Shown here: positions 1 through 64,000 of the stretch, piece after piece
Layout: every line of letters begins with the position of its first letter
Numbering within the stretch: position 1 is the stretch's first letter
Source of the DNA: Streptomyces sp. NBC_00239
GTDB lineage: Bacteria > Actinomycetota > Actinomycetes > Streptomycetales > Streptomycetaceae
NCBI RefSeq assembly: GCF_036194065.1
Contig: NZ_CP108095.1
Location: 3,162,001 to 3,226,000, forward strand
Direction: 5' to 3'
DNA length: 64,000 nt
The notes under the pieces: generated by a model
Databases searched by the model: none
What the model was told of the DNA's origin: nothing
Seen by the model: the letters and a program-made list of their open reading frames with translations, nothing else
Made by a program: the position numbers and the translations under genes

Positions 1-460
1 ACTGCGGGCGGCGGGCAAGGCGGCGGAGGCCGACACCTTCGACAACCTCGCCAAGGTCGCGCTGGGCCGCCAGCTCCGGTCGGAGAAGGAGGCGGCGACC
101 GCCGAGCCGACCATCGCGGCGCAGACGGAGGTCGTCGACAAGCTGAAGTCGGGCCTGGACTCGATGAAGGGCAAGCTGACCGAGCTCCAGGCCAAGCGCG
201 ACGAGCTGGTGGCGCGGGCGAAGACCGCGCAGGCCCAGAACACGATGATGGACGCGGTGAAGAACATCGACGTGATGGACCCGACGAGCGACCTGAACCG
301 CTTCGAGGACAAGGTGCGCCGCGAGGAGGCGCGCGCCCTGGGCAAGCAGGAGCTGGCGGCTTCCTCGCTCGACGCCCAGTTCGAGGCACTGGACGACCTG
401 GGCCGCACCGCCGAGGTCGAAGCCCGCCTGGCCGCCCTCAAATCCGACAAGGCCGCCTGA
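1..460 (+). CDS. pspA: PspA/IM30 family protein (5' end outside window)
   Basis: The reading frame is open from base 2 to the TGA at 458-460, giving the last 152 residues. The fragment is almost wholly alpha-helical and rich in charged heptads, with a motif of the type LGRQLRSEKEAA, then LKSGLDSMKGKLTELQAK and a C-terminal helix ending RLAALKSDKAA. This is the pattern of the coiled-coil PspA/IM30 family, which binds and stabilises the inner face of stressed membranes. The N-terminal amphipathic helix lies outside the window. The assignment rests on coiled-coil character and family-like motifs, not on a catalytic signature. Confidence 0.8.
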   Translation, partial: LRAAGKAAEADTFDNLAKVALGRQLRSEKEAATAEPTIAAQTEVVDKLKSGLDSMKGKLTELQAKRDELVARAKTAQAQNTMMDAVKNIDVMDPTSDLNRFEDKVRREEARALGKQELAASSLDAQFEALDDLGRTAEVEARLAALKSDKAA

Positions 461-506
461 CGTCGGACAAGCCCCCCGGCGAAGCGGATCGAGCCTCGCC
501 TGGGGG

Positions 507-530
507 TCCCCCGGGACGGAGTCCGGGGGA
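507..530. terminator. Hairpin between convergent pspA and phosphatase gene
   Basis: TCCCCCGGGAC (507-517) and GTCCGGGGGA (521-530) form a G+C-only stem with a 3-nt loop and one bulge. It lies between two convergent genes and has no T-run, as is usual for Streptomyces terminators. The rest of 461-576 holds further CCGGGG/CCCCGG runs and no gene. Confidence 0.55.
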
Positions 531-576
531 GTGTGCGGCGCGGGGTCCGGGGCGGAGCCCCGAACGGCCCCGGGGG

Positions 577-3198
577 CTACCCGTACAACTCCAGCAGCTG
601 CTCGGCGGACAATTCCCCCGCCACCTCCGACGCCGCCCCCGGCAGTGGCTGCTCGAACCACACCGTCTTCCCCCGGGGGGTCCGCCGCGACCCCCAGCCC
701 GTCGACAGCAACTGCACGAGCTGCAATCCGCGCCCGCCCTCGTCCGTGTCCCGCGCCCGCCGCCGCCGCGGCTGGACCAGCCCCGCGTCCCAGACCTCGC
801 AGACCAGGGTCCGGTCCAGGAGCAGGCGCAGCCGGATCTCGCCCTCCCCGTACCGCAGGGCGTTCGTGACGAGTTCGCTCACGAGGAGTTCGGTGGTGTC
901 GGCGAGCGCCTCCAGGCCCCATTCCAGGAGTTTGGTGCGGGCGAGTTCGCGGGCCCGGCCCACCGAGCGGGCCTCGCGCGGCATCTTCCAGTCCCCCACC
1001 GCGTCCGGCGGCAGTCCTTGTACGCGGGCCATGAGCAGGGCGATGTCGTCCTCGCCGTGCCGGGTCTCCAGGGTGTTGAGGACGTGGTCGCAGACGTCCT
1101 CCAGCGGGCGGGCCGCGTCGGTGAGCGCGTCGCGCAGGCCGCGCAGGCCGTCGTCGAGGGTGTGGTCGCGGGATTCCACCAGGCCGTCCGTGTAGAGGGC
1201 GAGCAGGGCGCCTTCGGGGAGTTCGACCTCGATCTCCTCGAAGGGTTCGCCGCCCACGCCGAGCGGCATCCCGGGCGGCACCTCAAGCAGCAGCGCGCCG
1301 GGGCCGCCGGGTTCGACGAGCACCGGCGGCATGTGGCCGGCGTTGGCGATGGTGCAGCGCCGGGTCACCGGGTCGTAGACGGCGTAGACGCAGGTGGCGA
1401 GGTAGACCTCGGAGAGGTCGGTCTCGCGTTCGCGGGTCCGGGACTGCTGGGAGCCGCCGCCGGATCCGGGTGCGCCCAGGCCCCGGGCCACCTCGTCGAG
1501 GGCCGTCAGCACGTCGGCCGGCTCCAGGTCGAGCAGGGCCAGGGTGCGGACGGCGGTGCGCAGCTCGCCCATGGCGACCGCGGCCCGCAGCCCGCGGCCC
1601 ATCACGTCGCCGACGACCAGGGCGGTGCGGTGGCCGGGCAGCTCGATCACGTCGAACCAGTCGCCGCCGACTTCGGTGGCCGCGTTGCCCGGCAGGTAGC
1701 GGCAGGCGATGTCGAGGCCGGCGGCCTCCGGGTCGCCGGGCGGCAGCAGGCTGCGCTGGAGGATCAGCGCGCGTTCGTGTTCGCGCCGGTAGAGGCGGGC
1801 GTTGTCGATGGAGACGGCCGCCCGGGCGGCCAGTTCCACGGCGACCGCCCGGTCCCGCTCCCCGAAGGGCTCGCTGCCCTTGGTGCGGGAGAACTGCGCG
1901 AGGCCGACGACGGCGTCGTGCGCGACCATCGGCACGACCAGCGTGGACTGCACGAGGTCGTCCGGGCCGCCGCCCAGCACCAGCCGGGGCCGGGCGGTGC
2001 GCAGGGCGAGGGCGCCGGGCGAGGTCGCCGGGTAGCGGTGGGTCTCGCCGACGGCGACGGGGCCGACGCTGCCGGGCCCGGAGAGCGGGGCGTCGGAGAC
2101 GGCGCTGGCGAAGGCGACGCGGCGCAGTTTCGCGGAGGGCATCCGCAGCCCGCCCGCGCCGGCGGAGAGCCGGGTGGGGGCGCCGGCGGACCGGACCGGG
2201 CGGTCGTCGTCGCCGAGCAGCAGCCCTTGGTAGAGGTCCACGGCGGCCAGGTCGCAGAAGCCGGGGACGGTGACGTCGAGGAGTTCGCGGGCGGTGGTCT
2301 CCAGGTCGAGGGAGTTGCCGATGCGGGCGCCGGCCTCGTTGAGGAGGGCGAGGTTGCGGCGGACGCCGGCGGCCTCGCGGGCGGCGAGGTGGCGGCGGGT
2401 GACGTCGGTGCCGAGGCCCGCGACGCCGACGGGGCGGCCGGAGGCGCCGTGCACGCGGTAGAGGTTGATGGACCAGTGGCGGTGCTCGCGGCTGCCGGGG
2501 GCGGCGCCGCTGATCTGGAGGTCGGTGACGGCCTCGCCGGTCTCCAGGACCCGCTGGAGCGCGGCGGCCATCCGGTCGGCCTCGCGGCGGGGCAGGTAGT
2601 CGTGGACCGTGCGGCCGCGGTGTTCTTCGACGCCGCCGCCGAAGACGGTCGCGAAGCGCCGGTTGGCGCGCTGCACGGTCAGGTCCGTACCGAAGAGGAG
2701 AAAGCCGAAGGGAGATTGTCCGAATATCGCTTGGGAAGCGGCAAGGTCCGACTCGATGCGGCGTAGGGCCTGTACGTCGACGACTACGCAGAGCGCGGCC
2801 CGCTCGCCGTGCTCGGTCTCGGTGGGCATCACATAGATCTCGGCCACGCCCTCGGGCCCCCGTGCGCCGCCCGCACCGGAGGGCATGCGGAAGGGGACCA
2901 GGCCCGTCCATTCCTTGCCGTCGAGTATCTCGGCGACTTGGCGGCGGCCGCCGGGGCGCAGTTCGGCCGGCATGAAGGCCTCGACCGGGTCCCTGCCGAC
3001 CACCTGGGCGGCGGGCAGGCCGAAGAGTTCCTCGGCGCGCCGGCTCCACTGGTCGACCAGCCCGTCGGGCCCGATCGAGAAGGACGCGACTCTTATGTAG
3101 TCATAGATCGAGCCAGGCGGACTGCTGTGCCACATGGCTTCGCGCCACGGTGCTCCGGGCACCTGGACGTGCTGTGCCTGCGCAGGTATTTCGCTCAC
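577..3198 (-). CDS. PAS-PAS-GAF SpoIIE-type PP2C phosphatase with C-terminal HATPase domain
   Basis: This 873-residue cytosolic signalling protein probably acts in a partner-switching circuit, dephosphorylating an anti-sigma antagonist and phosphorylating it through its kinase-like domain. Domains in order: PAS about 35-140, PAS about 150-265, GAF about 285-470, SpoIIE PP2C about 480-725 and HATPase_c about 735-860. The PP2C metal-site motifs VGGDW (510-514), GDVMGRG (530-536), YTDGLVE and EDDIALL are present. The HATPase part has an N-box (LVSELVTNALRYG) and a DEGGRGL G-box. The start is GTG at 3198 with GGAGGGG upstream. No membrane segment is seen, so the input is probably a soluble ligand, redox or light signal through PAS/GAF. 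The target is unknown. The separate kinase-like gene just upstream (3387-3815) may belong to the same network. Confidence 0.92.
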   Translation of the reverse strand: MSEIPAQAQHVQVPGAPWREAMWHSSPPGSIYDYIRVASFSIGPDGLVDQWSRRAEELFGLPAAQVVGRDPVEAFMPAELRPGGRRQVAEILDGKEWTGLVPFRMPSGAGGARGPEGVAEIYVMPTETEHGERAALCVVVDVQALRRIESDLAASQAIFGQSPFGFLLFGTDLTVQRANRRFATVFGGGVEEHRGRTVHDYLPRREADRMAAALQRVLETGEAVTDLQISGAAPGSREHRHWSINLYRVHGASGRPVGVAGLGTDVTRRHLAAREAAGVRRNLALLNEAGARIGNSLDLETTARELLDVTVPGFCDLAAVDLYQGLLLGDDDRPVRSAGAPTRLSAGAGGLRMPSAKLRRVAFASAVSDAPLSGPGSVGPVAVGETHRYPATSPGALALRTARPRLVLGGGPDDLVQSTLVVPMVAHDAVVGLAQFSRTKGSEPFGERDRAVAVELAARAAVSIDNARLYRREHERALILQRSLLPPGDPEAAGLDIACRYLPGNAATEVGGDWFDVIELPGHRTALVVGDVMGRGLRAAVAMGELRTAVRTLALLDLEPADVLTALDEVARGLGAPGSGGGSQQSRTRERETDLSEVYLATCVYAVYDPVTRRCTIANAGHMPPVLVEPGGPGALLLEVPPGMPLGVGGEPFEEIEVELPEGALLALYTDGLVESRDHTLDDGLRGLRDALTDAARPLEDVCDHVLNTLETRHGEDDIALLMARVQGLPPDAVGDWKMPREARSVGRARELARTKLLEWGLEALADTTELLVSELVTNALRYGEGEIRLRLLLDRTLVCEVWDAGLVQPRRRRARDTDEGGRGLQLVQLLSTGWGSRRTPRGKTVWFEQPLPGAASEVAGELSAEQLLELYG

Positions 3199-3386
3199 GC
3201 GACCGTCCCCTCCAGCTCAGCGCAACCGGACCGGCCTTGGACGAAGTATTCAGCACCACGGCCACGGACGGCACGGCGTTCACGATCACAGCAAGGTCTC
3301 GTTCATTTTGCGCCTACGGTGCGCCGGCCCCAAACGCCCCTCCTCGGGCGGCCGTGGTCCGGTGATCGTCGGCTTCTCTCACACTG

Positions 3387-3815
3387 TTACTCACCAGGCA
3401 AGGCCAACTCGAACCACACCGTCTTGCCCGTCTTCCCGTGCCGGGTCCCCCAGCGCTGCGCGGAGACCGCCACCAGGTGCAGTCCTCGGCCGCCCTCGTC
3501 GTCGGGCGCGGCGACCCGTTCCCGGGGCGGATCCGGAAGCGGATCGGACACTTCGACGAGGAGCGCGGAGGCGTGGGGCTCGTGGCCGGTGGCCGAATTC
3601 TGCCGTACCAGCCGGACTCCGATGGGGCCGGACGCGTAGCGCAGCGAGTTGGTCACCAGCTCGCTGACCAGCAGTACGGTGACATCGCCGACGGCGTCGA
3701 GGCCCCACGAGCGGAGGGCTCCGCGCACGGCGTGCCGAGCGGTGCGCACGGCCCCGGGCTCGGCGGGGAATGCCCATTCGGCGCTGTCGGCGCAGTCGGA
3801 TTCGGAATCGATCAC
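3387..3815 (-). CDS. RsbW-like ATP-binding protein (anti-sigma factor kinase family)
   Basis: A single HATPase_c domain of about 140 residues carries the N-box in LLVSELVTNSLRYA and the G-box in DEGGRGLHLVAVSAQRWG, typical of the many Streptomyces RsbW/SpoIIAB-like proteins. Such proteins bind ATP and either sequester a sigma factor or phosphorylate an antagonist. The frame is open back to 4073, but the extra 85 codons use A/T-ending triplets and look non-coding. GTG at 3815 has GGGAA about 9 nt upstream; GTG at 3824 is possible but has its purine run directly against it. It is transcribed in the same direction as the PAS/GAF/PP2C gene, 188 nt away. Confidence 0.85.
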   Translation of the reverse strand: MIDSESDCADSAEWAFPAEPGAVRTARHAVRGALRSWGLDAVGDVTVLLVSELVTNSLRYASGPIGVRLVRQNSATGHEPHASALLVEVSDPLPDPPRERVAAPDDEGGRGLHLVAVSAQRWGTRHGKTGKTVWFELALPGE

Positions 3816-4130
3816 GCCGATCACTTCCCGGGCCAGCAGGCGGACCCCAGTCCGGTTTGTCAGGGGGATGAGATTGGGATTAATAGCGACATACCCGATA
3901 TCCAGGGCGTCGTACCGCCCGGCCCCCCACCCACCGGCGCACTGTGGCACGAACGGCGTACAACCCGGGCCCCATGCGCCCCGTGCGGCGTACACGCGGA
4001 GCGCCGTGCGCCCGCCGGAGCGCGGCGCACGGGGAGCGCACGGGGGCAGACTGCCGGATACGGGCCGCCGCACGGCTCGGCGGCCCGGCGGCCCGGGCCC
4101 GTCGGAGGCCCAGGTCAGTCGGCGTCCAGG
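3816..4130. other. Intergenic region, 315 nt
   Basis: It lies between the NUDIX gene and the RsbW-like gene. The part next to the RsbW-like start (about 3850-3905) has clearly lower G+C and should hold its promoter, including a GGGTAT hexamer on the minus strand that could be a sigma-B-type -10 box. No matching -35 box could be placed with confidence. Confidence 0.4.
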
Positions 4131-4553
4131 TCAGTCGGAGGCCGCCGGGGCGGCGGCAGCGGCGGCCCGCAGGCGGCGGCCGGCCTCTGCGACGGCGGGG
4201 CGGTCCTGGTCGAGCCAGTCGACGGCGTCCAGCTCGTCGGGGCCCAGCCAGCGCAGCTCGTCGTGGTCCTCCAGCGGCTCCGGCTCACCGGAGAGCAGCC
4301 GGGCCGTCCACACCCGCAGGACCAGGCCGGGCTTCAGCGGCCACTCCCCCGGGATCCGCTCCAGCGCTTCCGCTTCGACGCCCAGCTCCTCGCGCAGCTC
4401 GCGGACCAGCGCCTCGGGCCCGCTCTCGCCCGGCTCGGCCTTGCCGCCGGGCAGCTCCCAGCGCCCGGCCAGCTCGGGCGGGGCGCTGCGGCGGGCGGCC
4501 AGCAGGAGCCCCGCACGGCAGACGGCTCCGCCCACGACCACTCGTACAGTCAT
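4131..4553 (-). CDS. NUDIX hydrolase (MutT-like)
   Basis: This 140-residue protein is one NUDIX domain. The box G-x5-E-x7-REUxEExGU is intact around residues 37-59 (starting GGKAEPGE and ending RELREELG), which supplies the metal-binding glutamates for hydrolysing a nucleoside diphosphate-linked substrate. Size and the following LEDHDELRWLGPDELDAVDWL region fit the small (deoxy)nucleoside triphosphate pyrophosphohydrolases that clean damaged or non-canonical nucleotides. Substrate cannot be read from sequence. The start is ATG at 4553. The following small SPOR gene is in the same direction. Confidence 0.9.
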   Translation of the reverse strand: MTVRVVVGGAVCRAGLLLAARRSAPPELAGRWELPGGKAEPGESGPEALVRELREELGVEAEALERIPGEWPLKPGLVLRVWTARLLSGEPEPLEDHDELRWLGPDELDAVDWLDQDRPAVAEAGRRLRAAAAAAPAASD

Positions 4554-4586
4554 GGACGGAGCCTATGGCACCCCGGAACGGGGGCC

Positions 4587-4772
4587 TCAGTTCGTTGTGG
4601 CGGTCTGTCCGATCCGCTCGACCCAGTAGAGCTGACGGTGCCCGTGGTGCTCCAGGCTGTCGGCCACCTTCTCGGCCTCGGCCTGGCTCGGGTATCTGCC
4701 CACCCGGTAGCGGTTGCCGTTGTCGTCCTGCCGTATGACCAGCCACGGAAGCTCGGCACCGCTGTCGTTCAT
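4587..4772 (-). CDS. Small SPOR-domain-like protein
   Basis: A 61-residue protein that appears to be one short SPOR-like repeat: WLVIRQDDNGNRYRVGRY followed by PSQAEAEKVADSLE. The beta-strand then helix pattern with the R-x-G-x-Y/F core is the usual SPOR half. SPOR domains bind denuded peptidoglycan glycan when exported, but this protein has no signal peptide or membrane segment, so a cytosolic role is likely. GGAGGG lies upstream of the ATG at 4772, and only 33 nt separate it from the NUDIX gene, so co-transcription is likely. Confidence 0.75.
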   Translation of the reverse strand: MNDSGAELPWLVIRQDDNGNRYRVGRYPSQAEAEKVADSLEHHGHRQLYWVERIGQTATTN

Positions 4773-5036
4773 CGCGCTTCACCCTCCGCCGACGCACTCG
4801 CCCAGGAAACCGCAATACGCATATGCCTGAGCTTACGCCCGACCTTTACGGAGCGGATACGGGTTTTCACGAAGAGATACCTCGGGGCGTACGCATCCGG
4901 CCATGCGTACGAGTGCGCCGCCCGTGCGACCCCCCGGGGCGCGCGCCGGGCCGCCGGGACGGGAAGGAGCCCCGGCCGCCGGGCCGGGGGCCGGGCGGTC
5001 GGGGCGAAGGCCGGGCCGGTCGGGCCGCGGGCCGGG

Positions 5037-5789
5037 CTACCGGACCGGGAGGTGGTACGAGATCCGGTAGCGGTCCGCCGGGACGACCACGTCCGCGGTC
5101 TCCACGGCCCGCCCGGAGGCGTAGTACGTGCGCCCGATGACGAGCACCACGTGCCCCGGGACCCCGCCCAGGGTGAGGATCTCCTCCGCGAGGCCCGGGC
5201 GCGCGCCGACCTCCTCGACCACGTTGTCCACGACCACGTCGATGGCGGCCATGCGGTCCACCACCCCGCAGCCGCCGAGCGGGCCCTCCTCGGGGAGCAT
5301 CACCGGGGTGCGCCCGGTGACGGCGAGCGGCTCCCAGGAGGTGGACAGCATCATCGCCTCGCCCGCGTCCCGGAAGACGTACCGCGTGCACATGACCTTG
5401 TCCCCGGGTTCGATGCCGAGCCGGTCGGCGACCTCGGGAGTGGCCACGCCCTGTTCGCTCCGGGATTCCCAGGTGCCGCGCACCCCGTCCTCCGCCTGCT
5501 CCTGCCGGAACGGGGTCGAGACCCCGCCCGTGCGGTACCCGGAGCGCGCCACCCGGCGCGGCACCGGCTGCTCGCGGACATAGGTGCCGGACCCGGAACG
5601 GCCCTCCACCAGCCCTTCCGCCATGAGGACCTTGCGGGCCTCCAGGGCGACCGTGTCCGAGACGCCGTACTCCTCGCGGATCCGGGCCTGTGAGGGCAGC
5701 CGGGCGTGCGGGGGCAGGGACCCATCGACGATCTTGCGCCGCAGATCCCCGGCGACGCGAAGATAGGCCGGCTGCTCACCGAAAGTCAC
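5037..5789 (-). CDS. GntR family regulator with UTRA domain (HutC subfamily)
   Basis: A 250-residue transcription factor. The N-terminal winged helix (about 5-72) has the GntR pattern: RVAGDLRRKIVDGSLPPHAR, then LPSQARIREEYGVSDTVALE and RSGSGTYVREQP. The UTRA effector-binding domain (about 95-245) includes GDKVMCTRYVFRDAGEAMML and ends with a strand of the type ADRYRISYHLPVR. GTG at 5789 has GGGAG 8 nt upstream. The ligand is unknown. It is not DasR itself: the N-terminal sequence does not match the DasR protein I remember, although both are HutC-type. It is divergent from the chitinase gene, with a 13-bp palindrome in the shared upstream region. Confidence 0.92.
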   Translation of the reverse strand: MTFGEQPAYLRVAGDLRRKIVDGSLPPHARLPSQARIREEYGVSDTVALEARKVLMAEGLVEGRSGSGTYVREQPVPRRVARSGYRTGGVSTPFRQEQAEDGVRGTWESRSEQGVATPEVADRLGIEPGDKVMCTRYVFRDAGEAMMLSTSWEPLAVTGRTPVMLPEEGPLGGCGVVDRMAAIDVVVDNVVEEVGARPGLAEEILTLGGVPGHVVLVIGRTYYASGRAVETADVVVPADRYRISYHLPVR

Positions 5790-5828
5790 TGGCCACTCCC
5801 ATCAGGTTGACAGACAGCAACAGCCTGA

Positions 5829-5841
5829 CAACCGACGGTTG
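5829..5841. promoter_or_regulatory. Palindrome CAACCG-A-CGGTTG upstream of the GntR gene
   Basis: A perfect 13-bp inverted repeat (arms CAACCG/CGGTTG) sits about 40 nt before the GntR start codon. Its size and place suit an autoregulatory GntR operator. This is an inference from symmetry and position only. Confidence 0.4.
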
Positions 5842-6032
5842 AAGACCGCAAGCGAAGGCCAGAGTTTCACTCGAAGTGATGACCGATGCCCACCCAAACC
5901 AGTTACCGAGAGTACAGCGATCAAGGAATCCGGCGGCGCGGCGAGCCGCACGCGAACAACATGCGCGCCGGACTCGCACCTGACGCGGGCCCGAGGGGGA
6001 CCTGACGCGAAAGCCCGGCCGAAGAAGACCCC

Positions 6033-6061
6033 TTGACCCGCCTGGTCCAGACCAATACCGT
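6033..6061 (+). promoter_or_regulatory. Chitinase promoter with DasR-type operator (dre)
   Basis: TTGACC (6033-6038) and TACCGT (6056-6061) are spaced by 17 nt. The spacer contains TGGTCCAGACCA (6043-6054), whose TGGTC/GACCA arms are an inverted repeat. Streptomyces chitinase promoters are known for 12-bp TGGTCCAGACCT elements bound by the GlcNAc-responsive repressor DasR. The site covers the space between -35 and -10, so binding should block RNA polymerase. Confidence 0.85.
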
Positions 6062-6129
6062 CCGGCGTGCACAGCACACTGCCCGGTCCGGAGCTCAACT
6101 CCCCGCATCCGCAACCCCAAAGGAAGCCC

Positions 6130-7488
6130 ATGCGCCGCAGCATGCTCGGCAGGCTGGCCGTCGCCGCCTGCTCCCTCTCCCTCCTGACCGCCCTCGCACC
6201 GGCGGCGGCCGCCTCGGCCGACAGGACCGACGCGTCCTACAGGACCGACACGTCCGACAGGTCCGGCCACGGACGCACGTACAAGCGCGTCGGATACTTC
6301 ACCCAGTGGGGCGTCTACGGCCGCGACTTCCAGGTCCAGGACCTCGACAAGAGCGGCGCCGCGGCGAAGCTGACCCACATCAACTACGCCTTCGGCAACA
6401 TCACTTCCGAGGGCAGGTGCACGCTGGGCACCACCCCCGGCGAGGCCGACCCCTGGGCCGACTACCAGCGCGGACTCGACGCGGAGAACTCCGTCGACGG
6501 CGTCGCCGACACCTGGGACCAGCCGCTCGCCGGCAACTTCAACCAGCTGCGCGAGCTCAAGGCCAAGCACCCGGGCCTCAAGGCCCTGCTCTCGCTGGGC
6601 GGCTGGAGCTGGTCCACGCACTTCTCGGACGCGGCCCTCACCCCCGCCTCCCGCAAGGCCCTGGTGGCCTCCTGCATCGACCTGTACATCAAGGGCAACC
6701 TGCCCCGGGACGGCGGCCGCGGCGGCCCGGGGGCGGCCGCCGGGGTCTTCGACGGCATCGACCTCGACTGGGAGTGGCCGGGCTCGGCGGGCGACTCCGA
6801 CACCACCTATCGACCCGAGGACAAGCAGAACTTCACCGCGCTGGTACGGGAGTTCCGCACCCAGCTCGACGCGTACGGGCGCAGCAAGCACCGGACGTAC
6901 GAGCTGTCCGCCTTCGTGCCGACCGCCCCCGCCAAGATCGACGCGGGCTTCGAGGTCCGCCGGATCATGCGCGACCTGGACTTCGTGACCCTCCAGGGCT
7001 ACGACTTCCACGTCTCGGGCGAGCCGGTCACCGCCCAGCAGTCCGCCCTGTTCGCCCGCGGCGACTTCAGCGCGCACGGCACCGTCCAGGCCTGGCTCGA
7101 CCGGGGCGCCCCGGCCCGCAAGCTGGTGATGGGCATGCCGTTCTACGGACAGGGCTGGACCGGGGTCAGCGGCGGCGGCGACGGCATGGGGCAGCCCGCC
7201 ACCGGCCCCGCCCCGGCCACCTGGTCGGCCGGGTACGAGGACTACAAGGCCCTCAAGAAGCTGGCCGACTCCGGCACGTACACGGTCCACCGCGACCGCC
7301 GCGGCGGCCACGCCTGGCTCTTCGACGGCACCACCCTGTGGACGTACGACGACCCGCAGGTGCTCCGCACGAAGGCGGCGTACGTCCGTGAGCGCGGGCT
7401 GGGCGGTGCGATGTTCTGGTCGCTCGACGCGGACACCGCGGACGGCGAGCTGATGACGGCGGTCGACCGGGGTCTGCGGCACCGGTAG
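6130..7488 (+). CDS. Secreted GH18 chitinase
   Basis: A 452-residue exported endochitinase-type enzyme. The N-terminus (MRRSMLGRLAVAACSLSLL, then an Ala-rich stretch) is a signal peptide. The GH18 catalytic motif DGIDLDWEW lies near residues 208-216 with its acid/base glutamate, and the substrate-binding SLGGW motif near 155-159. There is no separate carbohydrate-binding or fibronectin module, only a short Asp/Thr/Arg linker after the signal peptide. The ATG at 6130 is chosen because AAAGGAAG precedes it and the signal peptide starts there; the frame is open 21 codons further upstream. The DasR-type operator implies induction by chitin-derived amino sugar. Confidence 0.95.
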   Translation: MRRSMLGRLAVAACSLSLLTALAPAAAASADRTDASYRTDTSDRSGHGRTYKRVGYFTQWGVYGRDFQVQDLDKSGAAAKLTHINYAFGNITSEGRCTLGTTPGEADPWADYQRGLDAENSVDGVADTWDQPLAGNFNQLRELKAKHPGLKALLSLGGWSWSTHFSDAALTPASRKALVASCIDLYIKGNLPRDGGRGGPGAAAGVFDGIDLDWEWPGSAGDSDTTYRPEDKQNFTALVREFRTQLDAYGRSKHRTYELSAFVPTAPAKIDAGFEVRRIMRDLDFVTLQGYDFHVSGEPVTAQQSALFARGDFSAHGTVQAWLDRGAPARKLVMGMPFYGQGWTGVSGGGDGMGQPATGPAPATWSAGYEDYKALKKLADSGTYTVHRDRRGGHAWLFDGTTLWTYDDPQVLRTKAAYVRERGLGGAMFWSLDADTADGELMTAVDRGLRHR

Positions 7489-7507
7489 CGGCCCGCGGGC
7501 ACGGGAC

Positions 7508-7536
7508 GGGGGCGGCCGCAGACCGCGGCCGCCCCC
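7508..7536. terminator. Hairpin terminator between chitinase and protease
   Basis: GGGGGCGGCCGC (7508-7519) pairs perfectly with GCGGCCGCCCCC (7525-7536) around a 5-nt loop, between convergent genes. Directly after it, a 7-nt unit TCACTGC is repeated more than three times (7537-7561). Confidence 0.75.
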
Positions 7537-7588
7537 TCACTGCTCACTGCTCACTGCTCACCGAGCGACTGCCACGCGGGCCCGTTGC

Positions 7589-9157
7589 TCAGAACTGCAG
7601 CGCCCAGGAGTCGATCTTGCCGGTGTCGATGTTCGCGTTGTCGTTCACGCGGAGCTTCCAGGTGCCGTTCGCGACCTCGGAGGAGGCGTTGACCGAGTAC
7701 GTCTGGAGGATGTTGTCCGCGCTGCCGCCGGCCCGGTTGTGCAGCGTGTACACCGAGCCGTCGGGCGCGACCAGGTCCACCTTCAGGTCGCCGATGTACG
7801 TGTGCTTGATGTCGACCGAGACGCTCAGCGTGGCCGGCGCGTTGCCGGGGACACCGCTGACGGTGACCGGGGACTCGACCGTGGAGTTGTCGTTGATCGC
7901 GAAGTCGCCGGTGTTCTCGAACCGCGGGCCGGGCGGGACGGTCGTGCCGCCGCCCACGAACAGCAGGCGGTTCGGGGAGCCGGTGCCGGGGCTGCCGACC
8001 ACGTTCGGCGTGGCCGCGTTCACCAGCGCGGTGCCGACCTGGGCCGGGGTGCTCGACGGGTTCTGGGACAGGTACACGGCGGCCGCGCCCACGACGTGCG
8101 GGGTGGCCATCGAGGTGCCCGAGATCGTGTTGGTGGCCGTGTCGCCGGTGCCCCACGAGGAGGTGATGGAGGATCCGGGCGCGAACAGGTCCAGCACGTT
8201 GCCGTAGTTGGAGTACGAGGCCTTGGCGTCGCTGCTCGTGGTGGCGCCGACGGTGATCGCCTCGGTGACCCGGGCGGGCGACTTGGTGTTGGCGTTCGTC
8301 GACTCGTTGCCCGCCGCGACGCCGTACGTGATGCCGCTGGCGATCGAGTTGCGCACGGCCGTGTCGAGCGCGGAGTCCGCGCCACCGCCGAGCGACATGT
8401 TCGCCACGGCCGGCTTGACCGCGTTCTGGGTGACCCAGTCGATGCCCGCGACGACCTGCTCGGTGGTGCCGGAGCCGGAGTTGTCGAGGACGCGGACGCC
8501 GACGATCTTCGCCTTCTTCGCGACGCCGTACGCGTTGCCCGCGACCGTGCCGGCGACGTGCGTGCCGTGGCCGTGGCCGTCCTGCGCCGTGTTGTCGTTG
8601 TCGATGGCGTCGTAGCCGTAGGAGGCGCGGGTGCCGAAGTCCTGGTGGCTGATCCGGACGCCGGTGTCGATGATGTAGGCGGTGACGCCCTCGCCGGCCT
8701 TGTCCGGGTACGTGTAGCTGGAGTTGAGCGGGAGCGCCTTCTGGTCGATCCGGTCCAGGCCCCACGACGGCGGGTTGGGCTGGGTGGCGTCGATGGTGAA
8801 CGTGCGGTTCTGGACGACCGACTTGACCGCCGGGTCGGCGGCGAGCTTGCGGGCCTGCGCCTCGGACAGCTGGACGGAGTATCCGTTCAGCGCCTTCTTG
8901 TAGGTGCGGCGGATCTTCGCACCGTACTCGTGGGCGACGGCCCGGCCGGCGGCGGAGTCGGCGGTGGCCCCGTCCAGGGTCACGATGTAGCTGCCGGCTA
9001 TGGAGCCGGGGGCGCCGGCGTTCTCGATGACGCCTTCCGCTCCGGCGCCGGGGGCGGCGGAGGCCGGGAGTGCGGACGCCGCGCCGAGCACGAGTGCGAC
9101 GACGGCGGTCGCGCTGATACCGGCGATCTTCCGACGTGATGGACGCATCACGGTCAT
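7589..9157 (-). CDS. Secreted S8 (subtilisin-like) serine protease with C-terminal P-domain
   Basis: A 522-residue preproprotein. The signal peptide is followed by an inhibitor I9-type propeptide (about 45-118, with SYIVTLDGAT and YSVQLSEAQARKLAADPAV). The peptidase domain has catalytic Asp164 (YIIDTGVRISHQ), His197 (GHGTHVAG), an oxyanion Asn in AAGNES and Ser349 (GTSMATPHVVG). After about residue 417 there is a proprotein-convertase P/Homo B beta-sandwich (FENTGDFAINDN ... DSWALQF). It probably degrades extracellular protein after self-cleavage. The ATG at 9157 is preceded by GAGGAGG 9 nt away; the upstream extension of the frame is antisense-like and rejected. Confidence 0.95.
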   Translation of the reverse strand: MTVMRPSRRKIAGISATAVVALVLGAASALPASAAPGAGAEGVIENAGAPGSIAGSYIVTLDGATADSAAGRAVAHEYGAKIRRTYKKALNGYSVQLSEAQARKLAADPAVKSVVQNRTFTIDATQPNPPSWGLDRIDQKALPLNSSYTYPDKAGEGVTAYIIDTGVRISHQDFGTRASYGYDAIDNDNTAQDGHGHGTHVAGTVAGNAYGVAKKAKIVGVRVLDNSGSGTTEQVVAGIDWVTQNAVKPAVANMSLGGGADSALDTAVRNSIASGITYGVAAGNESTNANTKSPARVTEAITVGATTSSDAKASYSNYGNVLDLFAPGSSITSSWGTGDTATNTISGTSMATPHVVGAAAVYLSQNPSSTPAQVGTALVNAATPNVVGSPGTGSPNRLLFVGGGTTVPPGPRFENTGDFAINDNSTVESPVTVSGVPGNAPATLSVSVDIKHTYIGDLKVDLVAPDGSVYTLHNRAGGSADNILQTYSVNASSEVANGTWKLRVNDNANIDTGKIDSWALQF

Positions 9158-9475
9158 GTGAGGGGTCCTCCTCATAGGTGGTGCGCTGCGGGGGGTGAGA
9201 CAGGCATGGACATGACAATCAATCGATCGCCAACTCCCGCCTGTCACCGAAAGGTTGACCCAAGCCACCGAGATCCCACAAGAGGACGCGAGACGCTTCA
9301 CAGAGGCGCCACACTGCGGCCACGAACGGGCGCTCAAAGCCTGTACACGACACGCAGCGGTCATGAACTGGGCCGCCGCGCGAATGCGCCCCCCTGCCCG
9401 CCCGGGTCCCGCCCCGCCCCGTACGTGTCGGATTTTCGCGAGCGCATCGAGCCCGCGGATGATGGACTGGACCCC
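9158..9475. other. Divergent intergenic region, 318 nt
   Basis: This is the shared upstream region of the S8 protease (minus) and the PEP mutase-like gene (plus). It contains an A/T-richer patch at 9206-9226 (ATGACAATCAATCGATCG) likely to be part of the protease promoter. No convincing -35/-10 pair or operator could be fixed. Confidence 0.4.
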
Positions 9476-10309
9476 ATGACCACCAACATCCCCACCCGCC
9501 GCACCCAGACCGAACTCGCCCAGGCCTTCGGCTCCTTGCACGTTCCCGGCACCCCGCTCGCCCTGGCCAACGCCTGGGACGTGGCGAGCGCCCGGGTCAC
9601 CGAGGCCGCCGGCGTCGCCGCGGTCGCCACCACCAGCGCCGGCGTCGCCTGGAGCCTGGGGTCCCCCGACGGCGACGCGATCGCCCGGGACCGGGCGGTG
9701 GAGCTGGTCGCCCGGGTCGCCGCCGCCGTGGCCCTGCCGGTCACCGCCGACATCGAGGGCGGGTTCGGAGCGGACGCCGCCGCCGTCGGCGAGACCGTCG
9801 CGCAGGTCATCGCCGCGGGCGCGGTCGGCATCAACATCGAGGACGGGGACCGCGACCCGGCGGAGCTGGCCGACCGGATCGCCGCGGCCCGCGCCGCCGC
9901 CGACGCGAGCGGCGTGCCGCTGTACATCAACGCCCGTACGGACACCTACCTGTTCGGGCTCGGGGAGCCCGGCCCGGCCCGGCTGGCGGAGACCCTGGCG
10001 CGCGCCGAGCGGTACCTCGCGGCCGGGGCCAGCGGCGTCTTCGTCCCCGGTGTCGCCGACCCCGGGACGATCGCAGAGCTCGCCCGGGGCATCGACGCCC
10101 CGCTGAACCTGCTGGTCGGCCCCGGCTCGCCGGCCGTGTCCGAGCTCGCGGCGCTCGGCACCGCCCGGGTCAGCCTGGGCTCCTCGGTGGCGGAGGCCGC
10201 GTACGCGGTGGCCGCGCGCGCCACCCGCGAGTTGCTGGCCGGCGGCACCTACACGGCGGTCGCGGACGGCCTGCCGTACGGGGAATTGAACGGACTGCTG
10301 AAGGGCTGA
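9476..10309 (+). CDS. Isocitrate lyase/PEP mutase family enzyme
   Basis: A 277-residue TIM-barrel enzyme of the isocitrate lyase/phosphoenolpyruvate mutase superfamily, which makes or breaks C-C or C-P bonds next to a carboxylate. Visible signatures are ALANAWDVASARV at the first strand, VTADIEGGFG (Mg2+-binding acids) and GINIEDG, then INARTDTYLFG. The KKCGH motif of true isocitrate lyase is absent and the protein is far shorter, so an oxaloacetate hydrolase or carboxyphosphonoenolpyruvate mutase-like activity is more likely. ATG at 9476 is chosen because the family alignment starts just after it; no strong ribosome-binding site is seen. It appears to be a single-gene unit. Confidence 0.88.
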   Translation: MTTNIPTRRTQTELAQAFGSLHVPGTPLALANAWDVASARVTEAAGVAAVATTSAGVAWSLGSPDGDAIARDRAVELVARVAAAVALPVTADIEGGFGADAAAVGETVAQVIAAGAVGINIEDGDRDPAELADRIAAARAAADASGVPLYINARTDTYLFGLGEPGPARLAETLARAERYLAAGASGVFVPGVADPGTIAELARGIDAPLNLLVGPGSPAVSELAALGTARVSLGSSVAEAAYAVAARATRELLAGGTYTAVADGLPYGELNGLLKG

Positions 10310-10440
10310 TCAGAGCGGGGCTCCCGCCCGGGCCTCGGCGGGGACCGGACTTCGGCGAGGACCGGACTTCGGCGGGGATCCTGCCCGATATCAGGCAAAT
10401 TCCTGGCCTGATCATCCTCTGATCCTTAGGATCTTGCCCC

Positions 10441-11403
10441 ATGCGCCTCTCGAAACCCGCCGAAACGGACCAGCCGATACCGAGACCGGCGGGGGCGCCC
10501 GCGGACGCTCCCGGCCGCCGGATCACCGGAGCCGTCTGGGCCGCCCTCGGCATCGTCTACGTGGTCTGGGGTTCGACGTACCTCGGCATCCGGATCGTCG
10601 TCGAGACGATGCCGCCGTTCCTCTCCGCGGGCGCCCGGTTCATCACCGCCGGCCTGCTGCTGGCCGCCCTGGTGGCCTGGCGGCAGGGCCCGGCGGCGCT
10701 CCGGGTGACCCGGGCGCAGCTCGGTTCGGCGGTCCTCGTCGGCCTGCTGCTGATCGTCGGCGGCAACGGCCTGGTGGTGCTCGCCGAGCAGTCGGTGCCC
10801 TCCGGGCTGGCCGCCCTGCTGGTGGCGGCCGTCCCGATGTGGGTCGTGCTGATGCGCACGGTCAGCGGCGACCGCCCGCCGCTCGCCACCTTGGGCGGGG
10901 TCGTGATCGGCATGGCCGGGCTGGCCGTGCTGACCCTGCCGGGGATCAGCGGCGACGTCCGGCTGTCCGGGGTCCTGATGATCCTGGTCGCCGCACTGCT
11001 GTGGTCGCTCGGCTCGTTCTCCGCGGGCAAGCTCCCGATGCCGGGCAACCCCTTCACGGCGAGCGCGTACGAGATGGTCGCCGGCGGTGTCGCCGCCCTG
11101 CTGGTCGGCCTCGGCCGCGGCGAGCACCGCGGGCTCGACCTCGACGACTTCTCCGCCCGCTCCTGGGTGGCGCTGGCGGCCCTGGTCCTGGTGGGCTCGC
11201 TGATCGGATTCACCGCGTACGCCTGGCTGCTCCAGTCGGCGCCGCTCTCGCTCGTCTCGACGTACGCGTACGTCAATCCGGTCGTGGCCGTCTTCCTCGG
11301 CGCGCTGGTCCTCAACGAGGCGCTGACCTGGCCGATCCTGTTCGGCGGCGCGATCGTGGTGGCCGGCGTCTGCGTGATCGTGAGCACCGAGCGCCGGCAC
11401 TGA
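10441..11403 (+). CDS. EamA family (DMT superfamily) transporter
   Basis: A 320-residue membrane protein with ten predicted helices in two EamA repeats (about 35-165 and 180-316). The first repeat starts with VYVVWGSTYLGIRIVVETMPP, a hallmark of RhaT/EamA exporters, and the second ends with NEALTWPILFGGAIVVAGV. It probably exports a metabolite or amino acid by drug/metabolite transporter antiport, but the substrate cannot be told. The short hydrophilic N-terminus of about 30 residues lies before helix 1. It is 131 nt downstream of the PEP mutase-like gene in the same direction, so a shared transcript is possible. Confidence 0.92.
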   Translation: MRLSKPAETDQPIPRPAGAPADAPGRRITGAVWAALGIVYVVWGSTYLGIRIVVETMPPFLSAGARFITAGLLLAALVAWRQGPAALRVTRAQLGSAVLVGLLLIVGGNGLVVLAEQSVPSGLAALLVAAVPMWVVLMRTVSGDRPPLATLGGVVIGMAGLAVLTLPGISGDVRLSGVLMILVAALLWSLGSFSAGKLPMPGNPFTASAYEMVAGGVAALLVGLGRGEHRGLDLDDFSARSWVALAALVLVGSLIGFTAYAWLLQSAPLSLVSTYAYVNPVVAVFLGALVLNEALTWPILFGGAIVVAGVCVIVSTERRH

Positions 11404-11491
11404 CCGCGGCCGCCGGGGCCGCCCGGCGGCTCCGGGTCGGGCCCTCGCGGCGCTGCCGGCCCCGGCGGGCGCCCGGCCCGCGCGGTACCGG

Positions 11492-12277
11492 TCAGGCCTT
11501 CCCGGCGGCGGCCTCGTACAGGGCCTTGGCGCGGTCGTCGAAGCGGGCGGCGGTGGAGTCCACGTCCGTGTCGCCGCCGCTCAGGACGGCGATCAGCCGG
11601 CCCGGCTCGCCGCGGGCGCCGCGGTCGGCGATCCAGGGGCTGCCGCTGGTGCCGGTCCAGAAGCCGGCGCAGTTGATGTAGAGCATCCCTTCCTCGTCCT
11701 CGGCCTCGGTGGTCTGGGTGGTGCAGGCGACCGGCCGGTTCTCCGGGTTGTGCTCCTCGTCGGGGTAGCCGACCACCGTCACGTCGCGTGCGACCGCGGA
11801 GTCCCATTCGGGCCGCGGCGCGGCGCCCCGGCCGACGACGTCCTGGACGTTGCGCCCCTCGCCGTCCGGCTCGATGGTGAGGAAGGCGAAGTCGGCGGTG
11901 TCGTCCCCGTACAGCCGCCAGCGGTCGTCCACGTGCACGGCGCTGACCTTCCACGTGCCCAGCGGCCGGTCTCCGGCACCCCCGCCGGAGAAGGCGGGCG
12001 CGAAGGACAGCTTGCCGATGGCCAGGCCGTCGTGGGCGAGCTCGCCCGGCTCGCCGTCCTCACCGGCGGGGCTGACGCAGTGCGCCGCGGTGGCGACGAC
12101 GTTCCCCCGAGGGCTGTCGACCACGCTCGCCGTGCACCAGTGCCCGCCGTCGGCCAGGAGCACGCCGACGGTCGGGAAGGGGAGCGCGGGCTGCGCGTCG
12201 TACTTGAACACGGCGACGGCGAGCACCGCGGCGGTGCCGGCGGCGGCCGCCGCGAGGCCCCGGAACCAGCTGCCCAT
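11492..12277 (-). CDS. Secreted/membrane-anchored trypsin-like serine protease
   Basis: A 261-residue S1-type peptidase with an N-terminal hydrophobic segment (about 7-24) acting as signal anchor. The triad is visible: His in ATAAHC, Asp in DFAFLTI and Ser in GTSGSPW. Cysteines at the His motif and in the CAGFW region could form disulfides. Its start ATG overlaps the stop of the preceding esterase gene by one base (TGATG), so translation is coupled. It is the third gene of a leftward operon with two esterase-fold proteins, which suggests a joint cell-surface role. Substrate is unknown. Confidence 0.88.
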   Translation of the reverse strand: MGSWFRGLAAAAAGTAAVLAVAVFKYDAQPALPFPTVGVLLADGGHWCTASVVDSPRGNVVATAAHCVSPAGEDGEPGELAHDGLAIGKLSFAPAFSGGGAGDRPLGTWKVSAVHVDDRWRLYGDDTADFAFLTIEPDGEGRNVQDVVGRGAAPRPEWDSAVARDVTVVGYPDEEHNPENRPVACTTQTTEAEDEEGMLYINCAGFWTGTSGSPWIADRGARGEPGRLIAVLSGGDTDVDSTAARFDDRAKALYEAAAGKA

Positions 12278-13515
12278 CAGACGTCGGGCGCCGCGTCACG
12301 CTCGGGTGCCGCGTCAGGGTCGGGGGTGGGCGCCGGGTCGGGGGTCGGGGCCAGCATCACCTTGCTGATCCATTCCAAGGAGCCCTCCCGCATGCCTCGG
12401 ACGTAGGACTTTCCGTTGTGCTCCCCATCCTCGATCACCTGGAGCCGGGTGTGCACGGGCCCGCGACCGTACAGGCGCATGAACCGCTCCAGCTTCGCGC
12501 GGCCGGTCTCCTTGGTGCCGATCTGGAAGTTCACGTACACGTCCGGGCCCTTGCGGCCGATCAGCCGCTGCGCGAGCTTCTCGGGGTTGTTGGCGTCCAT
12601 CTCCCGCCGGTGGCCCCGCCACAGCGGGGAATCGGGGGCCGTCTCGGGGCCCGAGGCGATCACCGCCTTGAAGCGCTCCGGGTACTTCACGACCTGCTTG
12701 AGGGCGACGAACCCGCCCGAGGAGGAGCCCATGAAGGCCCAGCCGTCGCGGGAGCGGAAGGTGCGGAAGTTGGCCTTCACGAAATCCGGCACGTCTTCGG
12801 CCATCCAGGTGCCCATCCGGGGCTGCCCGGGAATGTCGGAGCCGTCGTAGTAGAACTTCTTGTCCGGGTTCAGGACCGGCATCACCAGGATGAAGGGCAG
12901 GCTGGTGCCGTTGCGGACGCCGTCCGTGACGGCCTTCTGGAGTCCGAGGCCGGTGCCCATCCAGTAGTTCTTGGGGTAGCCGCGGCCGCCGGGCAGCGAG
13001 ATCAGGACCGGGAAGGCGCTCTTCTCGTACCGGGGGTCGCTGTACTCCCGGGGCACCCACACCCACACGTCCCCGGTGAAGCCGGACTTCGCGCCGACGA
13101 GCGTGGTGCGGCCGATCTCGGTGCCGTCGGAGAGCCGGGAGGCCCGTACGAAGTCCGCGGACGGTCCCCTCGGCATGCTGACGCCGGGCCGGTCGGGCCC
13201 GGCGTTCCCGTCCTGCCGCCCGTACGGGTCGTACGGGCGGCCGAAGGACATCGGCTCCCCGTTGTCCGACAGCAGGTCGAACTTCCATACGACGCCGCCC
13301 GTCGCGAGCAGCGCGAGGGCGAGCGCGCCGCAGGTCAGGAGCAGCCGGCGGGCGCGCCTGCGGCGGCGGCCGGGGCGGGAGGCCTCGCCGGAGGTCCCGC
13401 GGGAGGCCTCGTGCAGGGTGCCTTGGGGGCTTCCCTGCGGGGTGCCGTGCGGGTTGCCGTTCGGGTTGCCGTGCGGGTTGCCGTGCGGGGTGTGCTGCTG
13501 GATCACGTGTTTCAC
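12277..13515 (-). CDS. Membrane-anchored alpha/beta-hydrolase (esterase/mycolyltransferase-like fold), paralogue 2
   Basis: A 412-residue protein with a cytoplasmic N-terminal tail of Gly/Asn/Pro/His repeats (about 5-32), a transmembrane helix (LLLTCGALALALLATGG, about 59-75) and an extracellular esterase-D/antigen-85-like hydrolase domain. The nucleophile elbow is GSSSGG in the stretch FMGSSSGGFVAL, and the C-terminal catalytic His is in DGEHNGKSYV. The C-terminus has a short Pro/Asp/Ala-rich tail. It is clearly paralogous to the gene just upstream (19-nt gap), sharing blocks such as FPVLISLPGG, NYYDGSDIPGQP-like and GTWMAED. Whether it is an active esterase or an acyltransferase is not known. 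Confidence 0.88.
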   Translation of the reverse strand: MKHVIQQHTPHGNPHGNPNGNPHGTPQGSPQGTLHEASRGTSGEASRPGRRRRRARRLLLTCGALALALLATGGVVWKFDLLSDNGEPMSFGRPYDPYGRQDGNAGPDRPGVSMPRGPSADFVRASRLSDGTEIGRTTLVGAKSGFTGDVWVWVPREYSDPRYEKSAFPVLISLPGGRGYPKNYWMGTGLGLQKAVTDGVRNGTSLPFILVMPVLNPDKKFYYDGSDIPGQPRMGTWMAEDVPDFVKANFRTFRSRDGWAFMGSSSGGFVALKQVVKYPERFKAVIASGPETAPDSPLWRGHRREMDANNPEKLAQRLIGRKGPDVYVNFQIGTKETGRAKLERFMRLYGRGPVHTRLQVIEDGEHNGKSYVRGMREGSLEWISKVMLAPTPDPAPTPDPDAAPERDAAPDV

Positions 13516-13534
13516 CGTGCTGTCCGACCGTTCC

Positions 13535-15028
13535 CTACCCGGCGTCCGGGATCGGCTTCGCCATCACCTTGCTGATCCACTCCAGGGAGCCCTCGGTCAT
13601 GCCGCGGACGTAGTCCCAGCCGTTGTGGTCGCCGTTCTGGATGACGTGGGTGGTGATCTTCACCGGCCCCTTGCCGTAGTCCTTCTCGAACTTCTTCAGG
13701 CGCGCCAGGTCCTGGCTGCCTTCCTTGGTGCCGATCTGGAAGTTCACGTAGACCTCGGGACCGGTGCCGCGGCTCAGCTTCTCGGCGAGCTTGCCGGGGT
13801 CGTTGGCGTCCATCAGCTTCTTGTCGCCGTGCCACAGCGGCGAGTCCGGCGCGGTCTCGCCGCCGTTCGCGATCACCGCCTTGAAGCGGTCCGGGTGCTG
13901 CATGACCATCTTGAGCCCGACGAAGGCACCCGAGGAGTTGCCCATGAACGCCCAGCCGTCGCGCGAGGTGAACGTCCGGAAGTTGGCCTTGGTGAAGGCG
14001 GGGATGTCCTCGGCCATCCAGGTGCCCATCTTGGGCTGGCCCGGGATGTCGGAGCCGTCGTAGTAGTTCCGCTCGTCCGGGTTGAGCACCGGCATGATCA
14101 GGATGAAGGGGAGGCTGGTGCCCGCCTTCACGCCTTCGGTGACGGCCTTCTGGAGGCCGAGGCTGCGGTCGGCCCAGTAGTTCGTCGGGTAGCCGTTGCC
14201 GCCCGGCAGGGAGATCAGGACCGGAAAGGCGCTCTTCGCGTACTTCGGGTCGTCGTACTCCTTGGGGACCCAGACCCACACGTCGCCCGTGAAACCGGAC
14301 TTCGCACCGGTGAGCCGGGTCTTGGCTATGGAGGTCCCGTCGTCGAGCCGGGTGGTGCGCCGGAACTCGGCGGCGGGCCCGGTCGGCATCGACATCGCGG
14401 GCCGCCCGCCGTCCTTGCCCTTGTCCTTGTCCTTGCCGGTGACGCCGGGGTCCTGCTCGCCCTGGGTGCCGGCGGGGGGCTGACCGAAGGTGACGGCCTC
14501 GCCGTTGTCGTTGAACCAGTCGAGCTTCCAGCCGGTGACCCCGACGCCCGCGAGCACGGCGACCGCGACCACGGCACTGATCCACCCGAGCCGCCGCCGC
14601 GACCGCCGCGGCGGCTCCTCCCCACCGGACCCGGCAGGACCACCGGGTCCGCCCGTGCCGCCCTGCCCGTGCCCGGGGCCGTACGGGGGGTGCTGCTGGC
14701 CGTACGGGGGCTGCTCGTCGTACGGGGGCCGCTCCCGGTACGGCTGCTGCGGCGGGGCGGCGTACTGCGGAGGCTGAGGGGCGTACTGCCGCGGAGCCTG
14801 CGCCTGCTGCGGCTCGCCGTACCAGGGCTGCTGCGGCGCGGACTGCCCGCCGTACGGCTGCTGCGGTCGGCCCGCGGACGGCTCGTACGGCTCATAGGTC
14901 GGGTACGGCTGCTGCTGCCCCTGGTCCTGCCCCTGGCCTCGGTCCTGACCTCGGCCCTGATCCTGGCCCTGGTACGGATACGGGTACGGCTGATCGTCAG
15001 GCCGCGGGCGCTGCGGGTACTGGTGCAC
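13535..15028 (-). CDS. Membrane-anchored alpha/beta-hydrolase (esterase/mycolyltransferase-like fold), paralogue 1
   Basis: A 497-residue protein. The N-terminal half (about 1-140) is a disordered Gln/Pro/Tyr/Gly tail with repeated QGQDQGRGQD-type and YG-x-PP units. It is followed by one transmembrane helix (ISAVVAVAVLAGVGVTGW, about 149-166) and an extracellular hydrolase domain. The nucleophile motif is GNSSGAF and the C-terminal His lies in NGDHNGWDYV. GTG at 15028 has GGAGCGAG upstream and is the first gene of the operon with paralogue 2 and the trypsin-like protease. The duplication is old: the enzyme domains share long blocks but the cytoplasmic tails differ entirely. Confidence 0.88.
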   Translation of the reverse strand: MHQYPQRPRPDDQPYPYPYQGQDQGRGQDRGQGQDQGQQQPYPTYEPYEPSAGRPQQPYGGQSAPQQPWYGEPQQAQAPRQYAPQPPQYAAPPQQPYRERPPYDEQPPYGQQHPPYGPGHGQGGTGGPGGPAGSGGEEPPRRSRRRLGWISAVVAVAVLAGVGVTGWKLDWFNDNGEAVTFGQPPAGTQGEQDPGVTGKDKDKGKDGGRPAMSMPTGPAAEFRRTTRLDDGTSIAKTRLTGAKSGFTGDVWVWVPKEYDDPKYAKSAFPVLISLPGGNGYPTNYWADRSLGLQKAVTEGVKAGTSLPFILIMPVLNPDERNYYDGSDIPGQPKMGTWMAEDIPAFTKANFRTFTSRDGWAFMGNSSGAFVGLKMVMQHPDRFKAVIANGGETAPDSPLWHGDKKLMDANDPGKLAEKLSRGTGPEVYVNFQIGTKEGSQDLARLKKFEKDYGKGPVKITTHVIQNGDHNGWDYVRGMTEGSLEWISKVMAKPIPDAG

Positions 15029-15194
15029 GGAACTCGCTCCGAACGGTCATGCCTGCCCCCACGGGACAGATCGGCTGGGCATCCCCCGCCCTACCTGATG
15101 CGACCGCACCCCAAATGGTTTCAATCCGCGCCAGAACATGACCTGCATCTCAATGCCCCACCCCCCGCCCGCCCCCCGTCGCTGGGGTTGACCC
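15029..15194. other. Upstream region of the esterase-protease operon
   Basis: Together with the Uma2 remnant and its tail, this forms a 446-nt stretch (15029-15474) without an intact gene. It should hold the operon promoter on the minus strand, but no clear -35/-10 pair was found. Confidence 0.35.
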
Positions 15195-15285
15195 ATGACC
15201 GCCCTGCCCGACTGGATGCGCCCGCCGCGCGCGGAAGGCTGGTTCGCGGAGGACCTCGACCGCCTCCCCGAGGCACCCCGGGGGC
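15195..15285 (+). pseudogene. 5' remnant of a Uma2-type (DUF820) endonuclease gene
   Basis: The first 30 codons (MTALPDWMRPPRAEGWF, then AEDLDRLPEAPR) match the characteristic start of Streptomyces Uma2 proteins, which normally continue with HTELIDGALVF and a PD-(D/E)XK nuclease fold of about 190 residues. Here the match ends at about 15284 and an unrelated sequence follows. The frame stays open to 15506 without family-like sequence. The break is at the left end of a 25-nt repeat (15288-15312), so this looks like a gene cut by recombination. Confidence 0.65.
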
Positions 15286-15287
15286 CC

Positions 15288-15312
15288 GACCCCTTTCGAC
15301 CTGCACGCTTGC
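15288..15312 (+). repeat. 25-nt direct repeat, copy 1
   Basis: It has the form GACCCCTT-nn-GACCTGCACGCTTGC and is matched at 16894-16918 in the same orientation with only the two middle bases different. Copy 1 abuts the broken Uma2 gene. The two copies bracket the ABM-like gene and the relBE pair. Confidence 0.75.
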
Positions 15313-15474
15313 GACTCGCCGCCCAGGGGCTCCGCAGGGAGCCGCACGCGCCCGGCGACCGCCCGCCTGCTCACCTGAATGCCCGTGCCACGTTGCCGCC
15401 CATCCGCCCCGGCCATCGCATGGAGTGGGGAACACGAGCCCGCACGGGGCCATCGGAAGGCAGGAAAGGGCGCT

Positions 15475-16089
15475 ATGTACGTTCGCAGCATCTATGCAAC
15501 GGGTGATCCGGCCGAGCTCGACGGGGTCGCCGAGGCGCTCCGGACCGACGGGCGGGCGCTGCTGTCGGCGCAGCCGGGCTTTCGCGGGATGGGTCTGTTC
15601 GCCGACCGCGAGCTCGGCAAACTCCTGGTGGGATCGTGGTGGGAGGACGAGGCCTCCCGGCAGGCCAGCTACGAGAACCTGAGCAAACGGCGGGCCGAGA
15701 TGATGGCGCCCTTCGCTCAGACCGTGACGGTCGACAACTGGGAAGCGGCGGTCGCCCGGCGCGCAGAGGAACTCGGGCCGGGCGCGGGCTTCCGGCTGGT
15801 CCGCATGGACGTCGAGCCACTCGACATCGACCTGCTGGTGGACACGTTCCGCGACACCGCACTGCCCAAGGTCCAGAAGGTCCCCGGACTGGCAGGCATC
15901 TCCCTGCTCGTGGACCGCGACCGGGGCAGAGCCGCTGTCGGCGCGCTCTACACCGACCGCGACGCACTCGTGGCATCGCGTGGCGCCGTCGCGGCGATCC
16001 GCGGAGAAGCCACGGCGAAGGCCCGTATGACCACCAGCAGCATTGAGGAATTCGAGGTGATCATCGCCACGGCGGTCCCCCACTCCTGA
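15475..16089 (+). CDS. Antibiotic biosynthesis monooxygenase (ABM)-like protein, two repeats
   Basis: A 204-residue cytosolic protein made of two ferredoxin-like halves (about 1-95 and 105-200), each with the pattern strand-helix-GFRGMGLFADRE or GLAGISLLVDRD-strand, as in dimeric alpha-beta barrel ABM/YgiN proteins. The role is unclear: some members are cofactor-free oxygenases, many are of unknown function. ATG at 15475 has GGAAAGGG 4 nt upstream. It lies between the two copies of the 25-nt repeat and is followed by a strong hairpin, so it is its own unit. Confidence 0.7.
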   Translation: MYVRSIYATGDPAELDGVAEALRTDGRALLSAQPGFRGMGLFADRELGKLLVGSWWEDEASRQASYENLSKRRAEMMAPFAQTVTVDNWEAAVARRAEELGPGAGFRLVRMDVEPLDIDLLVDTFRDTALPKVQKVPGLAGISLLVDRDRGRAAVGALYTDRDALVASRGAVAAIRGEATAKARMTTSSIEEFEVIIATAVPHS

Positions 16090-16163
16090 CCCCGCGTCCC
16101 CTCGCGCGCCGGCCACTCGGACCGACACCGCGACGCCACGTCGGCACCAGGTCGGCACGGGAA

Positions 16164-16207
16164 ATGCGGAAGGGGTCGGACTCGACAGAGTCCGACCCCT
16201 TCCGCAT
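16164..16207. terminator. Perfect 20-bp hairpin after the ABM-like gene
   Basis: Arms 16164-16183 and 16188-16207 are perfectly complementary over 20 nt (left arm starts ATGCGGAAGGGG) with a GACA loop. It insulates the ABM-like gene from the toxin-antitoxin promoter 47 nt downstream. The GAAGGGGTCG core recurs in the hairpin after the toxin gene. Confidence 0.85.
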
Positions 16208-16253
16208 GCGCGAACACGGCGATGGAAGCCCGTCCGCCCGCCACAGCGAGGCA

Positions 16254-16282
16254 TTGCGTACACATGGGACACCCGGTACCCT
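16254..16282 (+). promoter_or_regulatory. Leaderless promoter of the toxin-antitoxin pair
   Basis: TTGCGT (16254-16259), a 17-nt spacer and TACCCT (16277-16282) form a sigma-70-type promoter. The expected start of transcription is at or within a base of the antitoxin ATG (16290), so the mRNA should be leaderless. No Shine-Dalgarno sequence is present, which agrees. Confidence 0.7.
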
Positions 16283-16289
16283 TGGGCTC

Positions 16290-16559
16290 ATGACACAGCC
16301 GCTGCCCATAGAGTCCATCCGTGACGTACGCGCACACCTGGCTGAGGTCGTGGAACGCGCCGATCGCGACGACGTCCCCACCGTGATCACGCGCCGGGGC
16401 AAGGAAGTAGCCGCCGTCGTCTCCATCGAGGTGTTGCGCAAGTACCAGGAGTGGGAAGAGCGCGAGATCAACCGGATCATCGACGAGCGCATGGCCAACC
16501 CGGCACCCGGCATCCCGATCGAGGCCATCATGAGGGAGACGCTGGCGCGCGGTGAGTGA
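16290..16559 (+). CDS. Type II antitoxin, Phd/YefM family
   Basis: An 89-residue protein with the Phd/YefM N-terminal DNA-binding fold (IESIRDVRAHLAEVVERAD, VPTVITRRGKEVAAVVSIE) and a helical, acidic C-terminal arm that would wrap the toxin (EWEEREINRIIDERM). It should neutralise the downstream RelE-type toxin and repress their common promoter. ATG at 16290 is preferred over upstream starts because the promoter -10 box ends only 7 nt before it. It overlaps the toxin gene by 8 nt. Confidence 0.92.
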   Translation: MTQPLPIESIRDVRAHLAEVVERADRDDVPTVITRRGKEVAAVVSIEVLRKYQEWEEREINRIIDERMANPAPGIPIEAIMRETLARGE

Positions 16560-16815
16560 GTACCGAACCGTGTTCCGTCCCGAGGCGCAGGCCGAGCTCC
16601 GGAAGATCCCCCGCGACACGGCGCTGCGCATCCTGGCCAAGCTGACCGAGCTGGAGACCGATCCCCTCGGCTTCAACACCACCGCACTCGTGTCACGGCC
16701 CGACCGGCGTCGCCTACGGGTCGGCGACTATCGCGTCGTCTACACGATCGACAACGGAGAGCTGGTGGTCTGGGTCGTGCATGTCGGGCACCGCTCCACC
16801 GTCTACGACACTTGA
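16552..16815 (+). CDS. Type II toxin, RelE/ParE family
   Basis: An 87-residue RelE-fold protein: YRTVFRPEAQAELRKIPRDT, then SRPDRRRLRVGDYRVVYTID and a C-terminal VVWVVHVGHRSTVY. The basic RRRLRVGDYR strand and the C-terminal HR-x-x-VY residues are those used by RelE toxins for ribosome-dependent mRNA cleavage. GTG at 16552 lies inside the antitoxin gene (8-nt overlap), giving translational coupling. It is complete and probably active. Confidence 0.93.
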   Translation: MSEYRTVFRPEAQAELRKIPRDTALRILAKLTELETDPLGFNTTALVSRPDRRRLRVGDYRVVYTIDNGELVVWVVHVGHRSTVYDT

Positions 16816-16868
16816 TGCCGACTGATCCGGCGTCAGAATATCCAGCACCCATCCAGCATGGCGACGGC

Positions 16869-16902
16869 GAAGGGGTCGACCCCCGCAGGAGTCGACCCCT
16901 TC
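16869..16902. terminator. Hairpin after the toxin gene
   Basis: GAAGGGGTCGAC (16869-16880) pairs with GTCGACCCCTTC (16891-16902) around a 10-nt loop. Its right arm runs into copy 2 of the 25-nt repeat. Confidence 0.75.
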
Positions 16903-16918
16903 TGACCTGCACGCTTGC
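16894..16918 (+). repeat. 25-nt direct repeat, copy 2
   Basis: Twenty-three of 25 bases match copy 1 at 15288-15312. It includes half of the hairpin after relE and lies 30 nt left of the island attachment repeat. Confidence 0.75.
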
Positions 16919-16948
16919 CGAATTACCTCGCGTGCGGCAACGAACTGA

Positions 16949-16966
16949 TCACACGTTGAAGCGGAA
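16949..16966 (+). repeat. Island attachment repeat, left (attL)
   Basis: TCACACGTTGAAGCGGAA is identical to the right copy. Outside the 18 nt the flanks differ (ctga/cctg here, gagt/ttcg at the right copy), so this is a short core as expected for tyrosine-recombinase integration. Confidence 0.82.
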
Positions 16967-17016
16967 CCTGTAGTACAGAGCTCCCACATGCGAAAACGCG
17001 GATTCTGCAGGGGTCG

Positions 17017-17054
17017 TCCCAGCACCATCCCAGCACGGGCGTTCCATCCCAGCA
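17017..17054 (+). repeat. Three TCCCAGCA repeats beside attL
   Basis: TCCCAGCA occurs at 17017, 17028 and 17047, and the related TCCAGCA twice on the other side of the core (16841 and 16852). Short repeats placed around an attachment core are typical arm-type binding sites of tyrosine recombinases. This is inference only. Confidence 0.4.
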
Positions 17055-17082
17055 TCGCGCAGGCCAGCCAGCCCTCGTACGC

Positions 17083-17257
17083 CTAGACGGCCTGGTTGCA
17101 GGCGCTCGAGCTCGCCTCCTCTGACGGCGGGGACGTCGCATCGGGGGGCACAGGCCGCTTGGAGCGCTGCAAGACTTCCCGGCAGCGCTCCCCACGCGCC
17201 AGGCAGCAGATGCCCGTAGATATCGACAACGACGACCGACGCATGTGGGCCCGCCAT
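17083..17257 (-). pseudogene. C-terminal remnant of a tyrosine recombinase (integrase)
   Basis: The minus strand reads HASVVVVDIYGHLLPGAW, which contains the catalytic-tyrosine box (D-I-Y-G-H-L-L-P-G) of Streptomyces integrases. Past that point the family-like tail (GERCREVLQRSKRPVPPD, stop at 17083) lies in another frame than the box, so a frameshift has occurred. In the box frame the sequence instead runs on to 16949 and ends FRFNV inside attL. Upstream sequence coding for the core and arm-binding domains is missing. It is a non-functional relic marking the integrase end of the island. Confidence 0.65.
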
Positions 17258-17571
17258 GCCTGGCCCTCGAAGACGGCCGAGACATCCACGTCCCGTCCGT
17301 CGTCGTCAGCCAGGCATGGCGGGACTCCCGCCGCCAGGTCAGACTCGGCATGTTCCTCGGCGGGTGCCACGTCGTACCCGTCGGCCTCGAAACCGCCAAA
17401 GCCCCAGGCATCCTCTGCGGCAAGGCCGGCACCTCCGACATCGTCGACGCCACCGTCGTGACCATGGCAACCAGCCTCGGCGCCATCATCTGGACCTCAG
17501 ACCCGAACGACATCCGCACCCTCATCGACGCCCAGGACATCAAACCCGCTCCTGTCATCCGCAGCGTCTAG
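17245..17571 (+). pseudogene. PIN-domain toxin, N-terminus lost
   Basis: The plus strand gives about 100 residues with the C-terminal two thirds of a PIN (VapC-type) nuclease: VPSVVVSQAWRD, then CGKAGTSDIVDATVVTMA and LGAIIWTSDPNDIRTL. The conserved acidic residues of these segments are present. The N-terminal strand with the first catalytic Asp is missing, because the sequence joins the integrase remnant on the opposite strand at about 17250. No antitoxin gene is next to it. It is almost certainly inactive, although the frame from the ATG at 17245 is intact. Confidence 0.65.
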
Positions 17572-17670
17572 CAACTGATGCGCCCCGGGTCCGATCGAGT
17601 TGGGGCACATCAAACTCCACGAAACCGGGGTCAGCTCAGGAATCCGGCCCTAGTCGGTGCCAACCAGCCC

Positions 17671-19821
17671 TTACACCTCAAGGTTTGCCAGGAGGCGTTC
17701 GGCGAGTTCGGCAAGGGTTTCGCCATCCTGGGTCATCCAGCGGGCGGTGCCCTGATTGGAAACCGGTCGTCCCTCCCAGCCGGCCAGTTCCCACATGCGG
17801 GAAACCAGGCCGCTGGGCGAGTAGCGCTGACGGTCGTACTCCCAGATGAGGGCCTTGCCGGTCTCCCCTGTCCACGAGGCACGCGAGCGGCTCTCATCTG
17901 TTGCGAGCCAAGTGTCCAGTGCTTCTTGCTCGGCTGGTACGAAGAGGTTTAGACGAAGGGGTGCGCCTTCCAGGAGTGCCCCTTGGTTGACGATGACGTG
18001 GACCGAATTGGGGCGGCGCGGCTTGCGGTGCCGCTCTTCCTTACGGAGGTACGGGGACACGTCCTGTGTCTGGCCTCCTGCGGACAGCACGTCCAGGACA
18101 TCGGTCACGAGCGCTGCGCACTCCGCGTCGTCGATGCACACTCGCTTGAGGTCCGAGCGGGTTCCGTGCCGGGAGTCCAGTACGCCGAGCATCACGGGTA
18201 CGGTGCGCTCCAGCAGTTCGGGGATCCGGTTGCTTGCCTTGACGAACCAGGTGGCGGTGGGGTCTGCGGGGTCAGGCTCGCCTATGCCCGCGTCTTCTGC
18301 GAGCAGTTGGCGGAAGACGAGGTGGGTGAGGAGGAAAGCTCCGTCGTCGATGACGGCGGCTCCCCGCTTCTCGTACTCGTCGCGCACGGTACGTAGGGCT
18401 TTGCGGGTCTCGCGGAGGACGCGTACGGCGTTCCAGACCTCGAAGACTCCGGGTACGGAACGGAACAGCGGGTCGTAGATAGATCCGCTGCCTCGCTGCC
18501 ATATCACGTCGGTGGAGTCGGCCGCCACCAGCCGGGCCGTGAAGCGGCTGGCGGAGTGTGCGCAGGCCAGAGCACACGCGGCCTCGACGACGGAGCAACC
18601 CTCGTCCCCCTGGGGCTCTAGTTCGCCTCGACGGACGCTGTACACCAGGTCCAGTTCGGCCCGGAACTCCTCGATCAGGACGGCCTGCACGGGGTCCAGG
18701 GCGATGCGGTCGCGGTCGGTGATGTGGTTCTGCCGGTTGGTGGCCTGGGTGGTGCGCTGGGCGAAGTCGGCGTCCCCGCCGGTGACGATGATGCGGACCC
18801 CGACCTCGGCCGACTCCGCCTGCTCGTCCTCCTTCGCCGCGTCGATGAGGGCCCGTACGGTCTGCGCCCCGTTCACCACGCTCGCACCGTGCGCGGTGAG
18901 GCGGAGCGGGAGGCGTTCCGGCTGCTTCTTGGATCCCTTCTCGATCTCCAGGGAGTCGCACAGAATGGTGATGCCGTTATTGAAGTACCAGAAGTTGGCG
19001 GGCTCTTCGGTGAGCGTCTCCACCAACTCGCTGTTGATGGGTGTCAGCCCGAGCGGGTTGCGGATGTTGTGGTCGAAGAGTCGGTTGCCGTACTCCGCCC
19101 ATTCCACGATCTGCTCGGCCTGCACCACGCCTTGGTAGGCCTGTTGGTCGGAGGGCGAGCATGCGAACCATGGAGACATCGTGACTTCGAGGGTGATCGG
19201 CTCGGGCCTCTGATCGTCACGGGCTCGCGCGTAGATCTCCGGCGAGTGGATCACACGGTGGAAGATGTGAGTTCCGTCATGGTTGAAGTCCTTTTCCCCG
19301 TTCTCGATGGCCTGGCGTACCCCTGGGGCGAGTTCCTTCGTGCCCATGAGGACGATCACCTGGGTCACCTTGGTCAGGTCCGAGCCCAGCAGCGACTTGG
19401 CCTGCTCGGCCAGTACGCGGCCGCGCGGATTGAACTGGCGGGATTCCCCCGCGTCAATCAGGGTAAGTCCCGAGAACAGTTTGAGGACTGCGGTTTCATC
19501 GGCTTTGGCAGTGCCGGTCTCGCTCCACTTGGACTGGACGAGGTAGATGTGCGCGGCGTCCTGGTCAACGGCGATCGCGTCGATTCCCTGGTCGTTGCCG
19601 CCGTCGATAACGCAGGCCGCCGCATCGGCGGGCGTCCAGTCGGTCACCATGCGCACGGCATGCGCGGCAAGGGCACGGGACCGCCGCGCGATGACCAGGT
19701 CGTCCGGCCTGCGGTTGCCGAAGTCGCTCATGTCGATGAGGCCGCCGTACGTCGCGTCGAGGAAGTTGGCGACTTGGCGGACCTGGGTGGGAACGTCGGG
19801 GCGGCGCGGAGGGGTGCTCAT
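17671..19821 (-). CDS. AIPR family (abortive infection phage resistance) protein with Mrr-like nuclease motif
   Basis: A 716-residue cytosolic protein. The N-terminal 160 residues hold a PD-(D/E)XK-type active-site pattern: Asp81 in GNDQGIDAIAVD and Gln96-x-Lys98 in YLVQSKW. The AIPR core follows with its hallmark segments FNNGITI (280-286), VNGAQT (316-321) and ATNRQN (360-365). AIPR proteins were first noted in phage-resistance (Abi) loci. ATG at 19821 has GGGAG 6 nt upstream; a TTG 8 codons earlier is less likely. It is the last gene of the hsd operon, 58 nt after the second methylase, so it probably acts with it. The C-terminal 200 residues are not recognised. Confidence 0.87.
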   Translation of the reverse strand: MSTPPRRPDVPTQVRQVANFLDATYGGLIDMSDFGNRRPDDLVIARRSRALAAHAVRMVTDWTPADAAACVIDGGNDQGIDAIAVDQDAAHIYLVQSKWSETGTAKADETAVLKLFSGLTLIDAGESRQFNPRGRVLAEQAKSLLGSDLTKVTQVIVLMGTKELAPGVRQAIENGEKDFNHDGTHIFHRVIHSPEIYARARDDQRPEPITLEVTMSPWFACSPSDQQAYQGVVQAEQIVEWAEYGNRLFDHNIRNPLGLTPINSELVETLTEEPANFWYFNNGITILCDSLEIEKGSKKQPERLPLRLTAHGASVVNGAQTVRALIDAAKEDEQAESAEVGVRIIVTGGDADFAQRTTQATNRQNHITDRDRIALDPVQAVLIEEFRAELDLVYSVRRGELEPQGDEGCSVVEAACALACAHSASRFTARLVAADSTDVIWQRGSGSIYDPLFRSVPGVFEVWNAVRVLRETRKALRTVRDEYEKRGAAVIDDGAFLLTHLVFRQLLAEDAGIGEPDPADPTATWFVKASNRIPELLERTVPVMLGVLDSRHGTRSDLKRVCIDDAECAALVTDVLDVLSAGGQTQDVSPYLRKEERHRKPRRPNSVHVIVNQGALLEGAPLRLNLFVPAEQEALDTWLATDESRSRASWTGETGKALIWEYDRQRYSPSGLVSRMWELAGWEGRPVSNQGTARWMTQDGETLAELAERLLANLEV

Positions 19822-19879
19822 GGTTCTCCCGTGCGGGGCTGTCAAGAGTAGGGGGCGTAGGGAACTCGGAGGGTGCCCG

Positions 19880-21436
19880 TCACTGGCCGGGGGCGAGTGA
19901 GTCCACGACGGCCTGGAAGCTGCTGCTGGCGCTGTTCAGTTCGGCGACGATGGAGGCCGCAATGTCGCCTGGGGAACCGAGGTCCTGCTGGTCTTCGGTG
20001 AGGTCGGCCCAGAGCTCCAGGCTGGTGCTGGGGCGGGCCAGAAGATCGGCTACGGGGTACGGCTTGAACTGGCGTGACCGGGTACGGCTGCTGTGGTCGG
20101 GGTCGTCTGGGCGGTAGGCGGCGAGGAAGTTGGACAGGTCGTCCTCGGTGAGCGGGTTGCCGGTGTCCGTGCGGTGGTTGCCGGTGCGGGCGTCGTAGAC
20201 CCACAGGGCGCGCGTGGCGGGCTCGCCGCTGGGGCGAGGGGCGGACTTGGTGAAAAAGAGGATGTTCGCCTTGGAGTTGGTGCCCCGGAAGATGCCGGTG
20301 GGCAGGCGCAGCAGAGTGTGCACGTCGCAGTTGAGGAGCAGATTGCGGCGTACGGTGGCCGCGGCGCCCTTACCGAATAGCACGCTGTCGGGGGCGAAGA
20401 CGGCGGCTCGCGCACCTTGCGGCAAGGTGATGGCGATGTGTTGGAGGAAGTTGGTGGGAAGGTCCGCCTTGGGCGCCCAGAAGTCGTCGCGGTGGGTGGC
20501 GTCAACGGCCGCGTCGGTGCTCTTGAAGGGCGGGTTGCACAGAGCCACGGTCGCGGCGACATCCCGGTCCTGACGCTGAATCGCCCTTGCCCTGCGGGAA
20601 AGGGAGTCCGAACGCTGTACCGGGGGAATCCCCGCGAACAGCCGGCGAGTGTTGAGGAGCACATTCATGGTGGCGAGACGGCACATCTGGGGATCGATGT
20701 CGGCTCCCGCGATGGCGGAGTCGTCCACCTTGGTGCCGTGGCTCTCCATCTCCCGATGGGCGGCGATCAGCGTGCTGCCAATGCCGCAGGCTGGGTCGAT
20801 GATTCGGTCGTCGGGGGTGAGGGCGAGGGCCTTGGCGACCACGGCGAGGAGTGGCGGTGGGGTCAGGAACTGCCCAGTCTGGCGCTTCTTGAGCATGTCG
20901 TCGTAGCAGTCGGAGAGAAGCTGGGCGAAGGCCCGTCCGAGCTCGCCGTCGGGGACCTGAACCCAACGGTATGGGTTGATCTCCTCGGTGATGAGCTGTC
21001 GCAGCTCGCTCATCCGGTCGATGTTCCACGGCTGTGCGTCATGGAAGAGGACACTGGCGGTGGTGCGACGCTGGTTGTCCGGGGTTGGCGTGCCGAGCGT
21101 GCGCATGGTGCGGGCCAGGTAGCTGTGGAGGTCTTCGCCGCCGCGTTCGACCAGGTGCGGCCAGGTGTCGATCGATGGCGCGACCGGACGGGAGGCGAAC
21201 TTGCCGGGCCGGTTTGCGCGTTCGTGGTCGAGCTTGAGGAAGAGCAGGTAGGCGATGTGCTCAGCAAACTCGATCTTTGTCAGGGCCCGGGTGCTGGTCT
21301 TGTCGTTGTAGAACGCCCACCAGCGGCGGACGATCGATTCGGCGGTCCAGTGCCGCTCAAGCCGCCCACTCTGCGGCGGAACCTCCGACATCCCACTCGT
21401 GCTTCCCGGCCCAGTACTGCCCCGCCCCGTACCCAT
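19880..21436 (-). CDS. Second HsdM-like N-6 adenine DNA methylase
   Basis: A 518-residue paralogue of the adjacent HsdM. It has the HsdM N-terminal helical domain (ALTKIEFAEHIAYLLFLKLD), the segment TGQFLTPPPLL in place of the usual GQYFTPRPVI, SAM motif I DPACGIGSTLIAAH (214-227) and the catalytic NPPF (301-304), so it looks active. It keeps the C-terminal LLRLPTGIF and NILFFTK blocks. It is divergent from HsdM and has no second HsdS partner nearby. ATG at 21436 follows GGAGGG; ATG at 21391 is an alternative. It lies 87 nt after hsdM. It may modify on its own, share HsdS, or mark self DNA for the AIPR nuclease. Confidence 0.87.
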   Translation of the reverse strand: MGTGRGSTGPGSTSGMSEVPPQSGRLERHWTAESIVRRWWAFYNDKTSTRALTKIEFAEHIAYLLFLKLDHERANRPGKFASRPVAPSIDTWPHLVERGGEDLHSYLARTMRTLGTPTPDNQRRTTASVLFHDAQPWNIDRMSELRQLITEEINPYRWVQVPDGELGRAFAQLLSDCYDDMLKKRQTGQFLTPPPLLAVVAKALALTPDDRIIDPACGIGSTLIAAHREMESHGTKVDDSAIAGADIDPQMCRLATMNVLLNTRRLFAGIPPVQRSDSLSRRARAIQRQDRDVAATVALCNPPFKSTDAAVDATHRDDFWAPKADLPTNFLQHIAITLPQGARAAVFAPDSVLFGKGAAATVRRNLLLNCDVHTLLRLPTGIFRGTNSKANILFFTKSAPRPSGEPATRALWVYDARTGNHRTDTGNPLTEDDLSNFLAAYRPDDPDHSSRTRSRQFKPYPVADLLARPSTSLELWADLTEDQQDLGSPGDIAASIVAELNSASSSFQAVVDSLAPGQ

Positions 21437-21523
21437 ACCGTTCTGGTTCCCTCCGGCGTTACCCGAGTTCGGGCCACGGCCGGTTGCCTTCCGGGCCCTG
21501 ACTCGGGTAACGGAAGGACGGGC

Positions 21524-23179
21524 CTACCCCGCGCGGGCTTCCCCTGTTTCGTCGCTGTCGTCGTCGGCTGTGCTGGTTGTTCCCGTTCGCGTGACGCTCT
21601 CCGGGTCCGCTTCCCTCTTCAGAGCGCGTGCCACGGTGGTGAACTCAGCCAAAGCGGCCTCCAGTTCGTCCACGATCTCCTGGGCGATCACGTCGGGCGA
21701 CGCAAGGGCCGTGTTCGCGGAGTCCGTTCCCGATCGGAGGACGGTCAGGTCGAGATTCACCTTGTCACGAGTGATCAGTTCTTCGTAATCGTAAGGCTGG
21801 AAGCGATCAGTGGGCTTGCGAGCGGAGAAATCGGTGCCGCCCGAGTGGAAGGCGGCGACGAAGTCGTCCAGGTGCTCGCGGCGCAGCTGCCGCTGCTTGA
21901 GGGTGAACCGCTGGTCGGTGCGGAAGTCGTAGACCCACAGCTGCCTGGTGCCGGGGCGGCCTCCGGTGCGCTGGCCGGTCTTGTCGAAGAACAGGACGTT
22001 GGCCTTGACACCGTTGGCGTAGAAGATGCCGGTGGGCAGGCGCAGCAGCGTGTGCACATCGCACAGGTTCAGCAGGTTGCGGCGGATCGTCTCGCCGGCA
22101 CCTGACTCGAAGAGCACGTTGTCGGGGAGGACGACGGCTGCCCGGCCGTTGGTCTTCAGCAAGTTGTAGATGTGCTGGACGAAGTTGAGCTGTTTGTTGG
22201 TGGTCTGGGTCCAGAAGTCCTTGCGGGCGGTGTACGCCTCGCCCGTCACCGAGCCAACACCGAAGGGCGGGTTGGCGAAGACGATGTCGTAGAACCGCGA
22301 GGGAGACTTCGCCAGGGAGTCCTGCACGGTGATCAGTGGCTTGGCCTCGGATGTGCCGATGTTGTGCAGCAGCATGTTCATCAGCGCCAGACGGGCGGTC
22401 TCCCGGACCAGCTCGTAGCCGGTGATCGCGCCAGTTTGCAGCTTGCGGCCCTCATCACCGTAGAGCTGTTCCTGGTAGTGCTGATTGAGGTGGGCATGGG
22501 CGGCGATGAGGAAGCCGCCCGTTCCGCAGGCTGGGTCGGTGATGGTCTCGCCGACCTGGGGCCGGACACAGTCGACCATGGCGTCGATGACAGGGCGGGG
22601 AGTGAAGTACTGGCCGGCGCCGGTCTTGCGGTCCTCGGCGCCGCGCTGCAGCAGGCCCTCGTACGCGTCGCCCTTGAGGTCCTGGTCTTCGGTGGTCCAG
22701 CGGTACGGGTTGATCAGGTCCTTGATCAGCCGCTCCAGGACGGCCGGTTCGTGGATCTTGTTGCTCGACTTGGCGAAAACCTCACCGAGCATGGTGCCGC
22801 CGCGCGAACCGAGGTCCTTGAGGATGAACTCGTAGTGGTCGAGCAGCGCGTCACCGGAGCGAGTGGTCAGGCTTGCCCAGTCCCGGCCCGGAGGAACGAG
22901 GGGTTCCTCCGGCAGGTTGCGGCGGAACTTCGCCGGGCGGTTGGCCCGCTCGTCCGCCATCTTCAGGAAGAGGAGGTACGTGAGCTGCTCGACGTAGTCG
23001 AGAGTGGAGACCCCGGAGTGGCGCAGGAGCTCGCAGTACGACCAGAGTCGGTTGACGAGAGTGCTAGTCGACTCGGCCGCGGCCGCCCTGGGCGTGGCCT
23101 GAGGCCCAAGGAGAACACTTTCCTGGGGCGAGTCCTGCGCCGGGGCAGTGGCGGGCTTGTCGGTGCTCATGGTGCTCAC
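21524..23179 (-). CDS. hsdM: Type I restriction-modification system methylase subunit HsdM
   Basis: A 551-residue methylase subunit. HsdM_N helical domain about 38-175, then GQYFTPRPVIDAMVD, motif I TDPACGTGGFLIAAH (214-228) and motif IV NPPF (303-306) for adenine N6 methylation. The C-terminal block LLRLPTGIFYANGVKANVLF is as in EcoKI/EcoR124-type M subunits. It should form M2S with HsdS and R2M2S with HsdR. The start GTG at 23179 overlaps the hsdS stop (GTGA, 4 nt); an ATG three codons on is also possible. Length is normal for the family. Confidence 0.96.
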   Translation of the reverse strand: MSTMSTDKPATAPAQDSPQESVLLGPQATPRAAAAESTSTLVNRLWSYCELLRHSGVSTLDYVEQLTYLLFLKMADERANRPAKFRRNLPEEPLVPPGRDWASLTTRSGDALLDHYEFILKDLGSRGGTMLGEVFAKSSNKIHEPAVLERLIKDLINPYRWTTEDQDLKGDAYEGLLQRGAEDRKTGAGQYFTPRPVIDAMVDCVRPQVGETITDPACGTGGFLIAAHAHLNQHYQEQLYGDEGRKLQTGAITGYELVRETARLALMNMLLHNIGTSEAKPLITVQDSLAKSPSRFYDIVFANPPFGVGSVTGEAYTARKDFWTQTTNKQLNFVQHIYNLLKTNGRAAVVLPDNVLFESGAGETIRRNLLNLCDVHTLLRLPTGIFYANGVKANVLFFDKTGQRTGGRPGTRQLWVYDFRTDQRFTLKQRQLRREHLDDFVAAFHSGGTDFSARKPTDRFQPYDYEELITRDKVNLDLTVLRSGTDSANTALASPDVIAQEIVDELEAALAEFTTVARALKREADPESVTRTGTTSTADDDSDETGEARAG

Positions 23180-24660
23180 AGGGGCAGTTCTCCTTGACCG
23201 GGGTCGCCGGTCGACTTGCTGGTGCGCGGTGTGCGGCGTCGCGCGCTCTTCGTTCCGGTGGCGGCGGAGCGCTGGGCGCGGATGCGGTCGAGCAGTGTGG
23301 AGGCGGGCTCGTCGGTGGGGTCCTGGGCGACAAGGGTGCCAGTGAAGGCGGCGTAGAGGAGAGCGGCGCGGAGGTTGATCACCTCGGCAGCCTGACTGTC
23401 CAGAGCATCCCTCAGCACACCTACCTGTGCAATCCTGTCGCGAATTACCGACGCGATTCGCTGCTGCTCATCGTAGGACCCAGGCACCGGGATTCTGGCA
23501 GACTTCACAACTCCTTGAGAGATGTTCCGCATGGAATCACTGGTTCCCGTAGCGGCGTCGGAGTACTGGTCGCGCACATACCGGGAAGAAAGCACCTCGA
23601 GAAGCCATTCGCGACTCACTCGATCCTTCGGGACGAGACGCAAGCTTTTGTCGCTCAGTAGAAGCTTTCCGCGGACGGGGCCAACCAGAACGGGTGCCCC
23701 GACATATTCCACGGTGTTTGCGCGGCTCAGCAAAATATCGCCGCTGCAGATTTCGAAATCAGGGTTTACTTCCCGCCCTTCAGGGACGGCCTTATTCTCG
23801 TCTGCTCGAAACTCTCCCCAGGTCATAGCGCTGACTTTGATAATGCCCCACTCGTCCTCGTGGGCGGCCCTAGGGAGGCAGGTGAAAGATTTCCCGGCCT
23901 CAATTCTCTGCAGAACGTCACCGACCGTCCCCCATCGCCACCCTGGCGGCAATTCCTTGCCAGGACTCGTCCGGACCTCTCGTGACCGGATCTGACTGAT
24001 GAGCTCAGTCAGCTTTTTTGCGGCGCGCGCAAGGGACGATTCGCCCGCCTCGACGTGGTCCAGCTGCTCGTCCAGCCGTGCCACGATGCGGCGCTGCTCG
24101 GCGAGTGGCGGAATCGTGATTGTTGTGTCAAGCAGCACTTTCCGTGACACACTCGCCTGGTTTACATGATTATTCAAGACGGTCTTGAAATAGCCAGTGG
24201 ACCACAACGCGTGGAGCTGAATAGCCAAAAACTGGCCATCGAGTCCAACCGGGGGGCGAAGGCGTGTCATGTGGTTGGAGTACGCCAAGGGCTTTTCCGA
24301 GTCGACCCAGGCCGTCTTTCCTACCAGCGCCGGGCTGTTGGTATTATTGAAGAGGATATCTCCGCGCTGCACGCGCCGCTCCGACTCATCCTCAATGAAG
24401 CGAGCGTCGGAGGTATCGATGACTCCATGGCGTGTGATGTTCATCGGGCGCAGGTGTAGGACACCGTTGCCATCGCGGTTGTGTTTTCCGCTGGCAAATC
24501 CCGGCTGTACCTCAACGCCAATTTCACCGAGCGTTGCCCGAGCCCAACCCTTCGGTAGGCCGGAGATACCTTCACCGTTCCCCACTCCGGAATTCCCCCC
24601 GCCAGAGGTCGCGCCTCCGACTCCCCTGCTTTCCGCGACGTCCACGGCGGTCCCCCTCAC
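23176..24660 (-). CDS. hsdS: Type I restriction-modification specificity subunit HsdS
   Basis: A 494-residue protein with two target-recognition domains. TRD1 (about 38-190) begins GWARATLGEIGVEVQPG, and TRD2 (about 225-400) begins GWRWGTVGDVLQRIEAG. The conserved helices that set the spacer length of the bipartite target follow each (IPPLAEQRRIVARLDEQLD, and IPVPGSYDEQQRIASVIRD). The TRD coding DNA is visibly less G+C-rich than the helices, as expected for TRD exchange. It overlaps hsdR upstream and hsdM downstream by GTGA each. The target sequence cannot be predicted here. Confidence 0.95.
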   Translation of the reverse strand: MRGTAVDVAESRGVGGATSGGGNSGVGNGEGISGLPKGWARATLGEIGVEVQPGFASGKHNRDGNGVLHLRPMNITRHGVIDTSDARFIEDESERRVQRGDILFNNTNSPALVGKTAWVDSEKPLAYSNHMTRLRPPVGLDGQFLAIQLHALWSTGYFKTVLNNHVNQASVSRKVLLDTTITIPPLAEQRRIVARLDEQLDHVEAGESSLARAAKKLTELISQIRSREVRTSPGKELPPGWRWGTVGDVLQRIEAGKSFTCLPRAAHEDEWGIIKVSAMTWGEFRADENKAVPEGREVNPDFEICSGDILLSRANTVEYVGAPVLVGPVRGKLLLSDKSLRLVPKDRVSREWLLEVLSSRYVRDQYSDAATGTSDSMRNISQGVVKSARIPVPGSYDEQQRIASVIRDRIAQVGVLRDALDSQAAEVINLRAALLYAAFTGTLVAQDPTDEPASTLLDRIRAQRSAATGTKSARRRTPRTSKSTGDPGQGELPL

Positions 24661-27600
24661 GCGCTCAGCTCCCTGTCGAGTTCGTCGATGATGTGTTCTG
24701 CCTGTCGTTCGCCGAATTCGGCGAGGAAGCCGTCCGTGCCGTTACGAGCGGCAAACGGGGCATAGTCGAGGTCGGCGGTGTCGAAGCGTACACGTTCGAT
24801 CGTGGCGGCTGCGATGTGGTCGAGCCACCAGCGCTGACGGTCGCTGAAATGGACGCCTGCCTGATGCTGGCGGGTGAGCCAGGCCGCATAGCGTTCGCGG
24901 ACGCGTTCCTCGTGCGGGATCGGCTGGGGGGCGCCGCGTTCGGCCCCGCCAGCGAGTTCGTAGCGGAGCAGGGCGAGGAGGTCGGCTGCGGTCCGGCGCG
25001 TCTGAGCAACGCGTAGGGCGGCTTCGCCGACCTGCTCGTAGGCGGTCCACAGGCGGTCCGGGGTCCAGGCGCGTGGGGGACGGGCGATGGCACGGGCCAC
25101 GTTCTGCAAGTGGCGCAGGGCGTCGGCCGGCGGAGTGTCGGAGTCGGCGTTGAAGGCGATAGCGAGGGCGGTGATTTCGTCGCGGTTGGCATCGATGTAC
25201 TGCCGCCAGCTGGTGACGACATCCCGGGAGGCCGCCTCGTTCTCCACCACCGCACCTGCGGTGACCAGCTCGTCTCGGCTGGTCTCGTCGTAGAGGATGT
25301 CCTTTGCGCGACGCATCTCGAGTAGCCGGGCACGCAGCTTCGGGGCAGCGGCGAGGGGCCGGACGGCGTGGTCGATGAGCGCCCGCACCTCCCGCTCGGG
25401 GTCGCGGCCGGTCAGGTGAGCGGCGTCCCGTACCTTCTGCTGGTCGTCGGCCGAGACCGCGCGGACCATGCCGTGAATGATCTCCTTGAGGGGGCAGCCG
25501 CCGGTGAGCTGCTCGATCTCGCCGCGCTCCTCAGGGGTCATCTGGATGTCGAGCTTGGCAAGGCGGGCGGCGAGGGTGGAGACCTCTTCCTCCTCGATGG
25601 TGCCGGCGCCAGCCTTCCGCAGCAGCTTCTCCAGGCTGACCTGCTTCTCGGTGTGGCGCTCTAGCGGGGCCGCGTCGAGCTTCTTCTTCTGGGTGACGCC
25701 CACCGCGTCGACGATGACGAAGCGGGTCTTTGGGCCGACGCCGGGCGTCACCTTCTCGAACTCGGTGAGGGAGAGGGTGCGGGCGCCGCGGCCCTTCATC
25801 TGCTCGAAGTATGCCCAGCTCTTCACGTCACGCAGGAAGAGCAGGCATTCCAAGGGCTTAACGTCGGTACCGGTGGCGATCATGTCGACGGTGACGGCGA
25901 TCCGCAGCTGAGGCAGGTTACGGAAGTCCGCCAGGCGCTCATCAGCCTTCTTCGCCGCGTGGGTGATCTTGGCGCAGAAGTCGTTGCCCTTGCCGAAGAC
26001 GTCACGGACGACTTCGACGATCTCTTCGGCATGATTGTCGTTCTTCGCGAAGATCAGGGTCTTGGGGACGTACATCTCGTCCCACAGCAGCTCACCGTTG
26101 GAACCGTCACGCTTGCCGCGCTCGGGGAAGATCTCGGTGAAGAGCCGCTCTCGGAAGGTGCGGATCACGGTGCGCAGCTGGTCCTTGCTGATGACGCCCA
26201 CACCGACTTGGTTCGCACCGTACTCGACGTCCTCGTCGAGGTCCTCGTAGCGCTGGCGTCGGGTGCGCCGGTCGCGGACCGGGATGGTGCCCTGGGCGAT
26301 GACACCGCCCTCGGCCGTTATCCGGGTGCCGATCTCATACACGGAGAAGTCGACGTTGACACCGTCGGCGACGGCCTCCTGGTAGGTGTACTCGCTGACC
26401 AGGTTGCCGTTGAAGTAGCCGAAGGTCTGCGCGACCGGAGTGGCGGTGAGGCCCACGATAGGCGCGTCGAAGTACTCCAGGACCGAGCGCCACTTGCCGT
26501 AGATGGAGCGGTGGCACTCGTCGACCACGAGCAGGTCGAAGGACTCCGGCGGGATGTCCGGGTTGTAACCGACCTCGACCGGGCCGGGAATGTCGTAGGG
26601 CCGTTCTCCCTCGGCGTCTTCCGCGAGGGCGCCCGTCGGGTGTTCGCCGGTCAGTTCCATGTACAGGCGTTGGACGGTGGACACGACCACCTTGGACGAC
26701 GGCTTCATGCCTTCGGCGCCGAGCCGCTGGACGTGGTAGAGGTCGGCGAACTTGCGGGCACCGTCGGGGGTAATGAAGTTCTCGAACTCGGCGACTGCCT
26801 GGTCGCCCAGGTTGTTGCGGTCGACGAGGAAGAGGACTCGCTCGGCGCGCGCATGCTTCAGCATCCGGTACGAGAAGGTCACCGCGGTGAAGGTCTTGCC
26901 GGCGCCGGTGGCCATCTGCACCAGAGAACGGGATTGGCCCATGCCCTGCTGGCCCCGGCCGAGGGCTACGGAGTCCTCGACCCCGCGGACAGCGGAGATC
27001 TGCGCAGGGCGCAGCGGGCGCTCGTCCAGTGCGGGCATGCGCCAGCGGAGACGGGCGCGGTAGCTCGGGGCCTGTGGGTCTTCGTCGGCTTGGCGGATCC
27101 AGCGGGCCAGGGTGCGTGGCTGGTGGAAGGAGAAGAGCCGGCGGGTACGGGAGTCGGGGTCGAGGGTGCTGCGGAAGCGGGTCTCGCCGCCGTCGCTCAC
27201 GTAACGGAACGGCAGGGGTTCCTCTCGCCTCCAAGCGAGCATGCGCTGCTGGGCGTCGGTGGGGTGGTCGGCGTACCGGTCGGCCTGAGCCTCGGCAGCG
27301 GACAGATCGGCCCCTTCGCGCTTGGCCTCGATGACACCGACCAGCCTGCGGTCCACGTACAGCACGTAGTCGGCCCGGCCGCGTGCTGTCGTGGTCTCGC
27401 GGACGGCGACGCCGTTACCCCGGTGGTCGCCCTGATGCCAAAGGTTCTGCTCCGCGATGTCCTGGACCTGCCAGCCCGCCTCGGTGAGCATCTGGTCGAG
27501 GCGGGCGCGAACCTGTACCTCGGTGAGGGGCTCACGGGCGGCCGCTTCGGCGTTGTCGAGGAGGCGGGCGCGCTCCGCGACAGCGGCGGAGGCCGCCGAG

Positions 27601-28340
27601 CTGTCGGTGGCTTCGGCCCGGCGCTGCCGTGCGTAGTCGGCCTCCTGGGCCGCTTCGACGTGCTTCAGCTGCTCCTGGAGCGCAGCGATCGAACGGGCGA
27701 GACCCTCTTGCTCGGCGCGAGCCGCGGAGAGCTCACGTTCGGCGGCGGCCCGAGCCGCCTGCTCGGCCTCCGCCTTGGACGCCTGGTCCTGGTAAGTGAG
27801 TCGGGCCTCTTCGAGGGCCTTGCGGGCCTGGGCCACCTCATCGCGCAGACGTTGGTTGCGTGCGGCCGGCGTACGGGCCGGGTCCGGGGGTACGAATGCG
27901 ATCTGCTCGCGCGAGCCGGTCAACAGGCGGTGGTACCAGACTCCGAGCCTGAAGCAGGATCGCAGGGCCCGGAATGCGTCGTCGGAGTTGTCGTGGTCAC
28001 CGTGGTTGGCGTCGTTGCCGTGGGCGCGGACCTCGTGGAAGGCGGCCCCGACATTTCCGTGCAGGTACCCCTCCGTGTCGAGGGCCTTCAGCCGCTCGAA
28101 CTGTGTGGTGCCCGCGTTCCTGATCCTAGCCCTGCGGACCAGGTCCGCCGCGAGCGTCTCACCGAACTGCCGCGACTTGATCAAGGACGTATTGGGGTCG
28201 CTGAAGACGTAACTCTCGGCTGCTGCCCCGTAGGCCACGAGCAGGGGGGTGTGCGGCAGGAGAAAGCCGAAGTTCCGGGACTGCTGGGCCAGCCCGGCCA
28301 GTTTGGCGTTCTGGGTGCCGGGCGAGCCGACCGCACTCAT
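24657..28340 (-). CDS. hsdR: Type I restriction endonuclease subunit HsdR with N-terminal DUF4145-like and coiled-coil regions
   Basis: A 1227-residue ATP-dependent translocating nuclease. A DUF4145-like domain (about 15-150) and a long Ala/Glu/Arg coiled coil (about 160-260) precede the PD-(D/E)XK nuclease with Asp324 (ADYVLY) and Glu338-x-Lys340 (IEAK). The SF2 motor follows: Walker A MATGAGKT (476-483), DECH (607-610) and GLTATP (630-635), then helicase C and a C-terminal EcoEI-type domain that binds the methylase core. It is the first gene of the operon. Length and order match the EcoEI-like R subunits of actinobacteria. The ATG at 28340 has only a weak ribosome-binding site. Confidence 0.95.
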   Translation of the reverse strand: MSAVGSPGTQNAKLAGLAQQSRNFGFLLPHTPLLVAYGAAAESYVFSDPNTSLIKSRQFGETLAADLVRRARIRNAGTTQFERLKALDTEGYLHGNVGAAFHEVRAHGNDANHGDHDNSDDAFRALRSCFRLGVWYHRLLTGSREQIAFVPPDPARTPAARNQRLRDEVAQARKALEEARLTYQDQASKAEAEQAARAAAERELSAARAEQEGLARSIAALQEQLKHVEAAQEADYARQRRAEATDSSAASAAVAERARLLDNAEAAAREPLTEVQVRARLDQMLTEAGWQVQDIAEQNLWHQGDHRGNGVAVRETTTARGRADYVLYVDRRLVGVIEAKREGADLSAAEAQADRYADHPTDAQQRMLAWRREEPLPFRYVSDGGETRFRSTLDPDSRTRRLFSFHQPRTLARWIRQADEDPQAPSYRARLRWRMPALDERPLRPAQISAVRGVEDSVALGRGQQGMGQSRSLVQMATGAGKTFTAVTFSYRMLKHARAERVLFLVDRNNLGDQAVAEFENFITPDGARKFADLYHVQRLGAEGMKPSSKVVVSTVQRLYMELTGEHPTGALAEDAEGERPYDIPGPVEVGYNPDIPPESFDLLVVDECHRSIYGKWRSVLEYFDAPIVGLTATPVAQTFGYFNGNLVSEYTYQEAVADGVNVDFSVYEIGTRITAEGGVIAQGTIPVRDRRTRRQRYEDLDEDVEYGANQVGVGVISKDQLRTVIRTFRERLFTEIFPERGKRDGSNGELLWDEMYVPKTLIFAKNDNHAEEIVEVVRDVFGKGNDFCAKITHAAKKADERLADFRNLPQLRIAVTVDMIATGTDVKPLECLLFLRDVKSWAYFEQMKGRGARTLSLTEFEKVTPGVGPKTRFVIVDAVGVTQKKKLDAAPLERHTEKQVSLEKLLRKAGAGTIEEEEVSTLAARLAKLDIQMTPEERGEIEQLTGGCPLKEIIHGMVRAVSADDQQKVRDAAHLTGRDPEREVRALIDHAVRPLAAAPKLRARLLEMRRAKDILYDETSRDELVTAGAVVENEAASRDVVTSWRQYIDANRDEITALAIAFNADSDTPPADALRHLQNVARAIARPPRAWTPDRLWTAYEQVGEAALRVAQTRRTAADLLALLRYELAGGAERGAPQPIPHEERVRERYAAWLTRQHQAGVHFSDRQRWWLDHIAAATIERVRFDTADLDYAPFAARNGTDGFLAEFGERQAEHIIDELDRELSA

Positions 28341-28878
28341 ACTGTGTCACCACTTTCTGGGGCGGGTGAGCCGCGTCGAGCGACTTGATCGCCGTACGAC
28401 CCTACTTTGGGATGTTCGAAGTCGGATCGGTTTTTGCGTGTACCGAAGCGCGGACTTTCCGGGGTCTGGAGACGGACGTGGGTACATCGAGGACTGACAC
28501 CTACGTATGCCCGTCGTGACGCCAGGCGGTCAAGCCGCACATGTCCGTCACTGAGACTGCCCCCTTCGACTTACACCGTCGAACAAATCCGCAGTTCAGA
28601 GCTGCACATGCGACCAGCTGCGGTGTGTCGCCGCTGTCCAGAAGCCGAACCTATGGCCAACTGCGTGACCACTTCACAGCCGGTGCCCCCACTCTGCCCA
28701 CGACACCACGGCCGACGACAGCGCTGCGGATGCCCCTGCCGTTCATGCGGACCTACAACGCCTTGTCCTCGGTGAGCGACGTTGTCGGTCAGGTGCCCAA
28801 CGTGATGAGTCTGGTCCACTCCATAAGCTGCCCAGACCCCGAGCTGCTGGCAGGCACCTCTGAGGGCGGGTTGAAAGA
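28341..28878. other. Right-end region of the island, no recognised gene
   Basis: About 540 nt upstream of hsdR with lower G+C than its surroundings. It must contain the hsd operon promoter; TAGGGT on the minus strand (28400-28405) is a possible -10 box, without a good -35. A 113-codon open frame (28541-28882, plus) has no codon bias and no family-like motif and is not called as a gene. Confidence 0.45.
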
Positions 28879-28915
28879 CTGATGGGGCCAGGAAAATTCG
28901 TCCCAGCCCCATCAG
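28879..28915 (-). terminator. Hairpin downstream of ychF
   Basis: CTGATGGGGC (28879-28888) pairs with GCCCCATCAG (28906-28915). The stem can extend with mismatches, and the loop is A/T-rich. It is 50 nt beyond the ychF stop and probably ends its transcript. Confidence 0.6.
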
Positions 28916-28927
28916 CTACTTGTACCT

Positions 28928-28955
28928 TTGAACTGAACTCCACCACATCACCGAC
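28928..28955 (-). repeat. Decayed second copy of the ychF 3' end
   Basis: On the minus strand this codes V-G-D-V-V-E-F, like the end of YchF (D-G-D-V-V-E-F-R-F-N-V). It differs mainly at third codon positions and has a 1-nt deletion after the EF codons. It lies 45 nt beyond the equivalent place in the intact gene. It looks like an old attachment or displaced gene end. Confidence 0.55.
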
Positions 28956-28965
28956 ATCGTGGAGT

Positions 28966-30054
<1,089 letters not shown>

Positions 30055-30227
30055 GTTGGCGACTTCCCGTGAGCTGGAGGTGGGGCGGCCCGAGGTCAGG
30101 CCATCCGACAGTTTACGGGCCGCCGCCCGCGTCCCCCGCCGGGCGCTGATCGGCCACTCTCGGTCAAGTACGAGGAAACGCGTGTCCAAGGGGCGGTCCG
30201 GAGCACCGGCGGACCTACTTTGGTCGG

Positions 30228-30872
30228 GTGGAGCAATACAGGACGCGTTCGCCGTATCACCCCCAGCGACGCCAGCAGCCGGGCGGCCGCCGGCCCGCCC
30301 TGCCCGCCCAGGGCGGTGAGGGCGGCCAGAGCGGCGCGGCCGGGCCGGCCGCCGCCCGCACCGCGCGGGCGGCCCGGGCCGCGCGGACCGCACGGGCGGC
30401 GCGGACCGCACGTGCCGTCCGGGCCGGCCGGCCGCGGCCGGGGGGCCCGGGCGGCGCCCGGCCCGTGCCGCTGCTGCGCCGGATGCCGGAGCCGCGGCTG
30501 ACCGGGCTCGGCGGTGGGCTGTTCGCGTGCGTGGCGATGGTGCTCGTGGCCGGGTTCGACTGGCTGTTCTTCGACGGTTCCATGGCCGCGTACGGGGTGC
30601 TGTTCCTGCCGGTGGCCGCCGCGACCGCGCTGTGGGTGCGGCCCGTCGACCTGATCACCGCGCCGGTGTCGGTGCCGATCGCCTTCGCGGTCGGGGTGTG
30701 GCCGATCGCCGGGGGGTCGGGCGGATTGGGCGGCCAGCTGATGGGGTTGGTGAGTGCGCTGTCCCTGCATGCGGGGTGGTTGTACGGGGGGACGCTGATC
30801 GCTGCGCTGATCGTCGTCGTCCGCAAGGCCGTGCTGATCGGCAAGCGCCGAATCCCCCGCCGCGTCGCCTGA
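30228..30872 (+). CDS. DUF6542 domain membrane protein
   Basis: A 214-residue protein. The N-terminal 85 residues are Arg/Ala/Pro-rich and basic, with a repeated T-A-R-A-A-R unit. Four predicted transmembrane helices follow (from about 92 to 200: GGLFACVAMVLVAGFDW, GVLFLPVAAATALWV, SVPIAFAVGVWPI, LYGGTLIAALIVVV). This layout is that of DUF6542 proteins common in Streptomyces, function unknown. GTG at 30228 is the first start of the frame. It is divergent from ychF. Confidence 0.8.
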   Translation: MEQYRTRSPYHPQRRQQPGGRRPALPAQGGEGGQSGAAGPAAARTARAARAARTARAARTARAVRAGRPRPGGPGGARPVPLLRRMPEPRLTGLGGGLFACVAMVLVAGFDWLFFDGSMAAYGVLFLPVAAATALWVRPVDLITAPVSVPIAFAVGVWPIAGGSGGLGGQLMGLVSALSLHAGWLYGGTLIAALIVVVRKAVLIGKRRIPRRVA

Positions 30873-31255
30873 CCCCCTCCCCCGACACCCCCGCACAGGA
30901 CCCTGCCGGGCCCGGCCGATGCCCGGGACACGAGCAGCCTCGCCGACGCCCTGCGGGCATCGGCGCCACTTTCAGCCCCTTCGGCGCTTGAGGAGCAGGC
31001 CCGGGCGGAGCCCGGCAAACCCCGCGAAACCCTTCAGCCCCTCCGGCGCTTGAGGAGCGGGCCCGGGCAGAGCCCGGCTAACCCCGCGAAACCCTTCAGC
31101 CCCTCCGGCGCTTGAGGAGCGGGCCCGGGCGGAGCCCGGTCCCCGGCGCCAGCCGGGTTGTTCTTGGGGTTCCGCCCCAACCCCGCGCCTCAAACGCCGG
31201 CGAGGCTGGGTTTCCCGCACGCACCACCGGCAGCGGCTGGAGGCCGCGGAGGCGT
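30873..31255. other. Intergenic region with repeats, 383 nt
   Basis: It lies between the convergent DUF6542 and ppgK genes. It holds the 62-nt tandem repeat array (30971-31139) and, at about 31185-31210, a partly complementary copy of the repeat core (CTCAAACGCCGGCGAGGCTG). It probably serves as a terminator region. No gene seen. Confidence 0.6.
30971..31139. repeat. 62-nt tandem repeat, 2.7 copies
   Basis: Copies start at 30971, 31033 and 31095 (each TTCAGCCCC...), with a shared core GGCGCTTGAGGAGC and GGGCCCGGGC. Copies 1 and 2 differ at a few bases; copy 3 ends at about 31139. Each unit holds an internal GGGCTCCGCCCGGGCCC-type inverted segment, so stacked hairpins can form. Such elements are frequent between Streptomyces genes. 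Confidence 0.85.
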
Positions 31256-32011
31256 CTACATGCCGACGGGCCCGGGGCGGCGGGCCGCCATGGCCGCGCC
31301 CACGATGCCCGCGTTGTTCTGGAGCTGGGCGGGGATGATCTCCGCGCGGATGCCCTCGATCAGGGGGAGGAACTTGTCCGCCTTGCGGCTGACCCCGCCG
31401 CCGATGATGAAGAGCTCCGGCGAGAACAGCATCTCCACGTGCGCCAGATACCGCTGCACCCGCCGCGCCCATCGCTCCCACGTCAGGTCGCCGTCCTCCT
31501 TCGCCTTCACCGAGGCCCGCGTCTCCGCGTCGTGCCCGCGCAGCTCCAGGTGGCCCAGTTCCGTGTTGGCCACGAGCCGGCCGTCCGTGAAGAGGGCGCT
31601 GCCGATGCCCGTGCCCAGCGTGAGCAGGATGACCGTGCCGGTCCGGCCCCGCCCGGCGCCGTACGTCATCTCGGCCACGCCCGCCGCGTCCGCGTCGTTC
31701 AGCACCGTGACCGGCAGCCCGTCCAGCCGCTCGGACAGCAGGGCCCGCGCGTCCAGGCCGATCCACCCGGCGTCGACGTTCGCCGCGCTGCGCGTGATGC
31801 CGTGCGTGACGACGCCCGGGAAGGTGATGCCGACCGGGCCCTGCCAGTCGAAGTGCCGCACGACCTCTGCGACACAGCCGGCCACCCCGTCGGGGGTGGC
31901 CGGCTGCGGTGTCAGTACTTTGTGGCGCTCCTGCGCCAGGTCGCCGCGCTCCAGGTCCACGGGAGCGCCCTTGATGCCCGAACCGCCGATGTCCACGCCG
32001 AAGATCTGCAT
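31256..32011 (-). CDS. ppgK: Polyphosphate glucokinase
   Basis: A 251-residue ROK-fold kinase that phosphorylates glucose with polyphosphate or ATP. The phosphate-binding strand is [15 protein letters not shown], the sugar-binding loop NDADAAG, the second phosphate motif [12 protein letters not shown], and an [12 protein letters not shown] segment replaces the zinc-cysteine motif of other ROK kinases, as in PpgK. The ATG at 32011 gives the family's usual start; a GTG two codons earlier is possible. The gene follows ispH after 24 nt in the same direction. Confidence 0.95.
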
Positions 32012-32035
32012 GGACACACGGTACGAAAGCGGCGG

Positions 32036-33019
32036 CTACTTGTCGGCGACCAGCGCGGCGGCCTCGGCCCGCAGGTCGCGGCGGAGTTCCTTCGGCAGCG
32101 AGAAGGTGATCGACTCCTCGGCGGTCTTGACGATCTCGACGTCCTCGTAGCCGCGCGCCGCGAGCCACTCCAGGACCTCCTCGACCAGGACCTCCGGCAC
32201 CGAGGCGCCCGAGGTCAGGCCGACCGTGGTGACGCCCTCCAGCCAGGCCTCGTCGATCTCGCTCGCGAAGTCGACGAGGTAGGCGGCGCGCGCGCCCGCG
32301 TCGAGCGCGACCTCGACCAGCCGGATCGAGTTCGAGGAGTTCTTGGAGCCGACGACGATGACCAGGTCCGAGTCGGCGCCCATGGCCTTGACGGCCGCCT
32401 GCCGGTTCGAGGTGGCGTAGCAGATGTCGTCGCTCGGCGGCGAGACGAGCAGCGGGAACTTCGTCTTCAGCGCGTCGACCGTCTCCATCGTCTCGTCGAC
32501 GGAGAGCGTGGTCTGGGACAGCCAGACGACCTTCGACTCGTCGCGGACCTGCACCTTGTCCACGTCGTGCGGGCCGTCGACGATCGTGATGTGGTCGGGG
32601 GCCTCGCCGGAGGTGCCGATGACCTCCTCGTGGCCCTCATGGCCGATGAGGAGGATGTCGAAGTCCTCGTTGGCGTAGCGGATCGCTTCCTTGTGCACCT
32701 TGGTGACCAGCGGGCAGGTCGCGTCGATCGTCGCGAGCTTGCCGCGGGCCGCCTCCTCGTGGACGACCGGGGCCACGCCGTGCGCGGAGAACATCACGAT
32801 GGAGCCCTCGGGGACCTCCTCCGTCCGCTCGACGAAGATGGCGCCCTTCTTCTCCAGGGTCTGGACGACGTACTTGTTGTGCACGATCTCGTGGCGGACG
32901 TAGACCGGTGCACCGTACTGCTCGAGGGCCTTCTCGACAGCGATCACGGCACGGTCCACGCCCGCGCAGTAGCCGCGCGGGGCAGCGAGCAGGACACGGC
33001 GGGAAGCGGGAGCAGTCAT
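32036..33019 (-). CDS. ispH: 4-hydroxy-3-methylbut-2-enyl diphosphate reductase (IspH/LytB)
   Basis: A 327-residue iron-sulfur enzyme for the last step of the non-mevalonate isoprenoid pathway, making IPP and DMAPP from HMBPP. The three cluster cysteines are in [16 protein letters not shown] and [11 protein letters not shown]. The substrate-binding VGSKNSSNS motif and the FSAHG histidine are present. ATG at 33019 (ATG three codons earlier is possible) gives the family's standard start; the frame further upstream is antisense to the permease gene. The C-terminal helix is slightly extended ([14 protein letters not shown]). Confidence 0.97.
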
Positions 33020-33137
33020 GCCGTCCATCGTACGGCCGTCTCCGGAGCGCCGAAGATCCTGTCCGCCCCGCAGACTGGGTCGAAAAGACGTACCCGGACG
33101 ACACACCGAGCCACGTAGCGGAGCCAGAGGGGGCGCC

Positions 33138-34514
33138 ATGACGGCGGACACGGCCACGACGGCCCCGGACCCCGGCCGACTCAGCCGGAATCTCGGCTTC
33201 CGCGACCTGGTCGTGTACGGGCTGCTGTTCATCGCGCCGATGGCCCCGGTGGGCGTCTTCGGCACCCTCGACGCCAAGTCGCACGGCGCGGTCGCCCTCG
33301 TCTACCTCGTCGCCACGGCCGCCATGGCCCTCACCGCCTTCAGCTACGCGCAGATGGTCCGGGTCGCCCCGCAGGCCGGGTCGGTGTTCACGTACGCCCG
33401 CAAGGGGCTCGGCGAGGGGCCGGGGCTGATCGCCGGGTGGATGGCGATGCTGGACTACCTGCTGATCCCGGCCGTCGCCTACCTCTTCTCCGGGATCGCG
33501 CTGCACGCCCTGGTGCCGGAGGTCTCGCGGTGGGTGTGGACGGCGCTGGCCGTTCTGGTCACCACCGCGCTCAACCTGTCGGGCGTACGGACCGCGGCCC
33601 GGGTCGGCTTCGCCGTGCTGGCGCTGGAGATCGTCGTCCTGCTGGTGTTCCTCGTCTCGGCGGTGGCGGTGCTGGTGGCGGACGGGCCGCGGCGCGGCTG
33701 GCTGTCGCCGCTGACCGGGGACGGCTCGATGGGCTTCTCCTTCGCCGCGGTGCTCGGCGCGGTGTCCGTGGCGGTGCTCTCGTACCTGGGCTTCGACGCG
33801 ATCGCGTCCTTCGCGGAGGAGGTCACCGGCGGGTCGGAGCGGGTGGCGCGGGCCGTGCTGTTCTGCCTGGCGCTGACCGGGGTGCTGTTCCTCGCGCAGA
33901 CCTATCTGGCGGCGCTGCTGGAGCCGGTGTCGGCGGCGGAGCTGGCCGCGGACCCGGCGCGGCAGGGCCCGGCGTTCTACGACGCGGTGGAGGCCTCGGT
34001 CGGGGCCTGGCTGCACGATCTGATCGCCCTCAGCAAGGCCGTCGGGGCCGCGTTCGCCGCGCTGGCGGGGCAGGCGGCGGCCGGGCGGCTGCTGTTCGCG
34101 ATGGCCCGGGAGGGACGGCTGCCGCGCGTGCTCGGGCAGACCCGCTCGGGCACCCCGCGGGCGGCGCTGCTGGTGGCGGCGGCGGTGACGCTGGTGGCGG
34201 CGGTGTGGGCGGCCCGGCGCGACGACGGGCTGGACAAGCTGGTGTCCGTCGTGGACATCGGCGCGCTGACGGCCTTCACCCTGCTGCACGCCTCGGTGGT
34301 GGGCTGGTTCGTCGTACGGCGGATGGCGGGGCCGCCCCGCTGGTGGCGCCATCTGGTCGCGCCGGTGCTCGGCGCCGCCGTGACCGTCGCCGTGATCGTC
34401 GAGGCGGCGGGCACGGCTCAGCTGGTCGGCGCGGTGTGGCTGGCGGCGGGGCTGGTGGTGCTGGTGGCACAGCGGGGGCGACGCGCTGGGCGACGCGCAG
34501 GGGACGGAGCCTGA
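33138..34514 (+). CDS. APC family amino acid permease
   Basis: A 458-residue membrane protein with about 12 helices, starting [20 protein letters not shown], with the unwound TM1 glycine motif, and [19 protein letters not shown] in TM2-3, as in the APC/YjeH type. [20 protein letters not shown] in the middle is the usual TM6-7 loop. It probably takes up an amino acid or polyamine by cation symport; substrate not assignable. ATG at 33138 is preceded by AGAGGGGG. It is divergent from ispH and 80 nt upstream of xseA. Confidence 0.92.
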
Positions 34515-34594
34515 GACGGTGTCAGCGCGGCCCGTTAGCCTGCATCCATGGGCGCACGCGCGGGACATAGCGGGGATCGGCAGGGGGGACTGAC

Positions 34595-35806
34595 ATGGCG
34601 CTGAACACGTCGGCCGAGGCGCCGCTGCCCGTGGGCCAGGTGTCGCGGCTCATCGGGGGCTGGATCGAGCGGCTCGGACAGGTGTGGGTGGAGGGGCAGA
34701 TCACCCAGCTGTCGCGGCGCCCCGGGGCGGGCGTCGTGTTCCTGACGCTGCGCGACCCATCGCACGACATCTCGGTGAGCGTGACCTGCTACCGGCAGGT
34801 GTACGACGACGTCGCGGACGCGGTGTCGGAGGGCGCGCGGGTGGTCGTACTGGCGAAACCGGAGTGGTACGCGCCGCGCGGCCAGCTGTCGCTGCGGGCC
34901 ACCGAGATACGGCCGGTGGGCATCGGCGAGCTGCTGGCCCGGTTGGAGAAGCTGAAGCGGACCCTCGCCGCGGAGGGGCTCTTCGCCCTGGACCGCAAGA
35001 AGCCGCTGCCCTTCCTGCCGCAGCTGGTCGGACTGGTGTCCGGGCGGGCGTCGGCGGCCGAGCGGGACGTGCTGGAGGTGGCCCGGCGGCGCTGGCCGGC
35101 GGTCCGCTTCGAGGTGCGCAACGTGGCCGTGCAGGGGGTGCACGCGGTGCCGCAGGTGGTCCGGGCGGTGCAGGAACTGGACGCGCTCGGCGAGGTCGAC
35201 GTGATCATCGTGGCCCGTGGCGGCGGCAGCGTGGAGGACCTGCTGCCGTTCTCGGACGAGCAGGTCGTGCGGGCGGTGGCCGCGGCCCGCACCCCGGTGG
35301 TGTCGGCGATCGGGCACGAGCCGGACTCGCCGCTCCTGGACCTGGTGGCGGACCTGCGGGCGTCCACGCCGACGGACGCGGCCAAGAAGGTGGTGCCGGA
35401 CGTCGGCGAGGAGCTGGACCGGGTGCGGCTGCTGCGGGACCGGGCGCTGCGCGCGCTGCGCGGGCACCTGGACCGCGAGGAGCGGGGGCTGGCGCACGCG
35501 CTGGCGCGGCCGGTCTTCGTACACCCGCACCGGATGGTCGAGGACCGCGAGGAGCAGGTCGCGGCGCTGCTGGCGCGCAGTCGGCGGACGCTGGGGCACC
35601 TGCTGGACCGGGCGGACTCGGAGCTGTCGCACACCCGGGCCCGCGTGGTGGCGCTGAGCCCGGCGGCCACGCTGGAGCGCGGGTACGCGGTGCTCCAGCG
35701 GGCGGACGGGCAGGTGGTGCGCTCGCCGGAGGAGGTCGCGGCGGGCGACGAACTGCGGGCGCGGGTCGCCGGGGGCGAGTTCCCGGTCCGCGTGGCCGAC
35801 GCCTGA
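34595..35806 (+). CDS. xseA: Exodeoxyribonuclease VII large subunit
   Basis: A 403-residue nuclease subunit. OB-fold N-terminus ([25 protein letters not shown]), catalytic domain with [13 protein letters not shown] and [15 protein letters not shown], then [26 protein letters not shown] and a coiled-coil C-terminal region ending [10 protein letters not shown]. Together with XseB it degrades single-stranded DNA to oligonucleotides in both directions. ATG at 34595 follows AGGGGGG. The gene is complete and of normal length for actinobacteria. Confidence 0.97.
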
Positions 35807-35995
35807 GCCGGCGGGCGGACCGGGGCCGGAGCCGGTGGCCGGGGCCCGAGCCGGTGGCCCGGAGGCCGCTCCCGATCGGGCTTCGGGGCCGGATTCAGGG
35901 CCGACGCCCGGCCCGGAGCGTGCCGGTGTGCATGCGCCGGCAGGTTTCACACGTGCGCAATGTTTTCGCTGGACTACTTACCTAGGGTGGATCTG

Positions 35996-36262
35996 ATGGC
36001 CGGGACGGACGCTTCGGCGCTGGGTTACGAGCAGGCGCGGGACGAGCTCATCGAGGTCGTGCGGCGCCTGGAGGCGGGCGGCACGAGCCTGGAGGAGTCG
36101 CTCGGCCTGTGGGAGCGCGGCGAGGAGCTGGCGAAGGTCTGCCGGCACTGGCTGGAGGGGGCCCGGGCCCGCCTGGACTCGGCGCTGGCGGGGCGGGATG
36201 GCGCCGCCACGGACGGCGGATCCGGGGGCTGCTCCGGGGAGGGTCCGGAGGACCGGGAATAG
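35996..36262 (+). CDS. xseB: Exodeoxyribonuclease VII small subunit
   Basis: An 88-residue helical protein with the XseB pattern: [43 protein letters not shown]. The C-terminal 25 residues are a Gly/Glu-rich tail. ATG at 35996 has GGTGGA 6 nt upstream; the 12-codon longer frame is unlikely. A 189-nt gap, very rich in CCGG, separates it from xseA, which is unusual since the two are often coupled. An A/T-richer patch just before it may be its own promoter (TAGGGT, 35983-35988). Confidence 0.93.
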
Positions 36263-36332
36263 GTGCCTGCCTGCGCAGGTTGCTGGATTCGTTGACCTCT
36301 CAACGAGGCGTGACGATCGCCACCCGCGGAGC

Positions 36333-36367
36333 AGATAGTTGAAATTTCATCTATCTGGTCGTAGAGT
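36333..36367 (+). promoter_or_regulatory. Promoter of the nitroreductase gene with overlapping palindromic operator
   Basis: TTGAAA (36339-36344), 17 nt, then TAGAGT (36362-36367). A 24-nt imperfect palindrome (22 of 24 bases symmetrical) spans 36333-36356: outer arms AGATAG/CTATCT and centre TGAAATTTCA. It covers the -35 box, so a dimeric repressor, for example MarR-type, would block transcription. The regulator is not in the immediate neighbourhood. Confidence 0.7.
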
Positions 36368-36407
36368 CGGAGACGTCGCTTCACCCAGCACGCACGGAAG
36401 GCCCGCC

Positions 36408-36998
36408 ATGTCCCTCGTTCTCGACTCCGCCGCTCAGGACCTCCTCTTCCGCGAGGCCCGCACCGCCAACACCTTCTCCGACGAGCCGGTGACCGACGAG
36501 CAGGTTCAGGCCATCTACGACCTGGTGAAGTTCGGCCCCACCGCCTTCAACCAGACCCCGATGCGCATCACCCTGGTCCGCTCCCCCGAGGCCCGCGAGC
36601 GCCTGGTGAAGCACCTGGCCGAGGGCAACCAGGCCAAGACCGCCGCCGCGCCGCTCGTCGCGATCCTCTCCACCGACAACGAGTTCCACGAGGAGCTCCC
36701 CCGCCTGCTGCCGCACTTCCCGCAGGCCAAGGACGTCTTCTTCGGTGAGCGTGCGGTCCGTGAGCACTCCGCGCTGGTGAACGGCGCCCTGCAGGCCGCC
36801 TACTTCATCGTCGGCGTCCGCGCCGCCGGCCTGGCCGCCGGCCCGATGACCGGCCTGGACTTCGCCGGTGTCCAGAAGGAGTTCCTGGACGACGACCACA
36901 CCCCCCTGATGGTCGTCAACATCGGCAAGCCGGGCGACGACGCCTGGTTCGACCGCTCCCCGCGTCTGGCGTACGACGAGGTCATCACCACCGTCTGA
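36408..36998 (+). CDS. Malonic semialdehyde reductase/nitroreductase family protein (RutE/HadB-like)
   Basis: A 196-residue FMN-dependent flavoenzyme of the nitroreductase fold: REARTANTFSDEPV at the start, DLVKFGPTAFNQTPMRI (FMN-binding and dimer segment), and C-terminal GLAAGPMTGLDFAGV. This matches the RutE/HadB subgroup that reduces malonic semialdehyde to 3-hydroxypropionate in pyrimidine degradation, though no rut genes are next to it. ATG at 36408 follows GGAAGG. It is controlled by the promoter-operator upstream and ended by the hairpin at 37025-37056. Confidence 0.9.
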   Translation: MSLVLDSAAQDLLFREARTANTFSDEPVTDEQVQAIYDLVKFGPTAFNQTPMRITLVRSPEARERLVKHLAEGNQAKTAAAPLVAILSTDNEFHEELPRLLPHFPQAKDVFFGERAVREHSALVNGALQAAYFIVGVRAAGLAAGPMTGLDFAGVQKEFLDDDHTPLMVVNIGKPGDDAWFDRSPRLAYDEVITTV

Positions 36999-37024
36999 GC
37001 CCCGTTCGCGCGGTGAAGCGACAG

Positions 37025-37056
37025 GAGGCCGGCCCCGGATCACCGGGACCGGCCTC
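37025..37056 (+). terminator. Rho-independent terminator after the nitroreductase gene
   Basis: GAGGCCGGCCCCGG (37025-37038) pairs with CCGGGACCGGCCTC (37043-37056) with one mismatch and an ATCA loop, and is followed by TTT. Confidence 0.85.
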
Positions 37057-37063
37057 TTTCGCA

Positions 37064-37155
37064 TGCCCGCACGCCCGCATGCCCGCACGCCCGCATGCCC
37101 GCATGCCCGCACGCCTGCGTGCCTGCCCGCACGCCTGCGTGCCCGCACGCCGCCG
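37064..37155. repeat. 8-nt tandem repeat GCCCGCAY, about 11 copies
   Basis: Units of GCCCGCAC or GCCCGCAT follow each other, degenerating on the right to GCCTGCGT. It is between convergent genes and noncoding. The array is a likely slippage hotspot. Confidence 0.8.
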
Positions 37156-37219
37156 CGCCGCGCGCCCGCCCGGGCACCGAGCCGGCTGACGCCGTCCCGG
37201 GCCCCGGCCCGCGCCGGCG

Positions 37220-37756
37220 TCAGCCCTTCTTCATCTCCAGGGACGCGGCCATCTCGCCGAGCCGCTCGTAGGAGGCGGTGCCGGTGACCACCGTGGTCAC
37301 GCCCTGCTCCTTGCGGACGAGCGCCCGGTACTTGGGGCCCTCCCACCGCTGCCAGGTCAGGTCCCCGGCCTCCTGCGTCGCCGGCGTCTCGGCCGCCCGC
37401 TGGCTCACCTTGCGGACGTACGCGTCCACGGACGGGTCGGTGGACTGTTCCACGGCGATGTACTGGTCGTTCGGGTCGAGGTAGCCCAGGTGCCAGGAAT
37501 CGGCGTTCCGGCGCTCGTACGAGACCGAGGTCGCCCGCCACTCGTCCGACAGCCCCACGGGCGCGGCCAACGGGTACGGGGCCGCCCGGCGGGCCGTGAG
37601 GAGCTCGACCCGGTAGTCGACGACCCGGGTGGGGTCCGCCTCGTCGTCATGCGGGATCACCACGTAGATGAGCGCGACGATGGCGCCGATCACCACCAGT
37701 GACCGCACCATGTCCTGGACCGTCTGCTTGCCTTTCATACCTGCCACGCGACCCAT
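37220..37756 (-). CDS. DUF4245 membrane-anchored protein
   Basis: A 178-residue protein with a short cytoplasmic N-terminus, one transmembrane helix (MVRSLVVIGAIVALIYVVIP, about 16-35) and an extracytoplasmic domain of about 140 residues including a W-R-x-T-S-V-S-Y segment and HLGYLDPNDQYIAVEQS. This is the DUF4245 layout found in most actinobacteria, function unknown. In several Streptomyces it lies next to glpX, as here. Starts at 37756 (ATG), 37747 (GTG) and 37738 (ATG) are all possible. Confidence 0.85.
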   Translation of the reverse strand: MGRVAGMKGKQTVQDMVRSLVVIGAIVALIYVVIPHDDEADPTRVVDYRVELLTARRAAPYPLAAPVGLSDEWRATSVSYERRNADSWHLGYLDPNDQYIAVEQSTDPSVDAYVRKVSQRAAETPATQEAGDLTWQRWEGPKYRALVRKEQGVTTVVTGTASYERLGEMAASLEMKKG

Positions 37757-37950
37757 CGTCCCTCATCGCCCGGGGCGCCCGACGCCAGGGTGCCCCGCGC
37801 GGCGCCGGGCCGTGCCCGCATACCGACCCGGTACCGATGAGCCGCTCATACGTGACCCCCACTGCTCAATATGTCGACGTACCGATAGAGTTCCAGCACC
37901 CTCCTTAACGGCCGTCGTCGTGCCGTCGTCGTACAGAAAGGTGCGCTCCG

Positions 37951-38982
37951 ATGACCGAGCACAGCATGCCGCCCCAGCTCGAGGTCTCTCCCGAGGCCCC
38001 CGACCGCAACCTCGCCCTGGAGCTCGTCCGGGTCACCGAGGCCGCCGCCATGGCCGCCGGTCGCTGGGTCGGACGCGGTGACAAGATCGGCGCCGACGGC
38101 GCGGCCGTCCGCGCGATGCGCACCCTCGTCTCCACCGTCTCGATGAACGGCGTCGTCGTCATCGGCGAGGGTGAGAAGGACGAAGCCCCGATGCTCTACA
38201 ACGGCGAGCGCGTCGGCGACGGCACCGGTCCCGAGGTCGACATCGCCGTGGACCCGATCGACGGCACCACCCTCAACGCCAAGGGCATGCCGAACGCCAT
38301 CGCCGTGCTGGCCGCCGCCGACCGCGGCACCATGTTCGACCCGTCCGCGGTCTTCTACATGGAGAAGCTGGTCACCGGCCCCGAGGCCGCCGACTTCGTC
38401 GACATCAACGCGCCCGTTTCGGTGAACATCCGCCGGGTCGCCAAGGCCAAGAACATGGCCGTCGAGGACATCACGGTCGTCATCCTGGACCGTCCGCGCC
38501 ACGAGGGCATCGTCAAGGAGATCCGCGAGACGGGCGCGCGCATCAAGTTCATCTCGGACGGCGACGTGGCCGGCTCGGTCATGGCGGTCCGCGAGGGCAC
38601 CGGCGTGGACCTGCTGCTCGGCATCGGCGGCACCCCCGAGGGCATCATCTCGGCCTGCGCCATCAAGTGCCTGGGCGGCACCATCCAGGGCAAGCTGTGG
38701 CCGAAGGACGAGGCGGAGCGCCAGAAGGCCATCGACGCGGGCCACGACCTGGACCGGGTGCTGCACACCGACGACCTGGTCTCCGGCGAGAACGTCTTCT
38801 TCGTCGCCACCGGCATCACCGACGGCGAGCTGCTGCGCGGCGTCCACTACCGGTCCGCGACCGCGACCACGTCCTCGCTGGTCATGCGCTCGAAGTCGGG
38901 CACGATCCGCCAGATCGACTCGACGCACCGCCTCTCGAAGCTGCGCGCCTACAGCGCCATCGACTTCGACCGCGCGCAGTAG
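37951..38982 (+). CDS. glpX: Class II fructose-1,6-bisphosphatase
   Basis: A 343-residue gluconeogenic phosphatase (fructose 1,6-bisphosphate to fructose 6-phosphate). GlpX signatures: [32 protein letters not shown], the metal-binding DPIDGTT, and [15 protein letters not shown]. In Streptomyces this is the main FBPase. ATG at 37951 follows AAAGGTG. It is ended by a strong 19-bp hairpin. Confidence 0.97.
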
Positions 38983-38999
38983 TCGGGCGCCGGTCCACC

Positions 39000-39045
39000 G
39001 ACGCGAAGGGCGCTCCCGTTGTGCGGCGGGAGCGCCCTTCGCGTC
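39000..39045. terminator. Perfect 19-bp hairpin after glpX
   Basis: Arms 39000-39018 and 39027-39045 are fully complementary (left arm starts GACGCGAAGGGC) with an 8-nt loop. Confidence 0.9.
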
Positions 39046-39222
39046 GTTGCGGGCCCGGTCGGTGCGTGCGTTACGTGGTCGTTGCGGGCCTGTCTGGTGC
39101 GAGCCGGCTGGTGCGAGCCGGCTGGTGCAGCCCTGCCGGCCGTATGTCCGGCCGGGGCGCACGTGGTCGTTGCGGGCCCGGCCGGTGCCCGCCCCTTGGC
39201 GTGTGCCCGCGCGCGTACGGGG
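39046..39222. repeat. Noncoding stretch with imperfect direct repeats
   Basis: CGTTGCGGGCC occurs three times (about 39044, 39089 and 39169), and a 14-nt unit GGTGCGAGCCGGCT is repeated in tandem (about 39099-39126). It separates glpX from the WhiB-like gene. Confidence 0.6.
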
Positions 39223-39609
39223 TCAGCCCGCGGCGGCGATCTGGTCGGCGGCGGGGCCCTGGCGGAGCTCGGCAGCGCGGCGGCGCCGCCGGGCCAGTAC
39301 CACCCGGCGCTCGGCCGCCGTCAGGCCGCCCCACACGCCGTAGGGCTCGGGCTGGAGCAGCGCGTGCTCCCGACAGGCGACCATGACCGGGCAGCGGGCG
39401 CAGACGCGCTTGGCGGCCTCTTCGCGCGACAGCCGGGCGGCCGTCGGCTCCTTGGAGGGGGCGAAGAACAGTCCCGCCTCGTCCCGGCGGCACACAGCCT
39501 CCGCGTGCCACGGGCCGTCCTCTTCCCTTACGGGCAGCCGTGGGTTCGGGATACCCGGAACGCACTGAACGGCGGCTGCCTGCAGAGACTGATGCGGCGG
39601 TTGCTGCAC
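39223..39609 (-). CDS. wblI: WhiB-like iron-sulfur transcription factor (WblI-like)
   Basis: A 128-residue Wbl protein. Cysteines 40, 70, 73 and 79 (spacing CX29CX2CX5C) bind a 4Fe-4S cluster, followed by the GVWGGLTAAER turn and a basic C-terminus (RRRRRAAELRQG) for DNA contact. Wbl proteins work bound to the sigma-factor region 4. The symbol is inferred from position beside glpX, where S. coelicolor has wblI as I recall. The target genes are unknown. Confidence 0.87.
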   Translation of the reverse strand: MQQPPHQSLQAAAVQCVPGIPNPRLPVREEDGPWHAEAVCRRDEAGLFFAPSKEPTAARLSREEAAKRVCARCPVMVACREHALLQPEPYGVWGGLTAAERRVVLARRRRRAAELRQGPAADQIAAAG

Positions 39610-39812
39610 GGTCTACTCCTGACGACGTATTCGCGAGCGAGAGACGATGCAGCTGTCTCTACCCGCTGCACGCAGGCCTATGCACCGCGTTCCGGTTCAG
39701 GAAAGTTCGACTGAATTACGACCCCGGTCCGGCGGGGTTCCGCAGGCCCCGCGGCAGCCACCCGGCAGCCACCCCGCCCAGGCCCCGCACCGGCCGGCAC
39801 CCCGGCGGCGGG

Positions 39813-40547
39813 TCAGCGCCCGGACGCGCGCCGCCGGGCGGCGAGGTCGACGAGGCGGGTCCCGGACTTGTTCCGGGCCTCGATATTCCCCAGCACGGAA
39901 AAGCCCCTGACGATCACCACGGGCGCCTGCGGATCGGGGTCTGCGGAGCCGTCCGCGCGCACTTCGAAATTACCGAGTACGCCGTTGCCGAATCCGCGCA
40001 GCGTGACGTTTTCCGGGACCAGGATTTCGACATTACCGAGCACGCAGCTCACATTGATCTCGGTGAGCTGCTGCTCGAAGACGGACTCGGTGAGGTCGAG
40101 TGTCACATCGCCCATGACCGCGAGCGCGCGGGTACGGGCGGCGGGCCGCCAGCGGCCCCGGCGGGCGGCGCTGCTGCACACCGCGACCACGTCCTCCGTC
40201 CGGCCGGGGAGCCCCCGGGACGCGGCGGCCGCCGCGGCGTACGCGCCGACGGGCGGGCGCGCCGCGGCGCCACCCGCAAGGCCTGCGCCCGGGATGCCTC
40301 CGGGGGCGGCGGCATCGGCGGGGTCCGCGGGGAGGTCCCGTACGAGCCGGTCGAGCTCGCCCACGGTCTTGACGGCGAACAGGGCGTCCAGCCGCTCGGC
40401 GTGCTCCTGCCCGGTCAGCCGGCCCTCGGCGAGCGCGTCCCCGAGGATCCGCGCCGTACGGTCGCGGTCCGCGTCGGAAGCCCGGATCCCGGCGGCGGGG
40501 ACGGGGGCGGCGGGGTGGTGCTTTTCGAAGTCCACGGGACCCAGCAT
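39813..40547 (-). CDS. DUF1707 and LiaF/DUF2154-like domain protein
   Basis: A 244-residue cytosolic protein. The DUF1707 SHOCT-like helices (about 20-75: IRASDADRDRTARILGDAL, AERLDALFAVKTVGELDRLV) are followed by an Ala/Gly/Pro linker and a C-terminal beta-rich domain (about 140-235) with two repeats of the type V-M-G-D-V and V-L-G-N-V/F-E-I/V, as in LiaF C-termini. It may sense envelope stress, but this is inference. ATG at 40547 or GTG four codons on. Single gene. Confidence 0.85.
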   Translation of the reverse strand: MLGPVDFEKHHPAAPVPAAGIRASDADRDRTARILGDALAEGRLTGQEHAERLDALFAVKTVGELDRLVRDLPADPADAAAPGGIPGAGLAGGAAARPPVGAYAAAAAASRGLPGRTEDVVAVCSSAARRGRWRPAARTRALAVMGDVTLDLTESVFEQQLTEINVSCVLGNVEILVPENVTLRGFGNGVLGNFEVRADGSADPDPQAPVVIVRGFSVLGNIEARNKSGTRLVDLAARRRASGR

Positions 40548-40695
40548 AGCGAGACGCGATAGATCGCGATACTGCCGTTTCCGGTCGACTGAGCCTTACC
40601 TCACAGACAGGACCCGGGGCCGAGGTCCTACGCTGGTGCATTGCGCTGCCAATTGGTCGCCAGCGCTGTCTGCCGAGTGAGGAATGGCTGCCGTC

Positions 40696-42360
<1,665 letters not shown>

Positions 42361-42519
42361 CCGCCGCCCACCGAAGCGAAACGAGGGGCCGGACCCCGGG
42401 ATCCCTCCCGCGACCCGGCCCCTCCCCCGTTCCGGGTGCACAGAGGCCCGACCTCACTCGCGCCTCGGGCGCCCCGCGGGGTTGCCCCGGGGTTCACAAG
42501 GGTTTGGGAGGATTCCCGC

Positions 42520-43320
42520 ATGCATCAGGCACCTCTTCTGCCCGCCGTCCGTCCTGCCGTGCGCGTCGTCGCGCATCGCGGGGCCTCCCACGAGCATCCC
42601 GAGCACACGCTCGGCGCCTACCGGCAGGCCATCGCCGACCGGGCCGACGCGCTGGAGTGCGATGTACGGCTGACCTCCGACGGGGTGCTCGTGTGCGTGC
42701 ACGACCGGCGGGTGGAACGGACCTCCGACGGGCGCGGCGTCGTGTCCGAGCTGACGTACGAGGAACTGGCCCGGCTCGACTTCGGCGGCTGGAAGGGCGA
42801 ACGGCACCGCGGGGCGCGGGTGCTGCTCTTCGAGGACCTCCTCGAGGAGGCCCTGACCGCGCCGTATCCGGTGGGGCTGGCCGTGGAGACCAAGCACCCC
42901 ACCCGGGCCGGCGGCCGGCTGGAGGCCGCGCTGGTGCGGATGCTCAAGGAGTACGGGCTGGCCGACGGGGGCGGCGGCCGGGTCGAGGTGATGAGCTTCT
43001 CGCGGAACGCGCTGACCCGGCTGCACCGGCTGGCCCCCGGGCTGCCCGCCGTGTACCTGATGGAGCGGACGGTACGGCCGCCCCGTCCGCCCTTCGCCGG
43101 GCACGCCGGGCCGGGCATCGACCTGGTCCGGCGCGATCCGGGCCTGGTCGCCCGGCTGCGGGCCAAGGGCCTGCGGGTGCGCGTGTGGACGGTGGACGAA
43201 CCGCAGGACGTGGCACTGTGCCTGCGGCTCGGCGTGGACACGATCATCACCAACCGCCCGCGCGAGGTCCGCGAGCTGGTCGGGGAACTGGCCGGGGAGC
43301 CCGTCGGGGAGCGCCCCTAG
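42520..43320 (+). CDS. Glycerophosphodiester phosphodiesterase
   Basis: A 266-residue TIM-barrel GDPD. Catalytic/metal motifs: VAHRGASHEHPEHT (His at the first strand and Glu), ALECDVRLTSDGVLVCVHD (Glu, Asp and second His), and AVETKHPT. C-terminal VRVWTVDEPQDVALCLRLGVDTIITNRP is standard. It hydrolyses glycerophosphodiesters to glycerol 3-phosphate and an alcohol. There is no signal peptide, so it acts in the cytosol. ATG at 42520 follows GGGAGG. Confidence 0.95.
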   Translation: MHQAPLLPAVRPAVRVVAHRGASHEHPEHTLGAYRQAIADRADALECDVRLTSDGVLVCVHDRRVERTSDGRGVVSELTYEELARLDFGGWKGERHRGARVLLFEDLLEEALTAPYPVGLAVETKHPTRAGGRLEAALVRMLKEYGLADGGGGRVEVMSFSRNALTRLHRLAPGLPAVYLMERTVRPPRPPFAGHAGPGIDLVRRDPGLVARLRAKGLRVRVWTVDEPQDVALCLRLGVDTIITNRPREVRELVGELAGEPVGERP

Positions 43321-43443
43321 GAAAGCGCCCCCAGGGAAGCGCGCCCGTAGGGGACCCAGCCCTCGGGCCCGGCGGTCCCCTACGGGCTGAGCGCCGGGCC
43401 GGCCGCCGGGGGCTGAGGGCGCGCGCTACCGGGATGGGTCGCG

Positions 43444-43971
43444 TCACCGGGTGATGTGGAATTCCAGGCGCTCGTAGTCGCCGTCCGGGGTCGAACGGAC
43501 GTAACCGCGCGCGTCCTTGAAGTCGCCGGTGCCGCCGGTGACCGCGATGTCGAAGGCGGCCGGCTGCTCGTTCGACGGGTCGAACGTCATCATCGCCTGA
43601 GCGGTGAGCTGCCCGCCGGGGCCACCGTTCAGCACGAAGGTGCCGACGCAGTGCACGTCGCTGGGGGTCCCGGCGCGCACCACGGTGCAGCTCACGCCGT
43701 CCCGGCCGACCTTCTCGCCGCCCTTGGTGCGGTACAGGTCGTCGGCGAAGTAGAACGAGTCTCCGGCCTCGGGCGCCTGGCTCATGTCACCCTGGCTGTC
43801 GCCCCCGGACGGGACCTCTTTCGCGTAGAGGGTGAAAGTCAGGTCCGCGGCGGGGGCTGCGGCGGCGGACGCGGCCGCGAACGGGACGCCGAAGGCGACG
43901 GCCGCGGTCACGCACGCGCCGACCGCTCCGGCCCTCCTCCTGAAGCTGCGGGGCATGTGGCTGCGGGACAT
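43444..43971 (-). CDS. Secreted allene oxide cyclase-barrel-like protein
   Basis: A 175-residue exported protein. Signal peptide RRRAGAVGACVTAAVAFGVP then AAASAAAAPAA. The mature part has the AOC-barrel-like (dirigent-like) repeat pattern: VGRDGVSCTVV, CVGTFVLNGGPGGQLTAQA, and FDIAVTGGTGDFKDARGYV. Two cysteines could form a disulfide. Function in bacteria is unknown. ATG at 43971 follows AGGAGGCAGCAC, an excellent ribosome-binding site, so the 14-codon longer frame is rejected. Confidence 0.85.
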   Translation of the reverse strand: MSRSHMPRSFRRRAGAVGACVTAAVAFGVPFAAASAAAAPAADLTFTLYAKEVPSGGDSQGDMSQAPEAGDSFYFADDLYRTKGGEKVGRDGVSCTVVRAGTPSDVHCVGTFVLNGGPGGQLTAQAMMTFDPSNEQPAAFDIAVTGGTGDFKDARGYVRSTPDGDYERLEFHITR

Positions 43972-44097
43972 GTGCTGCCTCCTGTGGGGTGGCGGTTCTC
44001 CCCCTCGGCCCACGTCTCATTGTCCGACGCCCACCCCGGCTCCGCCCGGCGGCCGGGACTCCGCCCGCAGCGCGGGCGGATCCGTGACACTGGGCGG

Positions 44098-44892
44098 ATG
44101 GAATCCCTGTCCCCCGAACGCCTGGACGCCTACCTGAGCCGCATCGGCGCCGACCGGCCGGCCCGGCCCACCGCCGAGGCCCTGCGCGATCTCCACCTCC
44201 GGCACCTGCACACGGTGCCGTTCGAGAACCTGTCGATCCACCTCGGCGAGGACGTCTCCCTCGCGCCCGACGCCCTCCTCGACAAGATCCTGGTGGCCCG
44301 CCGCGGAGGCTTCTGCTTCGAGCTCAACGGCGCCTTCGCCCTGCTGCTGCACTCCCTCGGCTACGGCGTGCAGCTCCTGGAGGCGCGCGTGCACCCGGCG
44401 GGCGGCGGCCGGGGCGTCCCGTACGGGCACCTCGCGCTGCGCGTCGAGGACGCCGAGGGCACGGCCTGGCTGGCCGACGTGGGTTTCGGGGACCACAGCC
44501 ACCACCCGCTCGCCTTCGAGGAGCGCGGCGAGCAGAAGGACCCGGGCGGGGTCTTCCGTATCGAGGACGCCGCGGACGGCGACCTGGACGTCCTGCAGAA
44601 CGGCGAGGCGCAGTACCGCCTCCGGCTCCGGCCGTGCGAGCTCGCGGACTTCACGGCCGCCGCCTGGTGGCACCGCACGTCACCGGAGTCCCACTTCACC
44701 CGCTCGCCGGTGTGCACCCGCCTGACGGAAACCGGCCGCCTCACCCTCAGCGGCACCACCCTCGTCACGACCACCCCCGAGGCCCGCGCCGAACATCCCC
44801 TGACCACGAACGAAGAAGTCCTCACCGCCTACCGCACCCACTTCGGCGTCACGCTGCCCCGAATCCCTGTCCCGCTCCTTCCTCGGGGGTAG
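44098..44892 (+). CDS. Arylamine N-acetyltransferase
   Basis: A 264-residue NAT. The catalytic triad is Cys73 (RRGGFCFELN), His111 (YGHLAL) and Asp127 (WLADVGFGD), and the N-terminal HTVPFENLSIHLG is a family hallmark. It transfers an acetyl group from acetyl-CoA to aromatic amines or hydrazines. In actinomycetes, close relatives also form amides in ansamycin pathways, but no such cluster is here. The ATG at 44098 starts at the family's usual place. Confidence 0.95.
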   Translation: MESLSPERLDAYLSRIGADRPARPTAEALRDLHLRHLHTVPFENLSIHLGEDVSLAPDALLDKILVARRGGFCFELNGAFALLLHSLGYGVQLLEARVHPAGGGRGVPYGHLALRVEDAEGTAWLADVGFGDHSHHPLAFEERGEQKDPGGVFRIEDAADGDLDVLQNGEAQYRLRLRPCELADFTAAAWWHRTSPESHFTRSPVCTRLTETGRLTLSGTTLVTTTPEARAEHPLTTNEEVLTAYRTHFGVTLPRIPVPLLPRG

Positions 44893-45156
44893 CGGACCGG
44901 GCCTTCGGCGCCCGACAGTCCCCTTCAACCTTCTGTTGGGCGCGTGGACGGCAACACGCACACCCCGGGTTGCTTCGGGACGCCCACGCCACCTTGCCGT
45001 CGGGGTCCGCAGGTCCGGGCACCGTGCCCAGCGCCGCGTTCGTGTTCGGTGCGCGAAGTGATTCGGCCAGGCGGGGCCGGAAAGCACGGCGCCCGGCCGG
45101 GGGCCGGCCGGGGCTGTGGGGGTTCGGGGGTGGTGCGGGCGGTGGGAGAGAGGGGG

Positions 45157-46683
45157 TCAGGCGAAGCGCTGGTTGGCGGCGCCGGTGCAGGGCTGGAGGC
45201 GGAGGGGGTCCTTCGCCGCGGCCAGGGTGAGGCACAGGGAGGGGGCGGCGGCCGGGCGGAGGGTGGCGCCGTCGCGGACGAACTGCTGGTTGGCGCCGCC
45301 GTGGCAGTTCCACAGGATCAGGGCGGTGCCGGCGGAGTGGTTCGAGGCCGGGACGTCCAGGCAGCGGTCGTGGGTGAGTTCGGTGCGGACGGACTTGCGG
45401 GCGGTGTCGTACCACCAGCCCTGGTTGCGGCCGCCGTGGCAGTCCCAGCCGATGACGGCGGTGTTGTTGGCGCTCGCGCCGCCGTTGGCGTCGAGGCAGC
45501 TGCCGGTGGCCTCGTTCCGCAGGGGCTTGAAGAGGTCGTCCCAGGCGCCGGTCTGGAGGACCGGGCTGCCGGTGCTGGCGGGGTCGGCGCAGCTCGCCTC
45601 GGTCAGGCCCGAGTTGTAGAACTGGGTGAGGCAGGACGCGAAGGCGCCGTGGCCGCGGTAGTTGGGGTGGAAGGACTGCCGGGCGGTGTTCTCGTCCCAC
45701 GGGAAGTGGTCGCCGAGGTCCAGGTAGAGGCCGCGGGCCCAGGTGTCCTCCATGCACACCTCGTGGCCGTGGAAGAGCCGCGAGTTGTCGAGGTAGAGGG
45801 CGCCGGCGTTGCGGGCGGCCGCGCGCATGCCCTTCTCGAAGGCGGGCACGGCCTGGTTGCGGCCCCAGGTGGCGTCGGAGTCGTAGCCCGCGCAGCCGCC
45901 GGGGAGCTTGCCGGGGAAGTTGGGGTTGTCGTTGAAGTCGGGGCCGATGGGGCTGGGGTAGCCCATCACGACCAGCTTGTAGTCGGCGTCCGCGTACCCG
46001 GCGTCGCGCATGACGGTCTTGAGGTCGGCGAGGGTGGCCTCGACCTTGGGGCGCAGGCCGTCGACGCGGCCCTGCCAGCCGGGGGCGTACTTGGGCTCGC
46101 AGGTGCCCTGGCTCAGGACCCAGCGGGTGACGCAGTCGGTCATGACCGGGCCGAACTGCAGGTCGTCGTTGGCGCCGGCGACGAGCAGGACCATCTTGAT
46201 GCGGGTGTTGCGGGCCTTGATGGCGAGGCTGTCGCTCTGCACGAGCTCGTCGGCGTACTGCTTGCTGCCGCCGATCCTGATGTTGCCGGTGTAGCCGCCG
46301 GAGCAGGCCGCGTTGAAGGTGAGGTCGGCGGGGATGCCGGTGCGGTGGATCGCGCTGTCCGGCGAGCGGTGGCACTGGTTGGACGGGGTGTTGGTCGCGG
46401 GGTCGTAGTTGCCCACGCCCTCGCCGGAGATCTCGCTGTCGCCGAGCGAGATGAGGCCGGTCTTGCGTTCGGCCAGGGGGCGGATCGCGGAGTCGCCGTA
46501 GATCCGGACGGCCTCGGCGGCGCGGATCGCCTCGAGTTCGGGCGAGAGGGGGGTGACGGCGGCGGCCGCGGCGGGGGTGGCCGCCTGGGCCGTCGGGGTG
46601 ATCGCGGCGACGCCGCCGAGGGCGGCCGCGAATGCCGCGAGCGCGGCGAAGGAAGATCTGAGCCTGGGTTTCGTACGGGCCAT
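45157..46683 (-). CDS. Secreted SGNH/GDSL-type hydrolase with ricin B-type lectin domain
   Basis: A 508-residue exported esterase/lipase-like protein. Signal peptide to about residue 34. SGNH blocks: GDSEISGEG (Ser83; Glu replaces the usual Leu), GGY for block II, GAND (170-173) for block III, and the His in [10 protein letters not shown]. The C-terminal 130 residues form a ricin beta-trefoil with repeats SCLDANGG...[19 protein letters not shown]...[11 protein letters not shown] and CLTLAAAK...CTGAANQRF, for sugar binding. ATG at 46683 follows GGGAGG. The 14-bp palindrome in the shared upstream region may control it. Confidence 0.92.
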
Positions 46684-46717
46684 GAACGCCTCCCGATGTC
46701 GGTGTTACCCCCGGTAT

Positions 46718-46731
46718 TTACTGGCCAGTAA
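46718..46731. promoter_or_regulatory. Perfect 14-bp palindrome TTACTGGCCAGTAA
   Basis: It lies between the divergent SGNH hydrolase (35 nt before its start) and fumC. Its length and TTACT/AGTAA arms look like a TetR-type operator. It probably serves the hydrolase, since it is close to that start. Confidence 0.55.
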
Positions 46732-46813
46732 GAGACTTGGGAACACTTCGAACAAGACAATTGCTCAAGTTTTCAGGGATCTTCACTACGGGGGTCCCGG
46801 GGAGGCGAGGACC

Positions 46814-48217
46814 ATGACAGGCGATCAGAAGCCCGGCGAGTACCGCACCGAACACGACTCGATGGGCGAGGTGCGGGTCCCGCTGCACGCCAAGTGGCGT
46901 GCGCAGACCCAGCGGGCGGTGGAGAACTTCCCCGTCTCGGGGCAGCGCCTGGAGCGCGCCCACATCGAGGCGCTGGCCCGCATCAAGTACGCGGCCGCCG
47001 CCGTGAACGCCCGCCTCGGCGTGGTCGACCAGGACATCGCCGACGCCATCGGCAGCGCCGCCGAGGAGGTCGCGCGGGGCCGCTGGGACGGCGAGTTCCC
47101 CGTCGACGTCTTCCAGACCGGCTCCGGCACCTCCTCCAACATGAACATGAACGAGGTGCTCGCCACCCTGGCCGGCGAGCGGCTGGGCCGCGAGGTCCAC
47201 CCCAACGACCACGTCAACGCCTCGCAGAGTTCCAACGACGTGTTCCCGTCGTCCATCCACATCGCCGCGACCGCCGCCGTGACCCGCGACCTGATCCCGG
47301 CCCTGGAGCACCTGGCGGCCGCCCTGGAGCAGAAGTCCGAGGAGTTCGCGCAGGTCGTCAAGGCCGGCCGGACCCACCTGATGGACGCCACCCCGGTCAC
47401 CCTGGGCCAGGAGTTCGGCGGGTACGCGGCCCAGGCCCGGTACGGCGTCGAGCGGCTGCGCGCCGCCCTGCCGCGGCTGGCGGAACTCCCCCTCGGCGGC
47501 ACGGCCGTCGGGACCGGGATCAACACCCCGCCCGGCTTCTCCGCCGCGGTGATCGCCGAGGTCGCCGCCGCCACCGGGCTGCCGCTGACGGAGGCCCGCG
47601 ACCACTTCGAGGCCCAGGGCGCCCGGGACGCGCTCGTCGAGACCTCCGGTCAGCTGCGTACGATCGCGGTCTCGCTCACGAAGATTTCGAACGATCTGCG
47701 CTGGATGTCCTCCGGGCCGCGCACAGGATTGGCCGAAATCAATCTCCCGGACCTCCAGCCGGGCTCTTCGATCATGCCGGGGAAGGTCAACCCGGTCATC
47801 CCGGAGGCCGTACTGATGGTCGCCGCTCAGGTGACCGGCAACGACACGACGGTGGCCGTGGCGGGCGCCGCCGGCAACTTCGAACTCAACGTCATGTTGC
47901 CGGTGATGGCGAAGAACCTCCTGGAGTCCGTCCGGCTGCTCGCGAACGCCGCCCGGCTGCTCGCCGACCGCACGGTGGCCGGGATCACCGCCAACGTGGA
48001 GCGGGCCAGGGAGTACGCCGAGTCCTCGCCCTCGGTGGTCACCCCGCTCAACAAGTACATCGGGTACGAGGAGGCCGCCAAGGTCGCCAAGAAGTCCCTC
48101 GCGGAACGTAAGACGATCCGCGAGGTGGTGCTGGAGTCCGGCTACGTCGAGCGCGGCGACCTGACCGTCGAACAGCTCGACGAGGCCCTCGACGTCCTGC
48201 GGATGACCCACCCCTGA
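46814..48217 (+). CDS. fumC: Class II fumarate hydratase
   Basis: A 467-residue enzyme of the fumarase/aspartase superfamily. Motifs: [34 protein letters not shown] (catalytic His), [16 protein letters not shown] and the signature [11 protein letters not shown] with the catalytic Ser loop. It is iron-free and oxygen-stable and interconverts fumarate and malate. ATG at 46814 follows GGAGGCGAGG. The longer frame to 46553 is antisense to the hydrolase gene. Confidence 0.97.
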
Positions 48218-48338
48218 CCGGCCCCGGCCGACCCGTCCGCGCCCCGGAACCGGCCCGGACGGGGGTCGGAAATCAGCCGAATCCTGTCCGTGACCTGCAC
48301 CGCAGCGGTCCCGGCGGCGCCAGCCCTAAGATCTGCGC

Positions 48339-49022
48339 ATGACAGGTACGGCAGGCAACGCGCAGGGGACGCACTGGGCGCCCGGGGAGCACATCCTCTG
48401 GCGCTATCTCGACCCTGCCCCCGGTCTGAAGGGCCACGTCCACATCTGCCGCCCGGTGACCGTCGTCCAGGACACCCCGGACCTGCTGGCGGTGTGGATG
48501 GCCCCGGGCACCGAATGCGTCAAGCCGGTCCTCCTGGACGGCTCCCCCGTCCACGAGGAGCCCCTCGCCACCCGCTACACCGCGCCCCGCACCACCGTGC
48601 GCGCCCGCTGGTGGGGCGCCGGCGTGCTCAAGCTGGCCCGCCCCGGCGACCCGTGGTCGGTGTGGCTGTTCTGGGAGCGGGGCTGGCATTTCAAGAGCTG
48701 GTACGTGAACCTGGAGGAGCCGCGCCGCCGTTGGGCGGGCGGCGTGGACTCCGAGGACCACTACCTGGACATCTCCGTGTACCCCGACCGCAGCTGGAAG
48801 TGGCGGGACGAGGACGAGTTCGCGCAGGCCCAGCGGTCCGGGCTGATGGACGCGGCGCAGGCCGCCCGGGTACGGTCCGCCGGCGACGCGGCGCTGGACC
48901 TGATCAAGGCCTGGGAGCCGCCGTTCTCGACCGGCTGGCAGGACTGGCGGCCCGATCCGAGCTGGGAGGTTCCGGTACTGCCCGACGACTGGGACCGCAC
49001 TCCGGCGCATATGACCTCATGA
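48339..49022 (+). CDS. DUF402 domain protein (FomD-like)
   Basis: A 227-residue protein with the DUF402 pattern: GEHILWRYLDPAPGLKGHV, W-x-F-K-S-W-Y-V-N-L-E-E-P and EDHYLDISVYPDRSWKWRDEDEF, whose acidic residues bind metal. Relatives such as FomD hydrolyse nucleoside diphosphates or nucleotidyl conjugates. No phosphonate genes are nearby, so a general phosphohydrolase role is more likely. Good start at ATG 48339. Confidence 0.85.
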   Translation: MTGTAGNAQGTHWAPGEHILWRYLDPAPGLKGHVHICRPVTVVQDTPDLLAVWMAPGTECVKPVLLDGSPVHEEPLATRYTAPRTTVRARWWGAGVLKLARPGDPWSVWLFWERGWHFKSWYVNLEEPRRRWAGGVDSEDHYLDISVYPDRSWKWRDEDEFAQAQRSGLMDAAQAARVRSAGDAALDLIKAWEPPFSTGWQDWRPDPSWEVPVLPDDWDRTPAHMTS

Positions 49023-49251
49023 GACCCTTGATGCGCCCCCGGGGTCCAAACGTAGGATCGTCCTCCGCAAGGCTGCAATCCGTAATTCTGATGCCGTGCG
49101 TGAAACTTGACCGAGGATCAGGGGGGCTCCCGGGCGAAGTTCCGGGGAAGGTGTGCCCGGGGCGACGGTGCCCCCGGCGCTGAACGGGTATACCGCGACT
49201 GACCGAGTTGAGTGCAGCGCACATCGAGCGCAAACGGACGGAATTCCACGC

Positions 49252-51576
49252 GTGACGGAGTACCCCACCTCCCACGAGGGCCCGCAGCCGGGAGCCGGGG
49301 CCGCGGCGAGCGCCGCGGCAGCCCCGCCTCCGGGCGGCTCCGACGTGCCGTCGCAGCAACAGCAGCCGCCCAAGGCTGCCGAGCGCGGTCCGCGTCGCAT
49401 GCCCCGTGCCGGAGGATCCGCATCCGACTCCGAGGGACACGGCAAGACTCCCCCGGCGTCCGGCCAGGCGACCCGCGGCCAGATCCCCGCCCAGGCGTCC
49501 GGCCCGGCCGCCCAGCCCGGCTCCGGGGGCCCGGCGGGCGCGCCCGGCACGGTCTCCACGGCCGGCGACAAGACTCCCGGCGGTCGTCCCGACCACGGCT
49601 CGGCCGCCGCGGCCGCCAGGACCCGCGACGAGGCCGCCGCCCGGTCCGCCGCCGGCACCGCCCCGGGCACGGGACCCGCCGCGGGCGCCGGATCCCTCAC
49701 CGGAGCGGCCGTCGGATCGGCCGCCGGAGCGAGCATCGGAGCAGGCATCGGAGCGGACACCGGCACGGGTTCCGGAACCGGCATACCCGGCGGCGCTGTC
49801 GACGCCGCGTCCGCCGCCCGCCGCGAGGGCGACCGGCTGCGCTTCGTGGGCGCCGCCACCCGGCGGATCGCCCGCGGCATCGACCTCGACGAGATCGTGC
49901 TCGGCCTGTGCCGGGCCACCGTGCCGACCTTCTCCGACGCGATCCTCGTCTACCTGCGCGACCCGCTCCCGGTCGGCGACGAGCGCCCGGCCGGCCCCGT
50001 CGTCTTAAGGCTGCGCCGCACCGACCGGCTCCGGCCGCTCGACGACCTCACCGACCCGTCGGGCGCCGGCCGCGGCCTCATCGCCGAGGACGCGGACGGC
50101 ACCCTCGACTTCAGCCAGCTCCCGCTGGTCGGCCCGCAGGGCGACCTGCCGGCCGCCGAACTCTGCGAGATCCGCTCCGGCGGCGCCCTCGCCGAGGTGC
50201 TGCGCGGGGTCCGGCCGGTCTTCGGATCCTCCGCCGCGGCCCGCGCCGCGCTGCCCGAACTGCTGGGCGCCGACCACCCGGTGCCGCGCGGCCAGCGCGC
50301 CATCCTGGCCCCGCTGCGCGGCCGCCGCCGGGTGATCGGCGCGGCCGTGTTCCTGCGCAGCCCCGAACGGCCCGCGTTCGAGCCCAACGACCTGCTCGTC
50401 GCCGCCCAGCTGGCCACCCACACGGCCCTGGGCATCGACAAGGCGGTGCTCTACGGCCGCGAGGCGTACATCGCCGACGAGCTCCAGCGGACCATGCTCC
50501 CGGACAGCCTGCCGCAGCCCACCGGGGTCCGGCTGGCCTCCCGCTACCTGCCCGCGGCGGAGACCGCCCGGGTCGGCGGCGACTGGTACGACGCGATACC
50601 GCTGCCCGGCAGCCGGGTCGCGCTCGTCGTCGGGGACGTCATGGGCCACTCCATGACCTCCGCCGCGATCATGGGCCAGCTGCGCACGACCGCGCAGACC
50701 CTGGCCCAGCTCGACCTGCCGCCCGCCGAGGTGCTGCACCACCTGGACGAGCAGGCCCAGCGGCTCGGCTCCGACCGGATGGCCACCTGCCTGTACGCGG
50801 TCTACGACCCGGTCTCGCACCGGATCACCATCGCCAACGCCGGCCACCCGCCGCCCGTCCTGCTGCACCTGGGCGGCCGGGCCGAGGTGCTGCGGGTGCC
50901 GCCCGGCGCGCCCATCGGCGTGGGCGGGGTCGACTTCGAGGCCGTGGAGCTCGACGCCCCCGCCGGAGCAACCCTGCTCCTGTACACGGACGGCCTGGTG
51001 GAGAGCCGGCTGCGGGACGTGTGGACCGGCATCGAGCTGCTGCGCGAGCGCCTGGCGGCCACCGCGCAGCTCACCGGCCTGGACCACCCGCCGCCGCTGG
51101 AAGCGCTGTGCGACGACGTGCTGGACATGCTCGGACCGGGCGACCGGGACGACGACATCGCGCTGCTCGCCGCCCGCTTCGACGGGATCGCGCCGAGCGA
51201 CGTCGCGTACTGGTTCCTGGACCCGGAGGAGACCGCTCCGGGCAAGGCCCGCCGGTTCGCGCGCCGCGCGCTGGCCCGCTGGGACCTGGACGAGGAACTG
51301 GGCGACTCCCTGGAGCTGCTGGTCAGCGAGGTGGTCACCAATGCGGTGCGGTACGCGGAACGGCCGGTGACGCTGCGGCTGCTGCGGACGGACGTCCTGC
51401 GCTGCGAGGTCGGCGACGACTCGCCGCAGCTGCCCCGGCAGCGCCGCGCCCGCGAGACGGACGAGGGCGGCCGCGGCCTGTTCCTGGTCAACCGGCTGGC
51501 CCGGCGCTGGGGTGCGACGCGCCTCAGCAGCGGCAAGGTCGTCTGGTTCGAGCTGCCGCTGCCGCCCCGCCCCTGA
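49252..51576 (+). CDS. SpoIIE-type PP2C phosphatase with GAF and HATPase domains
   Basis: A 774-residue signalling protein. The first 185 or so residues are a disordered Gly/Ala/Pro/Ser tail containing a T/S-G-x-G-A-G-I-G-type repeat. A GAF domain (about 195-435) precedes the PP2C part (about 440-655: LQRTMLPDSLPQP, VGGDWYD, GDVMGH, YTDGLVES, DDDIALL) and a HATPase_c domain (LELLVSEVVTNAVRYA, DEGGRGLFLVNRLARRWG). It resembles the PAS/GAF phosphatase at 577-3198 in its C-terminal half. GTG at 49252 is the likely start, with weak ribosome binding; an earlier start at 49153 cannot be excluded. Target and signal unknown. Confidence 0.9.
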   Translation: MTEYPTSHEGPQPGAGAAASAAAAPPPGGSDVPSQQQQPPKAAERGPRRMPRAGGSASDSEGHGKTPPASGQATRGQIPAQASGPAAQPGSGGPAGAPGTVSTAGDKTPGGRPDHGSAAAAARTRDEAAARSAAGTAPGTGPAAGAGSLTGAAVGSAAGASIGAGIGADTGTGSGTGIPGGAVDAASAARREGDRLRFVGAATRRIARGIDLDEIVLGLCRATVPTFSDAILVYLRDPLPVGDERPAGPVVLRLRRTDRLRPLDDLTDPSGAGRGLIAEDADGTLDFSQLPLVGPQGDLPAAELCEIRSGGALAEVLRGVRPVFGSSAAARAALPELLGADHPVPRGQRAILAPLRGRRRVIGAAVFLRSPERPAFEPNDLLVAAQLATHTALGIDKAVLYGREAYIADELQRTMLPDSLPQPTGVRLASRYLPAAETARVGGDWYDAIPLPGSRVALVVGDVMGHSMTSAAIMGQLRTTAQTLAQLDLPPAEVLHHLDEQAQRLGSDRMATCLYAVYDPVSHRITIANAGHPPPVLLHLGGRAEVLRVPPGAPIGVGGVDFEAVELDAPAGATLLLYTDGLVESRLRDVWTGIELLRERLAATAQLTGLDHPPPLEALCDDVLDMLGPGDRDDDIALLAARFDGIAPSDVAYWFLDPEETAPGKARRFARRALARWDLDEELGDSLELLVSEVVTNAVRYAERPVTLRLLRTDVLRCEVGDDSPQLPRQRRARETDEGGRGLFLVNRLARRWGATRLSSGKVVWFELPLPPRP

Positions 51577-51605
51577 CCGCCGCGGGCGAGGTCCGTACGT
51601 ACGCC

Positions 51606-51643
51606 GAAGGGCCGGCCACCGTGTGCACGGTGGCCGGCCCTTC
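51606..51643. terminator. 18-bp hairpin between convergent phosphatase and PBP genes
   Basis: Arms 51606-51623 and 51626-51643 are fully complementary (left arm starts GAAGGGCCGGCC). Its place, 30 nt from each stop, suits a two-way terminator. Confidence 0.9.
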
Positions 51644-51675
51644 GCGCGGGTGCGCACACCCGCCGCGTACGCCCG

Positions 51676-53934
51676 TTACGGCTTGTCGGCGTCGCCTTCC
51701 GGCTTCTCCGGCTCGTCCGAGGTGCTGGGTGACGGTGACGGGGTCGGCGGCTTCGGCTTCGACGACGACCTCGACGGCGAGGGGTCCGGCGCGACGGAGC
51801 TGCGCGAGGCGCTCGGCGTCGGCGACGGGTCCTTCGAGGACCGGCTCGGCTTCGGCGTCGGCGGCTTCGAGCTCGCGGAGCGGCTCGGCGTCGGGTCCGG
51901 GGAGGGGCTCTGCTCGACCTCGCCCATGTCCGCGTCGGACAGGTCGAAGCTGCCGGTGTCGGTGCCGTCGAGGGCGCCGAGCGTGTAAGCCCGCCAGATC
52001 GCGGCGGGGAAGCTGGAGCCGCCCGCGCGGCCGCCGCCGGCGGTGCCGGTCAGGGTGGTCTGCTCGTGGGTGCCGGGCTGCTCGCCGAACATCGCGACGA
52101 CGGTGACCAGTTCGGGGGTGTACCCCGCGAACCACGCGGAGAAGTTCTTCTCGGTGGTACCGGTCTTGGCGGCGGCCTCGTAGGCGCTGCTCTTGACCTT
52201 CTGGCCGGAGCCCTCGTCGACGACGCCGGTGAGCACCTTGGTGACGGTGTCGGCGGTCTCACGGCTGATGGCCTGGCCGCCGACCGGGTCGACCGGCGTG
52301 TAGGTGCGGGCCGCGTGGCTGGCGGAGGCGACGATCGAGGGCCGGACCCGCTTGCCGTGGTGGTCGAGGGAGGCGTAGACGGCGGCCATCTCGACGGTGT
52401 TGGCGCTCATGGTGCCGAGCGAGGTGGCGGGCCGGTCGGGCCAGCCGGGCCGGTCGGCCATGCCGAGCGCGAGGCCGGTCCGCTTGGCCTTGGCGGGGCT
52501 GACGTCCACGGTCATCTGCGCGTACACGGAGTTGACGGAGAAGTTGGTGGCCTTCTGGACGGTGATCGGGCCGTAGTTCTTCTGGTCCTGGTTCTCCGGC
52601 GCGAAGGAGGTGTCGCTGCCGACGACCGGGCGGCCGCTGGTGCCGTCGTAGATCGTGTTCGGCGTGATCTTCTTGCCGTCCTGGGTGGTGGCCTCGTTCT
52701 GCAGCGCGGCGGCGAGCACCACCGGCTTGTACGTGGATCCCGGCTGGTAGTCGGTGCGCAGCGCGTTGCTGGCCCACTTGTCCTTCATGCCGGTGCCGCC
52801 GTACATCGCGACGATCCTGCCGGTCTCCGGGTCGACGGAGGTGGCGCCGGCCTGGACGGCGGCGTCGATCTTGCGGTCGGCGTCGGTGCTCTTGCGGTCG
52901 AGCTTGGACTCCAGCTCGTCCTGGACCGCCTGCTCCAGGGCCGCCTGCTTCTTCTTGTCGATGTTGAGCTTGATGGTCCAGCCGCCGGCGGTGAGCTGCG
53001 CGTCGGAGACGCCCTGCTCGCGCATCTCGGCCTCGGCGGCCTGGACCAGGTAGCCCTTCTGGCCCTCGTTGCCGGGGGCGGGCTTGGGCTCGATCGGCTT
53101 CTGGAACTTCACCGCGGCGCGCTGGGTCTTGTCGAGCTTGCCGATCTCGACCATGTTGTCGAGGGCCTTGTTGAAGCGGCCGGTGACGAGGGTCTTGGAG
53201 ACGGGTCCGGCGACGGCCCAGTCGTACTGGCTGGGGGCCTGGAGCAGGGCGGCGAGGTAGGCGCCCTGGGCCAGGGTCAGCTTCTCGACGTCGACGCCGT
53301 AGTAGGCCTGGGCGGCGGCCTGGATGCCGTAGGCGTTGCGGCCGAAGTAGCTGGTGTTGAGGTAGCCCGCGAGGATCTCGGGCTTCTTCATCTTCCGGTC
53401 GACCTTGAGGGAGATCACCAGCTCTTTGAGCTTGCGGGTGACCGTCTGGTCCTGGTTGAGGAAGTAGTTCTTGACGTACTGCTGGGTGATCGTGGAGCCG
53501 CCCTGCTTGCCGCGGCCGGCGGCGGTGTTGAAGAGGCCGCGGGCGACGCCCTTCACGTCCACGCCGTTGTCGTCGTAGAAGGTCTTGTTCTCCAGGGCGA
53601 CGAAGGCGTTCTGGACGTCGACGGGGACCTTGTCGATGGGCACGATGACCCGGTTGACCTCGCCGGTGCGGGTCATGACCGAGCCGTCGGCCCACTGGAA
53701 GACGTTGCTCTGCAGCCGGGCCTGGTCGTTGGGGTTCGGCGGTTCCACGTAGATGTAGAGGCCGATGAGCGCGGCCATGCCGAGGAGGATCGCGCCGAAG
53801 AAGGCACCGAGGAGCTTCTTCCAGGTGAAGAAGCGGCGTATGCCGGCCGGTTTGCCGTTCCGGCGGACGCGTGGCGCCCGTCGCGACCCACGCTTCTGTG
53901 CGCGTCGCGCTTCTGCTCGGCCCATCGCTCCCAC
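51676..53934 (-). CDS. Class A penicillin-binding protein (GT51 transglycosylase/transpeptidase)
   Basis: A 752-residue bifunctional peptidoglycan synthase. Basic cytoplasmic tail, transmembrane helix (about 41-63), GT51 domain (about 75-260; catalytic Glu115 in FVALENKTFYDDNG, GGSTITQQYVKN) and transpeptidase domain with SxxK at Ser400 (STYK), SxN at Ser466 (SVN) and KTGT at 590-593. The last 90 residues are a Ser/Pro/Lys-rich disordered extracellular tail. ENKTFYDDNG replaces the usual EDRRFYEHHG but keeps the catalytic Glu. Gene is single. Confidence 0.95.
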   Translation of the reverse strand: MGAMGRAEARRAQKRGSRRAPRVRRNGKPAGIRRFFTWKKLLGAFFGAILLGMAALIGLYIYVEPPNPNDQARLQSNVFQWADGSVMTRTGEVNRVIVPIDKVPVDVQNAFVALENKTFYDDNGVDVKGVARGLFNTAAGRGKQGGSTITQQYVKNYFLNQDQTVTRKLKELVISLKVDRKMKKPEILAGYLNTSYFGRNAYGIQAAAQAYYGVDVEKLTLAQGAYLAALLQAPSQYDWAVAGPVSKTLVTGRFNKALDNMVEIGKLDKTQRAAVKFQKPIEPKPAPGNEGQKGYLVQAAEAEMREQGVSDAQLTAGGWTIKLNIDKKKQAALEQAVQDELESKLDRKSTDADRKIDAAVQAGATSVDPETGRIVAMYGGTGMKDKWASNALRTDYQPGSTYKPVVLAAALQNEATTQDGKKITPNTIYDGTSGRPVVGSDTSFAPENQDQKNYGPITVQKATNFSVNSVYAQMTVDVSPAKAKRTGLALGMADRPGWPDRPATSLGTMSANTVEMAAVYASLDHHGKRVRPSIVASASHAARTYTPVDPVGGQAISRETADTVTKVLTGVVDEGSGQKVKSSAYEAAAKTGTTEKNFSAWFAGYTPELVTVVAMFGEQPGTHEQTTLTGTAGGGRAGGSSFPAAIWRAYTLGALDGTDTGSFDLSDADMGEVEQSPSPDPTPSRSASSKPPTPKPSRSSKDPSPTPSASRSSVAPDPSPSRSSSKPKPPTPSPSPSTSDEPEKPEGDADKP

Positions 53935-54089
53935 TGCTCCGCTCGTGTACCCCCCGATGTCAGCTCAGAAAACTAACACCGCGGGAATGGACAAAGGTCG
54001 GCCAATCCGGTCTTTTCCGGACGTGAGAATGAGCACCCACCCCGGGGGAACCGACGCAGCCGGCCGGCCGGGGGTTGCCTCGCGCCTAA

Positions 54090-54105
54090 AAAGTGATATC
54101 ACTTT
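54090..54105. promoter_or_regulatory. Perfect 16-bp palindrome AAAGTGATATCACTTT before the SPFH gene
   Basis: It lies 58 nt before the SPFH start. TTGCCT at 54075-54080 is a possible -35, with TATCAC inside the palindrome as -10, so it is well placed as an operator. The ribbon-helix-helix protein encoded at the end of the same operon is the obvious candidate to bind it. Confidence 0.6.
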
Positions 54106-54162
54106 GCTAGGCGGTCACGAGGGGAAGCGACCGCCGGACGATCGAACAGAACGGGGCGAATC

Positions 54163-55083
54163 ATGAGCAACAAGGCCGACGCGGTGGAGAACCCGGAGCC
54201 GCGCATACGGGAATTCGCGGCGCACAGTGCGGGCGGCGGCATCCCGCTGACCCTCGGACTCCTCGGCCTCCCCGGCGGCCCGGCCCTCGTGGTGGCCGGC
54301 GCGGTCACCGCGACCGCCGCCCTCAAGGGCCTCCTGATCGCACTCGGGATCCTGGTCTTCCTCACCGCGTTCCTGGTGCTGTGCGGGCTGAACACGGTGG
54401 CCCCCGGCGAGGCGCGCGTGGTGCAGCTCTTCGGCCGCTACCGCGGCACCATCCGCACCGACGGCCTGCGCTGGGTGAACCCGTTCACCTCCCGCGAGAA
54501 GATCTCGACCCGGGTCCGCAACCACGAGACCGCCGTCCTGAAGGTCAACGACGCCTACGGCAACCCGATCGAGCTCGCCGCCGTCGTGGTCTGGAAGGTC
54601 GAGGACACCGCGCTGGCCAGCTTCGAGGTCGACGAGTTCACCGAGTTCGTCGAGACCCAGGCCGAGGCCGCGGTCCGCCACATCGCGATCGAGTACCCGT
54701 ACGACTCCCACGACCAGGGCGGCCTCTCGCTGCGCGAGAACGCCGAGGAGATCACCGAGAAGCTCGACGTGGAGCTCCAGGCCCGCGTCGAGGCGGCCGG
54801 CGTACGGATCGTCGAATCCCGCTTCACCCACCTCGCGTACGCCCCCGAGATCGCCTCGGCGATGCTGCAGCGGCAGCAGGCGGGCGCGGTCGTCGCGGCG
54901 CGCCGCGAGATCGTGGACGGCGCGGTGGGCATGGTGGAGCTGGCACTCGCACGCCTCGCGGAGGAGGACATCGTGGACCTGGACCCGGAGCGGAAGGCCG
55001 CCATGGTGTCGAACCTGATGGTGGTCCTGTGCAGCGACCGGGCGGCCCAGCCCGTCGTCAACACGGGCACCCTGTACTCGTGA
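54163..55083 (+). CDS. SPFH (band 7/flotillin-like) membrane protein
   Basis: A 306-residue protein: cytosolic N-terminus, hydrophobic region (about 38-76, probably two passes or a hairpin), then an SPFH domain (about 79-240) starting GLNTVAPGEARVVQLFGRYRGTI, with RWVNPFTSREKISTRVRNHET and VDEFTEFVETQAEAAVRHIA, and a C-terminal coiled coil. SPFH proteins form oligomeric membrane scaffolds. Its stop overlaps the start of the RHH gene by GTGA, so the two are made together. No transporter or protease partner is next to it. Confidence 0.93.
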   Translation: MSNKADAVENPEPRIREFAAHSAGGGIPLTLGLLGLPGGPALVVAGAVTATAALKGLLIALGILVFLTAFLVLCGLNTVAPGEARVVQLFGRYRGTIRTDGLRWVNPFTSREKISTRVRNHETAVLKVNDAYGNPIELAAVVVWKVEDTALASFEVDEFTEFVETQAEAAVRHIAIEYPYDSHDQGGLSLRENAEEITEKLDVELQARVEAAGVRIVESRFTHLAYAPEIASAMLQRQQAGAVVAARREIVDGAVGMVELALARLAEEDIVDLDPERKAAMVSNLMVVLCSDRAAQPVVNTGTLYS

Positions 55084-55364
55084 GCCCGGCGGCTAGCGGG
55101 AACCCCGGCCCGGCGGAGCCCGCCGGCCGGGGCCGCCCGGCCAAGGAGGCCCGCAAGCAGGTGCTGCTGCGGCTGGACCCGCAGGTGTACGACGCGCTGG
55201 CCCGCTGGGCGGGCGACGAGCTGCGCAGCACGAACGCCCAGATCGAGTTCCTGCTGCGCCGCGCCCTCGGGGAGGCCGGCCGCCTCCCGGGCGGCGCGGC
55301 CCCCATCGCCCCCCGCGGCCGCCCCCGCAAACCGCCGCCCGCCACCCCCGCTACAGAATCGTGA
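55080..55364 (+). CDS. Small ribbon-helix-helix (Arc/antitoxin-like) protein
   Basis: A 94-residue protein starting at GTG 55080 inside the last codons of the SPFH gene (4-nt GTGA overlap). Residues about 22-62 fit an RHH fold: KQVLLRLDPQVYDALARWAG then STNAQIEFLLRRAL, with the strand followed by two helices. The rest is a Pro/Ala/Arg-rich tail with an AT-hook-like R-G-R-P at both ends. It probably binds DNA as a dimer and may autoregulate the operon through the upstream palindrome. Confidence 0.82.
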   Translation: MSPAASGNPGPAEPAGRGRPAKEARKQVLLRLDPQVYDALARWAGDELRSTNAQIEFLLRRALGEAGRLPGGAAPIAPRGRPRKPPPATPATES

Positions 55365-55370
55365 CAACCG

Positions 55371-55403
55371 CCCCTGACCTGCGATGACCATGCAGGTCAG
55401 GGC
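55371..55403 (+). terminator. Rho-independent terminator after the SPFH-RHH operon
   Basis: CCCTGACCTGC (55372-55382) pairs with GCAGGTCAGGG (55392-55402), followed by CCTTTTT. This is the clearest T-tailed terminator in the window. Confidence 0.92.
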
Positions 55404-55417
55404 CTTTTTCCGCCAGC

Positions 55418-55460
55418 TATACACTCCGCGTATACAGCGAGGGTATACACCCCGTGTACA
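55418..55460 (+). promoter_or_regulatory. Tandem TATAC/GTATA dyads upstream of padR
   Basis: Two dyads: TATAC (55418) with GTATA (55430), and GTATAC (55443) with GTGTAC (55454). This spaced ATAC/GTAT symmetry is typical of PadR operators. TACAGT (55457-55462) could be a -10 box, giving a leaderless or nearly leaderless start at the ATG 55470. Confidence 0.7.
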
Positions 55461-55469
55461 GTCCTGGGC

Positions 55470-55994
55470 ATGTCCATCGGTCACACACTTCTCGGCCTCC
55501 TGGAGGCCGGCCCCCGCCACGGCTACGACCTCAAACGGGCCTTCGACGAACGCTTCGGGCACGACCGCCCGCTCGCGTACGGGCAGGTCTACTCGACCAT
55601 GTCCCGGCTGCTGAAGAACGGACTCGTCGAGGTCGACGGGATAGAGAGCGGCGGCGGCCCCGAGCGCAAGCGCTACGCCATCACCGACGCCGGCATCACG
55701 GACGTCGAGGCCTGGCTCTCCCAGCCCGAGAAGCCTGAGCCGTACCTCCAGTCGACCCTGTACACCAAGGTCGTCCTCGCGCTGCTCACCCACCGCAGCG
55801 CGCACGAGCTCCTCGACACGCAGCGCGCCGAGCACCTGCGTCTGATGCGCATCCTCACGAACCGCAAGCGCGGCGGCGACCTCGCCGACCAGCTGGTCTG
55901 CGACCACGCCCTGTTCCACCTGGAAGCGGACCTGCGCTGGCTCGAACTGACCGCCGCCCGCCTCGACCGCCTCGCGCAGGAGGTACGCGCATGA
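55470..55994 (+). CDS. PadR family transcriptional regulator
   Basis: A 174-residue repressor. The winged helix (about 1-80) has TLLGLLEAGPRHGYDLKRAF and VYSTMSRLLKNGLVEVD with RKRYAITDAG in the wing; the C-terminal helical domain (about 90-170) is for dimerisation. It overlaps the ABC ATPase gene by ATGA. It likely represses its own operon through the tandem dyads and is relieved by the substrate of the transporter, perhaps a toxic peptide or antibiotic. Confidence 0.95.
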   Translation: MSIGHTLLGLLEAGPRHGYDLKRAFDERFGHDRPLAYGQVYSTMSRLLKNGLVEVDGIESGGGPERKRYAITDAGITDVEAWLSQPEKPEPYLQSTLYTKVVLALLTHRSAHELLDTQRAEHLRLMRILTNRKRGGDLADQLVCDHALFHLEADLRWLELTAARLDRLAQEVRA

Positions 55995-56677
55995 ACCCCG
56001 CAGGCTCCCTTCTCACCGCCACCGACCTCCGCAAGGCGTACGGGCCCACCACCGCGCTCGACGGCGCCGGGTTCTCCATCCACCCCGGCGAGGTCGTCGC
56101 CGTCATGGGCCCCTCCGGCTCCGGCAAGTCGACCCTGCTGCACTGCCTCGCGGGCATCGTCTCCCCCGACTCCGGCGGCATCGACTACGCCGGCCGCGAG
56201 ATGACCGCCATGAGCGACGCCGAGCGCAGCGCCCTGCGCCGCAGCGAGTTCGGCTTCGTCTTCCAGTTCGGCCAGCTCGTCCCCGAGCTGACCTGCGTGG
56301 AGAACGTCGCCCTGCCGCTGCGCCTGAACGGAGCCAAGCGCAAGCAGGCCGAGGCCGCGGCCCTGCACTGGATGGAGCGCCTGGAGGTCGACGACCTGGC
56401 CGCCAAGCGGCCCGGCGAGGTCTCCGGCGGCCAGGGCCAGCGGGTGGCCGTGGCCCGTTCCCTGGTCACCGGACCGCGGGTGCTGTTCGCCGACGAGCCG
56501 ACCGGCGCCCTCGACTCCCTCAACGGCGAGCGCGTGATGGAGCTGCTCACCGAGGCCGCCCGGTCCACCAACGCCGCGGTCGTCCTCGTCACCCACGAGA
56601 CCCGCGTCGCCGCCTACTCCGACCGCGAGATCGTCGTGCGCGACGGCCGCTCCCGCGACATGGAGCGGGCCATATGA
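55991..56677 (+). CDS. ABC transporter ATP-binding protein (MacB/LolD-like)
   Basis: A 228-residue ATPase. Walker A GPSGSGKS (40-47), Q-loop in FVFQFGQLVPELT, signature SGGQGQR, Walker B VLFADEPTGALD and H-loop LVTHE. The length and FVFQFGQL are typical of MacB/LolD-type ATPases that pair with FtsX-like permeases. It overlaps padR before and the permease after by ATGA each, so all three are made in step. Confidence 0.96.
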   Translation: MNPAGSLLTATDLRKAYGPTTALDGAGFSIHPGEVVAVMGPSGSGKSTLLHCLAGIVSPDSGGIDYAGREMTAMSDAERSALRRSEFGFVFQFGQLVPELTCVENVALPLRLNGAKRKQAEAAALHWMERLEVDDLAAKRPGEVSGGQGQRVAVARSLVTGPRVLFADEPTGALDSLNGERVMELLTEAARSTNAAVVLVTHETRVAAYSDREIVVRDGRSRDMERAI

Positions 56678-59004
56678 ACCGCTGGCTCCAAGACCTCCGC
56701 ATGGGCATGAAGTTCGCCGTCAGCGGTGGCCGCGAGGGCTGGACGCGCACCCTGCTCACCGCCGTCGGCGTGGGCCTGGGGGTGGCCCTGCTGCTGGTCA
56801 CCACCGCACTGCCCAGCGCGCTCGCGGCCCGCGACGTACGCGGCGACGCGCGCAGCATCGTCACCGCCCCGACCGCCGAGCGGGCCGGACGCGACACCCT
56901 GATCATCGCGGACGTCCCCACCGCCTTCCACGGCAAGGACCTCTACGGCGCCCTGGTCCAGCCCGAGGGCCCGGACGCCCCGCTGCCGCCCGGTCTGGAG
57001 CGCTTCCCCCGCCCCGGCGAGATGGCCGTCTCCCCGGCACTGGACGAGCTGCTCGCCTCCGGCGAGGGCAAGCTGCTCCGCGAGCGCCTGGACGGGAAGG
57101 TCACCGCGATCGTCGGCGACGAGGGCCTGCTCGGTCCGGGCGAACTCGTCTTCTACATCGGCGCCGACAAACTCGACGCGAGCAGCAGCGGCGTCATGCG
57201 GATCACCGGATTCGACAACAGCAACGTCCCGGAGAAGCTGGACCCGGTCCTCGCCCTGCTCCTGCTCATGGTGTTCGTCGCGCTGCTGATGCCGGTGGCC
57301 GTGTTCATCGCCGCCGCCGTCCGCTTCGGCGGCGAGCGCCGCGACCGCCGCCTGGCCGCGCTGCGGCTGATCGGCGCGGACGGCACGATGACCCGCCGCA
57401 TCGCGGCCGGCGAGGCCCTCGCCGGGGCACTGCTGGGCCTGGTGACGGGCGCCGGATTCTTCCTCGTCGCACGGCAGTTCGCCGCGCGCGTCGCGCTCAT
57501 GGACCGCAGCGTGTTCCCGGCGGACCTCGACCCGAGCCTGTGGCTGGTGGCCCTGGTGGCCGTCACCGTGCCCGCGGCCTCCATCGCGGTCACCCTGTTC
57601 GCGCTGCGCGGCGTGGTGATCGAGCCGCTCGGGGTGGTCCGTACGGCCAAGCCGTCGCGGCGCCGGATCTGGTGGCGGCTGCTGCTGCCGCTGGCCGGCC
57701 TGGGCCTGCTCGTCCCCTTGATGGGACGCGGCCGGGACGGCGGAGAGTTCAACCAGTGGCAGGTGAGCACGGGTGTGGTGCTGCTGCTGGTGGGCATCAC
57801 CGCGCTGCTGCCGTGGCTGGTGGAGGCCGTCGTGGCCCGTCTCGGCGGCGGCGGGGTCTCCTGGCAGCTGGCGGTACGCCGCCTCCAGCTGAGCAGCGGC
57901 GCCGCGGCCCGCCTGGTCAACGGCATCGCCGTCGCCGTCGCCGGGGCCATCGCCCTCCAGATGATGTTCGCGGGCATCGAGGGCGACTACACCGAGAACA
58001 CCGGCGCGGACACGAACCGCGCGGCGATGTCGGTCTGGGTCCGCCCCTCCGCAGGCACCGACATCATTCCCCGGGCCGTGGACATCGCCGGGCAGATCGC
58101 CCGGACCGACGGGGTGGCCCAGGTCATCACGCTGACGACGGCGGGCGCCGCGGCCACCGCGCACAATCCGGAGAACCAGACCGACCTGACGATCGGCACC
58201 TGCGAGGCCCTCCGCGAGATCGCACGGCTGCCTTCCTGCAAGAACGGTGACACCTTCCTCCTCACCGGCGGTTACGACGACGAGGGCAGCCGGAAGATCG
58301 CCCGCCCCGGCGCGAAGCTGTTCATCGGAGCGCTCCACGACGACAGCGCGGCCAAGCCGACCGTCTGGACCGTGCCCCGCGGCATCCGCGCGGTGCCGAA
58401 CAGGGTCGACCCGGCGGGCAGCCCCCGCGGCGGCATCCTGACCACCCCGGCCGCGGCGCCCGCGAACCTGGCCGGCGCCGGATACGCCTCGGTGTACGTC
58501 AGGCTCGACCCGACCGTGCCGGACGCCCTCGAACGCGCCCGCACCGCGGCGTTCAAGGCGGATCCGGTGCCCAACGCGATGACGCTGAGGCTGACCGACC
58601 AGAGCCGCCGCTTCACCGGCATCCAGACCGGCCTGTTCATCGGCGCCATCCTCGTCCTCCTGCTGATCGGCGCGAGCCTGCTGGTCTCCCAGCTCGAGCA
58701 GCTGCGCGAGCGCAAGAAGCTGCTGGCCGCCCTGGTCGCCTTCGGCACCCGGCGCTCCACGCTGAGCCTGTCGGTGCTGTGGCAGACCGCGGTCCCGATC
58801 GCGCTCGGCCTGCTGCTGGCCTCGGCCACGGGCCTGGCGCTGGGCGCGGTGCTGATGCGGATGGCGGCCGTGCCGGTCTCTGTGGACTGGGCGTCGGTCG
58901 GCGCGATGGCGGGCATCGGCGCGGGCGTGGTGCTGCTGGTGACCCTGCTCAGCCTGCCGCCGCTGCTGCGGCTGATGCGCCCGGACGGCCTGCGCACCGA
59001 GTAG
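56674..59004 (+). CDS. FtsX-like ABC transporter permease
   Basis: A 776-residue membrane protein. One N-terminal helix, an extracytoplasmic region of about 140 residues, FtsX helices from about 190 to 340, a second extracytoplasmic region (about 430-640) and a C-terminal FtsX domain (about 645-770) with a QLEQLRERKKLLAALVAFGT coupling segment. The duplicated FtsX layout is that of non-canonical exporters for lipid-soluble or peptide molecules. It works with the upstream ATPase under PadR control. No signal for a particular substrate. Confidence 0.93.
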   Translation: MNRWLQDLRMGMKFAVSGGREGWTRTLLTAVGVGLGVALLLVTTALPSALAARDVRGDARSIVTAPTAERAGRDTLIIADVPTAFHGKDLYGALVQPEGPDAPLPPGLERFPRPGEMAVSPALDELLASGEGKLLRERLDGKVTAIVGDEGLLGPGELVFYIGADKLDASSSGVMRITGFDNSNVPEKLDPVLALLLLMVFVALLMPVAVFIAAAVRFGGERRDRRLAALRLIGADGTMTRRIAAGEALAGALLGLVTGAGFFLVARQFAARVALMDRSVFPADLDPSLWLVALVAVTVPAASIAVTLFALRGVVIEPLGVVRTAKPSRRRIWWRLLLPLAGLGLLVPLMGRGRDGGEFNQWQVSTGVVLLLVGITALLPWLVEAVVARLGGGGVSWQLAVRRLQLSSGAAARLVNGIAVAVAGAIALQMMFAGIEGDYTENTGADTNRAAMSVWVRPSAGTDIIPRAVDIAGQIARTDGVAQVITLTTAGAAATAHNPENQTDLTIGTCEALREIARLPSCKNGDTFLLTGGYDDEGSRKIARPGAKLFIGALHDDSAAKPTVWTVPRGIRAVPNRVDPAGSPRGGILTTPAAAPANLAGAGYASVYVRLDPTVPDALERARTAAFKADPVPNAMTLRLTDQSRRFTGIQTGLFIGAILVLLLIGASLLVSQLEQLRERKKLLAALVAFGTRRSTLSLSVLWQTAVPIALGLLLASATGLALGAVLMRMAAVPVSVDWASVGAMAGIGAGVVLLVTLLSLPPLLRLMRPDGLRTE

Positions 59005-59047
59005 GACGTACGCACGCTCGGCACGGCTGCCGGTGCGGCCCGCGGAC

Positions 59048-59995
59048 TCAGTCCGTGGGCCACACCGGCAGCGGCCGTACGGCCTCCCGCAGCGCGGCGG
59101 CGAACTGCGCGAACTCGTCCTGCCGGGCGGTACCGGTGCGCATGGCGAGCGCGATCCGCCGGGAGGGCGCCGGCTCGGCGAAGTACCCGGTGGCCAGGTG
59201 TTCGTTTCGGGTGGTCTCCAGCCGCATCGCGGTGCGCGGCAGCAGGGTCACGCCCAGTCCCCCGGCGACCAGTTGGACCAGGGTGGAGAGCCCGGCCGCG
59301 GTCGTGGTGACGGCCGCGCCCTCGGTCCGCCCGGCCTCCCGGCAGATGTCGAGGGCCTGGTCGCGCAGACAGTGGCCCTCGTCGAGCAACAGCAGGTGCA
59401 GGCCGCGCAGTTCCTCGCGCGGAATGTCCCGACGGCCGGCCAGCGGGTGGTCGCGGGGCGCCACCAGCACGAAGTCCTCGTCGAAGACCGGGAGTTCGGT
59501 GACCCCCGGGACGCCCAGCGGCACCGCGAGCAGCAGCAGGTCGAGGCGTCCGCCGGCGAGCCCGTCGAGCAGCGAGGAGGTCTGCTCCTCGTGCACCTGG
59601 AGGTCCAGGCGCGGGTAGCGGCGGTGGATCAGCGAGAGCACCGTGGGCAGCAGGTACGGGGCGACCGTGGGGATCACGCCGAGCCGCAGCACTCCGGTGA
59701 ACGGCGCCCGCACCGCCTCGGCCTCCTCCAGCAGCGAGCCGACCGCGTCGAGGACGGCGTGCGCGCGGGCGGCGATCTTCTCCCCGGCGGGCGAGAGGAG
59801 CACCTTGCGGGTGGTGCGCTCCAGGAGCTGCACCCCGAGGGCCTCCTCCAGCGCGGAGACGGCCCCGGACAGCGCGGGCTGGCTCATGCCGATGGCGGCC
59901 GCGGCGTCGCGGAAGTGCAGGTGCTCGGCGACGGCCGCGAAGGCGCGCAGCTGGGCGAGCGTGGGTTGCTTCGCTCCCCTATTACCGACAGCCAC
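59048..59995 (-). CDS. oxyR: Hydrogen peroxide sensor OxyR (LysR family)
   Basis: A 315-residue LysR regulator with an N-terminal HTH (QPTLAQLRAFAAVAEHLHF, SQPALSGAVSALEEALG) and an effector domain with redox cysteines 209 and 218 (GHCLRDQALDIC). These form a disulfide on H2O2 and switch on ahpCD. GTG at 59995 has a perfect GGAGGT 9 nt upstream; the longer frame to 60046 is rejected. It is divergent from ahpC, as in other Streptomyces. Confidence 0.97.
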   Translation of the reverse strand: MAVGNRGAKQPTLAQLRAFAAVAEHLHFRDAAAAIGMSQPALSGAVSALEEALGVQLLERTTRKVLLSPAGEKIAARAHAVLDAVGSLLEEAEAVRAPFTGVLRLGVIPTVAPYLLPTVLSLIHRRYPRLDLQVHEEQTSSLLDGLAGGRLDLLLLAVPLGVPGVTELPVFDEDFVLVAPRDHPLAGRRDIPREELRGLHLLLLDEGHCLRDQALDICREAGRTEGAAVTTTAAGLSTLVQLVAGGLGVTLLPRTAMRLETTRNEHLATGYFAEPAPSRRIALAMRTGTARQDEFAQFAAALREAVRPLPVWPTD

Positions 59996-60140
59996 TGATA
60001 GGTACCTCCGATCACGTACTTCCATCCTAGCTATTTCTGTAATCAATGCAGCTGTGCCAGCATGTGAGACCAGTCCAACCCCCCTCAGGAATCATCAAAA
60101 GCCCCAAAAGGGCGGTGTTTCCGTTCCGCAAGGAGTGCAC
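59996..60140. promoter_or_regulatory. Divergent oxyR/ahpC control region
   Basis: The 145-nt gap holds both promoters. A lower-G+C patch at about 60027-60052 (CATCCTAGCTATTTCTGTAA) with ATAGCTA-type half sites on the minus strand is the likely OxyR-binding area. Exact boxes could not be fixed. Confidence 0.6.
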
Positions 60141-60695
60141 GTGCTCACTGTCGGTGACAAGTTCCCCGCGTACGATCTGACCGCTTGTGTCTCGCTCGAG
60201 GCCGGCAGCGAGTTCGCCCAGATCGACCACAAGACCTACGAGGGCAAGTGGCGCGTGGTGTTCTTCTGGCCGAAGGACTTCACCTTCGTCTGCCCGACCG
60301 AGATCGCCGCCTTCGGCAAGCTGAACGACGAGTTCGCCGACCGTGACGCGCAGGTCCTCGGCGTCTCCGGCGACTCCGAGTTCGTGCACCACGCCTGGCG
60401 CAAGGACCACGCCGACCTGCGTGACCTGCCCTTCCCGATGCTGGCCGACTCGAAGCACGAGCTCATGCAGGCCTGTGGCGTGCAGGGGGAGGACGGCTTC
60501 GCGCAGCGCGCCGTCTTCATCGTCGACCAGAACAACGAGATCCAGTTCACGATGGTGACCGCCGGTTCCGTGGGCCGTAACCCCAAGGAGGTCCTGCGGG
60601 TCCTCGACGCCCTGCAGACCGACGAGCTGTGCCCCTGCAACTGGAACAAGGGCGAGACCACCCTGGACGCCGGCGCCCTGCTGGCCGGTGAGTGA
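60141..60695 (+). CDS. ahpC: Alkyl hydroperoxide reductase C (2-Cys peroxiredoxin)
   Basis: A 184-residue peroxiredoxin. Peroxidatic Cys51 is in FTFVCPTE; the resolving Cys is in ELCPCNW near the C-terminus. It reduces hydrogen and organic peroxides, being recycled by AhpD. GTG at 60141 has AAGGAG 6 nt upstream. ahpD follows after 3 nt. Confidence 0.97.
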   Translation: MLTVGDKFPAYDLTACVSLEAGSEFAQIDHKTYEGKWRVVFFWPKDFTFVCPTEIAAFGKLNDEFADRDAQVLGVSGDSEFVHHAWRKDHADLRDLPFPMLADSKHELMQACGVQGEDGFAQRAVFIVDQNNEIQFTMVTAGSVGRNPKEVLRVLDALQTDELCPCNWNKGETTLDAGALLAGE

Positions 60696-60698
60696 CCC

Positions 60699-61232
60699 GT
60701 GTCCCTCGACGCACTGAAGTCCGCCATACCGGACTTCGCCAAGGACCTGAAGCTGAACCTCGGCTCGGTCATCGGCAACAGCGACCTGCCCCAGCAGCAG
60801 CTGTGGGGCACCGTCCTGGCGTGCGCGATCGCCTCGCGCTCCCCGAGGGTGCTGCGTGAGCTGGAGCCGGAGGCGAAGGCGAACCTGACGCCGGAGGCGT
60901 ACAGCGCCGCCAAGTCCGCCGCCGCGATCATGGCGATGAACAACGTCTTCTACCGCACCCGCCACCTGCTCTCCGACCCGGAGTACGGCACGATGCGGGC
61001 CGGTCTGCGGATGAACGTCATCGGCAACCCGGGCGTGGAGAAGGTCGACTTCGAGCTGTGGTCCCTCGCGGTCTCCGCGATCAACGGCTGCGGCCAGTGC
61101 CTCGACTCGCACGAGCAGGTGCTCCGCAAGGCCGGCGTCGACCGTGAGACCGTCCAGGAAGCCGTCAAGATCGCCTCGGTGATCCAGGCCGTCGGCGCCA
61201 CCCTGGACGCGGAAGCCGTCCTCGCCGGATAA
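60699..61232 (+). CDS. ahpD: Alkylhydroperoxidase AhpD
   Basis: A 177-residue all-helical protein with the CXXC active site Cys131-G-Q-Cys134 and the partner His138 ([12 protein letters not shown]). It reduces oxidised AhpC with electrons from lipoylated enzymes. GTG at 60699 is 3 nt past the ahpC stop, and both are in one operon under OxyR. Confidence 0.97.
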
Positions 61233-61290
61233 CACCGCGCCGTACGACGAGCCCCCGGCAGCACTTCCCGTGCGCCGGGGGCTCTCGCGT

Positions 61291-62043
61291 TCAATCCCGC
61301 AGGGTCGTGATCAGCGTCCGCATGTCCTCGATCAGCGCGGCCTGCACCGCCGTCTCGTCGGCCTCGGTGTCCGGCTCCGGTTCCGTCGGGCCCTGCCCGC
61401 CCGAGTACGACCAGCCCTGCGTCACCGACATGACGAAGACGGCGCCGCCGTCCAGCACCCGCAGCTCGGGCCCTTCGAGCGGTTCGCCCGAGACCATCAC
61501 CGCGTCCTCGCCGAGGCCGGGCACCGGTTCCCGCTTCACCTCCCAGTCGGCGTTCCAGCGCCACCGGTCGATGTCGGCGTCGTACTCCGGTCCCGGGTCG
61601 GTCACCCGGTGCCGGAGCAGGGTCACGGTCACCTCGTTGACGGACTGCCAGCCTTCGCCCGGCTCGCCGCTGCCGTCGGTGGCCTTCGGCGCCGGCCCGT
61701 CGGCGCGCAGCACGCAGCTGAACCAGTCCACCGCCGGATGCGCGGCCTCCGCCCGGGTGGTCGACCCGCGCAGATTGCCCAGCACCCGGCTCAGCGCCCG
61801 GGCCCGCGCCTCGTCGCAGAGGTTGACGGGCTTGCGGTAGTTCAGCGGCGGCGCGCCGTCCCCGCCGCCGAGCGCGTACAGGGCGCCGCCCCAGGCCGCC
61901 GAGGCGGCCACCGCCCCGACGAGCGTCCACACCCACGCCCTTCGCGGCGCGCGCGCCGCCCCGGACTCCGGTTCCCGTACGAGCTGTTCGCGCGCCGGGT
62001 CCGGCGGCTCGTTCGGACTGTCGAGCTCAGGCTCGGATATCAC
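61291..62043 (-). CDS. Membrane-anchored protein of unknown function, paralogue A
   Basis: A 250-residue protein: acidic N-terminus (start GTG at 62043, I-S-E-P-E-L-D), one transmembrane helix (VWTLVGAVAASAAWGGALYAL, about 38-58), and an extracytoplasmic domain of about 190 residues with two conserved cysteines and a closing LRVLDGGAVFVMSVT block, then an acidic Glu/Asp patch and a helical end (ALIEDMRTLITTL). It is paralogous to the next gene upstream (62066-62821). GGGGGAA lies before the start. Function unknown. Confidence 0.8.
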   Translation of the reverse strand: MISEPELDSPNEPPDPAREQLVREPESGAARAPRRAWVWTLVGAVAASAAWGGALYALGGGDGAPPLNYRKPVNLCDEARARALSRVLGNLRGSTTRAEAAHPAVDWFSCVLRADGPAPKATDGSGEPGEGWQSVNEVTVTLLRHRVTDPGPEYDADIDRWRWNADWEVKREPVPGLGEDAVMVSGEPLEGPELRVLDGGAVFVMSVTQGWSYSGGQGPTEPEPDTEADETAVQAALIEDMRTLITTLRD

Positions 62044-62045
62044 CT
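62020..62045 (-). repeat. 26-nt identical 5' end of paralogue A
   Basis: It is identical to 62798-62823, and covers the start codon and the codons for I-S-E-P-E-L-D. The rest of the two genes is much less alike. Confidence 0.85.
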
Positions 62046-62065
62046 TCAGTTCCCCCGTTCACATG

Positions 62066-62821
62066 TCACCCCTTGTTCAGCGCGACCGCGGTCATCAGTG
62101 CGCGCGTGTCCTCGATCATGGCCGACAGCACCGCGTCGGAGTCCGTCTCGGGCTCCTCCGGCGGCACGGTGCCCCCGTCGTCGTCCACGTCTCCGTCGTA
62201 CTGCTGCATGACCTGCACGGACACGGAGAAGACGACGCCGCCGTCCAGTACCCGCAGTTGCCAGCTGTCGGCGCTGTCCTCCCGTACCAGCAGGGCCCGC
62301 TCACCCAGCCCCGGGACCTCCTCGGGGTTCGACCCCGAGGTGAGGAACCCGTATTGGGTCGACGTCGCGTCGAACTCCGTCTGCGGGTCCACCTTCTTGT
62401 GCCGTTCCAGCACCAGGTGGATCCACACGTGGCGGGTGTAGCCGCGATGGGACGGGACCTCGACGCCCGCCACGGAGTCCCGCGAGCAGGCACTGCGGTC
62501 GAGCACCGGGTCACGGCGCTTGACGACGTCGCCCTGGGTCACGGTCTCCCCCAGCAGCCGGGTCAGGGCCGCCGCGCTGAAGCGCTTGCACAGGTCGTCG
62601 CCCGCCGCGTAGCGGATCTCCGGCGGCGTGTCCGCGGCCGTGACGTTGATCAGTACGCCCGCCCACACCGACGACGCGAGCAGCGCCCCGCCGAGCGCCC
62701 AGCGCCACGGCCGGCGCGCCCCCCGTTCCCGGACCGCGGCGGGCTCGCGCACCTCGGGCTGCTCGTACCGCCGGGCGCCGGGCGGCTCGTACTCCCCGTC
62801 GAGCTCAGGCTCGGATATCAC
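62066..62821 (-). CDS. Membrane-anchored protein of unknown function, paralogue B
   Basis: A 251-residue protein with the same plan as paralogue A: GTG start followed by I-S-E-P-E-L-D, acidic/Pro-rich cytoplasmic part, transmembrane helix (WALGGALLASSVWAGVLI, about 42-59) and an extracytoplasmic domain with cysteines and the LRVLDGGVVFSVSV block. The start overlaps the end of the AI-2E gene by 17 nt, so it is translationally coupled to it. Together A and B follow the AI-2E gene in one leftward operon. Confidence 0.8.
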   Translation of the reverse strand: MISEPELDGEYEPPGARRYEQPEVREPAAVRERGARRPWRWALGGALLASSVWAGVLINVTAADTPPEIRYAAGDDLCKRFSAAALTRLLGETVTQGDVVKRRDPVLDRSACSRDSVAGVEVPSHRGYTRHVWIHLVLERHKKVDPQTEFDATSTQYGFLTSGSNPEEVPGLGERALLVREDSADSWQLRVLDGGVVFSVSVQVMQQYDGDVDDDGGTVPPEEPETDSDAVLSAMIEDTRALMTAVALNKG

Positions 62822-62823
62822 CT
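62798..62823 (-). repeat. 26-nt identical 5' end of paralogue B, overlapping the AI-2E gene end
   Basis: It is identical to 62020-62045. In the other frame it also codes the last codons and stop of the AI-2E gene (G-D-I-R-A-stop). Confidence 0.85.
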
Positions 62824-64000
62824 CTGGTGTCCCCCTGGTCGGTCGGAGCCGCCGGCAGGGCCGTCGCGCCGTGGGGCGCCGGGCCGATGCGCAGCTCCTG
62901 TTCACGGGAGTACGCCCGCAGGTAGCCGACCACGGTGTTGGTGACGGCGACCAGCGGGACCGCGACCACCGCGCCCCCGATGCCCGCGATCATCCCACCC
63001 GCGGCCACCGAGAGCACTACCGCCAGCGGATGGACCCGCACCGCCCGTCCCAGGATGAACGGCTGGAGCACGTGCCCCTCGATCTGCTGCACCGCGAGGA
63101 CCACGAGCAGCACCAGCAGGGCCGTCACCGCCCCCTCGGTGACCAGCGCCACCACCACCGCGAGCGCCCCGGAGATCACCGCGCCGACCAGCGGGATGAA
63201 GGCGAACAGGAAGATGAAGACGGCCAGCGGCACCGCCATCGGCACGTCCAGGAAGTAGATGCCGAGGCCGATGAAGATGGCGTCGATGAGGGCGACGATG
63301 ACCGTGCCGCGCACGTACGCGGTGAGGGTCCGCCAGGCCCGCGGGCCCGCGCCGGCCACGCCGGTGCGGGCGATGGCGGGGACCAGGCCGAGGGTCCACT
63401 GCCAGATCCGCTTGCCGTCGTAGAGCAGGAAGAGGGTGGAGAACATCGCGAGGAGGATCCCGGTCAGCACCTCGACCATCACCGTGACGCCCTGGAGGCC
63501 GGCGGAGGTGATCTCGTCGGTGTTGGTGCCGATGGTCTCGCTGAGGTTCTTCGCGATGTCGTTGATCTGTTTTTCGGTGACGTGGAACGGGCTGTTCAGC
63601 GCGGCGCGTTTGAGCTCGTCGATGCCGTCGCGGAGCCGGTCGGAGAGGTCGTCGAGGTTCTCCATGACCTGCCAGACCACGAACCAGCCGACCAGTCCGA
63701 TGACCACGAACCCGAGGATCGCGGTGACGGCGGTCGCCAGCCCGCGCGGCAGGCCGAGCCGCCGCAGCCGGACCACGAACGGCTGGAGCAGGGCGGTGAC
63801 GAGCATGGCCGCGGCGAAGGCGAGGACGACCAGCCGGACTTCGCTGATCACCCTCATCAGCACCCAGAGGAGGGCGGCGACCAGCAGCAGCCGCCAGCTG
63901 GCCTCCGCGGCCACCCGGACGCCCCACGGCACCACGCTCACCGGGTCGGGCCTGGCGGGCGGGCGGTGGACGGGCGGCACGGCGTGCTCGCCCGCGGGCG
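62805..64000 (-). CDS. AI-2E family transporter (5' end outside window)
   Basis: The frame stays open to the window edge and reads P-A-G-E-H-A before the first possible start at 63980 (GTG), so the N-terminus probably lies beyond. The visible 398 residues have about eight helices: a first pair LLLVAALLWVLMRVI and LVVLAFAAAMLVTALLQPFVV, a long amphipathic stretch (about 115-180), then AVFIFLFAFIPLVGAVISG with VQQIEGHVLQPFILGRAVRVHP, the AI-2E/PerM signature. Some members move ions (Na+/H+), despite the name. It is the first gene of an operon with the two unknown membrane proteins. Confidence 0.92.
   Translation of the reverse strand, partial: PAGEHAVPPVHRPPARPDPVSVVPWGVRVAAEASWRLLLVAALLWVLMRVISEVRLVVLAFAAAMLVTALLQPFVVRLRRLGLPRGLATAVTAILGFVVIGLVGWFVVWQVMENLDDLSDRLRDGIDELKRAALNSPFHVTEKQINDIAKNLSETIGTNTDEITSAGLQGVTVMVEVLTGILLAMFSTLFLLYDGKRIWQWTLGLVPAIARTGVAGAGPRAWRTLTAYVRGTVIVALIDAIFIGLGIYFLDVPMAVPLAVFIFLFAFIPLVGAVISGALAVVVALVTEGAVTALLVLLVVLAVQQIEGHVLQPFILGRAVRVHPLAVVLSVAAGGMIAGIGGAVVAVPLVAVTNTVVGYLRAYSREQELRIGPAPHGATALPAAPTDQGDTRGDIRA

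Follow-up and report, generated by a model that had tools for sequence, protein, structure and literature searches.

The five adjoining genes hsdR, hsdS, hsdM1, M2 and AIPR in the stretch of 64,000 nucleotides analyzed here (the window) are a conserved unit that is inherited and moved together, not a set of chance neighbors. We give about an even chance to the reading that they form a horizontally moving type I cassette, in which both methylase subunits would join one specificity subunit in an asymmetric M1M2S enzyme and the AIPR protein would be a linked second-line effector. To our knowledge, the known two-methylase type I enzymes are pairs of an adenine and a cytosine methylase. A family seemingly pairing two adenine methylases would mean that m4C was not the reason for its asymmetric type I enzyme to arise, and the probable two-adenine pairing is accompanied here by a constrained half of S and an M2 that was never seen without an AIPR gene. 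Among open-licence papers, covered by title and start of abstract, no description of a type I system with two adenine methylases and AIPR was found.

Layout of the locus

All five open reading frames are intact and lie in the same direction, at the positions given by the initial annotation:

24657..28340, minus strand: hsdR, 1227 aa, ATG start; restriction subunit with DUF4145-like, HSDR_N, SF2 helicase and EcoEI_R_C parts in this order
23176..24660, minus strand: hsdS, 494 aa, GTG start; specificity subunit with two target-recognition domains (TRDs); GTGA overlap with hsdR
23974..24111, minus strand: CR1, the central conserved region of hsdS, with three columns diagnostic of two-M systems
21524..23179, minus strand: hsdM1, 551 aa, GTG start; HsdM_N and N6_Mtase, NPPF; GTGA overlap with hsdS
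21457..21512, minus strand: inverted repeat (hairpin) between the M1 stop and the M2 start; 19-nt arms, 89% complementary
19880..21436, minus strand: M2, divergent second methylase subunit, 518 aa, ATG start; N6_Mtase, NPPF
17671..19821, minus strand: AIPR-family protein, 716 aa from the ATG at 19821 (724 aa from the TTG at 19845)
19525..19605, minus strand: predicted nuclease motif DGGNDQGID...QSKW of the AIPR protein, residues 73-99 in ATG numbering
17669..28378, no strand: outer limits of the block common to the window and G370/L041; 94-95% nucleotide identity, most of hsdS unmatched, flanks unrelated

The two GTGA overlaps previously reported to join R, S and M were confirmed at R/S and S/M1, with 4 nt each. 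As expected of type I, the locus combines an HsdR that carries restriction and SF2 helicase domains, a two-TRD HsdS and an N6-adenine methylase HsdM. In Pfam searches, HsdR matched ResIII/EcoEI_R_C, with DUF4145 slightly below the cut-off, HsdS matched Methylase_S, and both M1 and M2 matched N6_Mtase, with no HsdM_N match found in M2. The description of M2 as a complete, divergent second M subunit held, its catalytic motifs being kept. The last protein matched the AIPR family (PF10592) with 116.2 bits at a gathering score of 25, and its start is more probably the ATG than the TTG, since a GGGAG lies just upstream of the former and a 97%-identical homologue has 716 aa.

The locus had further been called a five-gene operon. 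This is correct for five adjoining genes on the same strand; however, the 87-nt gap between M1 and M2 contains a strong hairpin, and one operon for all five genes is unproven because the hairpin separates M1 from M2. Its fold reached a z of −4.6 in the window, with a median of −4.7 in ten two-M loci versus −1.5 in 17 controls. Owing to this element, M2 may be expressed apart from R-S-M1. A hairpin at this place is unexpected if M1 and M2 are required in equal numbers, and it counts against the asymmetric enzyme.

Conservation, linkage and movement

Ten M2 loci were compared with 17 one-M relatives of the genus sample (20 kb each), and the samples comprised 392 genomes for the genus and 394 for the class. 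R-S-M1-M2 in a row with an AIPR gene within 3 kb was present at 10/10 M2 loci, whereas neither M2 nor AIPR was found in the 20 kb around any of the 17 one-M relatives (for AIPR, Fisher 1.2e-7, a p value that serves as a guide only, as the rows are related). A local accident is ruled out by this difference, and the test set by the initial annotation, a conserved M2-AIPR linkage with hsdRSM in other genomes, came out in favor of the linkage. M1 with at least 79% identity occurred in 7/392 genus-sample genomes, the same seven that carry M2, and M2 without M1 was found at none of the ten loci. HsdR is 72-96% identical among the ten two-M systems. The AIPR gene lies on the same strand in five M2 loci (gap to M2 of 34 nt in the window and L041, 130 nt in L042) and is convergent in the other five, which carry another AIPR subfamily; the two subfamilies are 36-38% identical to each other. 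A scan of genome contigs returned eight loci with one true M2 locus, L003 (Streptomyces sp. NBC_01549), which coincides with G370. Among plasmids, a single record was retrieved, NZ_CP081497.1, which coincides with G311 and is unannotated there, and in the class-wide sample of 394 genomes no hit other than that of the window itself exceeded 44%.

Homology to G370 is confined to the common block, its flanks differ, and it ends right after the AIPR stop codon. Within it, S is only 42% identical between the two systems, with R, M1 and M2 at 95-97%; hsdS was swapped although the remaining four proteins of these systems share 95-97% identity. An exchanged specificity subunit beside conserved R and M is again what is expected of type I. 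R, M1, M2 and AIPR co-diverge, their pairwise distances being correlated at r of 0.93-0.97, whereas the correlation with S reaches only r of 0.17-0.24. Between the window and G370, dN/dS was 0.08-0.15 for R, M1, M2 and AIPR (0.145 for M2).

Alternatively, AIPR could be merely a preferred defence-island neighbor of a two-M enzyme that works alone. That AIPR genes tend to adjoin restriction systems has been a general observation since 2008 (available text of PMC2292703 and PMC3506569), and type I genes lay near 15/20 fetched AIPR loci of this genus that lack a full M2. In addition, M2 is absent from 56/63 AIPR-bearing genomes of the genus sample. AIPR may therefore be tied to restriction as such, which counts against the cassette reading. 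The use of two AIPR subfamilies and the AIPR pieces at L146, a one-M locus of the class sample outside the genus, would suit a mere neighbor as well. The 10/10 versus 0/17 distribution, AIPR distances that track M1 within each architecture (r 0.97), and the end of the shared block right after the AIPR stop codon all argue against it, and we consider a neighbor-only role unlikely.

Two methylases and one specificity subunit

A second M without its own S had been taken as foreign to type I systems. This does not hold as stated, as non-canonical M1M2S enzymes, in which one S is combined with two M subunits, have already been described and solved, PacII being an example (available text of PMC9613975). 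The cassette resembles PacII in its two different M genes, one two-TRD S, an R subunit and NPPF in M1, and two different M subunits accompany one S at 10/10 loci. Unlike in the m6A/m4C enzyme PacII, M2 carries NPPF in 69/69 homologues and NPPY in none; M2 is therefore probably an adenine methylase, and its assignment to the m4C methylases of the PacII class is ruled out. Both M1 and M2 are closer in sequence to the M subunits of StySJI and EcoKI than to PacII M1/M2, and the cassette includes an AIPR gene, of which the available text of PMC9613975 makes no mention for PacII. The same lineage includes ordinary type I systems (EcoKI/StySJI-like M, PRK11448-like R), which share the R-S-M1 order, with 43-54% identity in R and 53-60% in M1, but carry only one M and lack AIPR at 17/17 genus-sample loci.

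The specificity subunit is asymmetric in the two-M systems. TRD1 and TRD2 reached identities of 0.53 versus 0.32 there and of 0.29 versus 0.31 in the one-M relatives (label permutation p 0.0002). On bootstrapping, the difference between TRD1 and TRD2 in two-M systems ranged from −0.03 to 0.55, an interval that includes zero. The N- and C-terminal halves of S are less alike in two-M systems, with a median similarity of 62.5 versus 131 in one-M systems (p 0.008). Three CR1 columns, the A of RI(V/A)A and the G and E of ExGE, were each found in 10/10 two-M systems versus 3/17, 3/17 and 1/17 one-M relatives. CR2 also has three group-specific columns, although weaker (80-90% versus 6-18%), and the symmetry of CR1 and CR2 alone was a weak indicator, with only p 0.06 when all 17 controls were used. 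The dominant TRD1 type recurs in the one-M system L113 (64%) and the TRD1 of L044 in L120 (65%), so that neither type was made for M2.

Support for an asymmetric M1M2S enzyme is moderate, and it is favored because constraint on TRD1 is confined to two-M systems, the halves of S are less alike, and the changes of M1 lie mostly beyond the catalytic domain, where differences are enriched (29/104 versus 24/182 conserved columns, p 0.003). M1 and M2 would then each occupy one of the M positions of a single S, giving R2M1M2S together with HsdR. M2 would most likely serve the TRD1 half-site, and both subunits would methylate adenine, one per strand. Both M proteins keep the C-terminal tail, the S-binding part of M in PacII (available text of PMC9613975).

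M2 diverges faster than M1, with 51-65% versus 76-83% identity between distant loci, and 24/69 M2 proteins carry the motif I variant DAA-G-G, which could weaken catalysis. Both observations count against the asymmetric enzyme, as do the bootstrap interval including zero, the weak CR1-CR2 result and the TRD1 types shared with one-M systems. The trees of M1 and M2 show the same A/B split, in line with co-inheritance. M1 and M2 are themselves deeply split, which leaves a recent duplication of M1 as the origin of M2 unsupported, although long branches meet at the deep split, as the program warned. For the same reason, an older duplication and a separate recruitment of M2 are indistinguishable.

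Two symmetric enzymes, M1(2)S and M2(2)S, could instead share the single S, for example with one form for restriction and the other for maintenance. Two full-length M proteins with catalytic motifs and C-terminal tail would allow this, as would an M2 expressed separately behind the hairpin. The asymmetric constraint on TRD1 and the S halves points the other way, the M2 of PacII fails to bind S by itself (available text of PMC9613975), and M2 occurs without M1 at 0/10 loci; we regard this arrangement as improbable.

The AIPR protein and its possible control

A nuclease-like N-terminus had been noticed in the AIPR protein, and its homologues support this. The motif D..D.GID..[QE]xK was present in 117/120 AIPR homologues among the matches listed, the other three having GVD, and 27/51 homologues scanned gave weak Mrr_cat matches (E up to 5; best 1.3e-4), with none in the window's own protein. 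With regards to these sequence features, AIPR is a predicted Mrr-like nuclease. The "abortive response" ascribed to it would follow from the family name only. In the preferred cassette reading, AIPR would be kept beside the enzyme as a linked second line and would act on DNA or RNA once restriction fails or is blocked. A defined five-gene unit would make the old guess that AIPR backs up restriction testable.

A closer tie was also considered, in which M2 would be a sensor or brake of AIPR, sitting in the methylase complex or competing for it, and would free the nuclease upon inhibition or lost methylation. PrrC held by EcoprrI provides a precedent (available text of PMC3506569 and PMC12707154). 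M2 and AIPR are linked at 10/10 loci despite the changing subfamily and orientation of AIPR, which closely follows M2 in the five same-strand loci, and the divergence of each is faster than that of M1 or R. However, AIPR lies on the opposite strand in 5/10 loci and is therefore not co-transcribed with M2 there, and the many AIPR-bearing genomes without M2 speak against such a brake as well. G287 has an intact 716-aa AIPR beside a 54-aa M2 stub; the 30 kb examined there contain neither R nor M1, and resemblance to S is limited to one short, weak stretch at a distance of about 6 kb. G849 has AIPR pieces adjoining an R-S-M1 set without M2. These two cases weigh against the earlier proposal that M2 protects against AIPR insofar as an obligatory antidote was meant, and the sensor role as a whole appears doubtful. 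We hold it rather improbable, too, that M2 is a dedicated control subunit, with M1M2S reading host methylation and M2 restraining AIPR until a block or loss of methylation; if true, a second methylase would have given rise to an epigenetically gated guard with interchangeable AIPR effectors, of which two subfamilies were seen.

Among known systems with a linked effector, the cassette resembles PrrC with EcoprrI and DarTG2 inside a type I system (RRDM; available text of PMC12255303) in its linked toxin or nuclease gene. Its effector differs from both, and at E up to 0.001, no Pfam domain of a PrrC homologue (NTPase plus anticodon nuclease) was found in any protein of the cassette. With AIPR/AbiU proteins near restriction systems (MZA; Streptomyces AIPR-kinase-UvrD-type I clusters), it shares the AIPR domain and the restriction-modification neighborhood, but there is no kinase or UvrD helicase among its five genes. 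MZA was rejected, as the MzaE model scored 33.5 bits versus a curated cut-off of 1050, and so was MADS, with at best 119.9 bits (M1) versus 720 for MAD2 and 33.1 bits (S) versus 400 for MAD5.

Two tandem N6_Mtase genes were also observed near AIPR at L082 and L093-L095. The parallel set at L140 scored far below the curated cut-offs of the MADS and MZA models. The first N6_Mtase of the L140 pair (the same gene as in L094) has specificity-subunit-like matches at its C-terminal end and may carry its own recognition domain, for which reason these loci are a loose parallel rather than a second family of two M plus AIPR.

The cassette and its inheritance as one unit

All five open reading frames of the cassette were found intact on the - strand, where the initial annotation had placed them, and the hsdR/hsdS (R/S) and hsdS/hsdM1 (S/M1) overlaps are both GTGA, as it had read them. 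M1 is separated from the second methylase gene (M2) by 87 nt, and the gap between M2 and the AIPR gene is 34 nt with a TTG start or 58 nt with the ATG start at 19821, which is preceded by GGGAG and is in line with a 97%-identical homologue of 716 aa. By Pfam, R matched ResIII, EcoEI_R_C and others (DUF4145 slightly below cut-off), S Methylase_S, M1 HsdM_N and N6_Mtase, M2 N6_Mtase as its sole match, and the AIPR protein PF10592. From about 16 to 30 kb of the window, G+C falls to 63-69% (2-kb steps), against mostly 70-76% around it, as would be expected of acquired DNA. A small gene pair just past the AIPR end (16164-16815, +) is presumably a Phd/YefM antitoxin with a RelE toxin.

The conserved linkage of M2 and AIPR with hsdRSM, on which the earlier claim depended, was borne out: R, S, M1 and M2 were consecutive, with AIPR at most 3 kb away, at all 10 distinct M2 loci, the window counted. 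Two arrangements were seen.

Architecture A (window and genomes G370, G311, G560, G472): AIPR gene after M2, same strand
Architecture B (genomes G084, G048, G316, G338, G626): AIPR gene convergent, opposite strand

The AIPR proteins of the other four A loci are 56-97% identical to that of the window, those of the B loci 36-37%. DUF5753 and/or DUF397 regulator genes lie in between at four of the five B loci (L043, L045, L046, L112) and were not seen there in L044. As controls, 17 ordinary R-S-M1 loci were used (16 of 26 other genomes from the M1 search and a second, ordinary system of G370), and neither a second M nor an AIPR gene was found at any of them within 20 kb each.

M2 matches at E <= 1e-40 occurred in 42 of 392 genus genomes, with at least 53% identity in only 7 and 32-40% in the rest. 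Those 7 were also the only genomes of this sample with M1 at 79% identity or more, the next-nearest M1 relatives being 54-62% identical. The family sample (394 genomes, overlapping the genus sample) added three M2 loci, one of them in another genus, and the class sample (394 genomes) held no match above 44% apart from the window's own. Among the protein database matches listed, 68 M2 proteins had at least 52% identity, followed by one at 46% and the next at 41%; those with a given name were from Streptomyces, save singles labelled Nocardia, Allonocardiopsis, [Kitasatospora] papulosa and Streptoverticillium. The length of the longest contig served as a rough proxy for a shared genome, and by this measure 16 of the 69 listed M2 proteins agree with an AIPR match among the best 70.

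Between the window and G370 (Streptomyces sp. NBC_01549), homologous DNA runs from 17669, 2 nt beyond the AIPR stop, to 28378, 38 nt before hsdR, with hsdS largely unmatched and the flanks unrelated, and the G311 locus corresponds to a 2.8-Mb plasmid (NZ_CP081497.1). Over the 10 loci, R, M1, M2 and AIPR diverge in step (distance correlations 0.93-0.97; Mantel, 0/2000 for each pair); the correlation of S with these four is 0.17-0.24, and the M1 and M2 trees have the same A/B split. Within hsdS (23176-24660 and homologues), the target-recognition domains are shuffled, the window's TRD1 grouping with L046 and its TRD2 with L110 and L112. The five-gene unit is real, conserved and mobile.

Two methylase subunits and one specificity subunit

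NPPF and the motif X GQxxTP are kept in 69/69 M2 homologues; motif I reads DPA-G-G in 41 and DAA-G-G in 24, with 4 outside the search pattern. M2 also retains its C-terminal tail. The cassette is a new type I restriction variant in which both M subunits are adenine-type by sequence, and each locus identified has AIPR as a neighbour. For the window and G370, dN/dS was 0.106 (R), 0.086 (M1), 0.145 (M2) and 0.081 (AIPR). Between distant loci M2 changes faster than M1; this and its motif I variants may reflect weaker constraint.

In PacII, a type I enzyme with two different M subunits on one S, S is described as bound first by M1, M2 then joining, and TRD1 as adjoining M2 (PMC9613975). Predictions drawn from PacII included unequal constraint on TRD1 and TRD2, S halves less alike, and M1 changed at partner surfaces. 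Identities were 0.53 (TRD1) and 0.32 (TRD2) in two-M systems versus 0.29 and 0.31 in one-M systems, or 0.49/0.28 and 0.25/0.32 with slightly shifted domain windows; the label permutation p for this contrast was 0.0002, with a bootstrap interval of the two-M difference of -0.03 to 0.55. Two TRD1 types of the two-M systems are present in one-M systems too. The median half-versus-half score of S was 62.5 in two-M and 131 in one-M systems (p 0.008, all 27 rows), with p 0.06 for the likeness of the conserved regions CR1 and CR2 alone. Three CR1 columns are fixed in 10/10 two-M systems and rare in one-M systems (3, 3 and 1 of 17), and CR2 has three weaker group-specific columns. In M1, with domain limits set by hand, the two groups are set apart at 29 of 104 conserved columns of the N-terminal domain plus tail and at 24 of 182 of the catalytic domain (p 0.003). 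TRD constraint, S halves, CR1 columns and M1 changes all lean the same way, each as moderate evidence, because the rows are related and few.

The most likely reading, to which we give about an even chance, is that M1 and M2 would share one S in an asymmetric enzyme (M1M2S), AIPR providing a second line beside it. We go no higher because the weaker CR2 columns and a class-sample one-M locus with AIPR, described below, carry weight. Also counting against this reading are the TRD1 types shared with one-M systems, the possibly weaker constraint on M2, and the loci, given below, at which AIPR does without M2.

The gap between the two methylase genes can form a hairpin.

21457-21475 and 21494-21512 (window): arms of the hairpin between M1 and M2

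Fold z-scores of this gap had a median of -4.7 at the 10 loci (range -7.5 to -0.3) and of -1.5 for the 120 nt after hsdM at the 17 one-M loci (four at or below -3; p 0.002), the lengths compared being unequal and L110 and L111 represented by the first 150 nt after M1. Between the window and G370 the stem shows a paired change (GTTACCC/GGGTAAC versus GTCACCC/GGGTGAC), and a pattern scan of this gap found no U-tract terminator. The hairpin may work as some other type of terminator or attenuator, so R-S-M1 and M2-AIPR may differ in expression.

The AIPR protein and its company

The motif D..D.GID..[QE]xK is present in 117 of 120 AIPR homologues among the matches listed, the remaining three having GVD, and Mrr_cat matched weakly in 27 of 51; a sequence search for a solved relative found none. 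These motifs point to an Mrr-type fold in the AIPR of the cassette subfamily, unlike the HEPN-type N-terminus assigned to AIPR proteins in an older paper (PMC3506569).

AIPR at E <= 1e-60 occurred in 63 of 392 genus genomes, including all 7 with M2. Type I genes were near 15 of the 20 best-scoring AIPR loci without full M2, and many of these 15 also carry genes for a Ser/Thr kinase and a UvrD helicase; AIPR is therefore a common neighbour of restriction genes at large. M2 stands out in that it was not seen without AIPR. The boldest of the remaining readings, to which we give a low probability, is that M2 would keep the predicted AIPR nuclease inactive until the restriction enzyme is blocked or host methylation is lost. 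Two loci show that AIPR does not need M2. In G287, an intact AIPR gene adjoins a 54-aa M2 stub, the 30 kb examined containing no R or M1 and only a short, weak S-like stretch. Nine further one-M loci of the class sample (about 1.5 kb of flank per side) had AIPR at one, in G849 from another family (L134; longer stretch L146), with AIPR in two pieces beside R-S-M1 and no M2. There, the AIPR relative is convergent to the ordinary R-S-M1 set; its pieces join near residue 315, with a 580-aa ORF between them on the opposite strand (L146 10997-15059).

The window's genome has a second AIPR gene (G000:C1:8424931-8427012; L145 9393-12170), 34% identical to the first and adjoining a kinase-like gene; within the 20 kb of L145, only AIPR of the five cassette genes matched. 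Streptomyces AIPR genes were also met repeatedly in a larger cluster (L079, L080, L083, L084, L086, L087, L089-L092), which encodes a TPR-bearing Ser/Thr kinase, an HsdR of 1059-1114 aa and frequently a UvrD-type helicase; HsdM or HsdS is present at some of these loci. L139-L142 (G096, G082, G116, G083) combine AIPR, two tandem N6_Mtase genes, HsdS, HsdR and a kinase, with UvrD downstream in three of the four. In the L140 set, which is related to the larger cluster, no protein reached the curated cut-off of any listed NCBIfam family. The first methylase of such tandem pairs is without HsdM_N and in L140 shows C-terminal matches that are specificity-like; NPPY occurs in the pairs of L093 and L094.
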